Source of the DNA: Prevotellaceae bacterium
Lineage (GTDB): Bacteria; Bacteroidota; Bacteroidia; Bacteroidales; Bacteroidaceae
Reading direction: 5' to 3'
DNA length: 64,000 nucleotides
NCBI GenBank assembly: GCA_028723455.1
Contig: JAQYEW010000001.1
Coordinates: 62,001-126,000, forward strand
Part shown: one piece after another, positions 1-64,000 of the stretch
Numbering within the stretch: the first letter of the stretch is position 1
How the letters are laid out: every line of letters starts with the position of its first letter
The notes under the pieces: generated by a model
Seen by the model: only the letters and a program-made list of their open reading frames with translations
What the model was told of the DNA's origin: nothing
Database searches by the model: none
Made by a program: the position numbers and the translations under genes

Positions 1-968
1 TAAACCGTAAAATCGATGGCTTTTGCCGCCAGTTCGGTGTGTAACTCCCGAGGTCTGCCATCAAGTCCAGGACGATTATAGTCATAGATACGATAGGTAA
101 CGTCTGACGACTGCTGCACCTCCACCAGACGGATACCGCCACAGATGGCGTGAACACGACCGGCCGGCAGATAAAACACATCACCGGGATGCACCTCGTG
201 TCGAGCCAAGGCATAACAAATCGTTCCGTCAGCAACACTTTGCTTATACTCCTCGGGAGAAATGTGCTTGCGGAAACCGGCGTAAAGATACGAACCCGGA
301 GCAGCATCCAAGATATACCACATTTCGCTCTTACCTTTCTTGTTGTGTTCGCGAAGCGCCATTTCGTCGTTAGGATGCACCTGGATGGAAAGGTCACGGC
401 GAGCGTCAATAATCTTAGTAAGCAAAGGAAGTTCGTTATTGTACCTTTGCGCCGTTTCACGCCCCAATATCTCTGATGGATATTTCGCGATTACCTCGGA
501 AAGACGATAACGGGCCCACGTTCCGTTTTCCACTTCAGACTCGGACCCCGGAATAGCAGATACCACCCAATCCTCCGTCCCCCACACCAGATTCTTCCGG
601 TTGGGCTTGAAAAGCATGGGATAAAACTTATCTCTCGACGACTCAACGACACAGCCCACAGTAAGGATGCGCACGTCCGTAATCGCCATAAGCTCGTGAT
701 TGACACATTTCTCTACCAACACGAAATCCTCGGCGCGACATGTCGTCTTCTCACCGTTTAGACACATTTCCAATTCACCGGCAAGGACATAGAACGCCTC
801 TTGCATATCAGGATGCACATGTGCCGTAGCAACCTCGCCGGCTTTGAGTTCCGTGATGGCAATCTGTGTCAACGAGCAACCCGACTCGCTCGCTGCCAGC
901 AAAATACGCTTAAGACCCACAGAATGAGAAGTGGGAACGGGAATGATATCTGAGAGATGTCTAATCAT
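1..968 (-). CDS. manA: Cupin domain fused to type I mannose-6-phosphate isomerase (3' end outside window)
   Basis: Interconverts fructose-6-phosphate and mannose-6-phosphate, supplying mannose for surface polysaccharides. I translated 322 residues from the ATG at 968 without a stop; the C-terminus lies beyond the window. Residues about 1-105 form a small cupin (HVHPDMQEAFYVLAGELE at 50-67). From about 115 a second, complete-looking isomerase begins (KFYPMLFKPNRKNLVWG). Its metal-binding residues are visible: Q196 and H198 in SIQVHPND, E215 in KSEMW and H273 in the PAGRVHAI motif. Classical ManA proteins lack the N-terminal cupin. The gene follows the UpxY-like gene by 16 bases on the same strand, so it is probably early in a polysaccharide operon. 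The family call is firm. The role of the extra cupin (regulatory, or a second sugar isomerase) is unknown. Confidence 0.85.
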   Translation of the reverse strand, partial: MIRHLSDIIPVPTSHSVGLKRILLAASESGCSLTQIAITELKAGEVATAHVHPDMQEAFYVLAGELEMCLNGEKTTCRAEDFVLVEKCVNHELMAITDVRILTVGCVVESSRDKFYPMLFKPNRKNLVWGTEDWVVSAIPGSESEVENGTWARYRLSEVIAKYPSEILGRETAQRYNNELPLLTKIIDARRDLSIQVHPNDEMALREHNKKGKSEMWYILDAAPGSYLYAGFRKHISPEEYKQSVADGTICYALARHEVHPGDVFYLPAGRVHAICGGIRLVEVQQSSDVTYRIYDYNRPGLDGRPRELHTELAAKAIDFTV

Positions 969-984
969 AAATAACTGTCATTAA

Positions 985-1575
985 CTAAGTTTCAGGATCG
1001 GGCAACACGTCATAGGGTTCATCCAGAATACGTCCAAGGGCAATCGTATAATCACCGATATCCAATACCAGACGGCGGCTTTTCCTGATACGCACCACAT
1101 ATCCCTCCAGACCTTTCAACGGACCTGAAGTAATACGCACATAAGGGCCACGACCCTTGAAATGCGACGCCGGATCTTCGATGTATTCGATGCGTGTGGG
1201 GTCTGTTGTGGCAACCTGCATGAATGGCTGCATCTGATAATTAGGGATGATCATAGGCTTGTGAGTGATAATACTGTAAGCAAGGTGGTATGGAATCAGC
1301 GGACTATGTTCTGAAAGAAAACGTTTGAGGTCCTCTGTCCTGCCTTGTAGGAAAATCATGCCAATGCGAGTTATCTCCATCGTTTCACGTACCGAGGCAT
1401 GCTTCTTCACCACCTTAGTTTGTTTATGAACAAAATAATGTGGGATAAACACATGCTCACCCGCCAGAGCCCTCATACGCAGTCCCTCGCAGATGTTCTC
1501 AATTTCCTTTACCAAGTCCCCAACCTTGTTGGCGCGACAGTAAATAAACCCCCATGAATCCGCACCGTCTGTCAT
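985..1575 (-). CDS. UpxY-like NusG paralog, transcription antiterminator
   Basis: NusG-type protein of 196 residues. It has an N-terminal NGN-like region (about 1-120, opening with DSWGFIYCRAN) and a C-terminal KOW motif (about 143-172, VRITSGPLKGLEGYVVRI). In Bacteroidales such paralogs (UpxY/LoaP type) sit first in capsule or exopolysaccharide operons and let RNA polymerase read through leader terminators. Here it is followed directly by the ManA fusion. I chose ATG 1575 because the NGN domain begins right after it; an in-frame start at 1617 would add 14 unrelated residues. A leader of about 140 bases separates it from its likely promoter. Specialised UpxY function is inferred. It is not housekeeping NusG, since the linker is long and there is no secE/rplK neighbour. 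Confidence 0.8.
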   Translation of the reverse strand: MTDGADSWGFIYCRANKVGDLVKEIENICEGLRMRALAGEHVFIPHYFVHKQTKVVKKHASVRETMEITRIGMIFLQGRTEDLKRFLSEHSPLIPYHLAYSIITHKPMIIPNYQMQPFMQVATTDPTRIEYIEDPASHFKGRGPYVRITSGPLKGLEGYVVRIRKSRRLVLDIGDYTIALGRILDEPYDVLPDPET

Positions 1576-1720
1576 CAAAGAAGCACAGATAAACTCTGGG
1601 ATGAATATATTACACAAGCTTGTACAGCATTGTTCCTTTTCTTCATATCACTCTGGTTGCAAGCGGCTCCGGGCCACCGATTATCATATTCTGTAGATTT
1701 CCTCTTACGCTTGTTTTTTG

Positions 1721-1728
1721 CAAAGATA
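1721..1728 (-). promoter_or_regulatory. Bacteroidetes -7 box for the UpxY-like gene
   Basis: TATCTTTG on the minus strand matches the TAnnTTTG -7 consensus. It predicts a transcript start near 1714 and a leader of about 140 bases before the antiterminator gene. Confidence 0.55.
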
Positions 1729-1805
1729 AGGATTTTTTCAAGTGAAAGCCACTATTTCCGCAACAAAGTTTCCGCAACCGAATAAAGCTACAATATATGC
1801 CGGGA

Positions 1806-1885
1806 AAAAACTAATATATAATTTTGGAAAAACTAATATTAGTTTTGGTAAAAACAAATACTTAATTTTCGGAAAACAAACACAT
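1806..1885. repeat. Tandem array of palindromic A/T units (locus 1)
   Basis: Three to four head-to-tail units of 21-24 bases. Each has the form AAAAAC + A/T core + TTTTGG: 1806-1827, 1828-1848, 1849-1872 and a partial unit after 1873. The second unit contains the perfect 18-base palindrome AAAACTAATATTAGTTTT at 1829-1846. Related units occur near 17.85, 39.3 and 59.55 kb. Confidence 0.75.
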
Positions 1886-2129
1886 GAAATAACAGACAAA
1901 AACATCATAAAGCAAGAATTAGCTGTAAAACAATGATAATTAGACAAATATGTTTTTCTGCATTTCGTAATGTACTGCAAGAGGGAGATATAGTACAGAA
2001 GATGCGGATTGATACAGAAGTTCCTATGCCAAATCATTGGTCGGTTCGTGAATTAAGGCAGATGACCATCGACAGTGGTGTCAGATGGCAATCGAAAACC
2101 ATATACATTACTTCCACCGTTTTTTTCTG

Positions 2130-2137
2130 TAACTTTG
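2130..2137 (+). promoter_or_regulatory. Bacteroidetes -7 box for the glutaredoxin-like gene
   Basis: TAACTTTG, about 34 bases upstream of the start codon. Confidence 0.6.
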
Positions 2138-2170
2138 TACACGAATCTTCTATAACATAAATAAAACACT

Positions 2171-2476
2171 ATGATAAAAATGTATGTGATGAAAACCTGC
2201 CCCTACTGTGATTATGTGGAAAAGCAGGTGATTGGAAATCAAAATTTCAAGGTGATTGATATCAGCACGCACGTAAGCAATTTACATGAGTTCCTGGACC
2301 TTCGGGACCACCGACCCGAATTTGACGAAGCGAAGGCAGAAGGAGACATAGGCATTCCCTGTTATGTTCGCGAAGACGGCAGCATCACACTTTCATCGAG
2401 CGAGGTGGGATTACGCCCCATGCCCGACGATTATCAGGAAGGCAATGCCTGCCGATTGGATGGGAAAGGGTGTTAA
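2171..2476 (+). CDS. Glutaredoxin-like thiol protein
   Basis: Small thioredoxin-fold oxidoreductase of 101 residues. The active site CPYC is at 10-13 and the cis-proline at 63 (GIPCYV), as in glutaredoxins. It is cytoplasmic, with no signal peptide. Glutathione is not assumed, since many Bacteroidales use other thiols. Its C-terminus ends KGC, adding an unusual terminal cysteine. It has its own promoter and precedes clpC by about 100 bases, a gap holding a separate sigma-54 promoter, so co-transcription is uncertain. ATG 2180 (M4) is an alternative start. Confidence 0.85.
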   Translation: MIKMYVMKTCPYCDYVEKQVIGNQNFKVIDISTHVSNLHEFLDLRDHRPEFDEAKAEGDIGIPCYVREDGSITLSSSEVGLRPMPDDYQEGNACRLDGKGC

Positions 2477-2520
2477 AAACCGAACAAACATATTTAAGAC
2501 AAGGAGCACTCCCGTGGATT

Positions 2521-2535
2521 TGGCACGATGTTTGC
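2521..2535 (+). promoter_or_regulatory. Sigma-54 (-24/-12) promoter upstream of clpC
   Basis: TGGCAC-N5-TTGC matches the RpoN consensus exactly, including the invariant GG and GC separated by 10 bases. It predicts a transcript start near 2547, 27 bases before the clpC ATG. It lies just inside the gap after the glutaredoxin-like gene, where no coding constraint explains it. Confidence 0.7.
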
Positions 2536-2573
2536 AGACAATTCTAATTGTTACACATGAAGCAGAGAACAAT

Positions 2574-4727
2574 ATGAAAAAAGAGCAGACAAGCCAAAAT
2601 AAATATAGCGAAAGCCGAAAGTGGGGTTACGCATCAGTAACACGCCCTCTGCCTCAGGACGGTTTCGGTTTTGATGACGAAGAATTTGAGGATGAAGAGG
2701 ATGAGGATTTCGGTCAACAACGCACAAATATGCGTGCCAAAGGACGCACCCAAGAAGACGGTGAGGCGGAAAGCAAGACACCACACCTGGATGCCTTTGG
2801 AACAGATTTGAGTTCTGCTGCCGAAAAAGACCTTTTGGATCCCGTAGTAGGACGCCAGGACGAGATTGAGCGCGTAGCCCAGATATTGTCGCGTCGTAAG
2901 AAAAACAATCCAATATTGATTGGCGAACCCGGTGTCGGGAAAAGTGCCATCGCAGAAGGGTTGGCTCTTCGTATCGCACAGCATAAGATTGCGCGCTCGC
3001 TATGGCAGAAGCGTGTCGTTGTACTGGACATGGCAGCCGTAGTGGCGGGAACGAAATACCGCGGACAATTCGAGGAGCGCATGCGGGGACTGATTCAGGA
3101 ACTGAAGGACAATCCCCAAATCATAATCTTTATTGATGAGATTCACACCTTGGTTGGAGCCGGTTCGGCTTCGGGAACAATGGACGCAGCCAATCTGTTG
3201 AAGCCCGCCCTGTCGCGTGGGGAAATTCAATGTATTGGGGCCACAACGCTGAAGGAGTTTCACAAGAGCATCGAAAAGGACGGGGCGCTGGAACGTCGTT
3301 TCCAAAAGGTGATCGTATCCCCCACCACCAAAGAGCAGACCCTGGAAATCCTGAAGAACCTGAAAAGCCGCTACGAGGAACATCACAACGTGAGTTACAC
3401 GCCAGAGGCATTGGAGGCCTGCGTCAATCTGGCAGACCGCTATGTCAGCGACCGTTGCTTCCCCGACAAAGCCATTGACGTAATGGATGAAACGGGATCA
3501 TGCATACATATTCAGGACGTGCCTATACCTGCCGACATACTGCATTTGGAGCATGAAGTGCAGTTGTTGAACGACAAAAAGAACGAAGCTGTGAAAACCC
3601 AGAACTTCGAGCTGGCTGCCGACTATCGCGACCAGCTGGAGGTTGCCACACGCTCGCTGGAGCAAAGACGCATTATATGGGAGGCGCAGTTGAAAGAGAA
3701 TCGCATGCAGATTGATGCCGAAACGGTGGCAACCGTTGTTGCCCGTATGACAGGAATTCCTGTGCAACATATAGGGTCAGAGGAAAACCAACGGCTGCGC
3801 GAAATGAGTGACCACTTGAAAAAGCGCGTGATTGGCCAAGAAGAGGCCATCGAAACTCTCGTTCGTAGCATCCAACGCAGTCGTGTGGGATTGAAAGACC
3901 CCAACCGCCCTATCGGTGTATTCCTGTTCGTTGGCCCTACGGGCGTGGGCAAGACCCATCTGACAAAAGTACTGGCCAAGGAGGTCTTTGGAAGCGAGGA
4001 CGCACTGATACGTGTGGACATGAGCGAATACATGGAAAAGCATAATGTCAGCCGCATGGTTGGTGCGCCTCCGGGATACGTAGGTTATGAGGAGGGTGGC
4101 GAACTCACCGAGAAGGTGCGCCACAAACCATATAGCGTTATCCTCCTGGACGAAATCGAGAAGGCACACCGCGACGTATTTAACATGCTGTTGCAAGTGA
4201 TGGACGAAGGACGACTGACCGACGGAAACGGCGATACCATAGATTTCAAGAACACCATTATCATCATGACCAGCAACAGCGGTACGCGTGAGGTAAAGGA
4301 CTTTGGCAAGGGCATCGGCTTTGGCACTGCCAACAGCCAGGACATGAACAACGAAAAGGCCAAGAGCCTTATTCAAAAGAGCCTGCAAAGACAGTTCGCA
4401 CCCGAGTTCATCAACCGTTTGGACCAAATCGTTTTCTTTAATGCTCTGAACCAAGAGGCCATCGAACGCATTGTGGATATTGAACTCAAACCGCTCGAGA
4501 AGCGTACCCGGCAACTGGGTTATACATTGGAGGTAAGCCCCGAGGCCAAAGAATTGTTGTGCAAAGCGGGATGTGACGTACAATACGGCGCACGCCCCCT
4601 GAAGCGTGCCATCGAACACATGTTAGAGGATTCCCTGACACAAACCATTCTGGACGGTGCGGCCAAGGGCAGTACGTTGCGGGCCATAGCCAAAGAAGAA
4701 AAGATAGAAATTGAGGTTAACAAATAA
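2574..4727 (+). CDS. clpC: ClpC-type AAA+ unfoldase lacking the N-domain
   Basis: Hsp100 ATPase of 717 residues that unfolds substrates, normally for ClpP. NBD1 has Walker A GEPGVGKS (117-124) and Walker B IIIFIDEIH (183-191). A UVR motif lies at about 335-356, the mark of ClpC rather than ClpB. NBD2 has GPTGVGKT (454-461) and VILLDEIEK (522-530). IGFG (581-584) fits the ClpP-docking [LIV]-G-[FL] loop. Residues 1-75 are a charged acidic tail (DDEEFEDEEDEDF), where family members normally carry a folded Clp_N repeat domain of about 140 residues. I chose ATG 2574 because it follows the sigma-54 promoter; the frame is open upstream, but that stretch overlaps the glutaredoxin-like gene and is not Clp_N. 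htpG follows by 20 bases. Confidence 0.9.
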   Translation: MKKEQTSQNKYSESRKWGYASVTRPLPQDGFGFDDEEFEDEEDEDFGQQRTNMRAKGRTQEDGEAESKTPHLDAFGTDLSSAAEKDLLDPVVGRQDEIERVAQILSRRKKNNPILIGEPGVGKSAIAEGLALRIAQHKIARSLWQKRVVVLDMAAVVAGTKYRGQFEERMRGLIQELKDNPQIIIFIDEIHTLVGAGSASGTMDAANLLKPALSRGEIQCIGATTLKEFHKSIEKDGALERRFQKVIVSPTTKEQTLEILKNLKSRYEEHHNVSYTPEALEACVNLADRYVSDRCFPDKAIDVMDETGSCIHIQDVPIPADILHLEHEVQLLNDKKNEAVKTQNFELAADYRDQLEVATRSLEQRRIIWEAQLKENRMQIDAETVATVVARMTGIPVQHIGSEENQRLREMSDHLKKRVIGQEEAIETLVRSIQRSRVGLKDPNRPIGVFLFVGPTGVGKTHLTKVLAKEVFGSEDALIRVDMSEYMEKHNVSRMVGAPPGYVGYEEGGELTEKVRHKPYSVILLDEIEKAHRDVFNMLLQVMDEGRLTDGNGDTIDFKNTIIIMTSNSGTREVKDFGKGIGFGTANSQDMNNEKAKSLIQKSLQRQFAPEFINRLDQIVFFNALNQEAIERIVDIELKPLEKRTRQLGYTLEVSPEAKELLCKAGCDVQYGARPLKRAIEHMLEDSLTQTILDGAAKGSTLRAIAKEEKIEIEVNK

Positions 4728-4747
4728 CAATAACAATTATAGCAAAA

Positions 4748-6796
4748 ATGCAAACAGGTAACATTGGGGTAACAACAGAGAACATCTTCCCCGTTATCAA
4801 AAAATTTCTCTACAGCGACCATGAGATTTTCATCCGCGAGATTGTAAGCAACGCCTGCGACGCCACACAAAAAATGAAGACGCTGGCGAACAAGGGGGAT
4901 TTCAAGGGCGAATTGGACGAACTCAAAGTGAGCGTCAAACTGGACGTCGAGGCGGGAACCATCACTGTCAGCGACAATGGTATCGGCATGACGGCCGCAG
5001 AGATTGACAGCTATATCAACCAGATTGCCTTCAGCGGTGCCAACGACTTCCTGGAAAAATACAAGGATGACGCAGCCGCTATCATCGGCCACTTTGGATT
5101 GGGTTTCTACAGCTCGTTCATGGTAAGCAAGAAAGTAGAGGTTATCACGAAGAGCTACCAAGACGCCCCTGCACAGAAATGGAGCTGCGACGGCAGTCCC
5201 TCTTTCTCACTTGAGGAGAGCGACAAGAAAGAACGCGGTACGGACATCGTTATGTACATAGACGATGACTGTAAGGAGTTTCTGGATAAGAACAAGCTGG
5301 AAGGACTCCTGAAGAAGTATTGCCGATTCCTGCCCGTGCCCGTTGTATTTGGCAAGAAACAGGAGTGGAAAGACGGGAAAATGCAGGATACGGATGCCGA
5401 CAACGTTATCAACGACATCGCTCCCATCTGGACCAAGAAGCCCACGGATTTGAAAGACGAAGACTACAAGGAATTCTATCGCCAGCTCTACCCTATGACT
5501 GACGAACCCCTTTTCTGGATTCACCTGAACGTGGACTATCCCTTCAACCTGACTGGTGTACTCTACTTTCCAAAAATCAAGAACCAGATCGAGGTGCAGC
5601 GGAATAAGATCCAGCTGTATTGCAATCAGGTCTTCGTAACGGATAACGTAGAAGGCATTGTACCCGACTTTCTCATGCTGTTGCATGGCGTAATCGACAG
5701 TTCGGACATTCCCTTGAACGTAAGTCGCAGCTACTTGCAAAGCGACCAGAACGTGAAGAAGATCAGCACCTACATCACAAAGAAGGTGAGCGACCGCCTG
5801 CAACAGATTTTCAAACAGGACCGTAAGGATTTTGAGGAGAAATGGAATGACATCCGCATCTTCATCAACTACGGAATGCTGACGCAGGAGGATTTCTATG
5901 AGAAGGCCAAGAACTTCTACCTCTTCAAGGACGTAGATGGCAAGTCGTACACGATGGAGGAATACCAAGCGCTGATTAAGGACAACCAGACGAATAAGGA
6001 GGGGCAAGTCGTTTACCTGTATGCGCAAGACAAAGACCAACAGTACACCTATATTCAGGCCGCTCAGCAAAAGGGGTATAACGTACTCCTGATGAATGAC
6101 CAGCTGGACACCCCCCTTATCCAAATGCTGGAACGTAAGTTGGAAAAGACGACGTTCAGCCGCGTTGATGGCGACCTGATAGACCGCTTGATTGAAAAAG
6201 AAGATACCAAGCGCGAGGAACTAAGCAGCGAGCGCGCAAGCATCCTGACGGGTATCTTCCAAAGCCAAATCCGCAAGGGGCAGAAAACGGAGTTCATGGT
6301 TGAAACGAAGGCTATGGGCGAGGATGCCATGCCTGTGGTTCTGACGCAAAGCGAATACATGCGCCGCATGAAGGAGATGTCGCGCCTGCAACCCGGCATG
6401 AGTTTCTATGGCGAGATGCCGGATATGTACACCATGGTACTCAACTCTGACAACACACTTGTAAAGAGCATCCTCAGCGAAGGCGAAACAGCCACCCAAG
6501 CACAGTTGAAGCCCATCGAGGCAGAACTGCGCGGATTGAAAGCTCGCCAGGATGTGATGCGCCAGGAACAGGAAAAGAAGAAGCCCGAGGAGATTTCGGA
6601 TACCGAGCGTCAAGACATGAAGAAGGTCGGCGAGGACATCCAAGCCGAGGAGCAGAAGAAACAAGAGGTGCTGGCCGGCTTTGCAACCAACTGCGACAAG
6701 GTGAAACAGGTTATTGACCTGGCCCTCTTACAGAACGGTCTCCTGCAAGGCGAACAGCTGACAAATTTCATCCAGCGTTCGTTCAAGATGATTTAA
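4748..6796 (+). CDS. htpG: Hsp90-family chaperone HtpG
   Basis: Bacterial Hsp90 of 682 residues, a cytoplasmic ATP-driven chaperone dimer. The N-terminal GHKL ATPase is clear: the helix FIREIVSNACDA, the nucleotide motif SDNGIGM, and IGHFGLGFYSSF. The middle domain carries the conserved NVSRSYLQ segment. The C-terminal part is Lys/Glu-rich with a likely coiled coil (about 600-655), and there is no MEEVD, as expected in bacteria. The start is fixed by the MQTGNIGVTTENIFP opening. It lies 20 bases after clpC with no obvious terminator between, so both stress genes may share the sigma-54 transcript. It is followed by a strong bidirectional terminator. Confidence 0.97.
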   Translation: MQTGNIGVTTENIFPVIKKFLYSDHEIFIREIVSNACDATQKMKTLANKGDFKGELDELKVSVKLDVEAGTITVSDNGIGMTAAEIDSYINQIAFSGANDFLEKYKDDAAAIIGHFGLGFYSSFMVSKKVEVITKSYQDAPAQKWSCDGSPSFSLEESDKKERGTDIVMYIDDDCKEFLDKNKLEGLLKKYCRFLPVPVVFGKKQEWKDGKMQDTDADNVINDIAPIWTKKPTDLKDEDYKEFYRQLYPMTDEPLFWIHLNVDYPFNLTGVLYFPKIKNQIEVQRNKIQLYCNQVFVTDNVEGIVPDFLMLLHGVIDSSDIPLNVSRSYLQSDQNVKKISTYITKKVSDRLQQIFKQDRKDFEEKWNDIRIFINYGMLTQEDFYEKAKNFYLFKDVDGKSYTMEEYQALIKDNQTNKEGQVVYLYAQDKDQQYTYIQAAQQKGYNVLLMNDQLDTPLIQMLERKLEKTTFSRVDGDLIDRLIEKEDTKREELSSERASILTGIFQSQIRKGQKTEFMVETKAMGEDAMPVVLTQSEYMRRMKEMSRLQPGMSFYGEMPDMYTMVLNSDNTLVKSILSEGETATQAQLKPIEAELRGLKARQDVMRQEQEKKKPEEISDTERQDMKKVGEDIQAEEQKKQEVLAGFATNCDKVKQVIDLALLQNGLLQGEQLTNFIQRSFKMI

Positions 6797-6812
6797 ATTT
6801 TCCGGACGAAAT

Positions 6813-6849
6813 AAAAAAGTGCGCCCTGTGTGAAAGAGCGCACTTTTTT
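6813..6849. terminator. Bidirectional terminator between htpG and the cyuA-like gene
   Basis: AAAAAGTGCGC pairs with GCGCACTTTTT around a 13-base loop, with A/T tracts on both sides. It serves the convergent genes and overlaps the stop codon of the minus-strand gene. Confidence 0.85.
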
Positions 6850-8128
6850 ATTTGCCTGTCATGATGCCGAGTACCATGCAATCAGTAGCACACATGGCAT
6901 CAGCTCCAATGCTGGTGAGGTTGTGAATCGAACGGTCGACATCGTCATCGATGATTCCTTCTGCACTGGTAACGTGTCGTCCCTCCATCGACAAGAGGGC
7001 GCTTAGCAGAGCGGTGCTGACACCCGACGTGATTTTCAAAGAACATGACGGTTTTGCTCCGTCGCAAATCATGCCGGTAAGGTTGGCTATCATATTCTTT
7101 ACCGCATAGCAGATTCGAGCATAGTCGCCGCCCATCAAATAGGTAATGCCACAACTGCTGCCGATACTGGCAACCACACAACCACAAAGAGCAGAGAGTC
7201 GACCCAGACTCTGCTTGATATATATGGCCGTAAGGTGGCTCAACACAAGGGCACGGATGGTTTCCTCCTCCGTATTCTCGTTTTCTTGAGCATAGACGGC
7301 AACAGGATTAGTAGCACATATCCCCTGATTGCCACTTCCGGAATTACTCATTACAGGAATCAAAGCCCCACCCATACGTGCATCGCAGGCCAAGGCCGTT
7401 TTGGAAATGATATGCGAAAAAATGCTGTTGCCGAAGATACCATGTGCCATAGGACGCTCTATCGTCTTGCCTAAGCAGTGGCCATAGTTGCCCTTTAGGC
7501 TTTCTTGTGCTGCACGCAGATTGTAGTCGCGCGCCTGAAGGATAAAACGCAGTTCATCAACAGGAGATGTGGTAGCAAACTCATGGACTAACTGAAAATT
7601 CAACGACACAGACGCCGCTTCTTCTCCTTCGGGCGACACGGCCTCATCCAAGAGCACCTGACCGTCATGTTCCAAATGAACAAAACGGGTATGCGTACCG
7701 GCAATAACTGCTTTTGCCTGATGCGCGTCCGCCTCAACAAGAATCTCCACATACAGTTTGTCGCAAATCCCCTCTTTGATATGAATGCCAATAGGGATTT
7801 CCCGGATGTATTGTTTACCCAACTCCAAGGTCTCGGGCGTCAGGTCTTTGAGCACCTCCAGCTGATAAGCGCTTTTGCCAATGAGAGCACCCAAGCCCAC
7901 GGCAATAGGCAAGCCTATCATACCCGTACCCGGGATACCCACACCCATGGCATTCTTGAGAATATTTGGACTTAAGAGCACCGTAATTCGCTCCGGACGC
8001 ATGGCCAACAGTTCCGTGGCACGTGCGACACACAGCGCGACGCACATGGGTTCCGTACAGCCTACGGCAGGCACCACCTCGCGCTGGATAAGCGCAATTA
8101 TATTCTCTCTCTTCGTTTTGTCCAGCAT
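6848..8128 (-). CDS. cyuA: L-cysteine desulfidase / serine dehydratase alpha-family protein (CyuA/YhaM)
   Basis: Member of the UPF0597/CyuA family, 426 residues. Characterised members break down L-cysteine to pyruvate, ammonia and sulfide with an oxygen-sensitive Fe-S cluster. Conserved cysteines are visible in AVGCTEP (C24), NQGICATNP (about 280) and MICDGAKPSCSLK (about 353-362). A Gly-rich segment, GVGIPGTGMIGLP, lies near 57-69. No transporter partner (CyuP) is adjacent. It stands alone with its own promoter, between two terminator or promoter regions. Cysteine versus serine as substrate cannot be settled from sequence. Confidence 0.85.
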   Translation of the reverse strand: MLDKTKRENIIALIQREVVPAVGCTEPMCVALCVARATELLAMRPERITVLLSPNILKNAMGVGIPGTGMIGLPIAVGLGALIGKSAYQLEVLKDLTPETLELGKQYIREIPIGIHIKEGICDKLYVEILVEADAHQAKAVIAGTHTRFVHLEHDGQVLLDEAVSPEGEEAASVSLNFQLVHEFATTSPVDELRFILQARDYNLRAAQESLKGNYGHCLGKTIERPMAHGIFGNSIFSHIISKTALACDARMGGALIPVMSNSGSGNQGICATNPVAVYAQENENTEEETIRALVLSHLTAIYIKQSLGRLSALCGCVVASIGSSCGITYLMGGDYARICYAVKNMIANLTGMICDGAKPSCSLKITSGVSTALLSALLSMEGRHVTSAEGIIDDDVDRSIHNLTSIGADAMCATDCMVLGIMTGK

Positions 8129-8151
8129 GGCATTATGTTCTTTTTCATTTA

Positions 8152-8159
8152 CAAAGTTA
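8152..8159 (-). promoter_or_regulatory. Bacteroidetes -7 box for the cyuA-like gene
   Basis: TAACTTTG on the minus strand, 24 bases before the start codon. Confidence 0.55.
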
Positions 8160-8214
8160 TAGGTTTTCTATCTTTTCTTTCCTATTTGTAAATAGAAAAA
8201 AGCAAACATCAGCC

Positions 8215-9657
8215 CTATAAAGGCATATTGCCATGCTTTTTGGGAGGATTGCTCTGGTTCTTGTTTCGTGTCATTTCAAGTGCCTGAATCAAGCGGACGC
8301 GCGTATCTTTGGGTTCGATAATTTCATCAATATAACCCAACTGTGCCGCAGGAAGAGGATTGGCGAACTTTGCCTTGTATTCCTCAATCTTTTCCGCACG
8401 CTCCTCGGGACTTGCCTTGCGATAAAGAATATTACATGCGCCCTCGGCTCCCATGACGGCAATCTCAGCGGTACGATAAGCCAAGTTTACGTCTGCACCA
8501 ATACATTTGCTGTTCATAACGATATACGCACCGCCATAAGCCTTGCGTGTAATCAGTGTTATCTTGGGAACGGTGGCTTCGGCAAAGGCATACACAATCT
8601 TGGCGCCGTGACGTATGATTCCATTATGCTCCTGCTGCACGCCAGGAAGGAAACCGGGGACATCCTCTACGGCAACAAGAGGTATATTAAAACAATCGCA
8701 GAAACGGATAAAACGGGCAGCCTTGTCGCTGGCATCAATATCCAATGCACCGGCAAGGAAACTGGGTTGGTTCGCCACAAAACCCACGGTTCGTCCTGCC
8801 ATTCGTCCAAAACCGACAACAATATTTTTGGCAAACTCCGACTGTATCTCAAAGAAATACTGTTGGTCGCAGATGGGCTCTATGATATTACGAATATCAT
8901 AGGGAAGATTTGGGTCTTCAGGAACAACATTATCCAGTTCGTGACAAACGCGGTTCACTTCGTCCGTAATGGGATGAGCCGGCGCATCCTCCATATTGTT
9001 TGAAGGGATAAAACCTATCAGTTCGCGAATGGTCATCAACGTGTTTTCGTCGTCCTTACAAATGAAATGACTGACTCCGCTCACTGCATTGTGTGTCATC
9101 GCACCACCAAGCGTCTCTTTGTCAACATCCTCATTGGTTACAGCCTTGACCACATTGGGACCCGTTACAAACATCTGGCTTTGGTCCTTGACCATCAATA
9201 TAAAATCCGTAAGTGCTGGCGAGTAGCATGAGCCACCGGCACATGGACCCATAATGGCACTAATTTGCGGAATAACGCCGGAAGCCATTACATTACGCCG
9301 GAAGATATGGGCAAAACCAGTCAGTGATTCCACACCTTCCTGAATACGTGCGCCACCCGAATCGTTCAATCCGATAATTGGGGCACCATTCTTGAGCGCA
9401 AGGTCTTGCACCTTAGCGATCTTCTGGGCATTGGCCGCAGAGAGCGAACCACCCAGAACACCGAAATCGAAAGCATATACAAAAACGATACGTCCGTCAA
9501 TCTTTCCATAACCGGAGATGACGCCATCGCCTTCATATCTCTTATTGTCCATGCCGAAGTCTGTGCAACGATGCACGACATGCTTGTCCATTTCAACGAA
9601 TGTACCACGATCCAGAAGTACTTCTATTCTTTCTCTTGCCGTAAGCTTATTAGTCAT
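8215..9657 (-). CDS. pccB: Acyl-CoA carboxylase carboxyltransferase subunit (propionyl-CoA carboxylase beta type)
   Basis: Carboxyltransferase of 480 residues that moves CO2 from carboxybiotin to an acyl-CoA, most likely propionyl-CoA to (S)-methylmalonyl-CoA. Crotonase-fold landmarks are present: [13 protein letters not shown] (about 96-108), the oxyanion segment [26 protein letters not shown], and the C-terminal signature KKHGNMPL. It overlaps the carrier gene upstream by 8 bases, indicating translational coupling. It is last in a carboxylase-carrier-transferase operon with a B12 riboswitch leader. Its paralog mmdA (55.7-57.3 kb) belongs to a decarboxylase instead. Substrate assignment rests on family and context. 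Confidence 0.9.
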   Translation of the reverse strand: MTNKLTARERIEVLLDRGTFVEMDKHVVHRCTDFGMDNKRYEGDGVISGYGKIDGRIVFVYAFDFGVLGGSLSAANAQKIAKVQDLALKNGAPIIGLNDSGGARIQEGVESLTGFAHIFRRNVMASGVIPQISAIMGPCAGGSCYSPALTDFILMVKDQSQMFVTGPNVVKAVTNEDVDKETLGGAMTHNAVSGVSHFICKDDENTLMTIRELIGFIPSNNMEDAPAHPITDEVNRVCHELDNVVPEDPNLPYDIRNIIEPICDQQYFFEIQSEFAKNIVVGFGRMAGRTVGFVANQPSFLAGALDIDASDKAARFIRFCDCFNIPLVAVEDVPGFLPGVQQEHNGIIRHGAKIVYAFAEATVPKITLITRKAYGGAYIVMNSKCIGADVNLAYRTAEIAVMGAEGACNILYRKASPEERAEKIEEYKAKFANPLPAAQLGYIDEIIEPKDTRVRLIQALEMTRNKNQSNPPKKHGNMPL

Positions 9658-10180
9658 TGTTTACCTCCAATCTGATTAATACTTGTTCAACCCTTACATT
9701 ATCGCCGCTTTCTACAAGAACCTCCTTCACTTTACAATCGGCACTCACCTTGTAGTTTGACTGCATTTTCATGGCTTCCATCGTGAGGACGGTGTCATCC
9801 GCCTTCAGCACATCGCCCGGCTTAACGTAAACCTTCACTATCTTGCAAGGCATGGGCGCCGTAATGACATCCGTCTGGGCGTCGCTCTGCGCCCCACCCC
9901 TACGCATCTTCATATACTTAGCTTGTGAGTCAAGCATATCAATCTGGTAAGTGGAATAGTTGAGATTTACTTGATAATGCTTACCAGCATTGTTCTTTAT
10001 CATCTCTGCATTGTACGAGTTGCCGTTGTAAAGAATTGAGCAAATACCATTTTGCAGCATTGCAACATCCACGTCATAGACCGTTCCGTCTATGTCAATT
10101 TTCACGTTATTACCCTCTTTGCCAAGAAGAGTGACCTCACATATTTTGTTTCCTACTTGTATTTCCACCTCAGTAATCAT
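9650..10180 (-). CDS. Biotin carboxyl carrier subunit of the acyl-CoA carboxylase
   Basis: Carrier protein of 176 residues with a biotinyl domain (about 107-174). The biotinylated lysine is K138 in EAMKM (135-139), with the PMPCKIVKV entry strand before it. Residues 1-95 form a separate beta-rich region likely to dock with the carboxylase or transferase, as in three-subunit propionyl-CoA carboxylases of Bacteroidales. The gene is 20 bases downstream of accC and overlaps pccB. It carries one biotinyl domain, unlike the second carrier in this window. Confidence 0.9.
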   Translation of the reverse strand: MITEVEIQVGNKICEVTLLGKEGNNVKIDIDGTVYDVDVAMLQNGICSILYNGNSYNAEMIKNNAGKHYQVNLNYSTYQIDMLDSQAKYMKMRRGGAQSDAQTDVITAPMPCKIVKVYVKPGDVLKADDTVLTMEAMKMQSNYKVSADCKVKEVLVESGDNVRVEQVLIRLEVNND

Positions 10181-10200
10181 TTATATCTAACCTTCCCGAA

Positions 10201-11712
10201 TTACACTCTCAGCACACCCTTCTGCAAGCCAAACGCTCTCCAGCGACTGATAGCCGTGCTATCTGCCGCCGTGCTGGGTGTGTTCTCCTCAAGGTTCATT
10301 ATGTAGTCGATATAAGCGGCAATCACCGCTACTGTTTCACTATCGTTCTTGAATCCTGCGCGAGGACGCAACCGGTCTTGGTTGCGCTCGATGAAATGTG
10401 TATTGTAATCTCCAAGTTTGAAATCAGGAACATCAATAATACGACGAAGGTAGCGTATATTGGTTGTTACGCCCGTTATCTTATATTCGTAAAGTACACG
10501 GCGCATACGCTCAATCGCATACTCACGTTTTGTTGCATGCACAATGAGCTTACCAATCATGGGATCGTAATGCACAGGAATTTCATAACCCTCATAGACG
10601 TACGAGTCGATACGTACCCCAATGCCATGGGGCTCCGTTAATTGTTTAATAACTCCAGGTGCTGGCATGAAATTATTCTCTGAGTCTTCGGCACAGATGC
10701 GACATTCAATCGCATGCCCTCTCTGCTTGATGTCTTCCTGTTTATATGAGAGAGGCAAGTCATCAGCGATGCGTATCTGTTCCTTAACCAAATCCATGCC
10801 TACAACCTCTTCCGTAATCGGATGCTCAACCTGAAGACGGGTGTTCATTTCAAGGAAATAGAAGTTATGATGCTTGTCAACAAGAAACTCAATGGTTCCC
10901 GCACCTACATAACCTACAGCTTTGGCTGCTGCAACGGCCTTACGCCCCATTTCCTCACGCAACTCCTGACCGATAAATGGAGATGGACTTTCCTCAACTA
11001 TCTTTTGATGGCGACGCTGTACTGAACATTCACGGTCATAAAGATGAATGACATTACCATGTCTGTCGCCTAAGATTTGGAACTCGATATGATGAGGCTC
11101 CTCTACGAACTTCTCAATGTAAACGGTATCATCGCCAAAGCCTGCCATAGCCTCACTTTTGGCTGCGTTATATAATTCTATGACATCTTCTTCGCGTTCT
11201 ATCAAGCGCATACCCTTGCCGCCGCCGCCTTGGGAAGCTTTTACCATCACGGGGAAGCCTATTTTCTTGCATACCTCTACAGCCTCTTCACCTGATTGCA
11301 ATTGCTCCTGCGTACCAGGAACAACAGGCACACCGGCTTCAATCATTTTGATACGAGCGCTAATCTTATCACCCATCTCTTCCATCGTCTCCGGACGGGG
11401 ACCTATGAAAATAAAGCCCTCCGCCTCGCAGCGGCGCGCAAATTCTGCGTTCTCGCTTAGGAAACCATAACCGGGGTGAATGGCATCAACGCGGTGTTTT
11501 TTGGCTGCATCAATGATGTGGTCAATGTTCAGGTAGCTGTCGCTGCTGGCAGCTCCACCGATACACTCTGCTTCATTCGCAAAGAGTACGTGGCGAGACA
11601 GACGGTCGGCGGCACTAAAAACAGCCACAGAACGAATGCCCATTTCATAGCAACTACGCATAACGCGAATTGCGATTTCGCCACGATTAGCAACTAAGAT
11701 TTTTCTAATCAT
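10201..11712 (-). CDS. accC: Biotin carboxylase subunit
   Basis: ATP-grasp enzyme of 503 residues that carboxylates carrier biotin with bicarbonate and ATP. It opens with IRKILVANRGEIAIR, has the glycine loop GGGGKGMRL (about 164-172), and has catalytic-site segments PHHIEFQILGD and DRECSVQRRHQK. I chose ATG 11712 because MIRKILVANRG is the family start; the upstream in-frame extension would run into the riboswitch. First gene of the operon. The last 50 residues go beyond the usual AccC core. Pyruvate carboxylase subunit A is a close alternative, but the neighbours favour acyl-CoA carboxylase. Confidence 0.92.
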   Translation of the reverse strand: MIRKILVANRGEIAIRVMRSCYEMGIRSVAVFSAADRLSRHVLFANEAECIGGAASSDSYLNIDHIIDAAKKHRVDAIHPGYGFLSENAEFARRCEAEGFIFIGPRPETMEEMGDKISARIKMIEAGVPVVPGTQEQLQSGEEAVEVCKKIGFPVMVKASQGGGGKGMRLIEREEDVIELYNAAKSEAMAGFGDDTVYIEKFVEEPHHIEFQILGDRHGNVIHLYDRECSVQRRHQKIVEESPSPFIGQELREEMGRKAVAAAKAVGYVGAGTIEFLVDKHHNFYFLEMNTRLQVEHPITEEVVGMDLVKEQIRIADDLPLSYKQEDIKQRGHAIECRICAEDSENNFMPAPGVIKQLTEPHGIGVRIDSYVYEGYEIPVHYDPMIGKLIVHATKREYAIERMRRVLYEYKITGVTTNIRYLRRIIDVPDFKLGDYNTHFIERNQDRLRPRAGFKNDSETVAVIAAYIDYIMNLEENTPSTAADSTAISRWRAFGLQKGVLRV

Positions 11713-11777
11713 GTAATTATAATAAAAACTTTCTATGCCTGTATTCCCGCAGACAATGATTGAAACTATTAGCAAAT

Positions 11778-11932
11778 GGCAGGTCTTCTGACTTCATCCC
11801 TAACGGCGCTACCTTCCCAATCTTGCGATCAGTGGCTTTTAAAAACGCCCTTCAAAACAGGACTTACAGCATCGGGTAATGTTGCAGAATCACACTGCAT
11901 TCCCATCTTAGCTCCTAAAACCCAACCTGTAT
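11778..11932 (-). promoter_or_regulatory. Cobalamin riboswitch
   Basis: On the minus strand the leader carries the B12-riboswitch landmarks in order: CAGGT (P1 5' arm, 11929-11925), GGGAATGCAGTGTGATTCTG, a CCCGATGCTGTAAG core, GCCACTG, GGGAAGG, and the 3' box AAGTCAGAAGACCTGCC whose ACCTG closes P1. It lies between a good promoter box and accC. A 6-bp hairpin (11736-11755) followed at a distance by TTTTTATT may be the expression platform, but it is not a classic terminator. Binding normally lowers expression of the downstream operon. Confidence 0.85.
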
Positions 11933-11963
11933 TTTTAAAGCGGGAAGGAGAACCAAATGCCCT

Positions 11964-11971
11964 GCAAAAGT
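11964..11971 (-). promoter_or_regulatory. Bacteroidetes -7 box for the riboswitch-accC operon
   Basis: TACTTTTG on the minus strand fits TAnnTTTG, with a T-rich TTTTCTTG about 20 bases upstream. The predicted transcript start is about 20-25 bases before the first riboswitch stem. Confidence 0.55.
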
Positions 11972-12037
11972 AGTGCTTTACGGGCAGACAAGAAAACATT
12001 TTGCAAAAAAATGTGTCATACAATCAAAAAAAAGGAG

Positions 12038-12045
12038 TATCTTTG
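12038..12045 (+). promoter_or_regulatory. Bacteroidetes -7 box for the DoxX gene
   Basis: TATCTTTG, about 75 bases upstream of the start codon. It is divergent from the riboswitch promoter; no further gene is seen in the 408-base gap. Confidence 0.55.
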
Positions 12046-12120
12046 CAATAATACATAAGATAGAAAACACATTTTTTCAAAATGTATTGAATTAAATAAT
12101 AACAAGCAACAAAAAGAATT

Positions 12121-12543
12121 ATGAAAATCGAAAAGGACTTTCTTCGCAACAATGACTTGGGATTGTTGCTACTCCGTCTTACAATAGGTGGGCTGATGCT
12201 CTTTCACGGCATACACAAAGCGGTTCATGGCGTATCTTTCATTGAGGGTATGCTGGAAGGGATGGGGCTTCCTGGTTGGATTGCCTATGGCGCCATTCTC
12301 GGTGAACTCGTATCATCGCTGCTGATTATCGCCGGTGCGTGGACCCGTGTTGCTGCCGTCATTTTCTCAGGCACAATGCTTGTGGCTATCCTGATGGCTC
12401 ACTCCACCCAACTCTGCTCTATCGATCCCATGACCGGTGGATGGGTACCCGAACTTCCTGCGCTTTACCTCATGGGAGGCGTGGTACTTTTCTTTACCGG
12501 TGGCGGAAGATATGCCCTCACCACGGGAAGCGTTACGGACTAA
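12121..12543 (+). CDS. DoxX family membrane protein
   Basis: Four-helix inner-membrane protein of 140 residues. Family marks are LLLLRLTIGGLMLFHGIHK (about 15-33) and a GELVSSLLIIAG helix (about 61-72); further helices lie near 78-92 and 113-126. DoxX proteins are linked to thiol and oxidative-stress responses or quinone metabolism, but this subfamily has no firm function. A single-gene unit ending in a strong terminator. It lies convergent to oxyR, which may be coincidence. Confidence 0.85.
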   Translation: MKIEKDFLRNNDLGLLLLRLTIGGLMLFHGIHKAVHGVSFIEGMLEGMGLPGWIAYGAILGELVSSLLIIAGAWTRVAAVIFSGTMLVAILMAHSTQLCSIDPMTGGWVPELPALYLMGGVVLFFTGGGRYALTTGSVTD

Positions 12544-12560
12544 TTCAATAGACACACATA

Positions 12561-12612
12561 AGGCTGCCGTTTTTCTTGCTTCAACAACAAGAAAAGCGGC
12601 AGCCTTTTTTTG
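12561..12612 (+). terminator. Intrinsic terminator after the DoxX gene
   Basis: AGGCTGCCG pairs with CGGCAGCCT, with an inner TTTTCTTG/CAAGAAAA stem, followed by T7. It also lies just past the 3' end of oxyR on the other strand. Confidence 0.9.
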
Positions 12613-12620
12613 TAACCATA

Positions 12621-13547
12621 CTATAGTTTAATGCCGTACTTAACGATTCCCTCCTGAAGCATGCCCTCAGGCATAAACTTCTTGAGAGTATCAATGACTG
12701 TCTTCAACATTCGCTGCCGCACATAGTCGGACTTGATATAGAGCGAGACACGACGCTGGGAAAGATAGTCCCCGTCTATCCGCCTGACATTCTCCCGTTG
12801 CCAATCCGCAAGGAAAGGCAAGTGCATCTCAGGGATGATGGTGAAACCACCGTTTTCGTCAACAATGCGGATGAGGGTTTCTATGCTGCCGGCCTCGTAA
12901 ATGTGATGCCCCTTGGCGCGCGACTTGCAAAAAGAAAACGCACTGTCGCGCAAGCACTGCGCCTCGCGCATAATCCACATACTTTCATGCTCCAGGTCCT
13001 TCGGATTGAAAACAGCTAATTTCCGCCAACAATTTTCAGAGAGATAAACATAGAAATTTTCTGTATACAGCGGAACCTCAAGAACGCCCTCGCATTTCTG
13101 GTCGCTGATGGCTATACTGGCATCTATCTCCCCATTCAAAATTGCGTCAAACATGGCGTTGGACTTCAGCTCGCGAATTGTCAACTCCACATTAGGGTAA
13201 TCCTTGACGTAATGCTTAATAAACTTGGGCAAGATATAAGGCGATATCGTTGGCCCTACAGACAGTGTGAAGGTCTTGCACAGTTCCCCTTTCTCCTCAG
13301 CCACAAGTTCCTCAACCCTGCCCGACTCCATCACTACCTTTTCCGCCTGACGGATAATCTTCCCGCCGACCAGGGTTGGCGTTACTGATTTGTTGGATCG
13401 CTCAAAGATACGCACATCCAATTCATCCTCCAACTTCACCAGCATAGCGCTTAAAGTTGGCTGCGAAATGCCAAGAACTTCGGCTGCCCGCGCGAAATTT
13501 CTATAACGGTTTATGGCAACAATATAACGTAGTTGTTGTAAGGTCAT
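12621..13547 (-). CDS. oxyR: LysR-type peroxide sensor OxyR
   Basis: Transcription activator of 308 residues. The N-terminal winged helix (MTLQQLRYIVAINRYRNFARAAE, about 1-60) shows the LysR DNA-recognition pattern ISQPTLSAMLVKLE. The C-terminal sensor holds C198 and C207 in REAQCLRDSAFSFC, with the same 9-residue spacing as C199/C208 of E. coli OxyR, so disulfide switching by peroxide is likely. Targets (catalase, Dps, AhpC) are not in this window. Its ATG overlaps the stop of the DUF2200 gene by 4 bases, so it is probably translated from that message. Confidence 0.92.
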   Translation of the reverse strand: MTLQQLRYIVAINRYRNFARAAEVLGISQPTLSAMLVKLEDELDVRIFERSNKSVTPTLVGGKIIRQAEKVVMESGRVEELVAEEKGELCKTFTLSVGPTISPYILPKFIKHYVKDYPNVELTIRELKSNAMFDAILNGEIDASIAISDQKCEGVLEVPLYTENFYVYLSENCWRKLAVFNPKDLEHESMWIMREAQCLRDSAFSFCKSRAKGHHIYEAGSIETLIRIVDENGGFTIIPEMHLPFLADWQRENVRRIDGDYLSQRRVSLYIKSDYVRQRMLKTVIDTLKKFMPEGMLQEGIVKYGIKL

Positions 13548-13888
13548 GTCCTGAAGATTTTGTCTTTACTTTTCCCCTTGACAAGTTCGTCCACCATCTT
13601 GTCCAAACAACGCATGTCTCTTCGGAAAGGGTCAGCGATCTCCTGCACCTTCTCACCACAAATACTACCCGTTATCAGCATACGCTTTGGATTCCACGCA
13701 GGAGCCTGTTCAAAGAAATCTCCGTAAGTCAGTCCATGAAATCGCTTTACATCCTCCGCTTCATAGCCCATTAGCCAACAGACAATTTCAAGCAGTTCTT
13801 CTTCAGTATGCCCCTTGCGCGTAACCTTTCCAAGGATAGCTTCATAGACTTTCGAAAAGTCTAATTTTCTTATTTGCTCGTTTGTCAT
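13544..13888 (-). CDS. DUF2200 family protein
   Basis: Small cytoplasmic protein of 114 residues, recognised as DUF2200 (MTNEQIRKLDFSKVYEAILG opening; YGDFFEQAPAWNPKR and ITGSICGEKVQEI segments; DELVKGK tail). No biochemical function is known to me. The frame is open for another 58 codons upstream, but the promoter box at 13918-13925 and family length fix ATG 13888. Its last bases overlap the oxyR start, so it may influence OxyR level or act in the same response. Confidence 0.8.
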   Translation of the reverse strand: MTNEQIRKLDFSKVYEAILGKVTRKGHTEEELLEIVCWLMGYEAEDVKRFHGLTYGDFFEQAPAWNPKRMLITGSICGEKVQEIADPFRRDMRCLDKMVDELVKGKSKDKIFRT

Positions 13889-13917
13889 CGTGATGATACA
13901 AGAATTGATACTTTTGA

Positions 13918-13925
13918 CAAAGTTA
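13918..13925 (-). promoter_or_regulatory. Bacteroidetes -7 box for the DUF2200-oxyR pair
   Basis: TAACTTTG on the minus strand, 29 bases before the DUF2200 start codon; it decides that start. Confidence 0.55.
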
Positions 13926-13979
13926 CATAAATGTCGATATAAAAGCACAGAATACGACGGCAACTTATCAAGGTTTTCG

Positions 13980-13987
13980 TAAATTTG
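13980..13987 (+). promoter_or_regulatory. Bacteroidetes -7 box for the AlkD-like gene
   Basis: TAAATTTG, only 7 bases before ATG 13995. Either that start is leaderless or translation begins at ATG 14010. Confidence 0.5.
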
Positions 13988-13994
13988 TATCTCA

Positions 13995-14750
13995 ATGGAG
14001 AAAAGTAGCATGATAACAGCTGTCGAAATACAAAAGACTTTGGGACAATACGCTGACGCCAAAAAGGCGGAGGCGGTCGCTCGTTATTTCAAAACAGGAA
14101 AGGGAGAATATGGCGAGGGTGATGTGTTTTTGGGAATCAATGTGCCAACAGTCAGATTGGTTGCAAAGCAATACCATGAAGCAACACTGGACGTTGTGAA
14201 AGAACTTCTGCAAAGTGAGTTTCACGAATGTCGTGCATGTGCCTTGTTCCTACTCGTTGAGATGTTTAAGAAAGCCCACAAGAACGACGTACTGCAAAAG
14301 GAAATCTTTGACTTCTATCTTTCGCAGACACATCGGATAAACAACTGGGACCTTGTGGATGCGTCCGCCCCCTATATCGTCGGAAAATATGTATTGAACC
14401 GTCCGCGGGACATCCTGTATAGACTTTTGGAATCTCCGCTGCTTTGGGAGAACCGTATTGCCATCGTAGCGACCTTGTGTCTGATAAAATCCAAGGATTT
14501 CAACGAAACGTTTCGCCTCATTGAACGACTGATGGCTAAGACCCCAAAAATCCATGACCTGATGCAGAAAGCAAGCGGATGGATGTTACGCGAGATTCAC
14601 CGCAATGATGGTAAAAACGAACTATGCGACTTCCTGGAACGCCATGCAGCCACTATGCCCCGCACCATGCTGCGCTATGCCATCGAGAAGATGGACGCCC
14701 GCGAACGAGCGTATTATATGACGAAAAGATCCTCTACAAGCGCCAAGTAG
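13995..14750 (+). CDS. AlkD-like DNA alkylation repair protein
   Basis: HEAT-repeat DNA glycosylase family, 251 residues; members excise bulky or cationic N3/N7-alkylated purines without base flipping. Visible family elements are FLGINVPTVRLVAKQY (about 45-60), the helix ECRACALFLLVEMF, the INNWDLVDASAPYIVG motif containing the conserved W and D (about 114-129), and WENRIAIVATL. Several close relatives are annotated only as DNA alkylation repair protein, so the substrate is open. ATG 14010 (MITAVEIQ) is the alternative start. Its 3' end overlaps the convergent dus gene by 37 bases. Confidence 0.85.
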   Translation: MEKSSMITAVEIQKTLGQYADAKKAEAVARYFKTGKGEYGEGDVFLGINVPTVRLVAKQYHEATLDVVKELLQSEFHECRACALFLLVEMFKKAHKNDVLQKEIFDFYLSQTHRINNWDLVDASAPYIVGKYVLNRPRDILYRLLESPLLWENRIAIVATLCLIKSKDFNETFRLIERLMAKTPKIHDLMQKASGWMLREIHRNDGKNELCDFLERHAATMPRTMLRYAIEKMDARERAYYMTKRSSTSAK

Positions 14751-15649
14751 TTACGCATATTGCCCGCCTTCATCAGTCGCTTCCACTGTTTGCGTCCCAA
14801 CGTAGGCTCCATATATTCCCACAGGGTGCGGATTTTATTCAAGCGTTGCGCTTCGTCGGGAATACGAAGCTCGAAATGGGCAAGCAACTGGGTATGCAGT
14901 TTCAGAAGCAGGCTACGCTTTGCCTCGCACGACAGACGTTCGTCGGAAACGTATTCCTGCGCCAACCAAGGTTGGGCCAAAAGTCCGCGCCCCAGCATAA
15001 GCCCATGCAAACGCCCTGCAAAACGCGCTTGCAGCCGGGTCATCATCTCTACGCTCACAATATCTCCATTATAAATGACGGGATGCCGGGTGGCATTGAC
15101 CAAAGACTCGAAAGCTTCCATATTTACCTCGCCTTTGTATTGTTGCCTTGCCACACGCGGATGCACGCAGAGGTGCGCAAGCGGCATACGATCGACAATG
15201 GGCAGGACGTCCCTCCATTCATCACAGCTTTCCATACCCAGGCGCATCTTCAGCGAGAAGGAAATCTCGGGATGGGCAAGCATCACATCAGCGATTTCCC
15301 CCACCTTTTCGGGACGGAGCAGCAAACCCGCACCGCGCCCATGCCTCGTTTGTAAAGGGAAGGGGCAACCCATGTTTATGTCCACCCTCTGATATCCCTG
15401 TGCTTGCACAAAGGGCAGAAGGGCCTCCAATTCGGCCCCTCCGTTGGCAATCACCTGAGGCACCACCGTCAGGCCCTGATTATGCTCAGCACTGATATCA
15501 CGCAAGTCCTTGGGCCGTACCGTACCGTGTTCCAAGCGAAGGAAAGGCGTATAATAGGTATTCACACCTCCAAAAATATCATGATGAAGACGTCGATAGA
15601 CATCCTCGGTATATCCCTGAAGAGGTGCAAAATGCAATTCTAATTTCAT
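14714..15649 (-). CDS. dus: tRNA-dihydrouridine synthase family protein
   Basis: FMN enzyme of 311 residues that reduces uridines in the tRNA D-loop. TIM-barrel motifs are present: FAPLQGYTEDVYRR (7-20), DINMGCPFP (about 94-102, containing the NMGCP catalytic-loop cysteine), LKMRLGM, CVHPR and GLMLGRGLLAQPWL. A shorter-than-usual DusA/B-like protein of the Bacteroidetes type. Its -7 box ends 4 bases before the ATG, so the message may be leaderless. It is convergent with and overlaps the AlkD-like gene. Confidence 0.9.
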   Translation of the reverse strand: MKLELHFAPLQGYTEDVYRRLHHDIFGGVNTYYTPFLRLEHGTVRPKDLRDISAEHNQGLTVVPQVIANGGAELEALLPFVQAQGYQRVDINMGCPFPLQTRHGRGAGLLLRPEKVGEIADVMLAHPEISFSLKMRLGMESCDEWRDVLPIVDRMPLAHLCVHPRVARQQYKGEVNMEAFESLVNATRHPVIYNGDIVSVEMMTRLQARFAGRLHGLMLGRGLLAQPWLAQEYVSDERLSCEAKRSLLLKLHTQLLAHFELRIPDEAQRLNKIRTLWEYMEPTLGRKQWKRLMKAGNMRNYLALVEDLFVI

Positions 15650-15653
15650 GGGG

Positions 15654-15661
15654 CAAATGTA
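15654..15661 (-). promoter_or_regulatory. Bacteroidetes -7 box abutting the dus start codon
   Basis: TACATTTG on the minus strand ends 4 bases before the ATG, implying a leaderless or nearly leaderless transcript. Confidence 0.5.
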
Positions 15662-15702
15662 CGAATAATGGTTGTAAGTTACAAGGGTTGCTCAAAAATC
15701 AT

Positions 15703-15710
15703 TACCTTTG
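15703..15710 (+). promoter_or_regulatory. Bacteroidetes -7 box for the threonine aldolase gene
   Basis: TACCTTTG, 20 bases before ATG 15731. It excludes the upstream in-frame ATG at 15668 as the start. Confidence 0.65.
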
Positions 15711-15730
15711 CCTCTGCAAAACGAACGAAA

Positions 15731-16774
15731 ATGGTATCATTCGAATCAGACTATAATAACGGCTGCCATCCCCTTGTGATGCAGCACCTGACGGAAACAA
15801 ACCACGAATCAAGCCTTTCCTACGGTTTCGACCTGTGGAGCGAACGTGCGAGACTCAAGATACGCGAAGCGTGCGAATGTCCTGACGCTGACGTGTTTTT
15901 CCTTGTGGGCGGCACACAGACGAACGCTACGGTCATTGACGCAACGCTCAGGAGTTACGAGGGGGTGGTAAGCGTTGAGAGTGGACACATCAATGTTCAC
16001 GAATCGGGCGCTATAGAAGCAACGGGACATAAGGTTCTTACCCTGCCCGATCATCAAGGGAAAATGGACGCAAGGGAACTTGAAGCATATCTTCAGGGCT
16101 TTCACACGGACGAAGCAGCAGGGCACATGGTACGGCCCGGCATGGTATATATCACACAACCCACGGAATTGGGTACTATCTATTCAGCACAGGAGTTAGT
16201 TGAAATCCACCACGTATGCCAGCAATATCACATTCCCCTCTACGTTGATGGCGCTCGCCTTGGATACGCCCTGGCCTCCAACACGAATGACGTTTCGCTT
16301 CCCTTCCTGGCCAAGCATTGCGACGCCTTTTACATCGGTGGCACCAAGGTGGGTGCTTTGTGTGGCGAGGCCGTTGTGTTTCCCCATAGGAATGCCGATC
16401 CACACTTCTTCACCATCGTCAAACAGCATGGTGCCCTGCTCGCCAAAAGCCGTCTGGCGGGTGTGCAATTCGATGCGCTTTTCACCGATTCTCTGTATCT
16501 TAGGATTTCACGCAATGCCATCCTATGGGCTGAACGTGTCAAGGAAATCTTCCGTCTGAAAGGCTATCCTTTGCTGTTGGACTCCCCAACCAACCAGATT
16601 TTTGTCATCTTATCAGATACAGAAGCGGCACGCCTGAGAAAAAAGGTACGCTTCGAAAAATGGTGTCCCAAGGATGAAAAGCGATCGGTATATCGTTTCG
16701 TAACAAGCTGGGCCACTACGGAAACGGATATCCAAACGCTTGAAAGCATCGTAAACGAAAAACAAGAAGAATAA
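15731..16774 (+). CDS. Low-specificity L-threonine aldolase (beta-eliminating lyase family)
   Basis: PLP enzyme of 347 residues that cleaves L-threonine/allo-threonine to glycine and acetaldehyde. Family marks are GGTQTNATVID (60-70), the cofactor aspartate D173 in YVDGARLGYA, and the Schiff-base lysine K206 in YIGGTKVGALCGE. A start at 15668 would lie upstream of the promoter box, so ATG 15731 (MVSFESDYNNGCHP, the family opening) is chosen. The EamA transporter starts 5 bases after the stop, suggesting a two-gene unit that could export an amino acid or related product. Confidence 0.9.
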   Translation: MVSFESDYNNGCHPLVMQHLTETNHESSLSYGFDLWSERARLKIREACECPDADVFFLVGGTQTNATVIDATLRSYEGVVSVESGHINVHESGAIEATGHKVLTLPDHQGKMDARELEAYLQGFHTDEAAGHMVRPGMVYITQPTELGTIYSAQELVEIHHVCQQYHIPLYVDGARLGYALASNTNDVSLPFLAKHCDAFYIGGTKVGALCGEAVVFPHRNADPHFFTIVKQHGALLAKSRLAGVQFDALFTDSLYLRISRNAILWAERVKEIFRLKGYPLLLDSPTNQIFVILSDTEAARLRKKVRFEKWCPKDEKRSVYRFVTSWATTETDIQTLESIVNEKQEE

Positions 16775-16779
16775 AAAGG

Positions 16780-17709
16780 ATGAATAAAGAGCAAAGCATT
16801 TTTCAAAGGCCTCTGTGGGTATCGCTTTTTGCACTTACGGCCGCCCTCGCTTGGGGATGGGCTTATCCCTTAATCAAACTGGGGTTTGAGGCGTTTCAAA
16901 TCACTCCGCAAATGACTGTCAACAAGCTGCTTTTTGCCGGTATCCGTTTCTTCGTTTCCGGGCTTCTCATCCTTATTATTGGTGCACAGGCAGGCAAAGA
17001 TTTTACTACGCGTAAAAAGAGCGACTGGTGGTTCATTTTGCTCTTTTCCCTGCTGAATACTACTCTTCATTACAGTTTCTTCTACATCGGCCTCTCCCAT
17101 GCCCCGGGTGCTCGTTCGGCTATCCTCAACTCTCTGAGCGTATTCTGCGTCGTGCTCCTTGCGGGGTTCTTCTATAAGAGCGACAAACTGAACCTTCGGA
17201 AAATCCTGGGTTGCGCGATTGGCTTTGCAGGTATCTTCGCACTTAACATGAATAGCGGCGAGGGCGGTGGAGAGTTTACTTGGATGGGAGACGGTATGAT
17301 TATCCTGAACGCACTTTCTGGTGCTGCGGCCTCACTTCTGACGCGGGGGTTAGGCAAACGTGTCGATGTTTTTGTGGGAACGGGCTACAGTCTCGCCTTA
17401 GGAGGCGCATTGCTCATCCTCCCCAGTTTGCTTATGGGAGCCGGACTTCCCCATATATCCCTCTGGGGTGTTGTTATACTACTGTTGCTCATAGCTATCT
17501 CCACCATAGGCTTCTCGCTTTACAACAAACTGCTCACCTGCAATCCCGTTGGTAAAATCGCCATTTATAATTCTCTGATACCTATCGTCGGGGCCATCAC
17601 CTCATGCCTCTGTCTGGGAGAGATGTTTCACATGAAATACCTACTTGCGGGTGCACTCGCAACCGCCGGCATATACATTATAAATATGCCTCAGGCGAAG
17701 AACAATTAG
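16780..17709 (+). CDS. EamA/DMT-superfamily transporter
   Basis: Inner-membrane exporter of 309 residues with ten predicted helices in two EamA repeats. The first repeat begins at about residue 14 (LFALTAALAWGWAYPLIKLG), the second at about 170 (WMGDGMIILNALSGAAAS). The typical NSLIPIVGAITSCLCLGE segment is near the C-terminus. Substrate is unknown; relatives export amino acids or metabolites. It sits 5 bases after the threonine aldolase stop with AAAAAGG before the ATG, so the two are co-transcribed. Confidence 0.88.
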   Translation: MNKEQSIFQRPLWVSLFALTAALAWGWAYPLIKLGFEAFQITPQMTVNKLLFAGIRFFVSGLLILIIGAQAGKDFTTRKKSDWWFILLFSLLNTTLHYSFFYIGLSHAPGARSAILNSLSVFCVVLLAGFFYKSDKLNLRKILGCAIGFAGIFALNMNSGEGGGEFTWMGDGMIILNALSGAAASLLTRGLGKRVDVFVGTGYSLALGGALLILPSLLMGAGLPHISLWGVVILLLLIAISTIGFSLYNKLLTCNPVGKIAIYNSLIPIVGAITSCLCLGEMFHMKYLLAGALATAGIYIINMPQAKNN

Positions 17710-18184
17710 CACGGGGAGACCAGCAGATCATTTTGTCGGGAAAAACCCGGGAAAACAGTCATAATGATACTCTGCAATCCGTTACCAATCTAATCAAAAT
17801 AGAAGAATAAAGGGTTCTGAGGCCGATGTTTTTGAGACAAAAAACGGTTTTCCAAAAAACAAATACATGTTTTGGGCAAATTTACTGGTTGTTTTTCGAA
17901 ACTAACGCCTTAATTTTACGAAGCCTGGCAGTAATGGATATGCACAAAACAATCGTGATTCGCCGCTGAAAGCAGAACTTCCGAAATAATACAAACAGCA
18001 AGTTTCTCGTAATCAAACTACTACGAAAAACGAAAAACACAACGAGGAGAAGGAAACCTTCAAAAAAAACGCCCGAAAAGAAGTTTAGAAAAATACAAAA
18101 TGCAAGTAAAATGTGCATTCTACCTACATTTTGTTTTTTTCCGGACAATCTGGCACAGGGCGGCACTCAAAGCAATCTGCGCCG
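17710..18184. other. Convergent intergenic region
   Basis: Between the 3' ends of the EamA and DUF389 genes. It holds a short, degenerate copy of the palindromic repeat and otherwise A-rich sequence. A minus-strand open frame at 17882-18166 encodes mostly Phe/Leu/Ser, as expected from random A-rich DNA, and is not called. No clear terminator. Confidence 0.5.
17839..17876. repeat. Degenerate palindromic A/T units (locus 2)
   Basis: AAAAAACGGTTTTCC is followed by AAAAACAAATACATGTTTTGG, matching the AAAAAC-core-TTTTGG unit of the arrays near 1.8 and 39.3 kb. Only one full-length unit remains. Confidence 0.5.
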
Positions 18185-19516
18185 CTATTTACGGACAATC
18201 ATAGAAAGGCTATCCTGACGACAACGCTGGCGGAGCCATTGGAGAATGCGTTTATGGTCGTTGTCGGAAAGTGATTGGTCCTGTCGCAAGGTAACGATAG
18301 CCATCACCTGAGCCTTTGCCCCACTGGTGTCCGTTGCAGCGTTCAGCATGTGAGCCACACTCAAGTGGGAAACCATGGGAAACAACGTTCCCATTTCCCT
18401 ACTTACTTCGGTCGTCAACTGCTCCATGTCCTGATAGACATGCAGTTGCTTCTCCAAGGCCTGTTTCTGTGCCACCTGACTAAGGAGGCGCTCCTTGTCT
18501 GCCGAGCTGTGTAAGCCCGCTTGAGCCAACTGAAGAAGACTATCCCCACTGGTACCCTGAATTACAACTAAATTATAATTTTTAAGACCGTAAAAGGGCA
18601 TACGCTTCTTCGCCTCCGTTTGTTTTGCCTGCGCTATTTCGCGTCCAATAGCCACCACCTGCAACGTACTGTCCGATTGTTCCAACTGGCTGCTTAACAC
18701 TTCTGTACCCTCTTGCTTCAGTTCTTCCTGTACAAAGCGACGAATATTGCTCTCCCTCACGCTATTATTTACAATACTAAAAGTCATCAACGCCGCTGGC
18801 ACCATGGTAAGGACGACGATGGTCCAGATATAGCGTTGCACCGCACGCCTACGCTGGGCGTTTATGAACTGGCGGTGTTGGAAATGCAGGGCACGCACGC
18901 CAATGAAAGTGGCCAGCGCAATAAATACGGTATTGATGAAAAAGAGGTAGAATGCACCCGCGAAATAAATCCATTGCGCTGTTGCCAAACCATAACCCGC
19001 CGTACAAAGCGGAGGCATCAGGGCTGTTGCGATGGCAACACCGGGGATAACGTTGCTTTTGGCACGCGTGCTGAGAGCCAGAATACCTGCCGCACCACCA
19101 CACAAGGCAATGAACACGTCATAGAGCGTGGGAGCGGTACGCGCCAGCAGCTCGCTTTGCGCCTCCGTGAGAGGCGTAAGCAGGAAATAGATTGTAGCCG
19201 TAAGGATACTGATTATCGTCGCCACCGCATAATTGCGTGCCGACCGTTTCAGCAAAGCATAATCAAGGATTCCAATACTCAGTCCCATACCAAGAATCGG
19301 ACCCATAAGGGGTGAAATAAGCATGGCGCCGATAATCACCGCCGTGCTATTGACATTCAAACCCAGCGAGGCTATCAGGATGGCAAAAATCAGCACCCAA
19401 AGGTTTGCGCCACGGAAACTGACTCCCTCCTCTATCTGCCTGATCGTTTCCAGCTCATTCTCCTTATCAGGGAAGGCATTGAAGTAATGTCTAATCGTAT
19501 CCAGCATGAGAAACAT
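18185..19516 (-). CDS. DUF389 family membrane protein
   Basis: Membrane protein of 443 residues. The N-terminal half (about 35-250) is the DUF389 region with about six helices and the motifs SLGLNVNSTAVIIGAMLISPLMGP (read in two parts), AIATALMPPLCTAGYG (about 180-195) and FLFFINTVFIALATF. The C-terminal half is soluble, charged and helical, and probably faces the cytoplasm or periplasm. No transport substrate is established for the family. A single gene with a promoter box 20-30 bases upstream. M4 (19507) is an alternative start. Confidence 0.88.
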   Translation of the reverse strand: MFLMLDTIRHYFNAFPDKENELETIRQIEEGVSFRGANLWVLIFAILIASLGLNVNSTAVIIGAMLISPLMGPILGMGLSIGILDYALLKRSARNYAVATIISILTATIYFLLTPLTEAQSELLARTAPTLYDVFIALCGGAAGILALSTRAKSNVIPGVAIATALMPPLCTAGYGLATAQWIYFAGAFYLFFINTVFIALATFIGVRALHFQHRQFINAQRRRAVQRYIWTIVVLTMVPAALMTFSIVNNSVRESNIRRFVQEELKQEGTEVLSSQLEQSDSTLQVVAIGREIAQAKQTEAKKRMPFYGLKNYNLVVIQGTSGDSLLQLAQAGLHSSADKERLLSQVAQKQALEKQLHVYQDMEQLTTEVSREMGTLFPMVSHLSVAHMLNAATDTSGAKAQVMAIVTLRQDQSLSDNDHKRILQWLRQRCRQDSLSMIVRK

Positions 19517-19535
19517 TTAATGAAAATGGTATTTG

Positions 19536-19543
19536 CAAAGATA
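19536..19543 (-). promoter_or_regulatory. Bacteroidetes -7 box for the DUF389 gene
   Basis: TATCTTTG on the minus strand, 20 bases before the first ATG. Confidence 0.5.
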
Positions 19544-19609
19544 TTCATTATTTCCAAATCCCACAAGAAAAAAACTCCAAGAAATGTTTGACACCCGGAG
19601 GCAGCCCTT

Positions 19610-20029
19610 CTATAGCTTAAGAACATAGAAGTTGGTATCCTTTCGTTGGAATCCCAAGGAAGGATAGAGAAGGTTGGCAACCAGACGCTCAGGACGAGAT
19701 GTCAGCTGCAAGGTAATGGGGCAAGACTCACGTGCCTTGTCTATGATTGCATTCATCAGTTTTCGCCCCACGCCCTTTCCCTGCCAGTCCTTATGCACCA
19801 CGACGTCCTCCACACTCGCCTTGCGCCCTGAAGGTGAAGTGAAAAGGCAAAGGGTAGCCATACCCACGATACGTTCATTCTGTACGGCAACATAAAGCAG
19901 AGAGCTTTTCAGCGTTTCCGCAAGCATGTCGGGAGAAAAAACGGAATGTTCACTCAACGTACCGAACAAGTCTTGAATTTGATGAAACTGTTCGATACGC
20001 ACATCACGCAGTTGCTGTATTTCTATCAT
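19610..20029 (-). CDS. GNAT family N-acetyltransferase
   Basis: Single-domain GNAT protein of 139 residues. The acetyl-CoA loop is VVVHKDWQGKGVGRKLMNAII (read as V-x-x-x-x-x-Q/R-G-K-G-x-G, about 77-97), preceded by ERIVGMATLCL and followed by the NLLYPSLGFQRKDTNFYVLKL end, where the YxxxGF element is typical. Substrate unknown. Alone on the minus strand, 93 bases from the DUF389 gene. Confidence 0.88.
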   Translation of the reverse strand: MIEIQQLRDVRIEQFHQIQDLFGTLSEHSVFSPDMLAETLKSSLLYVAVQNERIVGMATLCLFTSPSGRKASVEDVVVHKDWQGKGVGRKLMNAIIDKARESCPITLQLTSRPERLVANLLYPSLGFQRKDTNFYVLKL

Positions 20030-20186
20030 GCCAGATACAAATTAGGATTATAGGATACAAAAATAAAAAAATCCCCCTTTTCCCTGCCGTTTTCACCATC
20101 CGTTTATCAGCAAAGAGTCAAAAACCCACAAGTTTATTGATATAAATCAAGAAAAACAGGTTCCAAGAAAAAAACAATAAAAGGTC

Positions 20187-20218
20187 TTTGCACACTATTA
20201 TAATCCATAGTATCTTTG
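20187..20218 (+). promoter_or_regulatory. Canonical -33/-7 promoter for the small transcript
   Basis: TTTG (20187-20190), a 20-base spacer, then TATCTTTG (20211-20218): one of the best matches to the Bacteroidetes primary promoter in the window. Confidence 0.7.
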
Positions 20219-20223
20219 TGTAG

Positions 20224-20291
20224 TTTTTCATGGTATTAGATTTTAAGGTTAATGGAAGTAAGGTTGTCGTGATGACAACCTTCTTTTTTTG
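20224..20291 (+). ncRNA. Candidate small RNA or terminated leader
   Basis: The predicted start is 6-7 bases after the -7 box. About 35 bases later comes the perfect hairpin AAGGTTGTC-gtga-GACAACCTT, followed by C and T7. This makes a transcript of about 68 bases with no open reading frame of note. The 5' part (TTTTCATGGTATTAGATTTT) resembles leaders I recall upstream of other Bacteroidales genes, but I cannot name the family. It could be an independent sRNA or an attenuator for the Spy-like gene downstream. Confidence 0.55.
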
Positions 20292-20402
20292 TATTATTCT
20301 TTGTTAAAATCTGCTTGCTGATTAAACGTTCCCCGGGTTTTGTTATCCTAACTAAAAAGCAACAGCAAGAAAACATTACTAACTAAAAAACAAAGAATCA
20401 GG

Positions 20403-20945
20403 ATGAAAAAGACAATGCTCGTTTTGGCAATGGTCCTTTTGACCAGCAGTTACGCCAATGCACAAAACAGGAAACAACACGCTAACGAGGAGAACCGGCA
20501 AAGTAGGACAGAGCGCATTGAGAAACGCATCGCCAAACTCAATGAAGAACTGGAACTGAATGCGGAACAAAAAGAAAAGTTTTCCACCCTGTACAAACAG
20601 ATGACAGAGGAAATTATGAATGCGCACCAACCGATGCGCCCCAACATGCAAAAGTTACAGGCTGAAAAGAAAAAGAAAGAACTGACGGAGCAGGAGGCGC
20701 GCGAACGCCTACAAAAAAGATTTGAACGCAGCGAAAAGGCCCTGAAGCGTCAGCAAGAGGTTTTGGAAATTCACAAGAAGTATAGCGAAAAAATGGGTGA
20801 GTTCCTAAATGCGAAACAACTGCTAAAGGTCTTTACTTTCCGACAGGCAGAACACAATGCCTTTCGGCATCATGCACAAAACAAACCCATGGGACACCGT
20901 AAAAACCATTGCGAAGCCTGCAATCACGAAAAGAAAGTAAACTAA
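20403..20945 (+). CDS. Spy/CpxP-like periplasmic helical protein
   Basis: Secreted protein of 180 residues. A signal peptide (KKTMLVLAMVLLTSSYANA, cleavage near residue 20) is followed by a highly charged, almost wholly helical body. The segment LNEELELNAEQKEKFSTLY (about 46-64) resembles the LTxxQ helix of Spy/CpxP chaperones. The C-terminal 25 residues are His/Cys-rich (HRKNHCEACNHEKK), so metal binding is possible. Such proteins sense or buffer envelope stress. No two-component or sigma/anti-sigma genes are adjacent. It is preceded by the terminated leader described at 20224-20291. Confidence 0.7.
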   Translation: MKKTMLVLAMVLLTSSYANAQNRKQHANEENRQSRTERIEKRIAKLNEELELNAEQKEKFSTLYKQMTEEIMNAHQPMRPNMQKLQAEKKKKELTEQEARERLQKRFERSEKALKRQQEVLEIHKKYSEKMGEFLNAKQLLKVFTFRQAEHNAFRHHAQNKPMGHRKNHCEACNHEKKVN

Positions 20946-20971
20946 AAAAGGAGGGATCAACCCTCCTTTTT
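20944..20971. terminator. Bidirectional terminator between the Spy-like and Lrp genes
   Basis: AAAAAAGGAGGG-atcaa-CCCTCCTTTTT, an A/T-flanked hairpin shared by the two convergent genes and overlapping the Lrp stop codon. Confidence 0.9.
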
Positions 20972-21451
20972 CTGTTCTCGGCCGTGGCTCAGACTATCAA
21001 TGCTGATACTGCGACGGATTGCTTCATTGAAGCTGATAATTGTTTCGGAACGCGACAAGCCCAAAGGTTGTAACTTGTCGTGAATGATATTCAGAAGATG
21101 GTGGTTGTTTTGCGCGTAGATCTTAATAAAAAGGTCAAAACCGCCCGTAGTGTAATGGCACTCTACCACCTCGGGCATATTATAGAGAGCCTCCACCACC
21201 TTGTCAAAACTACTGGGATCCTGAAGATTCAGACCGATATAGGCGCATGTAGACAAGCCTAATTTTTCAGGGTTTACGATATACTCAGATCCTTGCAGGA
21301 TACCCAAGCTTGTAAGACGCTGAACACGCTGATGGATGGCAGCCCCACTTACGCCTGCCGCACGAGCCACCTCCAGGAAAGGCACACGTGCATCAGCAAG
21401 AATCATCCCCAGTATTTTTCTATCCAGGGCATCTAAATTGTATTGTTGCAT
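20957..21451 (-). CDS. Lrp/AsnC family transcriptional regulator
   Basis: Regulator of 164 residues. The N-terminal helix-turn-helix (LDALDRKILGMILADARVPF, then GVSGAAIHQRVQRL, about 5-50) is followed by a RAM ligand-binding domain (about 68-150; VVECHYTTGGFDLFIKIYAQ). Such proteins sense amino acids as octamers. The ligand is unknown here, and no amino-acid operon is adjacent. It is a single gene with its own -7 box. Confidence 0.93.
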   Translation of the reverse strand: MQQYNLDALDRKILGMILADARVPFLEVARAAGVSGAAIHQRVQRLTSLGILQGSEYIVNPEKLGLSTCAYIGLNLQDPSSFDKVVEALYNMPEVVECHYTTGGFDLFIKIYAQNNHHLLNIIHDKLQPLGLSRSETIISFNEAIRRSISIDSLSHGREQKKEG

Positions 21452-21483
21452 TCTACTTGCAGTTTTTGTATTTAATTCGAATG

Positions 21484-21491
21484 CAAATGTA
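21484..21491 (-). promoter_or_regulatory. Bacteroidetes -7 box for the Lrp gene
   Basis: TACATTTG on the minus strand, 32 bases before the start codon. Confidence 0.5.
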
Positions 21492-21530
21492 CAACTTTTT
21501 TACGATTTATCACGAATGCTTGCAAGAAAT

Positions 21531-22259
21531 TTACGACTTCAGTTCTATCTGCAAATAGTCCAGGAGCACTTCGGGACGCTGATAGTTCATGATTAAGTCG
21601 TTGGGGAAATCCGTTTCCTTAAGCAAAGGCAGGCAATGCTCATAGTTTGCGATGTCCTTCGCTATATGGGCATCGCTACCTAATATAATAGGAATGTTCA
21701 TACGTTTGGCCAAACGCAAAATCTCCAGATTATTCTCGTAGGATTTTACCAAGCCACGTGCAGGCCGCATAGATGTGCTGTTCACCTCCAAGAGCGTACG
21801 GTGTTGCTTGGAGGCCTCCAACAGAGGTTCAAAAAACAAATCTGCCGCACCGTCGCCTGGATGCGAAATAACATGTGTCCAAGGGTTTGAGATAGCATGA
21901 ATCACGCCCTGCGTATTCTCCTCTTTGGTTCCTCCTTGCCAACAAAAGCCATGTATTCCCGCAATACGAATATCCAAACGCTTATAATAGGATTCATCCA
22001 GGTCGAGCCTGCCCGTAGTATCAAGAATATTGAGTTCCGCACCAAGCAGGAGAGACAAATTGTCCCATCGGCGAGGAACGACATGCAGATTACGGAAATA
22101 GATGGGGTCGCAAGTCCCCGGGATACTTGGCCCATGCTCCGTAATGCCCAAAAGGGACATCCCCTGTCGTTGCGCCTCCACGACCATCTCTGCCAGCGTA
22201 CTGAAGGCATGACCGGAAACAATCGTATGGGTGTGAATGTCAAGAAATGTTCTGTTCAT
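21531..22259 (-). CDS. PHP-domain phosphatase (YcdX-like)
   Basis: Metal-dependent phosphoesterase of the PHP superfamily, 242 residues. Metal-binding motifs appear in order: DIHTHTIVSGHAF (6-18), ITEHGP (about 39-44), AGIHG, LLEVNST and LGSDAHIAKD (near 200). Members hydrolyse small phosphomonoesters. I chose ATG 22259 (MNRTFLDIHTHT), since the 23 residues upstream overlap folE. It is 4 bases after the folE stop and last in the queD-queE-folE operon, where it might dephosphorylate a pterin intermediate; that link is inference. Confidence 0.85.
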   Translation of the reverse strand: MNRTFLDIHTHTIVSGHAFSTLAEMVVEAQRQGMSLLGITEHGPSIPGTCDPIYFRNLHVVPRRWDNLSLLLGAELNILDTTGRLDLDESYYKRLDIRIAGIHGFCWQGGTKEENTQGVIHAISNPWTHVISHPGDGAADLFFEPLLEASKQHRTLLEVNSTSMRPARGLVKSYENNLEILRLAKRMNIPIILGSDAHIAKDIANYEHCLPLLKETDFPNDLIMNYQRPEVLLDYLQIELKS

Positions 22260-22263
22260 AAAG

Positions 22264-22848
22264 CTAATCGCATATTGCCACTTGTTGCAGGAACTCCGCA
22301 CGCAACGAGGCATCGGTTTTGAAGGCACCCGTGAAATAGGTAACCTGCATCTCGCCCTGATTGCGCACGCCCCGCATGGACTTGCACATGTGCTGACCGC
22401 GCATCAGGATGGCAAAGCCGCGTGCCGTACCCTGAAGGGCTTCGGACAACATCTCCACAATATCACGCGCCAAACGCTCCTGCAACTGAAGGCGTGCGGC
22501 ACAGTAAGCAACGACACGGGCCACCTTGCTGATACCTAAAATGCGGCCATCGGCACTGGGAAGGTAAGCAAAGTAGTAGCGGCCAAAGAAAGGCAACACG
22601 TGGTGTTCACACATGCTGTAGTATTCTCCGCTGTCCATGACCATTTCTTCCGCATGCGCCTCGTTAGGAAAGGTGGTGATGGATGGTTTCATCTCTTCGT
22701 CGTAACCACGGAAAATCTCTTTCCACATACGCATGATGCGCTGTGGCGTATCCTTCAGCCCGTCGCGTTCCGGATCTTCGCCGATTGCCAAAAGAAGGGT
22801 TTTCAGCGCACGTTCAATATCTTGTGGGTTTGGAGTGACAGTTGCCAT
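22264..22848 (-). CDS. folE: GTP cyclohydrolase I
   Basis: Converts GTP to 7,8-dihydroneopterin triphosphate, the first step of both folate and queuosine/7-deazaguanine synthesis. The protein has 194 residues. The zinc-site motif MCEHHVLPFFG holds Cys and His ligands, and the second Cys is in VAYCAARLQLQERL. FKTDASLRAEFLQ is the typical C-terminus. The start overlaps the queE 3' end by 46 bases in another frame, and no later ATG would keep the N-terminal helix. Grouping with queD and queE favours a role in deazaguanine supply. Confidence 0.95.
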   Translation of the reverse strand: MATVTPNPQDIERALKTLLLAIGEDPERDGLKDTPQRIMRMWKEIFRGYDEEMKPSITTFPNEAHAEEMVMDSGEYYSMCEHHVLPFFGRYYFAYLPSADGRILGISKVARVVAYCAARLQLQERLARDIVEMLSEALQGTARGFAILMRGQHMCKSMRGVRNQGEMQVTYFTGAFKTDASLRAEFLQQVAICD

Positions 22849-23375
22849 GTGGGGTGCATTAAAATATAGTCAATAGTTTCTTTTAAAATCTCTTTGTTAC
22901 GAACCGCATCCCCGGTATCCAAGGGCTGCAGGCGGTACTCGGAAGCCGGCGTTTGCAGAAAGCCGCTCACATCCTGTCCCCAGAAAAGAACCTTCAGTTC
23001 GTTGACACCTTGGATTTTCACGTCGCCGCCCTCTTTAGGAGAGCACGTGACCCAATCCACCTTAACGCCTGGTTGCAGGGGGCGTGTGCCATTCGTTTCC
23101 AAATGGATCCGCCATCCTTGTTCTTGCAGAGCACCGCAAAGTTCAGCGTCCAACTGCAATGTAGGCTCCCCTCCTGTGATGACAACCGTACGCGCAGGAA
23201 AGGCATTCAAGGCATTCAGGATGTCCCGCAAGCTCATGGAAGAATAATTCTCATGACGGGTGTCGCAGAAGGAACAACGCAAATTACAGCCCGAGAAACG
23301 AAGAAAAACAGCGGGAGTGCCTGTGAATCTACCCTCACCTTGCAAGGAATAGAAGATTTCGTTGACACGATACAT
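22803..23375 (-). CDS. queE: 7-carboxy-7-deazaguanine synthase
   Basis: Radical-SAM enzyme of 190 residues that rearranges carboxytetrahydropterin to 7-carboxy-7-deazaguanine. The cluster cysteines are C30, C34 and C37 in SGCNLRCSFCDTRH. The opening NEIFYSLQGEGRFTGTPAVF and the end LSLQTHKILNVR are family hallmarks, as is the VVITGGEPTLQ segment. I chose ATG 23375 because the 32 residues upstream overlap queD and are unrelated. Eleven bases after queD. queC and queF are not in the window. Confidence 0.95.
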   Translation of the reverse strand: MYRVNEIFYSLQGEGRFTGTPAVFLRFSGCNLRCSFCDTRHENYSSMSLRDILNALNAFPARTVVITGGEPTLQLDAELCGALQEQGWRIHLETNGTRPLQPGVKVDWVTCSPKEGGDVKIQGVNELKVLFWGQDVSGFLQTPASEYRLQPLDTGDAVRNKEILKETIDYILMHPTWQLSLQTHKILNVR

Positions 23376-23386
23376 CTTTCGTTCGC

Positions 23387-23719
23387 CTAATCTTTGACGT
23401 AAGTGGCCGTGTTCCCTTCGCTCTCCTGCACATCCACACGGTAACATTTTTCCACACGGTCGCAAATCCATCGTGCTATGTTTTCTGCGGTAGGATTAAA
23501 GGGCAAGAGCTCGTTGAAATTTCCATGGTCCAGATAACCATGAACGTCCTCCTTTACATGGGTGAAATCCACAACCATTCCGTTCTCGTCCAGTTCCTTG
23601 GATTTACAATATATGGTAACAATCCAATTATGGCCATGCATCTTGGTACATTTGCTGGGATAAGGAAGCGTGAGTTGATGGCATCCTGCAATTTCGATGC
23701 GCTTTGATATATAATACAT
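23387..23719 (-). CDS. queD: 6-carboxy-5,6,7,8-tetrahydropterin synthase
   Basis: Second step of the 7-deazaguanine path, acting on dihydroneopterin triphosphate; 110 residues. Zinc-site and catalytic residues are visible in CHQLTLPYPSKCTKMHGHNW (His, catalytic Cys, HGH). VVDFTHVKEDV and LDHGNFNEL, PTAENIARWI follow, as expected of the family. ATG 23719 is the first ATG; the preceding in-frame codon that could start is TTG. First gene of the queD-queE-folE-PHP operon, with a good promoter 56 bases upstream. Confidence 0.95.
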   Translation of the reverse strand: MYYISKRIEIAGCHQLTLPYPSKCTKMHGHNWIVTIYCKSKELDENGMVVDFTHVKEDVHGYLDHGNFNELLPFNPTAENIARWICDRVEKCYRVDVQESEGNTATYVKD

Positions 23720-23774
23720 GTGCAAAGTTTTGTTTAAGGGGGTCGCTTTTACCCCTGATTAGTATTTCGGAGTG

Positions 23775-23805
23775 CAAAGTTAGCGTAAAAATAGGGAAAC
23801 ACAAA
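23775..23805 (-). promoter_or_regulatory. Canonical -33/-7 promoter of the queD operon
   Basis: On the minus strand TTTG (23805-23802), a 19-base spacer, then TAACTTTG (23782-23775). Confidence 0.7.
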
Positions 23806-23856
23806 AGAAGAACTAAAAAAAACAAATAAGAGCGATGTTTTCTCATACTTTTTCGC

Positions 23857-23864
23857 TAACTTTG
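23857..23864 (+). promoter_or_regulatory. Bacteroidetes -7 box for the carAB leader
   Basis: TAACTTTG, predicting a start near 23870, about 10 bases before the leader ORF and about 200 bases before carA. Confidence 0.65.
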
Positions 23865-23880
23865 CGCAAACAAACCGAGC

Positions 23881-24054
23881 ATGACGCACCTGAACTACTA
23901 CAACGGGCAACACGTAAGCCCCGAGTCCTGGCAGAGCAGCACACCCGCAGAGGCGTGTTCGGACGTTTGTCTTTATTTATTTAACTGCATGGTTGGGCCT
24001 TCTTCGGAAAATAATTGCCGAGAGAGAGCCCTTTCTTTTTCCCTGAACACATAG
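23881..24054 (+). CDS. Putative leader peptide of carAB (57 residues)
   Basis: An open frame from ATG 23881 to TAG 24052-24054, beginning MTHLNYYNGQHVSPE and ending ALSFSLNT. It starts about 10 bases after the predicted transcript start and ends 14 bases before carA. It has no family I recognise. Its second half runs through a T-rich stretch (TTTGTCTTTATTTATTTAA, 23966-23984) and across the whole terminator hairpin. This is the arrangement of the E. coli pyrL leader, where translation close behind the polymerase stops the hairpin forming. Whether the frame is really translated is unproven. Confidence 0.5.
   Translation: MTHLNYYNGQHVSPESWQSSTPAEACSDVCLYLFNCMVGPSSENNCRERALSFSLNT
23995..24040 (+). 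terminator. Intrinsic terminator/attenuator in the carAB leader
   Basis: GGGCCTTCTTCGG pairs with CCGAGAGAGAGCCC (about 12 pairs, one bulge, one mismatch; 10-base loop), followed by TTTCTTTTT. It lies inside the leader ORF and 28 bases before carA, so read-through must be controlled if carAB is to be expressed. Confidence 0.7.
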
Positions 24055-24068
24055 CTTAACACTATACA

Positions 24069-25154
24069 ATGAAAAAAGCAATTCTTAGGTTACAGGACGG
24101 TACGGAATTCTCCGGCTACTGTTTCGGTGCAGAAACGGCCGTTGCAGGCGAGGTTGTGTTTAACACCGCCATGATGGGGTATCCCGAAAGCATGACCGAC
24201 CCATCGTATGCAGGGCAAATCGTTGTTTTCACCTATCCCCTCGTAGGCAACTATGGCGTTCCCAGTGATGAATGTGCGGAAAACGGGCTAAGCCGTTTCA
24301 TGGAGGGAGACAAAATCCATGTGCGAGCCATTGTCGTAGGCGACTACAGTGCGGAATTCAGCCATTGGAACGCGAAAGAAAGTTTGGATGCATGGATGAA
24401 ACGCGAAGGCATACCAGGCATCACGGGCATTGACACAAGAGAGCTGACCAAAGTGTTGCGGGAACATGGCGTCATGATGGGTTCATTGGTGCCTGAAGGC
24501 ATGGAATCGCCCAAAGCGCAGTACGAAGGGGTTAATTTCGTATCGCAGGTAAGTTGCCAGGAAGTTACTACTTACCAACCCACCTCAGAACCCATCGGAA
24601 AGAAAGTAGTGCTTGTTGACTGCGGGGTCAAACACAACATTATCCGCTCGCTGCTTGAGCGTGGCGTTGAGGTGATTCGCGTGCCTTGGGATTACGATTT
24701 CAACCAACTGGACTTTGACGCCCTCTTCTTGGCAAACGGCCCCGGCGACCCGGAGACCTGTAAGCCCACAGTGGATAACATACGCAAATTCCTCCAGCAT
24801 CCGAAGGTACGTCCCTGCATGGGTATCTGCATGGGTAATCAGCTGTTGGCCAAAGCCGCCGGAGCACGCATCTACAAGCTCAAGTACGGACATCGTAGCC
24901 ACAACCAACCCGTGCGTCAGGCGGGCACCAACAGATGCTTCATCACAACGCAGAACCACGGCTATGCCGTTGACGCATCCACCATGTCCAATGACTGGGA
25001 GCCCCTGTTCGAGAACATGAACGACGGAAGCAACGAAGGTGTGCGGCACAAAACGAATCCCTGGTTCAGCGCTCAGTTCCATCCCGAGGCATGCGCAGGC
25101 CCACTGGACACGATGTTCCTCTTCGACGAGTTTGTTAATGCATTGAAAAAATAA
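24069..25154 (+). CDS. carA: Carbamoyl-phosphate synthase small subunit
   Basis: Glutamine amidotransferase subunit of 361 residues; it hydrolyses glutamine and passes ammonia to CarB for carbamoyl phosphate (pyrimidines and arginine). The N-terminal CarA domain contains LEDGTEFSG-like LQDGTEFSGYCFGAE and the NTAMMGYPESMTDPSY segment. The class I GATase domain has its nucleophile Cys at about 254 in MGICMGNQLL and the His-Glu pair in QFHPEA (about 336-341). It is 17 bases upstream of carB. Expression probably depends on the leader attenuator. Confidence 0.97.
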   Translation: MKKAILRLQDGTEFSGYCFGAETAVAGEVVFNTAMMGYPESMTDPSYAGQIVVFTYPLVGNYGVPSDECAENGLSRFMEGDKIHVRAIVVGDYSAEFSHWNAKESLDAWMKREGIPGITGIDTRELTKVLREHGVMMGSLVPEGMESPKAQYEGVNFVSQVSCQEVTTYQPTSEPIGKKVVLVDCGVKHNIIRSLLERGVEVIRVPWDYDFNQLDFDALFLANGPGDPETCKPTVDNIRKFLQHPKVRPCMGICMGNQLLAKAAGARIYKLKYGHRSHNQPVRQAGTNRCFITTQNHGYAVDASTMSNDWEPLFENMNDGSNEGVRHKTNPWFSAQFHPEACAGPLDTMFLFDEFVNALKK

Positions 25155-25171
25155 TCTGCGAAAAGAAAGCT

Positions 25172-28100
25172 ATGAATCAAATGATAAAGAAGGTTTTACT
25201 TTTGGGTAGCGGAGCCCTGAAAATTGGCGAAGCAGGAGAATTTGACTACAGTGGCAGCCAGGCCTTGAAAGCATTGAAGGAAGAGGGCGTAGAGACCATC
25301 CTCATCAACCCCAACATTGCGACCGTACAGACTTCGGAAGGTGTTGCCGACCAAATTTATTATCTGCCCGTAACACCCTATTTCGTAGAACGCGTCATAG
25401 AGAAGGAGCGCCCTCAGGGTATTCTGCTCAGCTTCGGAGGCCAGACAGCCTTGAACTGTGGTGTGGAATTGCACAAGAGCGGTGTGCTGGAGAAATATAA
25501 CGTGCAGGTTTTGGGCACACCCGTTAAGGCCATCATTGATACAGAAGACCGTGAACTCTTTGTACAGCGTCTGGACGAAATCGGCGTAAAAACCATCAAG
25601 AGCCAGGCATGCGAAAACATGGAAGAAGCCTGCAAGGCCGCCAAAGAGCTGGGCTATCCTGTAATCATACGCGCCGCCTATGCACTTGGAGGTTTGGGCA
25701 GCGGATTCTGCGACAACGAGGAGGAACTGAGACGTTTGGCAGAAAAAGCCTTCTCGTTCAGTCCGCAAGTACTCGTTGAGAAAAGCCTGAAAGGTTGGAA
25801 AGAAATAGAATACGAGGTAGTACGCGACCGCTTTGACAACTGCATTACGGTATGTAACATGGAGAATTTCGACCCTCTCGGCATCCATACCGGAGAAAGT
25901 ATCGTGATCGCTCCCAGCCAAACGCTTACCAATAGCGAATATCACAAGCTGCGCGCCCTGGCCATCAAGATTATCCGCCATATTGGCATTATCGGAGAGT
26001 GTAACGTACAGTATGCCTTTGACCCCGAAAGTGAAGATTATCGCGTGATTGAAGTTAATGCAAGACTTTCCCGCAGTTCTGCACTTGCCTCAAAAGCAAC
26101 AGGATATCCCTTGGCATTCGTTGCTGCCAAACTGGGGTTGGGATATGGACTCTTCGATCTGAAAAACAGCGTAACGAAAACCACCACCGCATTCTTTGAG
26201 CCAGCCCTTGATTATGTTGTCTGCAAAATTCCACGATGGGATTTGGGAAAGTTCCGTGGCGTTGACCGCGAACTGGGTAGCAGCATGAAGAGCGTGGGCG
26301 AAGTGATGGCCATTGGCCGAACCTTTGAAGAAGCCATTCAGAAGGGCCTGCGCATGATAGGACAAGGTATGCACGGATTTGTAGGTAACAAAGACTTTGA
26401 TCTCGAAGATCTGGATGCTGCCCTCCAAGCGCCAACGGACAAGCGCATCTTTGTTATCGAGAAGGCTTTCCTCGCAGGCTACAGCGTGGACCAAGTCCAT
26501 CAGCTCACAAAGATTGACAAATGGTTTTTGCAGAAGCTGTTGAACATCTACAACATCAACAATGACCTGCGTCAACAAAGCCTGGAAAGCCTTTGTCCGG
26601 AACTATTACGTAAGGCCAAGGTATATGGATTCACGGATTTCCAAATAGCACGCGCCCTGGGCATGGAGCAGGAAATGGATATTGAAAAGGCACTGTTGGC
26701 GGTTAGAACAAAGCGTAAGAGCTTAGGCATTATTCCCTATGTAAAGCAAATAGATACGTTAGCTGCGGAATACCCTGCTCAGACAAACTATCTCTACCTG
26801 ACCTATAACGCCACTGCACATGACGTAAGCTATGAACACGACAAGCTAAGCATCATTGTACTTGGTTCTGGGGCCTATCGCATCGGCAGCTCGGTAGAGT
26901 TCGACTGGTGTGGCGTGCAGGCATTGAATACCATTCGCAAACAAGGCTACCGCTCGGTGATGATTAACTACAACCCCGAAACGGTAAGCACGGATTATGA
27001 CATGTGCGACCGCCTTTATTTCGACGAGCTGAGCTTTGAACGCGTTTTGGATATTATCGACCTGGAATCTCCCCGCGGCGTAATTGTAAGCACGGGCGGA
27101 CAGATACCCAACAATCTGGCGTTGAAGCTTGACCATCAACAAGTGCCAATCCTTGGCACACAAGCCAAATACATTGATAATGCGGAGGACCGCGACAAAT
27201 TCTCGGCCATGCTCGACCGCATAGGAGTCGACCAGCCCGAATGGAGTGCGCTGACATCCATGGAGGATGTTTCGGACTTCGTTAAACGAGTTGGTTTCCC
27301 CGTACTTGTACGTCCCAGCTACGTACTTTCCGGAGCGGCCATGAATGTATGTTCAAACGAAGAAGAGCTCGAACGCTTCCTCACTTTGGCCGCTAACGTA
27401 TCGAAGAAGCACCCTGTTGTCGTCTCCAAATTCATGCAGAACACGAAGGAGGTCGAAATGGATGCCGTAGCGCAAAACGGAGAAATCATGGCTTATGCCA
27501 TCTCTGAGCACATTGAGTTTGCGGGCGTACACTCCGGCGACGCTACCATTCAGTTCCCTGCACAAAAGCTCTATGTCGAAACCGTTCGGCGTATCAAGAA
27601 AATCAGTGCTCAGATTGCACGCGAACTGAACATATCAGGCCCCTTCAACATTCAATACCTGGCACGCGAAAACGAGATTAAGGTCATTGAGTGCAACCTA
27701 CGTGCATCACGTTCTTTCCCCTTTGTGAGCAAAGTGTTGAAAGTAAACCTCATTGAACTGGCCACCCGTGTAATGCTCGGACTACCCGTAAAGAAACTTG
27801 AAAAGAGTTTCTTCGATTTCGATTACGTAGGCATCAAGGCCAGCCAATTCTCCTTCAACCGTCTTCAAAAGGCAGATCCCGTCTTAGGTGTAGACATGAG
27901 TTCTACGGGCGAGGTAGGTTGTCTCGGTCCCGACACGAACAGTGCCTTATTGCTGGCCATGCTGTCTGTGGGACATCGTATCCCCCAAAAGAACATTCTC
28001 CTTTCAACCGGAGGTGCCAAGGAAAAGGCCAGTCTGCTGGACACTGCGAAGATGCTGCGCGAGCATGGATATAATCTATATGCAACGGGGGGAACCAGCC

Positions 28101-28393
28101 GCTACCTAAAAGAAAACGGTGTTGAGAATACGCTGGTATATTGGCCCAGCGAAGAAGGGCTACAACCTCAGGCGCTTGATTTAATGCATGAGCACAAGAT
28201 CGACATGGTTGTGAACATTCCCAAAGACCTCACGACACACGAACTGACCAATGGTTACAAGATTCGCCGTACAGCTGTCGACAGGAATATCCCTCTCATC
28301 ACAAACAGTCGTCTGGCAGCTGCCTTCTGCAATGCTTTCTGCACGCTCAAGATTGAAGACCTGCCCATCGAGAGTTGGAGCGAATACAAATAA
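25172..28393 (+). CDS. carB: Carbamoyl-phosphate synthase large subunit
   Basis: Synthetase of 1073 residues made of two homologous ATP-grasp halves: the N-terminal half (about 1-400) carboxy-phosphate-forming, the C-terminal half (about 550-930) carbamate-phosphorylating. It opens with KKVLLLGSGALKIGEAGEFD and repeats IIVLGSGAYRIGSSVEFDW at about 563. The allosteric MGS-like domain follows (about 940-1073; ILLSTGGAKEKASLL, NLYATGGTSRYL), where UMP and ornithine bind in characterised enzymes. Full length and intact; start fixed by the family opening. Terminator 22 bases after the stop. Confidence 0.98.
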   Translation: MNQMIKKVLLLGSGALKIGEAGEFDYSGSQALKALKEEGVETILINPNIATVQTSEGVADQIYYLPVTPYFVERVIEKERPQGILLSFGGQTALNCGVELHKSGVLEKYNVQVLGTPVKAIIDTEDRELFVQRLDEIGVKTIKSQACENMEEACKAAKELGYPVIIRAAYALGGLGSGFCDNEEELRRLAEKAFSFSPQVLVEKSLKGWKEIEYEVVRDRFDNCITVCNMENFDPLGIHTGESIVIAPSQTLTNSEYHKLRALAIKIIRHIGIIGECNVQYAFDPESEDYRVIEVNARLSRSSALASKATGYPLAFVAAKLGLGYGLFDLKNSVTKTTTAFFEPALDYVVCKIPRWDLGKFRGVDRELGSSMKSVGEVMAIGRTFEEAIQKGLRMIGQGMHGFVGNKDFDLEDLDAALQAPTDKRIFVIEKAFLAGYSVDQVHQLTKIDKWFLQKLLNIYNINNDLRQQSLESLCPELLRKAKVYGFTDFQIARALGMEQEMDIEKALLAVRTKRKSLGIIPYVKQIDTLAAEYPAQTNYLYLTYNATAHDVSYEHDKLSIIVLGSGAYRIGSSVEFDWCGVQALNTIRKQGYRSVMINYNPETVSTDYDMCDRLYFDELSFERVLDIIDLESPRGVIVSTGGQIPNNLALKLDHQQVPILGTQAKYIDNAEDRDKFSAMLDRIGVDQPEWSALTSMEDVSDFVKRVGFPVLVRPSYVLSGAAMNVCSNEEELERFLTLAANVSKKHPVVVSKFMQNTKEVEMDAVAQNGEIMAYAISEHIEFAGVHSGDATIQFPAQKLYVETVRRIKKISAQIARELNISGPFNIQYLARENEIKVIECNLRASRSFPFVSKVLKVNLIELATRVMLGLPVKKLEKSFFDFDYVGIKASQFSFNRLQKADPVLGVDMSSTGEVGCLGPDTNSALLLAMLSVGHRIPQKNILLSTGGAKEKASLLDTAKMLREHGYNLYATGGTSRYLKENGVENTLVYWPSEEGLQPQALDLMHEHKIDMVVNIPKDLTTHELTNGYKIRRTAVDRNIPLITNSRLAAAFCNAFCTLKIEDLPIESWSEYK

Positions 28394-28415
28394 ATGACAT
28401 AAATCAAGCAAATCA

Positions 28416-28453
28416 GGCAAGGAAAGCAGATTTTTCTGTTTTCCTTGCCTTTT
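28416..28453 (+). terminator. Intrinsic terminator of carAB
   Basis: GGCAAGGAAA pairs with TTTTCCTTGCC, with an inner CAGA/TCTG stem, followed by T4. Confidence 0.85.
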
Positions 28454-28467
28454 CAATAAAAATACAC

Positions 28468-28475
28468 TATATTTG
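28468..28475 (+). promoter_or_regulatory. Bacteroidetes -7 box for the fabD operon
   Basis: TATATTTG, 36 bases before the fabD ATG and just after the carAB terminator. Confidence 0.55.
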
Positions 28476-28511
28476 TCCGAAATTTAAACAAAAAAAAGGT
28501 AAAAAGCATCT

Positions 28512-29405
28512 ATGAACGCATTTGTATTTCCCGGACAGGGAGCGCAGTTCTCCGGCATGGGCAAGGACTTGTACGAGAGCAACGAAACAGCGAAGGAACT
28601 TTTCGAACTGGCAAATAACATTTTGGGCTTCCGCATTACGGACATTATGTTCGAAGGCTCTGCCGAAGACCTGAAACAGACCAAGGTTACCCAGCCTGCC
28701 GTGTTCCTGCACAGCGTCATCAGCGCCATCTGCCTGGGCGACCAATTCAATCCTGACATGGTAGGCGGCCATAGTTTGGGCGAATTCAGTGCGTTGGTCG
28801 CCAGTGGTGCTCTTCGTTTTGAGGACGGTTTGAAATTGGTTCACCAGCGTGCCTTGGCCATGCAAAAGGCATGCGAGATGGTACCCGGCACCATGGCCGC
28901 GATTATCGGCTTAGAGGACGAAAAAATAGAGCAAATCTGCGCTGAAGTAAGCACGGAGGAAAAGCCTGTTGTTTGCGCCAACTACAACAATCCCGGACAA
29001 CTTGTAATCAGCGGCAACAAAGAGGCTGTTGAAGTTGCTTGTGAAAAGTTGAAAGAAGCAGGTGCAAAGCGTGCTCTGATGTTGCCTGTCGGCGGTGCTT
29101 TCCACTCTCCTTTGATGCAGCCTGCCAAGGAAGAACTACAAGCAGCTATCGAGGCCACCACATTCAGCACCCCGAAGTGTCCCGTTTATCAGAATGTTGA
29201 CGGCAAGGCTCACACAGACGCTGAAGAAATCAAGCAGAACCTGATCGCACAGCTTACCGCCAGCGTACGTTGGACACAAGAGGTGGAGAATATGCTGAAG
29301 GCTGGCGCCACCACTTTTACGGAGTGCGGCCCCGGCAAGGCTCTCCAAGGCATGATTGCGAAAATTGCCAAGGGAGTTGATGGAGTTACCATTTCAGGTG
29401 TGTAA
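28512..29405 (+). CDS. fabD: Malonyl-CoA:ACP transacylase
   Basis: Loads malonate onto acyl carrier protein for fatty-acid elongation; 297 residues, cytoplasmic. It opens AFVFPGQGAQFSGMGKDLY. The nucleophile is S88 in GGHSLGE and the catalytic His is H198 in GGAFHSPLM. The C-terminus has TECGPGKALQGM, as in MCAT enzymes. No other fab genes are adjacent; two glycoside hydrolase genes follow 20 bases later instead. Confidence 0.96.
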   Translation: MNAFVFPGQGAQFSGMGKDLYESNETAKELFELANNILGFRITDIMFEGSAEDLKQTKVTQPAVFLHSVISAICLGDQFNPDMVGGHSLGEFSALVASGALRFEDGLKLVHQRALAMQKACEMVPGTMAAIIGLEDEKIEQICAEVSTEEKPVVCANYNNPGQLVISGNKEAVEVACEKLKEAGAKRALMLPVGGAFHSPLMQPAKEELQAAIEATTFSTPKCPVYQNVDGKAHTDAEEIKQNLIAQLTASVRWTQEVENMLKAGATTFTECGPGKALQGMIAKIAKGVDGVTISGV

Positions 29406-29425
29406 AAAGCTTTAGCAACATAACA

Positions 29426-31108
29426 ATGAGCAATCAGAAGATTGTCATTTATCAGGTATTCACACGCCTTTTCGGCAATGAGGTACGCACGACAAAGCCT
29501 TGGGGCACCAAGACTGAAAACGGTTGTGGCAAAATGGACGATTTCACGCCTTATGCCCTGCAGCAGATTGTCGGCTTGGGTGCCACACATATTTGGTATA
29601 CCGGACTACTTGAACATGCTACGCAAACCGACTATTCTCATTTCGGCATCCGGAAAGACCATCCGGGTGTGGTAAAGGGAATAGCAGGTTCGCCCTATGC
29701 CATCAAGGATTATTACGATATTGACCCCGACCTTGCTACAAGCGTACCAGCCCGCATGAACGAGTTCGAAGCCTTGGTTAAGCGTACAAAAGAAGCAGGG
29801 CTGAAGATAGTAATTGACTTCGTCCCCAATCATGTTACACGCGAATACCATAGCGATGCAAAACCTGATGGTGTGCGCGACCTGGGCGAGGACGACAACA
29901 AAGACCAAAGCTTTAGCACTCAGAATAATTTCTACTATAAACCCGGCGAAAGTCTTCACGCCACAGACTTCGATATCCGCGGATATTGGGAATATCCCGC
30001 CCGTGCAACGGGCAATGATGTCTTTAGCGCTTGGGTGTCCCGCAACGATTGGTACGAGACAATCAAACTAAACTATGGCGTCGATTATCAGAACGGCCAT
30101 CAATGCCACTTCGACCCTATTCCCTCTACGTGGAACAAAATGCTTGACGTTTTGCTCTTTTGGTCTGGCAAGGGCGTTGATGCTTTCCGGTGTGATATGG
30201 CAGAGATGGTTCCTGTTGAGTTTTGGGGATGGGCTATCCGAAAAGTAAAAGACCAATACCCCCACATCATCTTTATTGCCGAGGTATATAACCCTGCGCA
30301 ATATCGCAAATATATCCATGAAGGGCTTTTTGATTATCTTTATGATAAGGTTGGTCTTTATGACACCCTGCGAAATGTAATATGTGGCAATGCCAGCGCA
30401 ACGGAAATCACACGCTGTTGGCAGAGCGTTGACGACATCCGGGAACACATGCTTGCCTTCCTTGAAAACCATGATGAGCAGCGGCTTGCCAGTGAATTCT
30501 TTGCCGGCAACTCCCAGATGGGACGTGCACCGCTGATTGTCGCTTCCTGCATGGGCACGAATCCCATGATGATTTATTTCGGACAGGAACTGGGCGAGCG
30601 TGGCATGGACGAGGAGGGATTCAGTGGACGAGACGGACGAACCTCCATCTTTGATTACTGGACGGTGGATAAGATTCGGCGTTGGCGCAATCAGGGACAG
30701 TTCAACAACCGCAAACTAACTCCCGACGAAGTAAGCCTGCAACAATTCTATAGTCGCGTGCTCCATCTTTGTAATGAGGAAGAGGTGTTGCGCGAGGGCG
30801 AGTTCTATGACTTGATGTACGCGAATCTGGACAATCCGAACTTCAACCCCGCCAAGCAATACGCCTTTATACGTCGAAAGGAGAAAACACTTATGCTGAT
30901 TGTCGCTAATTTTGACAACAAGGATGCTTTGGTAGAAGTGAATATCCCCAAGCACATCTTTGAATTCTATCGCTTAAAGGAAACGGAATACATCAAGGCT
31001 GAAGGCTTGCTAACGGGTTCACCCCATCACATTTCCTTCTCGCCAAATCAACCGACGAAGCTACTTGTACCCGGACATAACGGGCGTATTTTAAAATTTA
31101 CTTTATGA
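29426..31108 (+). CDS. GH13 alpha-amylase-family enzyme, cytoplasmic
   Basis: Alpha-glucan-active enzyme of 560 residues without a signal peptide, so probably acting on storage glycogen or imported maltooligosaccharides. The four GH13 regions are present: VIDFVPNHV; GVDAFRCDMAEM with the nucleophile D257; FIAEVYN with the acid E286; FLENHDEQR with D350. A C-terminal beta-domain follows from about 470. Hydrolase versus transferase cannot be told from the motifs. It lies 20 bases after fabD and overlaps the GH43-like gene by 4 bases (ATGA). Confidence 0.9.
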   Translation: MSNQKIVIYQVFTRLFGNEVRTTKPWGTKTENGCGKMDDFTPYALQQIVGLGATHIWYTGLLEHATQTDYSHFGIRKDHPGVVKGIAGSPYAIKDYYDIDPDLATSVPARMNEFEALVKRTKEAGLKIVIDFVPNHVTREYHSDAKPDGVRDLGEDDNKDQSFSTQNNFYYKPGESLHATDFDIRGYWEYPARATGNDVFSAWVSRNDWYETIKLNYGVDYQNGHQCHFDPIPSTWNKMLDVLLFWSGKGVDAFRCDMAEMVPVEFWGWAIRKVKDQYPHIIFIAEVYNPAQYRKYIHEGLFDYLYDKVGLYDTLRNVICGNASATEITRCWQSVDDIREHMLAFLENHDEQRLASEFFAGNSQMGRAPLIVASCMGTNPMMIYFGQELGERGMDEEGFSGRDGRTSIFDYWTVDKIRRWRNQGQFNNRKLTPDEVSLQQFYSRVLHLCNEEEVLREGEFYDLMYANLDNPNFNPAKQYAFIRRKEKTLMLIVANFDNKDALVEVNIPKHIFEFYRLKETEYIKAEGLLTGSPHHISFSPNQPTKLLVPGHNGRILKFTL

Positions 31109-32094
31109 AACTTAACCAATTACTACCGACCGTGGCAGTCGCAGCTCTCCTGCTGACCTCCACGGTCGGCTTGGCAAAGAGAAAGCATACCGTGAAAATT
31201 CAAAACGGCCTGTTGTGGATGGACACGGAGGGACGTTCAGTACAGGCACACGGAGGAAACATCATCCGGCACAATGGTCGCTGGTGGCTCATTGGCGAGG
31301 ACCGATCTTCAAGCTGGAATCCGGACGTTAACCTATACAGCAGTAAAGATCTTCAGACATGGAAATTTGAAGGAAAGGTTCTTGAGAACGGTGTAACGCA
31401 TCCCGAACTGGGTCGTACACGAATGATAGAACGTCCCAAACTGATGTATAACAAAACGACCAGGAAGTTTGTTATCTGGTGTCATTGGGAAGCGAAGGAC
31501 TATAGTGCCAGCGAAGCTGGCGTTTTCGAGTCAGACGCAATCACAGGACCCTATAAAACCGTATGGACAGGGCGTCCTCTGGACACAAAATCACGCGACT
31601 GCAACATCTTTCAGGATATTGACGGCACAGCCTACTTCATCTCCACAACAGACGAAAACACCAATCTCGGTCTTTTCAAACTTTCCCCCGATTATCATCA
31701 AGCCGTTTCCAAGACCCTCCTGCAAGAAGGGCAGCGACGTGAAGCCCCAGCCATTGTGAATATTGACGGCCTCTATTACATGATCAGCAGCGCATGCACC
31801 GGTTGGGATCCCAATCAGGCAAAACTGACGACCAGCCGTAGTCTGGAGTCGGGCTGGACTCCCTTGGAGAACATCGGAGACCGCATTGCTTTCGACACAC
31901 AAGCATCCAGCATCCTGACGATTCAGGGAACCCAAGGAACAACCTACATATATGTAGGCGACCGGTGGATGGATCCAGACTTGCCCAACAGCAAAATCAT
32001 CATGCTGCCCATTGAATTTGAAAATGGCAAGATGGTGCTTCGCTGGCGCGAAAGCTGGACATTAGACCTCAAACGAGGAACGTGGAGCGACTGA
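31105..32094 (+). CDS. Secreted GH43-like glycosidase
   Basis: Five-bladed propeller-type glycosidase of 329 residues. The N-terminus (KLNQLLPTVAVAALLLTSTVGLAK) is a signal peptide. AHGGNIIRHNGRWWLIGED (48-66) is a typical GH43 first blade. E109 in IERPKLMYN fits the acid position of exo-beta-1,3-galactanase-type members (subfamily 24), with D165 in SRDCNIFQDIDG and E213 in REAPAIV also conserved. Galactan specificity is inferred from recall of that subfamily. It is translationally coupled to the GH13 gene although one product is cytoplasmic and the other exported. Confidence 0.8.
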   Translation: MKLNQLLPTVAVAALLLTSTVGLAKRKHTVKIQNGLLWMDTEGRSVQAHGGNIIRHNGRWWLIGEDRSSSWNPDVNLYSSKDLQTWKFEGKVLENGVTHPELGRTRMIERPKLMYNKTTRKFVIWCHWEAKDYSASEAGVFESDAITGPYKTVWTGRPLDTKSRDCNIFQDIDGTAYFISTTDENTNLGLFKLSPDYHQAVSKTLLQEGQRREAPAIVNIDGLYYMISSACTGWDPNQAKLTTSRSLESGWTPLENIGDRIAFDTQASSILTIQGTQGTTYIYVGDRWMDPDLPNSKIIMLPIEFENGKMVLRWRESWTLDLKRGTWSD

Positions 32095-32095
32095 C

Positions 32096-33412
32096 TTAGA
32101 AATCATAATTCACACCCAAGGAGAGCCACTCACGCATCATCCAATAGCCATTATCGCCACGGAAGCGCGTACTGCTATCATCAAAGCGAGGATAGAAGAA
32201 AAACTCGGAACTGAGATATTTGTTTATGGTAAAGCGGACTTTGTTTTCCCATTGAACCTGAACGTAATCCAAGTTTGTAAAATAGTACAGCTTGCTGTTC
32301 CACTTCACGTTCTTGCAGATATCCCAGTCAAACTCCCACTTTATACTGGGGCCAAAGTTATGAAAAGACTTGCGGCCTTCCTTGATACCATAACGGGAAC
32401 GTAGCCCCATGTCCGTGGGGTCATAGGAAACAAAACGCATATTGTAAGCAACAGGAGCAAGATAGAGCGAACCATGAAAGCGTTCTTTCTTGCTCTTGAA
32501 CTTATAATCCATACCGACCGATACGTCCAGATAAAGAGGGGCCATAAAACCAGAGATATACTTCTCTGAGTTCGTATTGAAGTTCTTGAACATTTGAGTA
32601 CTTGCCTGAACCTCACCCGCATAATTCCAGTTCTTTGCCGCTTTGTAACCGACACGGCTTGTGGCACGAATCAGGTTGTTCGTAACGCGGGGGTTGTGCA
32701 CCGTATCGCTACTCGTTTGAAAGCCCAACTGAAACTCCAGACGGTTGTTCCATTGCAGCTTCTTCTTGTTGTCGTAATTTGCCTCCAATGTCAATTGTGC
32801 CTGCGCAGCATAGTTGTTCTCGCCACCTTTGTACCAGTTTTCCGAGAAATAACTCTGAGTAAACTGGAACGAACCATTTCCTTTGAACACCCAAAACTTT
32901 GGCTTGTGAGCTTCCACAACCACAGGCTCGGCAACATCGTTTCCCAGATCCACAGGAACTGCCTTATCCGTCAGTTTAGCACCACTGGTGATGGGCGCCA
33001 TACTTTCCTGCTGCAAGCGAGTCTCACTGAGAAACTGCTCTGCCGTGTGATGAATCAAACTGGGGTTACTGACATACATGCGAGCCAACTGTGCATCGGA
33101 TGCAGAAATAAGCGGATTCACGTTCCCATGCTGACTCCATTGGGGGAGAAGCATACGGTTGAGCGCATCATTATATAAGGTGCCGCTTGTGAGCATACGA
33201 TAAAAATAGGGATTAAAAGTAACACGACTTTGCCCTACGCCAGCATGCAGATCGGCCTGACGGCGTTGTTGGCTCAGTTTGCTTAACTCCCTCGTATATG
33301 CACTTAAAGTAGAATCTTTACGCACAGGTGTCGTAGGAGCAGAAACAGACGAAGGCATCGCTGACACCGTTAGGCTGATGACAAGAGACAGAACAGATAA
33401 GAAAGTACGCAT
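32096..33412 (-). CDS. DUF3078 family outer-membrane-type protein
   Basis: Exported protein of 438 residues with a signal peptide (RTFLSVLSLVISLTVSAMP). Residues about 170-438 match DUF3078: SQFTQSYFSENWYKGGENN-like FTQSYFSENWYKGGENNYAA (read in parts), then repeated aromatic-alternating strands ending LSLGVNYDF. The final Phe and strand pattern suggest a beta-barrel or lipid-facing sheet in the outer membrane. The first 150 residues are polar and unassigned. Function unknown. It is divergent from yidC, with promoters between, and convergent with the GH43-like gene at a 1-base gap. Confidence 0.85.
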   Translation of the reverse strand: MRTFLSVLSLVISLTVSAMPSSVSAPTTPVRKDSTLSAYTRELSKLSQQRRQADLHAGVGQSRVTFNPYFYRMLTSGTLYNDALNRMLLPQWSQHGNVNPLISASDAQLARMYVSNPSLIHHTAEQFLSETRLQQESMAPITSGAKLTDKAVPVDLGNDVAEPVVVEAHKPKFWVFKGNGSFQFTQSYFSENWYKGGENNYAAQAQLTLEANYDNKKKLQWNNRLEFQLGFQTSSDTVHNPRVTNNLIRATSRVGYKAAKNWNYAGEVQASTQMFKNFNTNSEKYISGFMAPLYLDVSVGMDYKFKSKKERFHGSLYLAPVAYNMRFVSYDPTDMGLRSRYGIKEGRKSFHNFGPSIKWEFDWDICKNVKWNSKLYYFTNLDYVQVQWENKVRFTINKYLSSEFFFYPRFDDSSTRFRGDNGYWMMREWLSLGVNYDF

Positions 33413-33452
33413 GCGCTATTTAGGAATTATCTTTTTGACGTATTTGTATCAG

Positions 33453-33460
33453 CAAAGGTA
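33453..33460 (-). promoter_or_regulatory. Bacteroidetes -7 box for the DUF3078 gene
   Basis: TACCTTTG on the minus strand, 40 bases before the start codon. Confidence 0.6.
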
Positions 33461-33502
33461 GCAATTTAAAGCGAGAAATACCAACAAACGGTTTCTTTTT
33501 TG

Positions 33503-33510
33503 TACCTTTG
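33503..33510 (+). promoter_or_regulatory. Bacteroidetes -7 box for the yidC operon
   Basis: TACCTTTG. It places the transcript start near 33517, so ATG 33553 is used rather than 33526, which would leave almost no leader. Confidence 0.6.
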
Positions 33511-33552
33511 TAGATTGGAAAAACATTGTGGCAAACAAAAACAAAAACAAAT

Positions 33553-35433
33553 ATGGATAAAAAAACACTTACGGGCGTTGCCCTTATGGTGCTTGTAGTT
33601 CTTGGATTCAACTGGTGGAGCCGTCCCAGTGAATCACAGTTACGTGAGATGGCCCGTCAGGACAGTATTGCTGCCGCCAAAGAGGTTCAGGCGCAGCAGT
33701 CAGAACAAGCCCGGCTGATTGCCGAGCAGAAGAAAACGGACGAGATGCGTCGGGACAGCAGCCGTTTGTTCTTTGCCAACCTCAGCGGAGAGGCCAAAAC
33801 AGTAACCTTGAAGAACAAACTGGTTAATCTTCAATTCAGCACGCAGGGAGCCACAGTCCAAAGTGCCACCATCCTTGGCTATAAGGACCAGGAAAAGCAA
33901 GACGTCCGCCTTCTCACTCAGGGAGAAAACCAGCTTGACCTCACGTTGGAGTCCAAAAGCGAGAATATCCACTTTAGAGACCTTTATTTCCAGACCGCCC
34001 AACAGACAGACTCTACGGTTACCTTCTTGGCTACGGCTGCCAATGGCGGTACGCTGGCTGTAAAATACAAGCTCCGCCCCGACACCTATGTGCTGGACAT
34101 GATCATCGAGGCACAAGGGTTGGAGAATTATTTTTCTCCCACCACGCGCAGTATGGCCATTCAATGGAGCCAGCTGGCACGACAGCAAGAGAAAGGCTTT
34201 TCTTTTGAAAACCGATACAGCACACTGACCTATAAGGACAACAAAGGCGAAACCGACAACCTAAGCGAGACGAATGACGACGAAGAAACGTCAATAGAGA
34301 ACCTGGAGTGGGTAGCCTTTAAAAACCAATTCTTCAGTGCCATCCTCATCGCCCATCAGAATCTGGACAAACCCGAACTGAAGAGCACACAGATGCAGGA
34401 GGGCAGCGGCTATCTGAAGAAGTTCGAAATGCAGGCGCAGACGCTTTTTGACCCCAGTGGCAAACAGCCCACGCAAATGCAGATGTATCTTGGCCCTAAC
34501 GACTTCCATGTGCTGCAAAGCGTAAACGAAGAGTCCTTGTCCAAGGAAGACCTGGACGTACACACGCTCGTTTATTTCGGCTGGCCCCTTGTACGCTTGA
34601 TAAACCGCTTCTTTATTGTTTACCTTTTTGATTGGCTGCGCACGCTTGGCCTGCCCATGGGCATTGTACTGTTGCTGCTCACCCTTATCATCAAGGCCAT
34701 TGTTTATCCCGCAACCCGCAAAAGTTATCTCAGCAGTGCACGTATGCGCGTACTGAAACCCGAGATTGACAAGTTAAGCGCAAAGTATCCGAAGCCCGAG
34801 GACGCCATGAAGAAGCAGCAGGAGATGATGCAACTCTACAACCAATACGGTGCCTCTCCCATGGGTGGCTGTCTGCCAATGCTTATCCAGTTCCCCGTTT
34901 GGATTGCCCTCTTTAATTTCGTTCCTAACGCTATTGAGTTGCGAGGCCAGAGTTTTCTTTGGGCAGAGGATTTAAGTGCCTATGACTCTCTCATCCACTG
35001 GGATACTACCCTACCCCTTATCGGCAACCACATCAGCATCTTCTGTCTTCTGTTCTCGTTGACGAATGTTGTGAACACCGTCATTTCCATGCGTCAGCAG
35101 CAGCAAAGCGCGATGATGAGCCCCGAGCAGGAAGTTCAAATGAAAATGATGAAATGGATGATGTACATCATGCCCGTTGCTTTCTTCTTTATGTTCAACG
35201 ATTACAGTTCAGGCCTCTGCTACTATTATTTCCTGTCTGGCCTGACCAGCATCCTCATTACTTGGTTCCTGCGTCAGACGACCGATGACGAGAAACTCTT
35301 GGCCAAGATGCGTGCCTACAAAGAGAAAAACGCCAACAACCCCAAAAAGCAGGGAGCCTTGGCCCAGCGCTTGGAAGCCATGCAGCAGATGGTAGAGAAA
35401 CAGCAGCGCCTCCAGCAGCAAAACAAGAAATAA
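33553..35433 (+). CDS. yidC: Membrane protein insertase YidC
   Basis: Inserts and folds inner-membrane proteins, alone or with SecYEG; 626 residues. It opens MDKKTLTGVALMVLVVLGFNWW (one N-terminal helix). A large periplasmic beta-sandwich follows (about 60-340), then the conserved five-helix core. The core has LIIKAIVYPATRKSYLSSARM, GCLPMLIQFPVWIALF and a MPVAFFFMFNDYSSGLCYYY segment. The C-terminal tail (about 580-626) is basic and Gln/Lys-rich, fitting ribosome contact. It is 5 bases upstream of the peptidase gene. Confidence 0.97.
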   Translation: MDKKTLTGVALMVLVVLGFNWWSRPSESQLREMARQDSIAAAKEVQAQQSEQARLIAEQKKTDEMRRDSSRLFFANLSGEAKTVTLKNKLVNLQFSTQGATVQSATILGYKDQEKQDVRLLTQGENQLDLTLESKSENIHFRDLYFQTAQQTDSTVTFLATAANGGTLAVKYKLRPDTYVLDMIIEAQGLENYFSPTTRSMAIQWSQLARQQEKGFSFENRYSTLTYKDNKGETDNLSETNDDEETSIENLEWVAFKNQFFSAILIAHQNLDKPELKSTQMQEGSGYLKKFEMQAQTLFDPSGKQPTQMQMYLGPNDFHVLQSVNEESLSKEDLDVHTLVYFGWPLVRLINRFFIVYLFDWLRTLGLPMGIVLLLLTLIIKAIVYPATRKSYLSSARMRVLKPEIDKLSAKYPKPEDAMKKQQEMMQLYNQYGASPMGGCLPMLIQFPVWIALFNFVPNAIELRGQSFLWAEDLSAYDSLIHWDTTLPLIGNHISIFCLLFSLTNVVNTVISMRQQQQSAMMSPEQEVQMKMMKWMMYIMPVAFFFMFNDYSSGLCYYYFLSGLTSILITWFLRQTTDDEKLLAKMRAYKEKNANNPKKQGALAQRLEAMQQMVEKQQRLQQQNKK

Positions 35434-35438
35434 GTCCT

Positions 35439-37592
35439 ATGAACATTCTCTCAACATCAGTCCTTGCCATGGCACTGACTACAAGTCCCGCAGCAGAGGC
35501 ACAGATACCCATCGGACGTAACGAGATTCAATTACAAAGCGACCGCATGACCCCGGAAGCCCTATGGGCAATGGGGCGCATCGGCAGCACATCCGTAAGC
35601 CCTGACAGCAAACTGATAGCATACACCGTAAGTTATTACAGCGTCGAACAGAACCGCTCGCGCACACGCATCTATCTGATGAATGCCGACGGCACGAACC
35701 AACGAACCGTCAGCAAAGACAGCCAAGCCAACGTCAGCGAGACGGATCCCACATTCATCAAGCAGGGCACGGAACTGGCCTTCCTCTGCGCCGGAGATAT
35801 CTGGAGCTTCAACATCAACAGCAACGAGGCCCGCCAACTGACCCGACAGGGGGACATCGAAGGCTTCCTGTTTTCGCCTGACGAGAAACACGTCATCCTG
35901 ATTCGTCAAGTAACAAGTACCTCCAGCATTGCTGCCCAAGAGAAGGACCTACCTAAAGCCAGCGGTCTTGTTATCAACGACATGAACTATAAGCATTGGG
36001 ACCAGTACGTGCAAACCATTCCACATCTTTTTCTGGCTTCCTTCAACGGTACGGAAGTGGGCGGTGAACTGCTTGACTTGCTTCAGGGCGAACCTTACGA
36101 AGCGCCCGTACTGCCTTTTGGCGGAACGGAACAGTTCTGCTGGAGCCCCGACAGCAAGAGTGTTGCCTATACCAGCCGTAAAAAGACGGGAGTACAGTAT
36201 GCCATCAGCACGGATTCGGACATATACCTTTATAATATAGCCAGCGGAGAGACCACCAATCTTTGCAAACCCAAGGGATATGTAGAGCCTCAGGCCGATG
36301 CCTTGGAAAGTTTGGCGCAACAAGCCAAGAACCAGAGCAAGGAGGACATCAACGCCGGTTACGACCAGGATCCCCAGTTCTCGCCCTGCGGTAATTATAT
36401 TGCATGGAAAAGCATGGAGCGTGATGGCTATGAAAGCGACCGCCTGCGCCTTTGCGTCCTGGACTTGAAGAGCGGAAAGAAAAGCTACCTGACGGAGAGG
36501 TTCCAAAGCGGTGTTGATGAGTTCGCATGGGCACCCGACTGCAAGACGCTTTATTTCACCGGCGTATGGCATGGCCGCACACATGTCTACAGCACGAATT
36601 TCAAGGGCGAGGTGCGTCAACTCACCTTTGGTGATTACGATTATGCCGGCCTGAAAATGATGCCCAACGGCAAACAGTTGCTTGTCAAGCGTCATAGCAT
36701 CTCTGCTCCCGATGACATTTATGCCCTTACACTTCAGAAAAAAGGTGAAGCCCAAGTGCGCCAACTAACGGAGGAGAACAAACATATCCTCTCCCAACTG
36801 TCATTGGGCAAGGTAGAGGAGCGTTGGGTAAAGACAACCGACGGCAAGGACATGCTTTGCTGGGTAATCTATCCCAGTCATTTTGACCCCACGAAGAAGT
36901 ACCCCACCCTGCTCTTCTGCGAGGGCGGACCGCAAAGTCCCGTAAGCCAGTTCTGGAGTTTCCGCTGGAACTTCCAGATTATGGCCGCCAATGACTATAT
37001 TATCATTGCGCCTAACCGCCGCGGTCTGCCTGGCTTCGGCATGGAATGGCTGGAACAGATTTCGGGGGACTACAGCGGTCAGTGCATGCAGGATTATCTC
37101 TCTGCCATTGACGATATCAAACAAGAAAGCTACGTCGATGCCGACCGCTTGGGTTGTGTCGGCGCCTCTTTCGGTGGCTATAGTGTCTACTGGTTGGCCG
37201 GCCACCACGAGAAACGCTTCAAGGCATTTATTGCCCATGACGGCATCTTCAACTTCCATGCGCAATATTACGAAACGGAGGAAATGTGGTTCCCCAACTG
37301 GGATCTTGGAGGCAGCCCAGGCCGTCATTTCAACAAGCAGGTGTTCCAACAGAGCCCTCACCTGTTCGTAGACCAATGGGATACCCCCATCCTTTGTATC
37401 CACGGAGAAAAGGATTACCGCATCCTGCACTCTCAAGGCCAAAGTGCCTTTGCGGCCGCCCGCATGCATGGCGTTCCGGCCCAACTCCTGCTCTATCCCG
37501 ACGAAAACCACTGGGTACTCAAGCCCCAGAACGGCATCCTTTGGCAACGAACCTTCTTCCGTTGGTTGGACAAATGGCTAAAAGATAAATAA
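35439..37592 (+). CDS. S9 family peptidase (DPP5-like)
   Basis: Prolyl-oligopeptidase-family serine peptidase of 717 residues. A weak signal peptide (residues 1-22, ending PAAEAQ) suggests the periplasm. A WD40/PD40-like propeller (about 45-430) is followed by an alpha/beta-hydrolase domain (about 455-717). The catalytic triad is visible: S577 in GASFGGYS, D659 in GEKDYRI and H691 in DENHWV. Relatives such as P. gingivalis DPP5 remove dipeptides, and the order feeds on oligopeptides. It lies between yidC (5 bases) and an MFS gene (18 bases), so it is co-transcribed with both. Confidence 0.93.
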   Translation: MNILSTSVLAMALTTSPAAEAQIPIGRNEIQLQSDRMTPEALWAMGRIGSTSVSPDSKLIAYTVSYYSVEQNRSRTRIYLMNADGTNQRTVSKDSQANVSETDPTFIKQGTELAFLCAGDIWSFNINSNEARQLTRQGDIEGFLFSPDEKHVILIRQVTSTSSIAAQEKDLPKASGLVINDMNYKHWDQYVQTIPHLFLASFNGTEVGGELLDLLQGEPYEAPVLPFGGTEQFCWSPDSKSVAYTSRKKTGVQYAISTDSDIYLYNIASGETTNLCKPKGYVEPQADALESLAQQAKNQSKEDINAGYDQDPQFSPCGNYIAWKSMERDGYESDRLRLCVLDLKSGKKSYLTERFQSGVDEFAWAPDCKTLYFTGVWHGRTHVYSTNFKGEVRQLTFGDYDYAGLKMMPNGKQLLVKRHSISAPDDIYALTLQKKGEAQVRQLTEENKHILSQLSLGKVEERWVKTTDGKDMLCWVIYPSHFDPTKKYPTLLFCEGGPQSPVSQFWSFRWNFQIMAANDYIIIAPNRRGLPGFGMEWLEQISGDYSGQCMQDYLSAIDDIKQESYVDADRLGCVGASFGGYSVYWLAGHHEKRFKAFIAHDGIFNFHAQYYETEEMWFPNWDLGGSPGRHFNKQVFQQSPHLFVDQWDTPILCIHGEKDYRILHSQGQSAFAAARMHGVPAQLLLYPDENHWVLKPQNGILWQRTFFRWLDKWLKDK

Positions 37593-37610
37593 ATACTAAC
37601 GACATATCGA

Positions 37611-39218
37611 ATGAAAACACTTCGCGACAGCGCAGCAATGCGCTGGCTGGCACTTCTGCTGCTGGCCATGGGAATGTTCTGCAGCTACATCTTCATGGAC
37701 ATTCTTTCCCCCATCAAAGACCTTATGCTCACGCAACGCGGCTGGGACAGCACCGCCTTTGGCACGATGCAGGGTTCAGAGACTTTCTTAAACGTATTCG
37801 TCTTTTTCCTTATCTTTGCCGGCATTATCCTGGACAAGATGGGCGTTCGCTTCACTGCCCTATTAAGCGGTGCCGTCATGCTTGCGGGTGCGCTGATAAA
37901 ATACTACGCTGTCAGCGAATCCTTCATCGGTTCGGGCGTTGAGACCTGGTTTACCGAGAACCTGAACTACATCCCTGTCTTTGACGAATTGGGCGTTAGT
38001 CCTTTCTACCAAGGTATGCCCGCCAGTGCCAAGGTGGCCGCCTGTGGCTTCATGATTTTCGGTTGTGGCGTAGAGATGGCCGGCATCACCGTCAGCCGCG
38101 GTATTGTCAAATGGTTCAAAGGACGCGAAATGGCATTGGCTATGGGTTCAGAGATGGCCTTGGCACGTTTGGGCGTTGCCACCTGCATGATTTTCTCTCC
38201 CTTCTTCGCCAAATTGGGTGGCAGCGTAGACGTATCACGCTCCGTGGCTTTCGGATTGGTACTCCTCTGTATTGCCATGATGATGTTCATCGTCTACTTC
38301 TTTATGGATGCCAAGCTTGACGCACAAACTGGCGAAGCAGAAGAGGGCGACGAACCCTTCAAGATCAGCGACATCGGACAGATTCTCAGTTCCAGCGGCT
38401 TCTGGTTGGTGAGCCTGCTGTGCGTGCTCTACTACAGCGCCATCTTCCCCTTCCAGAAATATGCCGTGGAAATGCTTCAGTGCAACCTCACCTTCTCAGC
38501 CGTTTCCCCCGACAGTTTCTGGGCAAGCAGCACCGTTACCATCGTGCAGTATTTCTTCATGTTATTGGTGGCCATCACCGCTTTTGCCAGCAACTTTGCC
38601 AAGAACAAGCGCACGGGCTATCTGATGGACTTCACTGCCCTGGCCTTCCTGATTGTATATTGCTACATGGGCTATGCCCGTCAAAGTGCCGAGAGCGTGT
38701 TTGCCGTATTCCCCCTTTTGGCAATGGGCATCACCCCCAAATTGGGCAAATACGTGGATTACAAGGGCAAGGCTGCTACGATGCTCATTTTGGGCAGTGT
38801 ACTCCTCATTGCCTGCCACCTTACGTTCGCCTTTGTCCTGCCCCTGTTCAGCGGCAATGTAGTGGGCGGTTTCATCGTGGCTTACATCACCATCCTTGTT
38901 TTGGGTGCAAGCTTCTCGCTGGTTCCGGCCAGTTTGTGGCCCAGCGTTCCCAAATTGGTGGACGCAAAGATCATCGGTTCGGCCTATGCCCTTATTTTCT
39001 GGATCCAGAACATCGGTCTTTGGCTCTTCCCCTTGCTGATCGGCAAAGTGTTGGACAAGACGAACCCTGGCGTTACGGACCCCACACAGCTCAATTACGT
39101 ATGGCCGCTCGTTATGCTTGCCAGCCTGGGGCTGGTCGCCCTCTTCATCGGCATCCTGCTGAAAGTGGTTGACAAGAAAAAGGGATACGGTCTTGAACTC
39201 CCTAATATCAAGGAATAA
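37611..39218 (+). CDS. MFS transporter
   Basis: Inner-membrane transporter of 535 residues with about 12 helices. It begins AAMRWLALLLLAMGMFCSYIFMD. An MFS signature-like loop follows helix 2 (AGIILDKMGVRFTALLSGAVM, the motif A region). There is an acidic central loop (AQTGEAEEGDEPFK, near 240). A second half contains YVDYKGKAATMLILG. Substrate unknown. Its place after a dipeptidyl peptidase makes peptide or amino-acid uptake possible, but the family does not show that. A strong terminator follows. Confidence 0.88.
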   Translation: MKTLRDSAAMRWLALLLLAMGMFCSYIFMDILSPIKDLMLTQRGWDSTAFGTMQGSETFLNVFVFFLIFAGIILDKMGVRFTALLSGAVMLAGALIKYYAVSESFIGSGVETWFTENLNYIPVFDELGVSPFYQGMPASAKVAACGFMIFGCGVEMAGITVSRGIVKWFKGREMALAMGSEMALARLGVATCMIFSPFFAKLGGSVDVSRSVAFGLVLLCIAMMMFIVYFFMDAKLDAQTGEAEEGDEPFKISDIGQILSSSGFWLVSLLCVLYYSAIFPFQKYAVEMLQCNLTFSAVSPDSFWASSTVTIVQYFFMLLVAITAFASNFAKNKRTGYLMDFTALAFLIVYCYMGYARQSAESVFAVFPLLAMGITPKLGKYVDYKGKAATMLILGSVLLIACHLTFAFVLPLFSGNVVGGFIVAYITILVLGASFSLVPASLWPSVPKLVDAKIIGSAYALIFWIQNIGLWLFPLLIGKVLDKTNPGVTDPTQLNYVWPLVMLASLGLVALFIGILLKVVDKKKGYGLELPNIKE

Positions 39219-39238
39219 AAACCTGTATTTCAAAATAT

Positions 39239-39277
39239 TATATAGGCGTCATGCTGCAACGGCACGACGCCTATATT
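39239..39277. terminator. Terminator between the MFS and glycosyltransferase genes
   Basis: TATAGGCGTC-a-TGC pairs with GCA-c-GACGCCTATA, a long hairpin with A/T flanks at the convergent gene ends. Confidence 0.8.
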
Positions 39278-39286
39278 TGTATCCCC

Positions 39287-39366
39287 AAAAACATATATTA
39301 GTTTTGGGTAAAACATATATATGTTTTGGTCAAAACTAATATATGATTTTACAAGAACTAATATAT
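39287..39366. repeat. Tandem array of palindromic A/T units (locus 3)
   Basis: Three clear units and a partial fourth, 20-22 bases each. AAAAACATATATTAGTTTTGG is at 39287-39307; the next contains the perfect palindrome AAAACATATATATGTTTT at 39310-39327; AAAACTAATATATGATTTT is at 39332-39350; AAGAACTAATATATA runs to 39366. The last unit includes the stop codon of the glycosyltransferase on the other strand. Confidence 0.75.
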
Positions 39367-40311
39367 ACGGAAATAACGCAAGAATGATGACGTGAAAAAA
39401 CCTAACCATTGGCGCAGCTCAAACAAAGGGAAAGGCAGAGCGCGACGGAAGGTTTTGTACATACGGCACAGAAGGGCGTGAACATCATCCCGTTCCTGTG
39501 GCGTAAAAGTCCTTCCATGGACATGATAAAGCCGCAGCAGGGCCTTGTAGTTGTGCCAGCGCGTCCGATTGTATTTATCCAATATATGCCTCCCAACCCC
39601 CTCTTGCCGAAGTTGTTGCATAAGCAGCCAGTTGGCTTCCAAATGCAGAAAACGCTGCGGGGAAACGGCTGTGGTAGAACTCTCGGCATGGCGACGATAA
39701 TAATATACTCCCTGACAGAAGGCCACACGTCGGCTGTGAAGATAGTGCAAGTGCGATGTGTTGTCATCGCTATACAGACGCAAACGGTCATCAAAAGGAT
39801 AGCGAAGATGCAGTTCACGCCTTACCATGTAAAGGCCATGAACGGTCCAATCCATGCTCTTCTCAAAAGCCTCGGCCCCACTTATTTCATCCCCCGGCAG
39901 AAACGGCATCGCATAATCTTCCTCCCGACCATCGGGATAATGGGAACGCAGCGTAAAGACAACGCTATCCACACCTTCCGTCGCAAACTGAGAAATGGCC
40001 ATTTCCAAGGCATCTGTTGAAAACCAATCATCGGCATCCAACATACAGAGAAACTTTCCCCTCGCCACTGACAAGGCCCGGTTGCGGGCAACGGCCTGTC
40101 CTTGATTCGTATCTTGACGAAAGACACGGATGCGGGCATCCATCTCGGCGTATGCCCGCAGGATGTCCCAAGTACCGTCCGTCGAAGCGTCATCCACCAC
40201 AATCAGCTCCCAATCCTTCAGGCTCTGCGCCCGAACGGAATCCACCGCAAAGCGCACATATCGCTGTGCGTTAAAAGCGGCCATAAGGATACTGACCTGA
40301 GGAGACATCAA
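39358..40311 (-). CDS. Glycosyltransferase family 2
   Basis: Cytoplasm-facing sugar transferase of 317 residues for O-antigen or exopolysaccharide. The GT-A domain is clear: VSILMAAFNAQRYVRFAVDS at the start, VVDDASTDGTWDIL (about 36-49), NQGQAVARNRAL and the metal-binding MLDADDWF (about 89-96). The C-terminus is basic and may lie along the membrane. The stop codon sits in the palindromic repeat array. The ATG overlaps the flippase stop by 4 bases, so it is translationally coupled. Confidence 0.92.
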   Translation of the reverse strand: MMSPQVSILMAAFNAQRYVRFAVDSVRAQSLKDWELIVVDDASTDGTWDILRAYAEMDARIRVFRQDTNQGQAVARNRALSVARGKFLCMLDADDWFSTDALEMAISQFATEGVDSVVFTLRSHYPDGREEDYAMPFLPGDEISGAEAFEKSMDWTVHGLYMVRRELHLRYPFDDRLRLYSDDNTSHLHYLHSRRVAFCQGVYYYRRHAESSTTAVSPQRFLHLEANWLLMQQLRQEGVGRHILDKYNRTRWHNYKALLRLYHVHGRTFTPQERDDVHALLCRMYKTFRRALPFPLFELRQWLGFFTSSFLRYFRIY

Positions 40312-41828
40312 GGATTCAGTCTGTTCAGTTTATTACGAAAGAAATTTGTAACATGAACGTCCTTAGACAGCTGACGATAACTGAAGAACAAACTAACGAG
40401 AAAGACGGAAAGGCCGACAGCATACTTCAGCCACGTCAGACCCGGCATACACGCCAGAACAACCAACATCAGCATGCTACCCTGAATGGCAGCCAAGCGT
40501 AGCGTTCCGCCACGCAAGCGAACGCCATAGCGGATTCCGTAAAGCGTACCGATAAGCAGCATATCAAAAAGTGCCGCCAGGGACAATGCTACGCCCGCAC
40601 CCATCAGGCCGTGCCGATGATAGCCATAGAACATCAGACCGACAAACACCAAGTTATACACCGCCTCGACAAAGAGGTACATCAGACTGTCTCCCTTTGC
40701 CAATGAACTGTAAGCCATCGGTTTCGTTATAGCGCCGAAGAACATATAGAAGACGGCACACTGGGCCATTGTTACGGCAGGCAGGAACTCACTGCTATAA
40801 AGCAGACGCATCACCCAGGGCATGGCCAATACAAAAGCGATCAACAGGGGGGTGATGAGCAGGACGCTGACGTCCACTTGTTGGTTGATGGCATAGTTCA
40901 TGCGCGCCCGGTTGTTATTGACACTGCTAAGACGGGGAAAATAATCATTGCCAAAGGCGATGAAAACGATACCCGTATATGTAACCATCAAACTATATGC
41001 CGACTTGTAGAGCCCGATATCGGAATCGCTGCCATTCAAACAATACTGGAAAAGGATGGTGGTTGTAATGCTGCCAAAGACAGCAGTGAGCATAAAGGGA
41101 ATACCACGGCCTATCATCTTAAAGCCGGCCCCGATCACCTGAGGCGAAAAAAGGTGGACACGATAGGAGAACAAGCGGCAGGTAACCACCATGTGAATCA
41201 AGACTTTTGCCGAGGACACCAAAGCCAAAGCCAGGACGATGCCACGCACCCCCATCAAATAATAAACAGGAATGGTCAACAGAAGCGTACAGACAGCAAT
41301 CGCAGACTCTACGGCCGCCATCTGGTGCAACTTGCGCATACCCTTTAGGATGCTGCATTCGCCTTCCTCCAATGGCAGCGTGCCTACAAAAAGGCAGAGA
41401 AGCAATATATCCGTCCACGAAGGTTCGCCATCAGGATAAAACCAACTATGTGCCAAAAAAGAAAGAGCCAAAGTAAGCAGAACACCACACAAGGCAGCCA
41501 ACAGGCTCCAAGTACGGATTACACCCACAAATCGGCGTGTCTTCTCGGCATCGCCCTCTTCAAAAAGTTCGCTCAGCTGTTGGACTGCGCTGAAACCTAT
41601 ACCGAAATTCGTAAAGGAATTGGCCACCTCCGCACTGTTCATGTATTGTGCGTTCAGGCCCAGACCCGTACTATGAAGCAGCAGCGCAGCCAATTTGTTG
41701 CGCACGACATTCACTAATATCTTCAATCCCTGAACGCCACCGAAGATGCTGGTATATTTCAGAACATGAGCGTAACTGTCGTTCCGACGGTCGCGCTCCG
41801 TAATTGTGTTTTTCTTCTCTTCTTGCAT
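40308..41828 (-). CDS. Wzx-like O-antigen/polysaccharide flippase
   Basis: Polytopic inner-membrane protein of 506 residues with about 12-14 helices (MATE/polysaccharide-exporter fold). The opening HVLKYTSIFGGVQGLKILVNVVRNKLAALLL is typical of WzxE-type lipid III/O-unit flippases of Bacteroidales (read in two parts). No signal peptide. It moves lipid-linked repeat units to the periplasm for polymerisation. No Wzy polymerase or ligase is found in the window. Upstream are divergent promoters shared with a glycosyltransferase. Confidence 0.9.
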   Translation of the reverse strand: MQEEKKNTITERDRRNDSYAHVLKYTSIFGGVQGLKILVNVVRNKLAALLLHSTGLGLNAQYMNSAEVANSFTNFGIGFSAVQQLSELFEEGDAEKTRRFVGVIRTWSLLAALCGVLLTLALSFLAHSWFYPDGEPSWTDILLLCLFVGTLPLEEGECSILKGMRKLHQMAAVESAIAVCTLLLTIPVYYLMGVRGIVLALALVSSAKVLIHMVVTCRLFSYRVHLFSPQVIGAGFKMIGRGIPFMLTAVFGSITTTILFQYCLNGSDSDIGLYKSAYSLMVTYTGIVFIAFGNDYFPRLSSVNNNRARMNYAINQQVDVSVLLITPLLIAFVLAMPWVMRLLYSSEFLPAVTMAQCAVFYMFFGAITKPMAYSSLAKGDSLMYLFVEAVYNLVFVGLMFYGYHRHGLMGAGVALSLAALFDMLLIGTLYGIRYGVRLRGGTLRLAAIQGSMLMLVVLACMPGLTWLKYAVGLSVFLVSLFFSYRQLSKDVHVTNFFRNKLNRLNP

Positions 41829-41838
41829 AATCTACATG

Positions 41839-41846
41839 CGAAGATA
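41839..41846 (-). promoter_or_regulatory. Variant -7 box (TTCG) for the flippase gene
   Basis: TATCTTCG on the minus strand, 10 bases before the start codon; one base off the usual TAnnTTTG. Confidence 0.45.
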
Positions 41847-41859
41847 GTGATTTTTTCCG

Positions 41860-41867
41860 TAACTTCG
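41860..41867 (+). promoter_or_regulatory. Variant -7 box (TTCG) for the plus-strand glycosyltransferase
   Basis: TAACTTCG ends 4 bases before ATG 41872, implying a leaderless message. It shares the TTCG variant with the divergent flippase box. Confidence 0.45.
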
Positions 41868-41871
41868 TACC

Positions 41872-42972
41872 ATGAAGATACTTTTGTTAGGCGAGTACAG
41901 CAACGTCCATAATACTTTGGGTGAGGGTTTGCGCGCCCTGGGTCATCAGGTAACAACCGTCAGCGACGGAGACCATTGGAAGGATTATCCGCGCGATATC
42001 GATCTTCGCCGCCGTTCTTTAGGCCGGTGGCATACCATGCGCTATCTCTGGGATATCCATTACCTGTGGCCCCGGTTAGCGGGATATGATGTAGTCCAAC
42101 TTATCAACCCTGTCTTCCTGGACCTAAGGGCAGAACGTATCCTTCCCTATTACCAACGCCTCAGACAGCAAAATGGCAAAGTCTTTCTCGGTGCCTTCGG
42201 CATCGACAAACCGTGGGTTCAGGAGGGAATGAAAGCGGAAACGTTCCGATACAGCGATTTCTACCTTCACGGGCAACTGAGAGATTACCCTGAGAGCAAA
42301 CTCATGCAGCGCGACTGGCTCTATGGGCCAAAGGGCGAACTGAACGAGTATATCGCACGGGATTGCGATGGCATCATTGCCGGGCTCTACGAATACTACG
42401 TATGTCATCAGGCACGCTTCGCTCATAAGACTACCTTCATTCCCTTCCCCATCAACCATGATCGGATAACACCCATCCGGCCTCATCCCGAAACCCAGGC
42501 CATTCGGTTCTTCATCGGCATTCAGAAAGAGCGGTCGCGCTATAAAGGAACGGATCTCATGCTCAAGGCCTTGGAGAACCTAAAACAGCGTTTCCCCAAA
42601 GGCATGGAAATCGTCCAGGCCGAGAACATCCCTTTTGCCCGGTATCAGGATTTGATGAACCACAGCGATGTGCTTCTGGACCAGCTTTACAGCTATACAC
42701 CTGCCATGAACGCGCTTTTGGGCATGGCCAAGGGAATGGCCGTCGTGAGCGGCGGAGAGGAGGAACAATACGAACTGTTAGGCGAGCACGAACTACGTCC
42801 GATCCTGAATACGCAACCTACGCAGGAAAGTGTGGAGGAGGTGCTGGCGGAACGCTTGCTGAAACACCCTGAAAATCTTAGACAACTGCAACACGACAGT
42901 GCGCTGTACACGCGCCGCCATCACGACCACATCCGTGTGGCAGCGAAATACGTGGATTATTGGTGCAGATAA
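41872..42972 (+). CDS. Glycosyltransferase (GT4-like, GT-B fold)
   Basis: Sugar transferase of 366 residues. It begins MKILLLGEYSNVHNTLGEGLRALGH, the typical glycine-rich start of GT4/GT1-like enzymes. The C-terminal half shows RFFIGIQKERSRYKGTDLM (about 205-223) and the ALLGMAKGMAVVSGGEEEQY donor-site segment (about 283-302), with E residues where GT4 enzymes have their EPxG-type motif. The only plus-strand gene in the polysaccharide cluster; its 3' end overlaps the convergent gene by 16 bases. Sugar specificity unknown. Confidence 0.82.
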   Translation: MKILLLGEYSNVHNTLGEGLRALGHQVTTVSDGDHWKDYPRDIDLRRRSLGRWHTMRYLWDIHYLWPRLAGYDVVQLINPVFLDLRAERILPYYQRLRQQNGKVFLGAFGIDKPWVQEGMKAETFRYSDFYLHGQLRDYPESKLMQRDWLYGPKGELNEYIARDCDGIIAGLYEYYVCHQARFAHKTTFIPFPINHDRITPIRPHPETQAIRFFIGIQKERSRYKGTDLMLKALENLKQRFPKGMEIVQAENIPFARYQDLMNHSDVLLDQLYSYTPAMNALLGMAKGMAVVSGGEEEQYELLGEHELRPILNTQPTQESVEEVLAERLLKHPENLRQLQHDSALYTRRHHDHIRVAAKYVDYWCR

Positions 42973-43703
42973 CGGATACCCCAAAACATATTCCGAATCA
43001 AGGGCACAGGATTCACACGCTTGCGAAGCATCCACGAAAGCGCTTCGCGCAAGCACAGCCAGCAGGCGCGACAACGCCCATGAATAAGGGCGAACACAGC
43101 CCCTTTACTACGCTGTACACGCGCATCCTCAAGAAACCTCACGCCCGTCGTCGGCCCATTAAGCCGGCACAGGAAGCGATCCATCCGACCCATCCTGAAT
43201 CCTTCCTTTTCAGCCTGAAAAACGAAAACCTCCTCTTCCCCACTGGCCAGATAAGGGCTACCCAGCCCAAAACGTTCGTCGAAACGTACATGAAGTGCAA
43301 CGTTTCGGCGCAAAACCAGTTCGCACGAACTGACGTAGGGGGACGGAAAAGGCTTCTGAGCACCCTCCATACGGTACTGAATCATATCCCACTCCGGATG
43401 CGCATCAAAGTCATCAGGCAAAAGCAGCAGCGTTTCGCCCACCAGCGCATTGTCATCATCCGCAATTACCAGAAGATCCCCTTGGGCATGTTGAAAAGCA
43501 TGATTCCGGTTGCGGCTCAATCCCATTCCATCCATCCAAATCAAACGCACATCGGGACGCTCAAACAAAGCACGCAAGGCGGCCGCAGGCTCACCGCCCT
43601 GACAACTGACCAAATAGCATACGCCTTCCATGGGAGGCAAGAGCATGCGAAGTACGCCGGGCAAGCGGGAGAGCACCGTACAGATGAGCACTTCTGTCAT
43701 CAT
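42957..43703 (-). CDS. GT2-like glycosyltransferase, short
   Basis: GT-A-type protein of 248 residues with the donor and metal site [17 protein letters not shown] followed by LLVIADDDN (about 75-83), the DxD equivalent. The usual N-terminal VSxIIP strand is replaced by [14 protein letters not shown], and the C-terminus is truncated compared with ordinary GT2 enzymes. A Cys/Arg-rich tail ([14 protein letters not shown]) is notable. The start overlaps the stop of the fusion gene by 4 bases (ATG 43700 is an alternative). Probably active, because the aspartates are intact. Confidence 0.8.
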
Positions 43704-45862
43704 TCCTCCAGATTAAACTCGTTCACCAGACGAATCACACGACGAATCTGTGCTTCACTCATCACCGGACTAATAGGCAGACTCAAAGTCTCGCGATGCA
43801 AACGGTCGCTCACCGGCAGACAAAGGCCGGACAGTTCAGGATAAGCGCCCTGACGATGCGGGGGCACAGGATAATGAATCTGAGTGTCCACACCATGGAG
43901 GCGCAGGTATTCCTTTAATTCTTCACGGACAACACAACGGATTGGGAATACATAGAACACATGCTCCAACGGATTTTTGGGCATTTCTGGCAGGGTAACC
44001 AAAGGATTTTGGATTTCACTCAGGTACAGTCCGGCCAGATGGCGCCGTTTCTCATTATCTTCGTCCAGGCGGGGCAGCTTCACACTCAGCACGGCTGCCT
44101 GGATCTCATCCAGACGGCTGTTCACACCTTTCACTTCATGGACATATTTTGTCGTACTCCCATAATTGCCAATCATGCGGCACAAGCGAGCCAAAGCCTC
44201 GTCATCGGTCAGGATAGCACCACCATCACCCAAGCAACCCAGGTTTTTCCCAGGATAAAAACTAAATGCGGCAGCATCCCCCAAATGGCCGACGCGCAAA
44301 CCACGATACATGGCGCCATGGGCCTGGGCGGCATCCTCGATGACACGCAAGTCATGGCGTCTGGCAATATCATTAACCACAGACATATTGCACACACGTC
44401 CATAGAGATGAACGGGCATGATGGCACGCGTACGGGGGCTTATCAGTCCTTCAATACGTTTGGCATCCATGAGGCAATCCTCGGGCGAAGGTTCGCAAAG
44501 CACAGGCACTAAGCCAGCCTCAGAAACGGCCAGCAGCGTGGCGATGAACGTGTTGGCAGGCACAATTACCTCATCGCCAGCCTGCCAGCCCAACAACTGG
44601 CGATAAGCACGAAGGATGATGGTGAGCGCATCCAAACCATTGCCCACACCCACACAATAGCGTGTTCCACAATAGGCGGCGAATTCCTGCTCAAAACGTC
44701 GGCCGGCATTTCCTTGCAGATACCACCCACTGCGTACTACATCATCAATGGCCAAAGAGAGAGCGGGTTCAAAGCTGTCATTGACAGATTTCAAATAAAG
44801 GAACTTGATACGCTCTTGCTCTTCAGTTCCCTTATCCTCCCTCACGGCACGAAGAACATCGCGGTCAAGCGGCAAGTCATAACTGTCATAGCACACACCA
44901 CGGCCTCCAAAACCTTCCTTTTGAAAGATAAGTCCTTCGTTCAGTATGCGACCGCCCTGTTCGGTGCTGATTCCGAAGTCCAAATAGTCCAGAGTTTTGT
45001 ATCGTTCCATAATCAAGTGGCGGAAAAGCAAGTCCAAGGCTCCGAATTCACGCCCCTCGTCGTTACTGGCGATGTATTGAACATGAGCCACCTGCCGGCA
45101 AATAAACAATAAAGCCCCCGCTAAAACACGATTGTCGTGTTTGACTAAAAAAAGCTTTATCTCCTTCGGGAAACGAGACATAAGCAGGGCTATCTCCTCC
45201 TCCTTGTGAACAGGCTTGATTCCATGACGTTTCTCAAGAACATCCGTCAAAAGCTCCCAATAACGATGCAGACCCTCGCTGTCGCCATCCATCAGACGAT
45301 CAATGTATAAGTTGTGGTCCAAGGCCTTTTTGGCTTGACGCAAACGCAATGTGCGCATCTTAAGCGGAGAGGAAAGATCAACAACAGAACTTATGGCTCG
45401 CGTATGCAGTCGGGCACCAAGTCGAAAAAGAGCATACAAATCCTCCTGAGCCGGCAAAATGCTATAAATATAAGGGATAGGCTTATACACAATCCGCTGC
45501 GCACCCAACATGTCAATGCAATAGCGCACGATATGGCACATGGCCTCCAAGACCTCCTCCTGCGTGGCTTCCTGCTCCATGATAATGCCGCCATAGGTAA
45601 GCCCCTGATGACTGTAGACACAACGTTCCTGCTCTACCCAGTTGGCAGGGAAAACGGCTTTCAGCCCTTCAATACCGTAGCATTTCTCACGCTCTTCGTC
45701 TCCAACAACGGCACTTTCGAAAACCAAAAGGGAACAATCCGTGAAGCGATCGGCATGATAGTCCATAAAATTGCGCTGCAACAAAAACGTTCCATTCTTG
45801 CTCTGCGCAACAAACTTATCCCATGCCTCCTTGTGATTAACTGAATAAGGTACGACAATCAT
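43700..45862 (-). CDS. Fusion: FemAB/GNAT-like acyltransferase + DegT-family sugar aminotransferase
   Basis: One uninterrupted frame of 720 residues. Residues 1-345 resemble FemAB/GNAT-fold acyltransferases ([50 protein letters not shown]). Residues about 350-720 are a complete PLP sugar aminotransferase of the DegT/DnrJ/EryC1/StrS family ([36 protein letters not shown]; Schiff-base lysine K539 in [16 protein letters not shown]). Best match is the FdtB/QdtB group, which aminates dTDP-3-keto-6-deoxyhexoses. The FdtA-like isomerase gene directly upstream overlaps by 4 bases, supporting this. The front half probably acylates the amino sugar. Usually the two activities are separate genes. Confidence 0.88.
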
Positions 45863-46281
45863 GCGTTTCTCTCCTTTTTATATAATGTATAGTCATTTAT
45901 ATATCCCGTGGCGTCATAGGCTTGTGATGCCATAACCAAAACCACCGTGCCCGGTGCGAAGTCTGACAATTCACACCAAAGTCCCGCAGGAATAAGTATG
46001 CCTTTTGACGGGGAATCCAAGACAACGGAACAGCGAGAGCATCCATCATCCACCGTCATCGTAAAACGGCCTTTAACTGCCACAACAACTTCGGCACACG
46101 TCCTATGGCTATGCCCTCCACGTTGCTCTCCCGTAGGCACATCATAAATCCAAAACACACGTTGTATGGGAAACGGAATCTCGCTGGCGTTTGTGGCAAA
46201 ACACAACGACCCTCTTGAATCCGAAACTATTGGTATGTCTATCAGTCTGCTACCCCCAGGCAAATTGCTTTCTTTTTCCAT
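45859..46281 (-). CDS. FdtA/QdtA-like dTDP-4-keto-6-deoxyhexose 3,4-ketoisomerase
   Basis: Small cupin of 140 residues (WxcM/FdtA type). It converts the 4-keto to the 3-keto sugar before amination. Family signature residues are in [21 protein letters not shown] (read in two parts, about 52-72), containing the HxH-type histidines; [15 protein letters not shown] lines the second half of the barrel. It starts the operon with its own promoter and overlaps the aminotransferase fusion by 4 bases. FdtA versus QdtA (epimer outcome) cannot be judged from sequence alone. No rmlA/rmlB in the window. Confidence 0.88.
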
Positions 46282-46301
46282 TATGATGGTAATATTTTAC
46301 A

Positions 46302-46309
46302 CAAAGATA
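46302..46309 (-). promoter_or_regulatory. Bacteroidetes -7 box for the amino-sugar operon
   Basis: TATCTTTG on the minus strand, 21 bases before the start codon of the ketoisomerase. Confidence 0.55.
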
Positions 46310-46329
46310 TGGATTTTTTATTGTAATTG

Positions 46330-46361
46330 TTTGGTCATTTCAAAAAAACTATCTACCTTTG
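46330..46361 (+). promoter_or_regulatory. Canonical -33/-7 promoter of the tRNA operon
   Basis: TTTG (46330-46333), a 20-base spacer, then TACCTTTG (46354-46361), 72 bases before tRNA-Ser. Confidence 0.75.
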
Positions 46362-46432
46362 CATCGCAATCAAGAAGAAAGGCCAACCGGAAGGGAAGCA
46401 TTTCTACCAGATATGCAAAATGACACAGGTAA

Positions 46433-46522
46433 GGAAGTTTGGGTGAGTGGCTGAAACCACCAGTTTGCTAAACTGACGTGCGGGTTACCGTACCGGGGGT
46501 TCGAATCCCCCAGCTTCCGCCA
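46433..46522 (+). tRNA. tRNA-Ser (GCT)
   Basis: Ninety bases with a seven-pair acceptor stem (GGAAGTT/AGCTTCC), anticodon stem CAGTT/AACTG around loop TTGCTAA (anticodon GCT), a long serine-type variable arm, T-loop GTTCGAATC and an encoded CCA. First gene of the tRNA operon. Confidence 0.95.
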
Positions 46523-46547
46523 CCTTGCCAGTGTTGGCAATTAGGAT

Positions 46548-46622
46548 GGCGCTTTCGTCTAGCGGCTAGGACACATGCCTCTCACGCATGGAACACGGGT
46601 TCGATTCCCGTAGGCGCTACCA
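46548..46622 (+). tRNA. tRNA-Glu (CTC), copy 1
   Basis: Seventy-five bases; anticodon stem CATGC/GCATG, loop CTCTCAC with anticodon CTC; T-arm CGGGTTCGATTCCCG; encoded CCA. The first acceptor pair is G1-U72, the rest pair normally. It lies 25 bases after tRNA-Ser and is followed by a terminator. Confidence 0.93.
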
Positions 46623-46627
46623 TCCGG

Positions 46628-46661
46628 AAAGATTGACTTCAAACCATGTCAGTCTTTTTTT
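46628..46661 (+). terminator. Intrinsic terminator between the two tRNA-Glu copies
   Basis: AAAGATTGAC pairs with GTCAGTCTTT (10 pairs, one G-U), 10-base loop, followed by TTTT. Confidence 0.8.
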
Positions 46662-46695
46662 ATGCCTTTAAGTGATTGACGTAAAACCTCAACAC

Positions 46696-46770
46696 GGCGC
46701 TTTCGTCTAGCGGCTAGGACACATGCCTCTCACGCATGGAACACGGGTTCGATTCCCGTAGGCGCTACCA
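46696..46770 (+). tRNA. tRNA-Glu (CTC), copy 2
   Basis: Identical over all 75 bases to copy 1, including the encoded CCA. The 35 bases before it hold no TAnnTTTG box, so it depends on read-through of the preceding terminator or on an unrecognised promoter. Confidence 0.93.
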
Positions 46771-46774
46771 CTCC

Positions 46775-46807
46775 ACCTCTTCAAAAGTTTCTTTGAAGAG
46801 GTTTTTT
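46775..46807 (+). terminator. Intrinsic terminator of the tRNA operon
   Basis: ACCTCTTCAAA pairs with TTTGAAGAGGT, followed by TTTTT. Confidence 0.85.
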
Positions 46808-46843
46808 GTTCTCCTTTCATGTACATTAAATACAAAATATGCC

Positions 46844-46881
46844 AAAAAAGGATCTGCCTGCAAAACAGAGGCGGATCCTTT
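46844..46881 (-). terminator. Intrinsic terminator of metY
   Basis: On the minus strand AAAGGATCCGCCT pairs with AGGCAGATCCTTT (one mismatch), followed by a T tract. Confidence 0.8.
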
Positions 46882-46917
46882 CCCGGGTCATAAAGTACTG
46901 CAAACTATAAACTCAAA

Positions 46918-48204
46918 TCAAATCTGGTCAAGTGCGTGAGAGAGGTCTGCCAGAATATCATCAATATGCTCGACACCGACACTCAGGCGAACCGTGGAAG
47001 GAGTAATGTGCTGCTGAGCCAATTCCTCAGGAGACATCTGACTGTGCGTGGTAGTATACGGATGAATAACCAGACTCTTCACATCAGCCACATTTGCCAA
47101 AAGGCTGAAGATTTCAAGGTTATCAATGAACTTCCAAGCATCCTCTTGCGACCCGTTGATTTCAAAGGTAAAGATACTGGCGGCACCGTTTGGGAAATAC
47201 TTATTATAAAGGTCAAAATCAGGGTGAGATGGAAGCGAGGGGTGGCTAACTTGCTTCACCTTGGGATGCTTGTTGAGGAAATCAACGACCTTCAATGCAT
47301 TCTCCACATGGCGCTCGATACGCAAGGGAAGGCTTTCGACACCTTGTAAAAGAATCCAGGCATTAAAGGGAGAGATTGCAGCACCCGTATCGCGCAAGAT
47401 GACTGCACGAATACGAGTTACGAAAGCCGCAGGGCCGGCGACATCCGCAAAAACAGCACCATGATACGAGGGATCTGGCTTAGCCAAAGTGGGATAACGG
47501 TCCGCATACTTCTTATAGTCAAAATCACCCTTTTCCACAATAATACCGCCAAGACTGCTACCATGGCCACCAATAAATTTTGTCGCGGAGTGTATAACTA
47601 TGTCTGCACCATGCTCCAAGGGACGAATCAGGAGGGGGGCAAATGTGTTATCAACAATGAAAAGGATACCGTGTTTATGGGCAATCTCAGCAACACCTTC
47701 CAGATTCGTAACATCACTATTGGGATTGCCAAAGGTTTCGGCATAAATCACTTTTGTGTTTGGCTGAATAGCCGCTTCCAATGCCAGAAGGTCGTTCACT
47801 TTGACGATTGTGTTGCTTATGCCCTGCGTAGTCAGTGTATGAGTAATCAGATTATAAGAACCGCCATAAAGATTGTCCGCAGCAACGATATGGTCGCCGG
47901 CCTGCAATACATTCTGCAAGGCATAGGTTACCGCTGCCGCACCACTCGCAACTGCGAGACCGGCCGACCCTCCCTCCAAAGCCGCCACACGAGATTCCAG
48001 CACACCCTGCGTACTGTTTGTTAAACGACCGTAAATATTACCAGCATCACGCAAAGCAAAACGGTCTGCAGCATGCTGACTGTTACGGAACACGTAACTG
48101 GTAGTCTGATAAATAGGCACGGCGCGTGCGTCGGTTGCCGAATCGGGTTGTTCCTGACCTACGTGAAGTGCAAGTGTCTCAAGGTGTAGTTTCTTCTGTG
48201 CCAT
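46918..48204 (-). CDS. metY: O-acetylhomoserine sulfhydrylase
   Basis: PLP enzyme of the Cys/Met-metabolism family, 428 residues. It makes homocysteine from O-acetylhomoserine and sulfide. Motifs are THALHVGQ-like ALHVGQEQPD at the start, GRLTNSTQGVLE (59-70), D185 in FIVDNTFA, and the Schiff-base lysine K209 in HSATKFIGGHG. The length and the DPSYHG insertion fit MetY rather than MetB/MetC. A single-gene unit with its own promoter and terminator. A sulfate permease lies 2 kb away, but no sulfate-reduction genes are seen. Confidence 0.94.
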   Translation of the reverse strand: MAQKKLHLETLALHVGQEQPDSATDARAVPIYQTTSYVFRNSQHAADRFALRDAGNIYGRLTNSTQGVLESRVAALEGGSAGLAVASGAAAVTYALQNVLQAGDHIVAADNLYGGSYNLITHTLTTQGISNTIVKVNDLLALEAAIQPNTKVIYAETFGNPNSDVTNLEGVAEIAHKHGILFIVDNTFAPLLIRPLEHGADIVIHSATKFIGGHGSSLGGIIVEKGDFDYKKYADRYPTLAKPDPSYHGAVFADVAGPAAFVTRIRAVILRDTGAAISPFNAWILLQGVESLPLRIERHVENALKVVDFLNKHPKVKQVSHPSLPSHPDFDLYNKYFPNGAASIFTFEINGSQEDAWKFIDNLEIFSLLANVADVKSLVIHPYTTTHSQMSPEELAQQHITPSTVRLSVGVEHIDDILADLSHALDQI

Positions 48205-48240
48205 AGTTCTAAAAGATTAAATGTGTAACTATTGATATTG

Positions 48241-48248
48241 CAAAGGTA
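48241..48248 (-). promoter_or_regulatory. Bacteroidetes -7 box for metY
   Basis: TACCTTTG on the minus strand, 36 bases before the start codon. Confidence 0.6.
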
Positions 48249-48307
48249 TGCAAACACAGCAAATAAAACCAAGCACTTATCGAACTTCAGAAAATCTCTC
48301 CAAAAAG

Positions 48308-48346
48308 AAATCCCCCGAAAGAACAAACATTCTAATTCGGGGGATT
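48308..48346 (-). terminator. Terminator after the POT transporter gene
   Basis: AAATCCCCCGAA pairs with TTCGGGGGATTT around a 15-base loop; T-rich (TTTCTTTTT) on the minus-strand side. Confidence 0.8.
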
Positions 48347-48372
48347 TGTTTTTAGTATTTCAGAACAGCTTA

Positions 48373-49953
48373 TCAAGCAACCTTATTCAGCTTCTTAATA
48401 ATAGAGAAAATGAAGAGAGCAGCCAAAAGGCAAATACCCATCAGTGTGCCCCAAACAACAGGCAGGTCCATGCCCCACATATGTCCTGGGATACTTACCA
48501 GTTTATTGCCAATGGCAGTAGCCACAAACCAACCGCCCATCATCATGCCCTTGTACTTAGCGGGAGCAACCTTCGTTACAAAAGAAATACCGATAGGACT
48601 GAGCAACAACTCAGCAAACGTGAGTACCAAATAGGTATTCACCAATAGCATCGGAGAAACATCGGCCATGTGAGTATGATTCACAGGATCGGCAGCAGGC
48701 AAACCAATAGAACTGAGCATCAGCATCAGATAAGCACCTGCAGCCACCAACATGCCCAAACCGATTTTCACGGGAGCCTTGGGTTCCTTGCCCATTCTTC
48801 CCAACCAGCTAAACAGGGCAATGCTGACAGGGGTGAGCATAACGACGAAGCAAGCATTAAACTGCTGGAAAATAGGAGCACTAACACTTGTAACCACACC
48901 GGCTTCAGGAACCATGTTGTAAAGGAAGAATGCACCCACAACTATCAGGACAGCTGCCAACACTCTAACAACACCCTTGCTTTGAAGAACGCCAAAAAAA
49001 CCATAGACAATAAAAATGCCTGCCAAAAGGTTACGAACATCAAACATCATGCTCTCGATGCCCGTTGAGGTAGTGGCGGTGTACTCATCTGCAAACCAAG
49101 TCAAGGTGAGACCATTCTGGTGGAATGCCATCCAGAAGAAAATAACCACGAGGAAAACAAGACAGAGGCAAATGATTCGCTCCTTGGTATCACTTTCTTC
49201 AGGCACATCCGCAACTTTCTCTGTTGCTGCCGTGGCTTCTGACTTCTTAATATTGCCCGTTACATGAGCAAAAGTGCTTCTTCCCAAGAAATAAACGATG
49301 ATAGAACCTATCACGCTGACACATGCCACTGCGAAAGCAAAGTGGTAAGAGTCAGCCTTTGAATAACCCAGAGAATTCTGCGCCCAGTTCATAACAGCAA
49401 TAGCAGCCGTGGGAGCGAACAGGGCACCCACATTGATAGCCATATAAAAGAGAGAGAAACCACTGTCGCGTTTGTCCTTGAATTCAGGGCTATTGTAGAG
49501 GTCGCCCACCATTACCTGCAGGTTACCCTTGAACAGACCCGTCCCCAAGGATACCAGCAACAATCCGGCAGCCATTGCGGCAATAGCAGGGGTTGCACCA
49601 CCCAGTGGTACGGAAAGAATCAGATAGCCAAGGAACATAATTACTATACCGGTTACTACCATCTTGCTGTAGCCAAACTTATCCGCTAACACACCGCCAA
49701 ACAAGGGTAACAGATAAACGAAGAAGAGGAAACTGGAGAATGTTTCCGAAGCCCACTTGGAATCGAAACCAAAATTATCGCCCAAGAAGAGGACAAATAC
49801 AGCCAGCATCGTGTAGTAACCAAAGCGCTCGCCTGTATTGGCCAGTGCCAATGTCCAAAGACCCTTGGGCTGCCCCTTGTACGAAAGCAACAAGAAGCAG
49901 AACCAAATTGCAAACAACCCTACGATAAGGGGGGTGGATAGCATTTCAAACAT
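48373..49953 (-). CDS. POT-family peptide transporter
   Basis: Proton-coupled oligopeptide symporter family, 526 residues and about 14 helices. Family marks are ERFGYYTMLAVFVLFL (about 42-57), GGVLADKFGYSKMVV, GTGLFKGNLQVMVGDLY and FSLFYMAINVGA. The POT coupling motif ExxERFxYY reads N39-T-G-E42-R43-F-G-Y-Y here, so the first glutamate is Asn. It is followed by a terminator. Peptide uptake fits the peptidase-rich lifestyle. Confidence 0.9.
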   Translation of the reverse strand: MFEMLSTPLIVGLFAIWFCFLLLSYKGQPKGLWTLALANTGERFGYYTMLAVFVLFLGDNFGFDSKWASETFSSFLFFVYLLPLFGGVLADKFGYSKMVVTGIVIMFLGYLILSVPLGGATPAIAAMAAGLLLVSLGTGLFKGNLQVMVGDLYNSPEFKDKRDSGFSLFYMAINVGALFAPTAAIAVMNWAQNSLGYSKADSYHFAFAVACVSVIGSIIVYFLGRSTFAHVTGNIKKSEATAATEKVADVPEESDTKERIICLCLVFLVVIFFWMAFHQNGLTLTWFADEYTATTSTGIESMMFDVRNLLAGIFIVYGFFGVLQSKGVVRVLAAVLIVVGAFFLYNMVPEAGVVTSVSAPIFQQFNACFVVMLTPVSIALFSWLGRMGKEPKAPVKIGLGMLVAAGAYLMLMLSSIGLPAADPVNHTHMADVSPMLLVNTYLVLTFAELLLSPIGISFVTKVAPAKYKGMMMGGWFVATAIGNKLVSIPGHMWGMDLPVVWGTLMGICLLAALFIFSIIKKLNKVA

Positions 49954-50010
49954 ACTTATAAAAAAATTTTAGGTTATTGATTTTGTTTTAGTCTTCTGAC
50001 GCAACGAATG

Positions 50011-50018
50011 CAAAGATA
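50011..50018 (-). promoter_or_regulatory. Bacteroidetes -7 box for the POT gene
   Basis: TATCTTTG on the minus strand, 57 bases before the start codon; a second candidate, TACCTTTG, lies at 50068-50075. Confidence 0.5.
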
Positions 50019-50093
50019 AAGAAAAAATAGCATTTTGGTGGCTTTTCAGCAATGAAACGAGCAAAATCAAAGGTATGAAAACAACTTTTTGCC

Positions 50094-50101
50094 TAACTTT
50101 G
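50094..50101 (+). promoter_or_regulatory. Bacteroidetes -7 box for the SulP gene
   Basis: TAACTTTG. It lies downstream of the first in-frame ATG (50075) and so decides for ATG 50123. Confidence 0.6.
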
Positions 50102-50122
50102 CAACCGAATAACGGAAAAAAA

Positions 50123-51847
50123 ATGACACCAAGACTTTTTAGATGTTTGAAGGGGTACGACAAAAACACCTTCATGAAAGATTTCTTTGCGAGCATTATC
50201 GTAAGTATTGTGGCCCTACCCTTGGCCATCGCATTTGGAATAGCATCCGGAGTAACACCCGAGAAAGGCATTATTACAGCTATTGTGGCCGGCTTCCTGA
50301 TTTCTTTCTTGGGCGGCACAAAAGTGCAGATTGGAGGCCCCACGGGTGCATTCATCGTTATAATTTATGGTATCGTATCCAACCCCGAATATGGCTTACA
50401 GGGATTGCTGATTGCAACCATGCTGGCCGGTGTTATCCTCATTGCTTTAGGTGCCTTCCGATTGGGGACTGTCATCAAGTTCATCCCCTATCCAATAATA
50501 ATAGGCTTTACGGCTGGTATTGCAATAACAATTTTCACCACTCAAGTTGGCGATATCCTGGGGCTTACACAAGAGACAGCAGGTCAGTCGGGCGAAGTGG
50601 TTATCACCCACTTGAAGACTCCTGCAGATTTTATCGGAAAATGGAACGCATACATTGAGCATATACACACCTTCAACGCATGGAATTTCATCATAGCCAT
50701 TGGATGTATCCTGACCATAATACTCTTTCCTAAGGCCATGAAGAACGTGCCTGTGTTGAATAAGATTCCCGGGTCTCTCTATGGTATAATTCTCAGTTCC
50801 GTTGCCGTTTATCTTTTAAAGCAATACGCAGGCATAACTAACATTGACACGATTGGAGACCGTTTCCTGATTCATGCGGCATTGCCCGAAATGGAAATGC
50901 CCGAGATTACTTTCGCAATGGTGCAGAAGTTACTTCCAATTGCCTTCACGATTGCCATCTTGGGTGCCATAGAAAGCTTAATCTCTGCAACTGTGGCTGA
51001 TGGCATGATTTCGGATAAGCACGACAGCAATATGGAACTCATTGCCCAAGGTGTGGCAAATATCGCTACTCCCTTGTTCGGAGGTATTCCCGCCACGGGT
51101 GCCATTGCACGCACGATCACGAACATAAACAATGGCGGACGGACTCCTGTAGCCGGCATCCTCCACGCACTTCTCCTCCTTATCATATTGCTTGCGCTTA
51201 TGCCGCTTGCAAACAATATCCCTATGGCATCGTTAGCTGCAATATTGGTGATTGTGAGTTATAACATGAGCGGTTGGCAAACCCTTAAGGCAATGCTAAA
51301 GAGCCCCAAAAGCGATGTTACCGTACTTTTCGTCACCCTGCTCCTGACCGTTCTTTTCGACCTTACCATTGCAATAGAAGTGGGACTGGTCATTGCCTGT
51401 GCGCTCTTCATTCATCGTGTAATGGAAACCACGGAAATCACCGTCCTTAAGGACGAGCTGAATCCAGCCAACGGTACGGATCTGGCTCTGTCAGAGGAAT
51501 CTTTAGAGATACCTCCCCGCTGTACCGTCTATGAAATCAACGGTCCTTTCTTCTTTGGCATTGCCAATAAATTCGAAGAACTAAGTGCCAATCTGGGACA
51601 AAAACGTCCCAAGGTACGTATCATTCGAATGCGACGTGTCCCCTTTATTGATTCAACGGGAATACATAATCTCCAAACGCTAATCAAGAAGAACAAGGCC
51701 GAAGGCACCCACGTCATTCTCTCCGGTGTCAGCCCCAAGGTACACGAACAACTGGACAAGGCGGATTTCTACCAGATACTTCCGGAAGGAAATATCTGCG
51801 ACAACATCAACGAGGCCCTGGAACGTGCAAAGGAACTGTTGAAATAA
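50123..51847 (+). CDS. SulP-family anion transporter with STAS domain
   Basis: Sulfate permease-type transporter of 574 residues. The membrane part (about 20-420) has ASIIVSIVALPLAIAFGIASG, GGTKVQIGGPTGAFIVI and GGIPATGAIARTITN, the conserved helix-breaking segments. The STAS domain (about 450-574) includes VPFIDSTGIHNL, with D510-S511 at its regulatory loop. Members carry sulfate, bicarbonate or other anions; bacterial substrates vary, so sulfate is not assured. Start chosen from the promoter position. It converges with the GH30 gene at a 3-base gap. Confidence 0.9.
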   Translation: MTPRLFRCLKGYDKNTFMKDFFASIIVSIVALPLAIAFGIASGVTPEKGIITAIVAGFLISFLGGTKVQIGGPTGAFIVIIYGIVSNPEYGLQGLLIATMLAGVILIALGAFRLGTVIKFIPYPIIIGFTAGIAITIFTTQVGDILGLTQETAGQSGEVVITHLKTPADFIGKWNAYIEHIHTFNAWNFIIAIGCILTIILFPKAMKNVPVLNKIPGSLYGIILSSVAVYLLKQYAGITNIDTIGDRFLIHAALPEMEMPEITFAMVQKLLPIAFTIAILGAIESLISATVADGMISDKHDSNMELIAQGVANIATPLFGGIPATGAIARTITNINNGGRTPVAGILHALLLLIILLALMPLANNIPMASLAAILVIVSYNMSGWQTLKAMLKSPKSDVTVLFVTLLLTVLFDLTIAIEVGLVIACALFIHRVMETTEITVLKDELNPANGTDLALSEESLEIPPRCTVYEINGPFFFGIANKFEELSANLGQKRPKVRIIRMRRVPFIDSTGIHNLQTLIKKNKAEGTHVILSGVSPKVHEQLDKADFYQILPEGNICDNINEALERAKELLK

Positions 51848-51850
51848 ACA

Positions 51851-53257
51851 TTATTTCTCCATCACCATCGTTACGATGCTTAGAGAAGGCAGGGTGGTGA
51901 AGATGGTTCTGTTCTTCTGTTTGTCGTTGATGGGCAAAGGTTCACAATCCTCCGTACGGCTCGTGCGGAAAATCGCTTTCAACCGATAGCCTTTGGGAAG
52001 ATTGACCTCCGTAGTACGCGAACCACGTTCGGCGTTAAGTGTAACATAAACCAGCTGCTTGCCATCAGGGCTTTGTGCCGCCAGTCCATGCTCATCATCG
52101 ACATCCATCCAGCGATAGCCCACAGGAATGAAACGTGAGAACATCTGGCGTACATAATAATTATGGTGCCGACGGAACGTACCCCACGTGCTGTCGCACA
52201 TGACCAAACTCCATTGGTCGTAGTTCTCCTCTACATATTGCCAGTCGCACCACACATCGGGCTGCAAATAGCGAATGTCGTCTACCAATCGCTGTGCCAT
52301 GCGTAAATTGCCATGAATCCCTTTTCCGCCATCGCCAGTCTCGCTTTGCCACAAGCGGATGTCCAGGCTATCACACAGTTCTCTCAGACGCTTACGCTGT
52401 TCGTTGTCAGCCTTGTAGGTATGTGTGTTCCATTGCCCCACCAACTTCAAGACATCTGCCCGGTCATAAGCTTTCAGGTCAATGATGGATTGCATCACAC
52501 TGGTTTCGTCGGCTGCTGAGATTACCGTACTGAGACCACTACGGTCTAACTCACGACGAAGCACCTTAATCATGGCTATCTGGCCCTCGACACTAAAATG
52601 ACACCCCTCTTGTCCTCCGTTCTGGTACCAATAGTCGGTAACCGGCTCATTAAAAGGGTCAAGCGTTGCAAACTCGATACCGTAAGTATCCTTATAGTGC
52701 TTACATACATCTACCAGATAGCGGGCAAAGCTCTCGTACATGGCAGGAGCCACATTATCGTCAGTAGCTTTTTTTGCCCCGCCCACACATCCGCTGACTG
52801 TCATCCACCAAGGCGCGCTATTTGAGAACGCCTCGAATATGGCATCCGGACGCTTGCGTTTAATCATAAGCATGATACGTCGCTGGGCCTCATCGGCTTG
52901 CCAGTTATAGGCACTGTCCGGATGTACTTTAAAGCCTTCCAACTCTGCCCTCAAACCTTTGCCACCGGAAGCACCGAAGTGGTGTGGGTCGCAATTTGTC
53001 CAATGCGGGTCATCTCCACCTCCAATATTATAGCGGAAGACATTATAGTTAAGCCCTTGGGGAGAAACCAACCAGTCAATAAGGCTGTCCAAGCGTTCCT
53101 CGTCCCATCTTCCGCTTTGGGCTGCCCACCAACACAGACTGGTGCCCCAGCCTTGGCAAATACGTTCCTTCTTCAGCGGACGAATAGAATAACTTTCACC
53201 TGCCATACACACGGAAGAGAGCAACAGAGCAAATAATGTAAGTAACGTTTTTTTCAT
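51851..53257 (-). CDS. Secreted GH30-family glycosidase
   Basis: Glycoside hydrolase of 468 residues with a signal peptide (KKTLLTLFALLLSSVCMAG). The TIM barrel has EAFSNSAPWWMTVSG (142-156), acid/base E204 in LDPFNEPVTDYW, and nucleophile E306 in LWQSETGDGG. The C-terminal beta-sandwich (about 390-468) is the usual GH30 side domain. Best recalled relatives are endo-beta-1,6-galactanase-like members of subfamily 5, so galactan side chains are a possible target. I chose ATG 53257 because the 22 residues upstream lack signal features and cross the leader hairpin. No promoter seen; it may share the mmd operon transcript. Confidence 0.87.
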   Translation of the reverse strand: MKKTLLTLFALLLSSVCMAGESYSIRPLKKERICQGWGTSLCWWAAQSGRWDEERLDSLIDWLVSPQGLNYNVFRYNIGGGDDPHWTNCDPHHFGASGGKGLRAELEGFKVHPDSAYNWQADEAQRRIMLMIKRKRPDAIFEAFSNSAPWWMTVSGCVGGAKKATDDNVAPAMYESFARYLVDVCKHYKDTYGIEFATLDPFNEPVTDYWYQNGGQEGCHFSVEGQIAMIKVLRRELDRSGLSTVISAADETSVMQSIIDLKAYDRADVLKLVGQWNTHTYKADNEQRKRLRELCDSLDIRLWQSETGDGGKGIHGNLRMAQRLVDDIRYLQPDVWCDWQYVEENYDQWSLVMCDSTWGTFRRHHNYYVRQMFSRFIPVGYRWMDVDDEHGLAAQSPDGKQLVYVTLNAERGSRTTEVNLPKGYRLKAIFRTSRTEDCEPLPINDKQKNRTIFTTLPSLSIVTMVMEK

Positions 53258-53279
53258 GTTTTTAGGGAGATTAACAACA

Positions 53280-53315
53280 GGGGCGCAGTTTGCAAGAAAA
53301 TGCACGCTGCGTCCC
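53280..53315. other. Strong hairpin upstream of the GH30 gene
   Basis: GGGGCGCAG pairs with CTGCGTCCC, then after a 2-base mismatch TGCA pairs with TGCA around AGAAAA. It lies in the 85-base gap after oadB, 22 bases before the GH30 start. With no T tract it is not a classic terminator; it may be an mRNA-processing or translation-control structure. Confidence 0.55.
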
Positions 53316-53342
53316 ATATTCAAGTCAATACATTTTTATCAG

Positions 53343-54629
53343 TTAACCAAGGAAACTAAGCAGAATGCCGGCTGCTACTGCAGACCCGATCACACCGGCC
53401 ACATTAGGCCCCATGGCATGCATCAATAGGAAATTGCTGGGGTCAGCCTTCTGTCCCTCCACCTGACTAACACGTGCAGCCATGGGTACGGCACTCACAC
53501 CGGCCGATCCGATCAGGGGATTGATTTTTTTCTTCAGGAACAGGTTCATCAACTTTGCCATCAAGACACCACCTGCAGAACCAATACCAAAAGCAACCAC
53601 ACCCACACACATAATGCCCATGGTTTGCCAGTTCAAGAACGAAGTGGCATTGGCCGTCGCCCCAACGGTAAGACCGAGACAGATGACGACGATATTGTTC
53701 AACTCGTTTTGAGCGGCTCTGCTCAAACGTTCTACAACACCGCTCTCCTTCATCAGATTACCTAACATCAAGCAGCCAACCAACGTGCCTGCGGATGGAA
53801 CTATCAAGCTCACAACAATTACAACCATAATTGGGAACAGGATGCGTTCTTTCTTCGTTACGCTACGCAGTTGGTCCATACGAATCATGCGCTCGTTCTT
53901 GGTAGTCAGCAGGCGCATGATGGGAGGTTGGATAACCGGAACAAGCGCCATATAACTGTAGGCGGCCACAGCAATGGGTCCTAACAGCTCGGGAGCAAGC
54001 TTAGAAGTCAGAAAGATTGCCGTCGGGCCATCGGCACCACCAATAATGCCAATGCTGCCGGCCTGAGCTGCCGTGAACCCAAAAATAGGAATATCAATCT
54101 GTGTAATTAGGAAAGTAGCAAAGATACCAAGCTGAGCAGCGGCACCCAACAGCAGACTCTTGGGATTGGCGATCAGCGGCCCGAAGTCCGTCATGGCACC
54201 TACTCCCAGAAAAATAAGGCAGGGATAAACACCTGTCTTAACACCGATGTACAGGATGTCCAGCAAGCCGCCTTTTTTCAGGATATGGGCATAACTCTGA
54301 TAATTTGCGTTTGTGGGATCCAAGAAATCGCTCCACAACTGGCTGTCGTAAAGCCCGGCTCCAGGCAGATTGGCTAACAGCATACCGAAGGCAATAGGCA
54401 GCAACAAGAGAGGTTCATACTTCTTCACGATGGCCAGATAGAGCAGAAAGCACCCGATAGCTATCATTACCAGATACTTCCAGCCCTCTCCAACAAAAAA
54501 CCTCAAGATTCCCATTTCTCCGACAAACTTGTCAATGCCGTTCGCCGCATTAAAATCCTGCGAAAATACAGGCAATGCCACGACAAGCATACAGACTATC
54601 AGAATAAAATAGCGACCAACAGTTTTCAT
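53343..54629 (-). CDS. oadB: Na+-translocating decarboxylase beta subunit
   Basis: Membrane subunit of 428 residues (OadB/MmdB/GcdB family). It decarboxylates carboxybiotin and pumps Na+ outward. Family motifs are IGVKTGVYPCLIFLGVGAMTDFGPLI (read in parts, near 108-133), the sodium-site GIIGGADGPTAIF (about 196-208) and the central YMALVPVIQPPIM. The N-terminal 24 residues look like a leader or first helix followed by a periplasmic segment. Last member of the mmdA-oadG-carrier-oadB operon. Confidence 0.94.
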   Translation of the reverse strand: MKTVGRYFILIVCMLVVALPVFSQDFNAANGIDKFVGEMGILRFFVGEGWKYLVMIAIGCFLLYLAIVKKYEPLLLLPIAFGMLLANLPGAGLYDSQLWSDFLDPTNANYQSYAHILKKGGLLDILYIGVKTGVYPCLIFLGVGAMTDFGPLIANPKSLLLGAAAQLGIFATFLITQIDIPIFGFTAAQAGSIGIIGGADGPTAIFLTSKLAPELLGPIAVAAYSYMALVPVIQPPIMRLLTTKNERMIRMDQLRSVTKKERILFPIMVVIVVSLIVPSAGTLVGCLMLGNLMKESGVVERLSRAAQNELNNIVVICLGLTVGATANATSFLNWQTMGIMCVGVVAFGIGSAGGVLMAKLMNLFLKKKINPLIGSAGVSAVPMAARVSQVEGQKADPSNFLLMHAMGPNVAGVIGSAVAAGILLSFLG

Positions 54630-54658
54630 GGTTTTAGGATAAGGGATTAAGAAATGAA

Positions 54659-55348
54659 TTATTCTATGTCCACCAGGATATCACCCTGATTCACCTGTTG
54701 CTCGCATTGAACCATCACGGCTTTTACCGTACCGGCCTGTTCCGCACAGATGTTGTTCTCCATCTTCATGGCTTCCATGGTCAAGACCACGTCCCCACGC
54801 TGCACCTTATCACCGGCCTTTACCTTGATCTGCTTGATGGTTCCGGGTAGTGGGGCCAGCACGGTACTTGAACCTGCCGGCACAGGAGCGGGCTGGGGCA
54901 CACATTTAGGAGCCGGCTGACCATCACTTTGCAAGCAGACGAGAATGTCTCCTTGGTTTACGTTCTGACCCAGTGTTACGCTCACCTTGGCCACTGTGGC
55001 ATCGTGTTCAGCGACGATATCGTTGGCCATCTTCATGGCCTCCATGACAATCACCACCTGACCACGCTTCACTTTATCGCCTTCCTTGACACGGATTTCC
55101 GTAATCGTGCCCGGCAGGGGCGAGCTTACATTCTCCGCAACACCAGCAGCCGTTGCGGGACGTTTTAAGACTCCGGTTGACACCGCAGCACCAGAGGGAC
55201 GCACCACAGAGGCCACTTGGGCAGAAGACTTCTGAGGAAGCTCAACACTGTAGGTTTTATTGTTAACGGAAACCTTCAAGCCTTCTGCCGACTCTTCCAC
55301 GCTGGCTTTATAGTCCTTACCGTTAATCTTGAATGCAAATTCTTTCAT
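54659..55348 (-). CDS. Biotin carrier subunit with two biotinyl domains
   Basis: Carrier of 229 residues. The N-terminal part (1-40; EFAFKINGKDYKASVEES) resembles the start of decarboxylase carrier (gamma-type) subunits. Two full biotinyl domains follow. Domain 1 (about 74-140) has biotinyl lysine K106 in EAMKM. Domain 2 (about 163-229) has K195 in EAMKM. They are joined by a Pro-rich linker (PAPKCVPQPAPVPAG). The domains are similar but not identical, so this is an old duplication, not an assembly artefact. Sister carriers normally have one domain. I chose ATG 55348 because the 14 residues upstream are unrelated. Confidence 0.9.
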   Translation of the reverse strand: MKEFAFKINGKDYKASVEESAEGLKVSVNNKTYSVELPQKSSAQVASVVRPSGAAVSTGVLKRPATAAGVAENVSSPLPGTITEIRVKEGDKVKRGQVVIVMEAMKMANDIVAEHDATVAKVSVTLGQNVNQGDILVCLQSDGQPAPKCVPQPAPVPAGSSTVLAPLPGTIKQIKVKAGDKVQRGDVVLTMEAMKMENNICAEQAGTVKAVMVQCEQQVNQGDILVDIE

Positions 55349-55393
55349 AGAATCGTTTTTGCTTATGATATTGTTTGAAATGAATAACACTCC

Positions 55394-55735
55394 CTATATG
55401 CGGGGATTGAGTTGACTATGCCAATGGCTGTCTTCGTGCGAGAGCGTGAGAACACCGCTCTCCGTATCATGAGCGTCATTCTGATAAAGGTAAAGAGCCA
55501 TGGCCACTGCCGCCAGGTCTTCCGCGCTGTCCTCCTGTATTGGTTGAGTTTTTGCAGAGGAAGCAGCCGCATGAGCGGCATGCTTCTGTTCTGCTTCACT
55601 TAGTTTGCCAAAGAGCCACAGCACCAACACCAGAATAAAAAGTATGATAAAAACCGTCGCGATAGAAATCTCCGCGATGCTCCATCGGTCAATCCATTCG
55701 GTTAGGTTAACTGCAAGAATATTCATTTTCAGCAT
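55394..55735 (-). CDS. oadG: OadG-family decarboxylase small membrane subunit
   Basis: Single-span membrane protein of 113 residues. One helix (about 20-42, IAEISIATVFIILFILVLVL) is followed by a charged cytoplasmic tail, as in OadG, which joins the carrier/transferase to the membrane pump. The helix-edge LFGKLSEAEQK is typical. It starts 2 bases after mmdA stops. Sequence is poorly conserved in this family; operon position gives most of the support. M4 (55726) is an alternative start. Confidence 0.85.
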   Translation of the reverse strand: MLKMNILAVNLTEWIDRWSIAEISIATVFIILFILVLVLWLFGKLSEAEQKHAAHAAASSAKTQPIQEDSAEDLAAVAMALYLYQNDAHDTESGVLTLSHEDSHWHSQLNPRI

Positions 55736-55737
55736 CT

Positions 55738-57312
55738 TTATAGAGGAATATTACCGTGTTTCTTCGCGGGATTCACCTGCTTCTTGCTACGCATTTGCTC
55801 CAAGGCACGGATTACGCGGAAACGTGTATTGCGAGGTTCGATAACATCATCGATATAGCCATATTTGGCAGCGTTATAGGGGTTGGCGAACAGTTTGGTG
55901 TACTCATCCTCCTTCTCCTTGATGAAGGCCTTGGCTTCCTCCACCTTGCCCTCATCCTTCAGAGCCTTAGCCTCCTTGGCATACAACACGCTGGCAGCGC
56001 CCGCAGCACCCATAACGGCAATCTCTGCAGAGGGCCATGCATAGTTGATATCGCCGCGCAATTGCTTGCAGCTCATCACGATGTGGCTACCGCCATAACT
56101 CTTACGCAAGGTAACAGTAATCTTGGGTACGGTGGCTTCGCCATAGGCATACAGCAACTTGGCGCCGTGCAGGATAACGGCATTGTATTCCTGACCCGTA
56201 CCGGGCAGGAAACCGGGAACGTCAACCAAGGTTACGATAGGAATATTAAAGCAATCGCAGAAGCGGACAAATCGTGCGGCCTTACGGCTGGCATTGCTAT
56301 CCAATACGCCGGCCAACTGCTTGGGCTGATTGGCGACAATTCCCACACTCTGACCGTTGAAACGGGCAAAACCGATGATGATATTGCGCGCAAAATTAGG
56401 CTGGATTTCAAAGAATTCTCCGTTATCAGTAATTCCGGCAATCACCTGATACATGTCGTATGGCATATTTGGGTTCTCCGGAATAATCTCGTTCAGATAG
56501 TCCTCCATACGATTGATGGGATCGGTGCAGGGTTTCTCGGGCGTACGTTCCAAGTTATTTTGGGGAATGTAGCTCAAGAGCTGCTTGATCATCGCAATGG
56601 CCTCTTCCTCGGTGCTGGCCGTAAAGTGCGTAACACCGCTCTTTGTACTATGCACGCTGGCGCCGCCCAACTGTTCTTGCGTAACGTCCTCGCCAAGCAC
56701 GGTCTTTACCACGGCAGGACCTGTCAGGAACATATAGCTGGATCCTTCCATCATCAGAGTGAAATCCGTCAGCGCAGGGCTATATACCGCACCGCCGGCA
56801 CAAGGGCCCATGATGGCGCTAATCTGGGGGATGACACCGCTGGCCATAATATTACGCTGGAAAATCTCGGCATAACCTGCCAAGGCATTGATACCTTCCT
56901 GAAGGCGGGCGCCGCCCGAGTCGTTAAGACCGATGACAGGAGCACCCACTTTCATGGCAATGTCCATCACCTTGCAAATCTTGCTGGCAAGCATTTCAGA
57001 CAACGAACCTGCGCTGACGGTGAAGTCCTGAGCAAAAACATAAACAAGGCGGCCTGAAATAGTACCGCTGCCGGTTACCACGCCATCGCCCAGGAAACGC
57101 TTCTTCTCCATGCCAAAATTGTAGCAACGGTGCTCTACGAACATATCCATTTCCTCGAAACTGCCCTCATCCAGCAACATGGCAATGCGCTCCCGGGCAG
57201 TAAACTTGCCTTTGGCATGCTGTTTCTCAATAGCCTTTTCGCCACCGCCCAAACGCGCTTTCTGGCGCAGGGCAATTAGCTCTTGAATTTTTTCTGTCTG
57301 CGTACTCATCAA
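55738..57312 (-). CDS. mmdA: Methylmalonyl-CoA decarboxylase alpha subunit (carboxyltransferase)
   Basis: Carboxyltransferase of 524 residues, paralogous to pccB in this window. It takes CO2 from methylmalonyl-CoA onto carrier biotin, forming propionyl-CoA. Motifs are [39 protein letters not shown] and the terminal KKHGNIPL. A longer N-terminus ([20 protein letters not shown]) distinguishes it from PccB. Association with oadG and oadB makes it the transferase of a Na+-pumping decarboxylase. The first two codons are both ATG; the second (57309) is equally likely. Confidence 0.93.
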
Positions 57313-57350
57313 TTATAATTTAATGTGGTTTCTGTATTCTTTACAGGACA

Positions 57351-57358
57351 CAAATTTA
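57351..57358 (-). promoter_or_regulatory. Bacteroidetes -7 box for the mmd operon
   Basis: TAAATTTG on the minus strand, 38 bases before mmdA; no B12-riboswitch motifs are seen in this shorter leader. Confidence 0.5.
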
Positions 57359-57401
57359 GGCTTTATTCTTTACATAGCCACCTTTCTCTATGTTTTTTTT
57401 C

Positions 57402-57409
57402 TACCTTTG
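57402..57409 (+). promoter_or_regulatory. Bacteroidetes -7 box for the MATE gene
   Basis: TACCTTTG, 19 bases before ATG 57429; it excludes the earlier in-frame ATG at 57390. Confidence 0.6.
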
Positions 57410-57428
57410 TATCCGAATTAAAAAGAAT

Positions 57429-58820
57429 ATGGACGAAAAGCACCTTACAGAACTTGGCACGGAGCGTATCCCCCGCCTCTTGTTAAAATACGCCATGCCT
57501 GCAATTGCGGCGATGGTTGCCGCCAGTGTTCTGAACATCGTTGACAGTTTTTTTATCGGAAACTATGCCGGCAAGAATGCCATCAGCGGCATGGCCGCCA
57601 CATTGCCTTTCATTAACCTGGCCACAGCCTTCGGCGCCATGGTAGGTGTTGGAGCGGGTAGCGTCATTAGTATCCGTCTGGGGCAAAAGGATGCGCAAAC
57701 AGCCAATCATGTCCTGGGCAATACCATTACATTGAACATTCTCATTGGCTTACTCGTAACCATCATTGGTCTCTTGGGAATGGACACCTTTCTCTATTGG
57801 TTCGGTGCCAGCGACATTACCGCACCTTATGCCAAGGACTATATGCAGGTTTTGCTTCTGGGAAACATCGTCAGCCACAGTTTTTTCGGACTGAACAGCG
57901 TGCTGCGCGCTGGAGGCCATCCCCAAACAGCCATGTATTGCACGCTGTTGGCCGTAGCCCTGAACTGCGTTTTAGACCCACTGTTCATCATCGTTATGGA
58001 TTGGGGGATCAGTGGCGCCGCATGGGCCACCGTCCTTAGTCAATTAGTGAGTCTGCTGTGGCAACTGCGCATTCTGAACAGGTCCGCAGAGGTACTCCAC
58101 TTCACCCCTGGCACATACAAGCTCCATCCCTCCATCGTGCGGCAGATTCTTGCCATCGGCGCCAGCCCCTTCCTTACGAACGCCTGCGCCAGCCTGGTCG
58201 TGCTTTTCATTAACCAGAGTATGCGCCGATGGGGAGACACCCTGCCCATTGAGAACGGCGGAGACGCTGCTTTAGCGGCCTATGGCATCGACAACCGCGT
58301 GGTGTTCTTCTTCCTGATGATTGTCATTGGGCTGAACCACGGCATGCAGCCCATTGCAGGCTACAACTGGGGGGCACGGCAAGACCACCGTGTACGCAAG
58401 GTACTAATTCTTACGATGATAGCTGCCACATGTGTAACTACCATTGGCTTTCTCACAGGCGAGTTCTTCCCCCATCAGGTTGTAGGCATTTTTATCAAGG
58501 ACGCACCCGAGGTAACAGCCATTGCCGCCCGCGGCTTCCGCATCGACGTTGCTGTATTCCCCATCGTGGGTGCCCAGATGGTTATCAGCAGTTTCTTCCA
58601 AAGTATTGGCCATGCAGGCAAGAGCATCTTCCTTTCTATGACTCGCCAAATGCTGTTCTTGATTCCCGGCCTCTATATCCTGCCGTTGTGGTTCGGTTTT
58701 GATGGTGTATGGTGGGCCATACCACTGAGCGACCTCCTCAGTTTCTTCGTTGCCGTGGGTATGCTGATGTGGCTGGTTCGTCATCTACGCAAACGCAATG
58801 AAACGCATCGGACTACTTAG
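57429..58820 (+). CDS. MATE family efflux transporter
   Basis: Twelve-helix multidrug/organic-cation exporter of 463 residues. It begins LGTERIPRLLLKYAMPAIAAM, then NIVDSFFIGNYAGKNAISG, the usual first two helices. The helix-7 counterpart is NHGMQPIAGYNWGAR (about 300-314). Driven by Na+ or H+; substrate unknown. Its last 23 bases overlap the phosphoesterase start, so the two are coupled. Confidence 0.93.
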   Translation: MDEKHLTELGTERIPRLLLKYAMPAIAAMVAASVLNIVDSFFIGNYAGKNAISGMAATLPFINLATAFGAMVGVGAGSVISIRLGQKDAQTANHVLGNTITLNILIGLLVTIIGLLGMDTFLYWFGASDITAPYAKDYMQVLLLGNIVSHSFFGLNSVLRAGGHPQTAMYCTLLAVALNCVLDPLFIIVMDWGISGAAWATVLSQLVSLLWQLRILNRSAEVLHFTPGTYKLHPSIVRQILAIGASPFLTNACASLVVLFINQSMRRWGDTLPIENGGDAALAAYGIDNRVVFFFLMIVIGLNHGMQPIAGYNWGARQDHRVRKVLILTMIAATCVTTIGFLTGEFFPHQVVGIFIKDAPEVTAIAARGFRIDVAVFPIVGAQMVISSFFQSIGHAGKSIFLSMTRQMLFLIPGLYILPLWFGFDGVWWAIPLSDLLSFFVAVGMLMWLVRHLRKRNETHRTT

Positions 58821-59286
58821 CGACACCCATGCTTATTGGGACCCACGCTTCGAACAGTATTTCCGGGACGTGGACGAAATTTGGCACGCCGGCGACATCG
58901 GTTCGCTTGATGTTGTCCTTCGGCTCCAGGAACTGGCTCCTTTGAGAGCCGTTCACGGGAATATCGACGGTGGAGATATAAGACGCATATATCCTGAGTT
59001 GCTACGTTGGGACTGTGAGGGACTAAGCGTGCTCATGACCCATATCGGTGGTTATCCCGGCCGCTATGCGCCCAACATACGCAAGCTTATCCTTCAGCAT
59101 CCTCCCGGGCTTTTCATCTCCGGCCACAGCCACATTCTCAAGGTAATGCCCGATCCACAACTGGGGCTCTTGCATATCAATCCGGGAGCAGCCGGCCTGC
59201 AAGGTTGGCAAACCGTACGTACCTTGATACGCTTCAGCGTAAGCGAAGCCAAAGTCCACGACCTTGAAGTGATTGAACTGGTTTAA
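58798..59286 (+). CDS. YfcE/MJ0936-type metallophosphoesterase
   Basis: Small phosphodiesterase of 162 residues. Metal-binding residues are visible in ISDTHAYWD-like LLSDTHAYWD (6-15), HAGDIGS (35-41), VHGNIDGG (52-59), LMTHIG (about 79-84) and ISGHSHI (about 104-110). That is the complete set for a calcineurin-like fold. Members act on model phosphodiesters or cyclic nucleotides; physiological substrate unknown. It starts inside the end of the MATE gene in another frame. Confidence 0.92.
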   Translation: MKRIGLLSDTHAYWDPRFEQYFRDVDEIWHAGDIGSLDVVLRLQELAPLRAVHGNIDGGDIRRIYPELLRWDCEGLSVLMTHIGGYPGRYAPNIRKLILQHPPGLFISGHSHILKVMPDPQLGLLHINPGAAGLQGWQTVRTLIRFSVSEAKVHDLEVIELV

Positions 59287-59745
59287 AAGAATCTTCCAAA
59301 ATTATCAATATGCAAGGAAATACGGGAATACGCTATCACTTTGCATTTTCACAAACACCAGAAAATGCCAAAAGAAACAGAAAGCAAAGATACAGAGGCC
59401 GATTTTCAATAAAAACAAAACACTGTATTACAGCCAAATACATTTTTTCCCGATTCACTCTTACATATATAAACTACGCCGTTAGGACAAGAAAACGCAC
59501 AAAAGAAACTGACCATAAACCAAGCAAAAACATATAATAGAAATGGTCAAAACATATAGAAGAAACGAATCAAACATCTATTAAAAAGAAAACAAGCAAG
59601 GAAACGGAGGCAAAAGACACGTGGAAAGGGGACTTTTAGTCCTATAAGTAATCGGGGTACAGCAAAAAGTAAAATATCATTTTGACGTAAAAAAAGCGAA
59701 TTATCAGTCAATTTGGCAAATACGATTCAATTAAAGAATCCACCA
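59287..59745. other. Convergent intergenic region, A-rich
   Basis: Between the 3' ends of the phosphoesterase and the outer-membrane-type gene. It holds degenerate palindromic-type repeats (59526-59582) and otherwise A-rich DNA. Two overlapping plus-strand open frames (59273-59485 and 59310-59537) encode Lys/Arg-rich strings without family likeness and are not called. No strong terminator found. Confidence 0.5.
59526..59582. repeat. Degenerate tandem A/T units (locus 4)
   Basis: Units of 23 bases beginning AAAAACATATAATAG, AAAACATATAGAAG and AAACATCTATT. The first two units end GGTC and AATC. The junction TGGTCAAAAC is shared with the 39.3 kb array (TTGGTCAAAAC), but the right palindrome arms have decayed. 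Confidence 0.5.
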
Positions 59746-60948
59746 TCACGAACCCTTTTTCCTAAACTGCTTAATTACAAAAGAAGGGGAAACACGGAAA
59801 TAGACTCCGAAATCAAAGACAAAATGACGATTGCCGGATGATTGGGCATACATCGCGCCCAAATGCGCACCTAAGCGATAGTCTGGGCTAAAGACATAAG
59901 TGTAATCAACGAGGGCATAGGTGGTGTGCATACCGCGGAAGGTAAGACCAGGTGTTTTTATGCTAAGGGTGGAGAAGAAAGGACTGCCATAGAGGTTGGC
60001 ATAACGACGAGGAATCTCGACATGCCCCAATTCCACGCCCCAACGCTTCCAGAGCGTAGCGCCCACAGAGGCGTGCATTGCCATACCCGTGTCGTAGGGC
60101 CACAAGGTACCACTCTGCTGATAACTGCCCATGAGGTTCATTTCCGCCTTCAAAGCGGTAAGGAAGGACGAGGCGCGGGGCACATAATCCGCACGCAAAC
60201 CCGCACTCGTGTTGCAAAGCGTTTGCACGCCCATCGCCGTTGTATCCTGCTCGCCACCTCGGTGCTGGATCAGTACTTGCAAGGGCAGGCTCCATCGCAA
60301 GGGCGAGGTTTCCCCACCCCATCGCAGCGTGGCATTGGTGCCCACGGTAAAAGCTTCTTGATGGCTATCCATTTCAAAGATATAGCTCTGCCAGTTAATC
60401 CAAGTGTCCAAGTGAATATGTCTGCGATTCAGCAGGATCTGGAAACCAGTTTCAGGGTCGGCACTTAAGTTCTGCTCAGGATTGAAGAGAGGAAGAATCA
60501 AGCGATGGTTCTGCGCTCCATGAATCTTACCTAAGACCAGGGAGAGATACTTAAAATCAGCCTGTACCCGAAAGAATGGAAGCACATGAGCCCCCCGCTG
60601 GTATTGGTTTCCTTTCCAAGCGGCGATATCGTGATAGGCATAGTTGGGATACTTGTTGGCTCCGTTGTAAACCAAGGCATGCAGACCAAGTTCCAAAGCC
60701 ACACGTCCGAGGGGTTGATAGCTCAGGCGGGGCTGCAGCCAGAAGCCTGGCAAGGAATAGCCTTTCGCCAAGGGGGAGTCGTACTCGTTATCACGGAAAA
60801 ATGCCAGGGCGTCAAGCTTCACACCCAACTGCTGGATTGCCGCCGTATCCAAGCGCAACGATTCGCACTCCAACTGATCCCACAGCTGAGCCCTGACATT
60901 CACGACGCTTACAAGAAACAAAACGAAAAGCCAACGAGCCGGACGCAT
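59746..60948 (-). CDS. Outer-membrane-type beta-barrel protein, unknown
   Basis: Exported protein of 400 residues with a signal peptide (RPARWLFVLFLVSVVNVRA). The rest is an alternation of aromatic and polar residues in short strands (LGVKLDALAFFRDNEYDS; FPYAHHD-like stretches; FVFDFGVYFRVSP near the end), as in outer-membrane barrels. I recognise no family. Its GTG/ATG start overlaps the dedA stop by one base (TGATG), so it is coupled to dedA. The Lys/Arg-rich end (IKQFRKKGS) differs from the Phe end of classic BAM substrates. Confidence 0.75.
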   Translation of the reverse strand: MRPARWLFVLFLVSVVNVRAQLWDQLECESLRLDTAAIQQLGVKLDALAFFRDNEYDSPLAKGYSLPGFWLQPRLSYQPLGRVALELGLHALVYNGANKYPNYAYHDIAAWKGNQYQRGAHVLPFFRVQADFKYLSLVLGKIHGAQNHRLILPLFNPEQNLSADPETGFQILLNRRHIHLDTWINWQSYIFEMDSHQEAFTVGTNATLRWGGETSPLRWSLPLQVLIQHRGGEQDTTAMGVQTLCNTSAGLRADYVPRASSFLTALKAEMNLMGSYQQSGTLWPYDTGMAMHASVGATLWKRWGVELGHVEIPRRYANLYGSPFFSTLSIKTPGLTFRGMHTTYALVDYTYVFSPDYRLGAHLGAMYAQSSGNRHFVFDFGVYFRVSPSFVIKQFRKKGS

Positions 60949-61580
60949 CACTTCTTGCGGAACTGCTTGAAGACAAAGTAAGCCACGGCTATCGCCAGTA
61001 GGGCCAGAATGACCATCTTTATGTCATGACCATACTGGTCAACATAGTTGTCAAGCTGTTCATAGGGAACGACTCCCGCCAAATAATAGCCTATGGCGGC
61101 CAGAATGATATTCCAGATGGTAGCACCCAGGAAGGTGTACACAAGGAATTTCTTCATGTCCATACGCGACAAACCCGCAGGAATGCTGATCAGCTGACGA
61201 ATACCGGGAATCAAACGCCCCACAAAGGTACCAACGGCTCCATGATTGTTAAAATAAGCCTCGGCTTTTTGAATCTTCTCCTCATCAATGAGGCACAGGC
61301 GACCCACCCAACTGTTGGCCAGACGGTAAATCAAAGGACGGCCCAGATACACACTAAGATAGTAATTTATCAGGGCACCCAAGATGCTGCCGATGCTGGC
61401 GCTAAGAACAACAAGAAAGACATTCAACCGGGCGTCCTCGCCGGCAGAGAGATAGGCAGCGGGGGGGACTACAATCTCGCTGGGGAAGGGGACGAAACTA
61501 CTCTCGATGGTCATCAAAAGCATGATAACCCAATAATTCAGGTGCTCAAGACACCAAGCGATGAAAGGGAGACTCTCCAT
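60948..61580 (-). CDS. DedA family membrane protein
   Basis: Inner-membrane protein of 210 residues with the VTT/DedA signature: IESSFVPFPSEIVVPPAAYLS (about 25-45, with the E-x-FPSE acidic pair), then GTFVGRLIPGIRQLISIPAGLSRM (read in parts, about 117-139, with both conserved arginines). DedA proteins flip or recycle undecaprenyl phosphate or phospholipids and support proton-motive force. It lies between a membrane glycosyltransferase and the unknown barrel gene, all on one strand with gaps of 7 bases or less, so probably one operon. Confidence 0.93.
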   Translation of the reverse strand: MESLPFIAWCLEHLNYWVIMLLMTIESSFVPFPSEIVVPPAAYLSAGEDARLNVFLVVLSASIGSILGALINYYLSVYLGRPLIYRLANSWVGRLCLIDEEKIQKAEAYFNNHGAVGTFVGRLIPGIRQLISIPAGLSRMDMKKFLVYTFLGATIWNIILAAIGYYLAGVVPYEQLDNYVDQYGHDIKMVILALLAIAVAYFVFKQFRKK

Positions 61581-61587
61581 AAGTTAT

Positions 61588-62775
61588 TTATACAAATTGT
61601 TTTCTAAAATTACGCTTGTCAAATCTACGGTAACGACAGCGGAGGGCAAGTGTCCAAACGGGTTGCAGGTGGAGCATAAAGGGCAGACTGAGGTGCATCG
61701 ACGGCAAGCGCAGCGCCCGAAGGGATTGGTGAAAAAAGATGTCGCGGGACAAAGCATGCAGCAACCACATCAAAACGACAGCACTTATCAGCCACCACAA
61801 GGGGTTGGGCTGCAAGACCAGACTGGCGAGAGCTATCACGAAAAAGGCAGAATGTGCCCACGTGAGTACTGCATGAGAGAGGCTGCATAAGTCCAGCCAC
61901 AAACTCCAGCGAAGCCTACGCCAAACATCATGCTCAACGAGTTGAAACTCGCCACACTGCGCAGAATCCTTGGGCAAGTCAGTAATCACAAATGCCTCGG
62001 GACAAAGACATCGGGCCACATCTCCCTTGTTGGTATAGCGGTTGACAGCAAGTTCAACCGCCCCCCGGCGCAGGCCTGCTCCCACAGCAAGACCACCTTT
62101 CTCCAGAAAGAATGCCTTGTCCAAGAGCAAATTCTGCGGTGATACAAGTACGTGCTTATGTTCCTGTCCCCAGAGTAGCACAAGGAATTGGCGCCAATAC
62201 CGTAGAAAAGCATACTTGTGTCGGGCAAAACCGCGAGCAGAAGCGGTATTTGCGACACCAACCACAACATGCTTGTCCTTTCGGATATATGAAGCCATCG
62301 TTGCCAACCAATGTTCTCCCGCAGGCATACTCGATATACCGGAAAGCAAGACCCAGGCATGGCGAGCGGCACGCATACCAAGTGTAAGCACAAGGTTATA
62401 GGCACTTATATCCAACACGTGGGCGGGCAAAGGAACTATCTGCAAATTCGGATAGGCATACTGCATACCTTGAAGATAGGACTGTGTATTGGCCGATAAC
62501 GGTGTGGCACAGGCCAGAATAACCTCAAACCGGGAATACTGCTGGCCCAGGAAAACCGGCAAACGCTGTCTTAACAGTTCCTCTTCGCCCTCATAAAGCA
62601 AAACGACACTGACAGCTTCCTCTGAGGCAGTGGGCAACTGATTGGCGGCAACCAGTTTTGCCAGTCGGCGATACCCCATGTTCCGCACCATACTAACGAA
62701 CCATACACATGTATAGGCCACGAACGCAAGCACGGGCCAAGGGAGTGTTTTCAAGTAAACCAGCAACTCCTCCAT
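61588..62775 (-). CDS. Membrane glycosyltransferase-like protein with lost DxD motif
   Basis: GT2-like protein of 395 residues: one N-terminal helix (11-30), a GT-A domain (about 52-270), then about three helices (about 285-360). The GT2 entry strand is AVSVVLLYEGEEELLRQRLP (54-73). The catalytic loop that should read like TDADC is S145-G-I-S148 in VLLSGISSMPAGEHWL, so no metal-binding aspartates remain. The Q/RxxRW-like LRWSL is kept. It may be an inactive relative or use another mechanism. Seven bases before dedA, 10 after lysA. Confidence 0.75.
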   Translation of the reverse strand: MEELLVYLKTLPWPVLAFVAYTCVWFVSMVRNMGYRRLAKLVAANQLPTASEEAVSVVLLYEGEEELLRQRLPVFLGQQYSRFEVILACATPLSANTQSYLQGMQYAYPNLQIVPLPAHVLDISAYNLVLTLGMRAARHAWVLLSGISSMPAGEHWLATMASYIRKDKHVVVGVANTASARGFARHKYAFLRYWRQFLVLLWGQEHKHVLVSPQNLLLDKAFFLEKGGLAVGAGLRRGAVELAVNRYTNKGDVARCLCPEAFVITDLPKDSAQCGEFQLVEHDVWRRLRWSLWLDLCSLSHAVLTWAHSAFFVIALASLVLQPNPLWWLISAVVLMWLLHALSRDIFFHQSLRALRLPSMHLSLPFMLHLQPVWTLALRCRYRRFDKRNFRKQFV

Positions 62776-62785
62776 TCAATCGATG

Positions 62786-63934
62786 CTATATGTCCTCTGA
62801 AGTGAAAGCCAGAGGCAAGCGACGACAATTATACTGACAAGCCATAATCTCGCCATAGGCTCCTGCGCTTTGCAAAGCAATGAGGTCGCCACGATTGGTC
62901 TGTGGCAGATCGTAGTCCGTAACAAAGACATCCGAACTCTCGCAGATAGGCCCCACCACATCGTATCTCACACGCTGCCCTTCCGGGTTGCTCAGATTCA
63001 CCACACGATGGTAAGCGTCGTACAATGCGGGACGGATGAGATCCGTCATCCCCGCATCTACGATACAGAATTGTTTGATAGCATTGCTCTTAACATACAG
63101 CACACGTGTAATGAGGCTGCCGCATTGGCCCACAACAGCCCTGCCCAACTCAAAATGCAACTGCTGACCGGGACGTAACTTGAGCCCGTTGGCATAAGTT
63201 GCAAAATAGTCGCGGAAATTGGGTATGGGACGCCCTTCCGGATCCTGATAATCAATGCCCAAGCCACCACCTACGTTGATGTTCTCTGGCAACAGGCCTG
63301 CCGGTTCCAGCCTGTCCTGCAACTCGTTGATGCGCTGACAAAGGGCGGCGAAATCGTCCATTTCCAATATTTGCGAACCAATATGGAAATGCAAACCTAC
63401 GTAATGTACGTGGCTCAAATCCTGAGCGCGACGAATCACGGCCTCCATATCCTGCATGTCGATACCGAACTTGTTTTCGGACAGGCCCGTAGCGATATTG
63501 GCATGGGTATGTGCTCCTACGTTGGGATTGATACGGAAGGCTACGCGTGCCGTTTTGTTCTTGGCAGCGGCCAACTCGTTAATGATCTCCAGTTCCGGTA
63601 CACTCTCTACGTTGAAACAAAAGATGTCAGCGTCCAAGCCAAGATTGATTTCCCAATCACTCTTGCCGACTCCGGCGAACACGATGTCCTCAGCCTTAAA
63701 ACCCGCATCAAGACAGGCCTGAATCTCTCCACCGCTCACGCAATCACATCCCAAACCGGCCTGCCGGATATGACGCAGCACCTGGGGATTCACGTTGGCC
63801 TTAACGGCATAGTGGACGTGATAATGCTTATCAAGATGGCTTTTGATTTCATCCAACGTTTTGTCCAGCAGTGCCAAGTCGTAGTAATAGAACGGTGTTT
63901 GCTTTGTCTCAAACTGCTTTAGGGGATAGTTCAT
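62786..63934 (-). CDS. lysA: Diaminopimelate decarboxylase
   Basis: Last step of lysine synthesis: meso-diaminopimelate to lysine, PLP-dependent, 382 residues. Schiff-base lysine K45 in HYAVKANVN; HFHIGSQ and NVGGGLGIDY cofactor-binding loops; catalytic Cys in GPICESSDVF from the partner subunit (about 320). Slightly shorter than many LysA proteins but intact. It is 20 bases after a partial aspartate kinase gene, giving a lysine-pathway pair. Confidence 0.96.
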   Translation of the reverse strand: MNYPLKQFETKQTPFYYYDLALLDKTLDEIKSHLDKHYHVHYAVKANVNPQVLRHIRQAGLGCDCVSGGEIQACLDAGFKAEDIVFAGVGKSDWEINLGLDADIFCFNVESVPELEIINELAAAKNKTARVAFRINPNVGAHTHANIATGLSENKFGIDMQDMEAVIRRAQDLSHVHYVGLHFHIGSQILEMDDFAALCQRINELQDRLEPAGLLPENINVGGGLGIDYQDPEGRPIPNFRDYFATYANGLKLRPGQQLHFELGRAVVGQCGSLITRVLYVKSNAIKQFCIVDAGMTDLIRPALYDAYHRVVNLSNPEGQRVRYDVVGPICESSDVFVTDYDLPQTNRGDLIALQSAGAYGEIMACQYNCRRLPLAFTSEDI

Positions 63935-63954
63935 CGCGTCGAAGTTGCTTTTAT

Positions 63955-64000
63955 TTAAAAGAGACTCTTGCTTAAGGCCTGCAGGGTACGTGTCTTATAA
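63955..64000 (-). CDS. lysC: Aspartate kinase, C-terminal fragment (cut by window edge)
   Basis: Only 14 codons and a stop are visible. On the minus strand they read YKTRTLQALSKSLF then TAA, which resembles the C-terminus of Bacteroidales aspartate kinases. Position before lysA supports it. The assignment rests on very few residues. Confidence 0.55.
   Translation of the reverse strand, partial: YKTRTLQALSKSLF

Follow-up and report, generated by a model that had tools for sequence, protein, structure and literature searches.

A putative ribosome-coupled attenuator of carAB in Bacteroidota that may have arisen within an upstream PurF-like gene and outlived it

The leader that precedes carAB in the window (the whole stretch of 64,000 nucleotides of Prevotellaceae DNA analyzed here) is best explained as a ribosome-coupled transcription attenuator that arose within purF2, a PurF-like gene found upstream of carA in relatives, and was kept when the operon copy of that gene decayed. 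We give this reading a probability of roughly two in three. That the attenuator evolved inside purF2, at codon 116, and outlived the gene several times as a short leader-peptide gene seems to us somewhat better than an even bet. The support comes from sequence, namely the hairpin with its T-run, an excess of this combination over synonymous codon choices, covariation of paired bases, repeated retention of the hairpin, and an open reading frame (ORF) that reaches it. From these we infer that the hairpin terminates transcription, that the ORF is translated and that coupling of the two decides the outcome. The input might, as a guess, be UTP, or the general nucleotide and translation state. What cannot be noticed without relatives is that the same hairpin lies within a PurF-like gene, upstream of carAB in other genomes, and that several leaders are visible remnants of it.

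The leader lies between carA and a divergent queD-like ORF on the minus strand. On the forward strand, a promoter −7 box, TAACTTTG (positions 23857–23864), was recognized by the Bacteroidota consensus TAnnTTTG (PMC9723704), and transcription would be expected to start about 5–8 nt past it. A predicted leader ORF of 57 codons (23881–24054, ATG at 23881) spans the hairpin. It contains a U-rich tract (23966–23984), a possible pause region that is not conserved among the other leaders, and the hairpin itself (23995–24031), whose matches to two covariance models described below, R1 and R2, mark it as a likely homolog of the hairpin within purF2 of relatives. The T-run TTTCTTTTT (24032–24040, 8 T of 9) is the predicted termination point. 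The ATG of carA, which encodes the small subunit of glutamine-hydrolysing carbamoyl-phosphate synthase (24069–25154; TIGR01368, 445.3 bits, cut-off 307.35), is at 24069, 14 nt past the leader ORF stop, and is followed by carB for the large subunit (25172–28393), an ORF named by its sequence and place. The initial annotation had described a promoter, a 57-codon ORF, a U-rich tract, a hairpin within the ORF and carA, and all of these lie where it had put them. The window leader has the layout of a pyrBI-type attenuator, a promoter and then a short ORF overlapping an intrinsic-terminator-like hairpin, and the form of an intrinsic terminator, a G+C-rich hairpin directly followed by a U-run, is found in the window, in 25 intact purF2 genes and in 12 other leaders. 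On the minus strand, a preQ1 riboswitch-like match (23718–23761; 17 bits against a gathering score of 39, E 5.3) is flanked by a minus-strand TAACTTTG-type box on one side and queD-, queE- and folE-like ORFs on the other; a preQ1 element would make sense at this place, the match being below threshold.

Taken alone, the window leader is suggestive only and not far above chance. The hairpin folds at −14.5 kcal/mol alone and −15.7 kcal/mol with its flanks. The 47 nt around it have a z-score of −1.69, with 13 of 200 shuffles folding equally well, and the whole leader has a z-score of +0.25. The leader ORF reaches the hairpin in 25–39% of shuffles. A consensus terminator scan did not list the hairpin among its sites because the loop of 10 exceeds the limit of 8 in that tool, and a comparison of positions 22000–26000 with 4227 Rfam families gave eight matches, all under the gathering score. 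Given the unremarkable folding z-scores and the miss by the terminator scan, the single-sequence evidence was set aside; it is the comparison with relatives that lifts the window leader above chance.

The best 80 CarA loci from a scan of GTDB genomes, whose record titles name Prevotellaceae, Prevotella, Paraprevotella, Alloprevotella, Bacteroidaceae, Bacteroidales and a few similar groups, served as the sample of relatives. In 43 of the 80, carA is preceded by a 631-aa PurF-like gene for which we coined the name purF2; its representative in L070 scores 134.6 bits against TIGR01134, under the 350-bit cut-off. A −7 box stands 30–58 nt before the purF2 ATG in 19 of 27 genes and at about 100 nt in two, and none was found within 110 nt of the ATG in six. 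purF2 was not found at the other 37 loci, one of which (L051) has only 32 nt upstream. Six of these 37 (L014, L015, L018, L021, L034 and L059) carry before carA a leader like that of the window, with promoter, ORF, hairpin and T-run. Two purF2-less loci, L023 and L043, have a different G+C-rich inverted repeat upstream of carA (GAGGAGTGCTG...CAGCACCCCTCC in L023), with no T-run. The window genome (88% complete) gave no purF2 match at E 1e-50 or at E 1e-5, and its other PurF-like gene, of 470 aa, reaches 198.1 bits with TIGR01134, also below the cut-off.

Two covariance models tie the window hairpin to those of relatives. R1, built from four of the six leaders with the window left out, finds the hairpin as its best match within the window (21.5 bits, E 0.0093 in 610 kb). 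R2, built from 25 intact purF2 genes with no leader included, also places it as the top site in the 64 kb (15.2 bits, E 0.072; runner-up 13.8), although this score is by itself weak and not significant. Among 55 loci taken as purF2-less, one of which (L132) holds a 3′ part of purF2, R2 recovered the six leaders, each scoring at least 37.8 bits, besides a single weak site in L017. Applied to 301 genomes of the family, R2 matched 99 with an E of at most 0.001, spread over 18 of the 30 genera; the weaker family matches need not be hairpins, as shown by a 43.3-bit match in L220 that folds poorly. The family and genus searches added six further leaders, four before carA (L211, L274, L281 and L283) and two before carB (L225 and L288). 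Reading of the matched loci gave purF2 in all 30 of L180–L209 and in 15 of the 26 of L266–L291, the latter also including one locus cut by a contig end and ten leaders, of which six had been seen before. A search of 139 genomes from the window's genus gave 43 places; with the exception of the window's own, none covers the window leader, which counts against the favored reading. L017 (24.9 bits with R1, 19.4 with R2) and L019 (17.1 bits with R1) were left out of the leader count. They share a similar hairpin and T-run between carA and an upstream gene that we read as glmS (2792–2839 in L017, 2894–2941 in L019); in L017 this gene ends before the hairpin. This hairpin is probably the upstream gene's own terminator, or perhaps another attenuator.

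Strong R1 sites about 1.5 kb upstream of carA were considered as a free-standing RNA motif before purF2-carAB, and this was rejected, the sites being inside purF2. There they overlie codons for GHLRYSTTGKRALSF or GHLRYSTTGKSGLSF, and the position of the hairpin is fixed at codon 116 in 25 genes (L035 is cut at its start). For the synonymous test, 16 codons were swapped according to each gene's own usage, giving 2000 variants for each of 42 purF2 genes (the 43 minus L078, whose gene is cut short). The combination of hairpin and T-run was matched by at most 4 of the 2000 variants in each of 25 genes, and nothing stood out at the hairpin site in the remaining 17. Because the 25 genes were picked out with the hairpin already known, their single z-scores are selected; fairly put, the combination occurs in 25 of 42 genes, at one place. 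Protein coding as the sole cause of the hairpin was rejected on this test, and also on the same protein motif occurring without the hairpin in 17 of the 42 genes and in all 30 loci of the order-level search described below. Paired positions of the intact genes covary (0.161 versus 0.109 in shuffles, reached in 0 of 500). In one pair, the wobble base of a Gly codon and the second base of an Ala or Gly codon are C-G in 18 genes, G-C in four and T-G in two, and in another, the first base of a Leu codon and the third base of a Lys codon are C-G in 21, T-A in two and unpaired in one. Two other measures of covariation in intact purF2 were within chance, pairs changed on both sides (63 of 500) and further pair types (329 of 500).

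On the coding strand of the 25 operons with the hairpin (145 kb), the scan gave 27 further terminator-like sites, and on the opposite strand 81; in the 17 operons without the hairpin (96 kb), it gave none at the purF2 site and 42 elsewhere. An order-level search for purF2 gave 103 matches in 101 of 119 genomes, and the hairpin was absent in all 30 of the loci fetched, the best 30 of the 103 (lowest joint chance value 13/500). None of these loci is from the window's genus, and 29 represent different families within the order. Two purF2 loci from the window's genus, L089 and L090, have the hairpin. Two Paraprevotella genes, L048 and L079, have lost it, a loss that includes the amino-acid change KK for KS, and their near relatives L012, L016 (Paraprevotella clara YIT 11840) and L063 keep it.

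Thirteen genomes, including that of the window, have no purF2 at the locus and carry a promoter, the hairpin and a T-run before carA (11) or carB (2). Several of these leaders retain recognizable parts of the gene. L059, L034 and L021 keep three islands of purF2, the promoter and start region, the hairpin, and the 3′ end immediately upstream of carA. In L015, the promoter region and the hairpin are left, and in L014 the hairpin. L211 holds an in-frame mini-purF2 of 116 aa that begins MEPMKRKCGAAITRL, carries GHLRYCITGKSGLSF and ends DYYESIYTKRQ at carA. The carB leaders (L225/L287 at G326:C16:24942–24985, L288 at G502:C23:108762–108804) lie directly in front of carB and have T-runs of eight T, and their short ORFs share the letters FMGQP. 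In L242, carA was not found in 7 kb. Another purF2 copy is present elsewhere in six of the eight leader genomes searched (eight of the 13 were covered), with none in G000 and G069. The distant copy in G187 has a frame break near its start, and none of the six distant copies has a comparable hairpin (z-scores −2.25 to +0.88). In four genomes (G024, G187, G025 and G254), a second, shorter purF2 lies away from carA (L220, L243, L244 and L245), and its GKSGLQYV motif resembles that of Prevotella-like purF2 without the hairpin. This second gene may have come from a different lineage, ahead of the decay of the operon copy.

On phylogenetic trees, the leaders are scattered among intact operons, a distribution that would force three to four separate decays of purF2. 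The first tree (87 rows, 7 leaders) requires five changes, at least four of them forced; the second (39 rows, 8 leaders) four changes, four forced; and the third, of CarA only (33 rows, 11 leaders), four changes, three forced. The carB leaders were left out of the trees. The counts are blind to gain versus loss, but the remnants of purF2 in L059, L034, L021 and L211 favor loss. The closest relatives of the window on the trees are its sisters L001 and L002, both with purF2 and the hairpin. Its hairpin is the most diverged among the 13. In local alignments of the window leader with purF2 of the nearest relatives, the hairpin part gave P 0.007, the middle P 0.047, the 5′ part P 0.060, placed away from the purF2 start, and the 3′ part P 0.85, so that outside the hairpin no clear purF2 homology is apparent. 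It is the two hairpin models and the tree that support a descent of the window leader from purF2.

Such leaders could be functionless fossils of a recently decayed purF2, or plain terminators against stray transcription. L021, L034, L059 and L274 do sit on short branches beside intact genes, and 31 of the 37 loci without adjacent purF2 among the best 80 CarA loci have no hairpin, which is therefore dispensable. However, the hairpin is retained while its surroundings diverge. In the clade of L211, L014, L281 and L283, the hairpin and T-run are 78–91% identical and the 44-nt flanks 25–66% upstream and 2–59% downstream; in the group of L021, L034, L274 and L059, the corresponding values are 85–100%, 30–80% and 18–91%, all rough figures from short alignments. 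Paired bases have also changed together in the leaders. An alignment that omits the window, with 12 leaders and 10 distinct hairpins among them, has 98.5% of its cells paired and a covariation of 0.287 versus 0.166 (0 of 500), and eight leaders including that of the window give 98.1% and 0.343 versus 0.193 (0 of 500), both alignments being fitted to the model, which favours pairing. T-runs of 7–8 T persist in several leaders, an ORF reaches the hairpin in all 13, and the hairpin exceeds synonymous expectation already in the intact gene. We consider a fossil or a plain terminator unlikely.

The ORF was defined by the first ATG after the promoter box, with a stop up to 12 nt before the hairpin tolerated, a limit fixed after L225 had been seen to stop there. 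An extra ATG in L034, about two bases past the −7 box, was excluded as lying at or before the expected start. Counting stops within those 12 nt, all 13 leaders have an ORF that reaches the hairpin. The ORF continues through the hairpin in eight, ends at the hairpin base in two and within the hairpin in one, and in the two carB leaders ends 12 and 8 nt short of it. The chance of this is 0.16 to 0.57 for single leaders and jointly about 0.006 for one leader per lineage (five lineages, taking the largest value in three, and 0.300 and 0.175 in the others). The joint value for all 13, which are not independent, is about 2e-7, and an earlier ATG-to-hairpin test on six leaders gave 2.5e-5. The leader peptides are conserved neither in sequence nor in frame, and in four of six leader ORFs the frame relative to the hairpin differs from that of purF2, so that being read, and not the peptide, seems to be kept. 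The initial annotation had proposed aligning the leader among relatives for ORF frame, U-tract and hairpin; the hairpin is kept in the 13 leaders, and neither the ORF frame nor the U-tract is conserved.

Two further readings were weighed. Carbamoyl phosphate from carAB also feeds arginine, so a leader peptide with sensed codons, for example for arginine, could attenuate the operon in response to an amino acid, but the 13 peptides share, by eye, no single-residue run before the hairpin and their frames differ, which makes this extremely unlikely. The terminated RNA could itself be a small RNA, with any effect on carAB secondary. In the window, a transcript from promoter to terminator would be about 170 nt long; however, the leader outside the hairpin is not conserved and offers no evident seed, and we regard this as very unlikely.

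In the ribosome-coupled attenuator that we favor, RNA polymerase would start just upstream of the short ORF. A ribosome close behind it would cover the 5′ arm of the hairpin, and transcription would enter carAB; with a ribosome late or absent, the hairpin would form and, together with the T-run, end transcription near position 24040. The terminator would have originated in the coding sequence of purF2, as first gene of a purF2-carA-carB operon, and in the intact operon translation of the first 116 codons of purF2 itself would act as the leader peptide. When the operon purF2 decayed, promoter, start and hairpin would have been kept and most else deleted, leaving a pyrL-like leader. An antiterminator was rejected as a component, the best upstream duplex with the 5′ arm (−5.8 to −11.9 kcal/mol) being weaker than the hairpin (−14.5 to −19.4 kcal/mol) in all six leaders compared.

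A stricter form of this explanation, compatible with it, is a true pyrBI-type UTP sensor, in which low UTP would make the polymerase pause in the U-rich tract, allowing the ribosome to catch up and avert termination, and carAB would respond to pyrimidines specifically. The targets, carA or carB, and the pyrL-like layout agree with it, as does the T-rich stretch before the hairpin in the window (T fraction 0.50 over 40 nt) and in L015 (0.47). T-richness is nevertheless not general: the fraction spans 0.23–0.50 in seven leaders (L014 0.23, L034 0.28) and is 0.28 in the 25 intact purF2 genes versus 0.22 gene-wide, and pyrB, pyrE and upp of the window genome have, by eye, no comparable leader. With a U-tract that is not shared by the leaders in general, a UTP-dependent pause is a guess, and a dedicated UTP sensor is a possibility that we hold tentatively. 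The pyrL-pyrBI logic put forward in the initial annotation thus holds for the layout, which recurs in 13 leaders, and does not extend to a conserved U-tract.

The hairpin might alternatively bind a protein, PyrR-like, or a small molecule, with the ORF incidental. Bulged bases recur on the 3′ side of its stem, and its primary sequence is fairly well kept, but in intact genes that sequence is also fixed by the protein, and the loop and the bulges are different in the hairpins of the window and the carB leaders. No Rfam match exceeded its gathering score, and no PyrR is among the six PF00156 proteins of the window genome (88% complete). Four of these six are hypoxanthine, adenine, orotate and uracil phosphoribosyltransferases by NCBIfam, and the remaining two we take to be Prs (312 aa) and a ComF-like protein. 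Binding of this kind is quite unlikely.

If the ribosome-coupled reading is correct, these loci show, as can rarely be seen, how a gene becomes a regulatory leader. The route to a leader-peptide attenuator would run through an intragenic terminator under synonymous-site selection and then decay of the gene around it, with the 116-aa mini-gene of L211 as an intermediate still visible. It would follow that a terminator acting on a whole operon can reside in the synonymous sites of an enzyme gene, that small ORFs heading carAB may be leaders, and that some classical-looking leader peptides may be gene fossils and not new inventions. Close coupling of transcription and translation would be predicted in these Bacteroidota, for which the leader would be a natural reporter.

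Among known systems, attenuation at E. coli rph(orfE)-pyrE uses a terminator after a full-length upstream gene whose ribosome controls it. The intact purF2 operon would resemble it in that the controlling ribosome ahead of a pyrimidine gene comes from an entire upstream gene instead of a leader peptide, and differs in that the terminator is at codon 116 inside the gene and the gene was apparently lost repeatedly. As in pyrL-pyrBI, a short ORF in the leaders overlaps a predicted intrinsic terminator ahead of a pyrimidine gene, no antiterminator is needed, and a ribosome on the ORF would prevent termination. At the E. coli pyr leader hairpin, termination is inhibited by an advancing ribosome (PMC5021804). 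Unlike in pyrL-pyrBI, the terminator here would be of enzyme-gene origin and is still intragenic in 25 of the 42 relatives examined, peptides and U-tract are unconserved, the target is carAB instead of pyrBI, and the hosts are Bacteroidota. In the same phylum, leader-peptide attenuators are described for amino-acid operons of Flavobacterium psychrophilum, where transcription is proposed to depend on whether a short ORF is translated; the accessible portion of that paper gives no carAB or purF example (PMC9723704). Small ORFs in 5′ UTRs are also reported for B. thetaiotaomicron (PMC7366714). No carAB or purF leader or intragenic attenuator in Bacteroidota was recognized in the titles and abstract openings of the open-access matches listed, a body of literature mostly without subscription journals. 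The carA motif of beta-proteobacteria, mostly Polynucleobacter, is likewise a structured RNA immediately upstream of carA, proposed to be a riboswitch, but it is an extended imperfect hairpin by the ribosome-binding site, and a leader ORF is unmentioned in the available part of its description (PMC8632094). Finally, terminators of decayed insertion sequences have been proposed as exapted attenuators, in which a terminator left by a decayed gene likewise comes to attenuate the next gene (PMC2965389). In its available text, that proposal concerns the 5′ and 3′ terminators of mobile elements, whereas the terminator here is internal to a metabolic gene of the same operon, would have been selected before the decay, and was kept together with a leader ORF.
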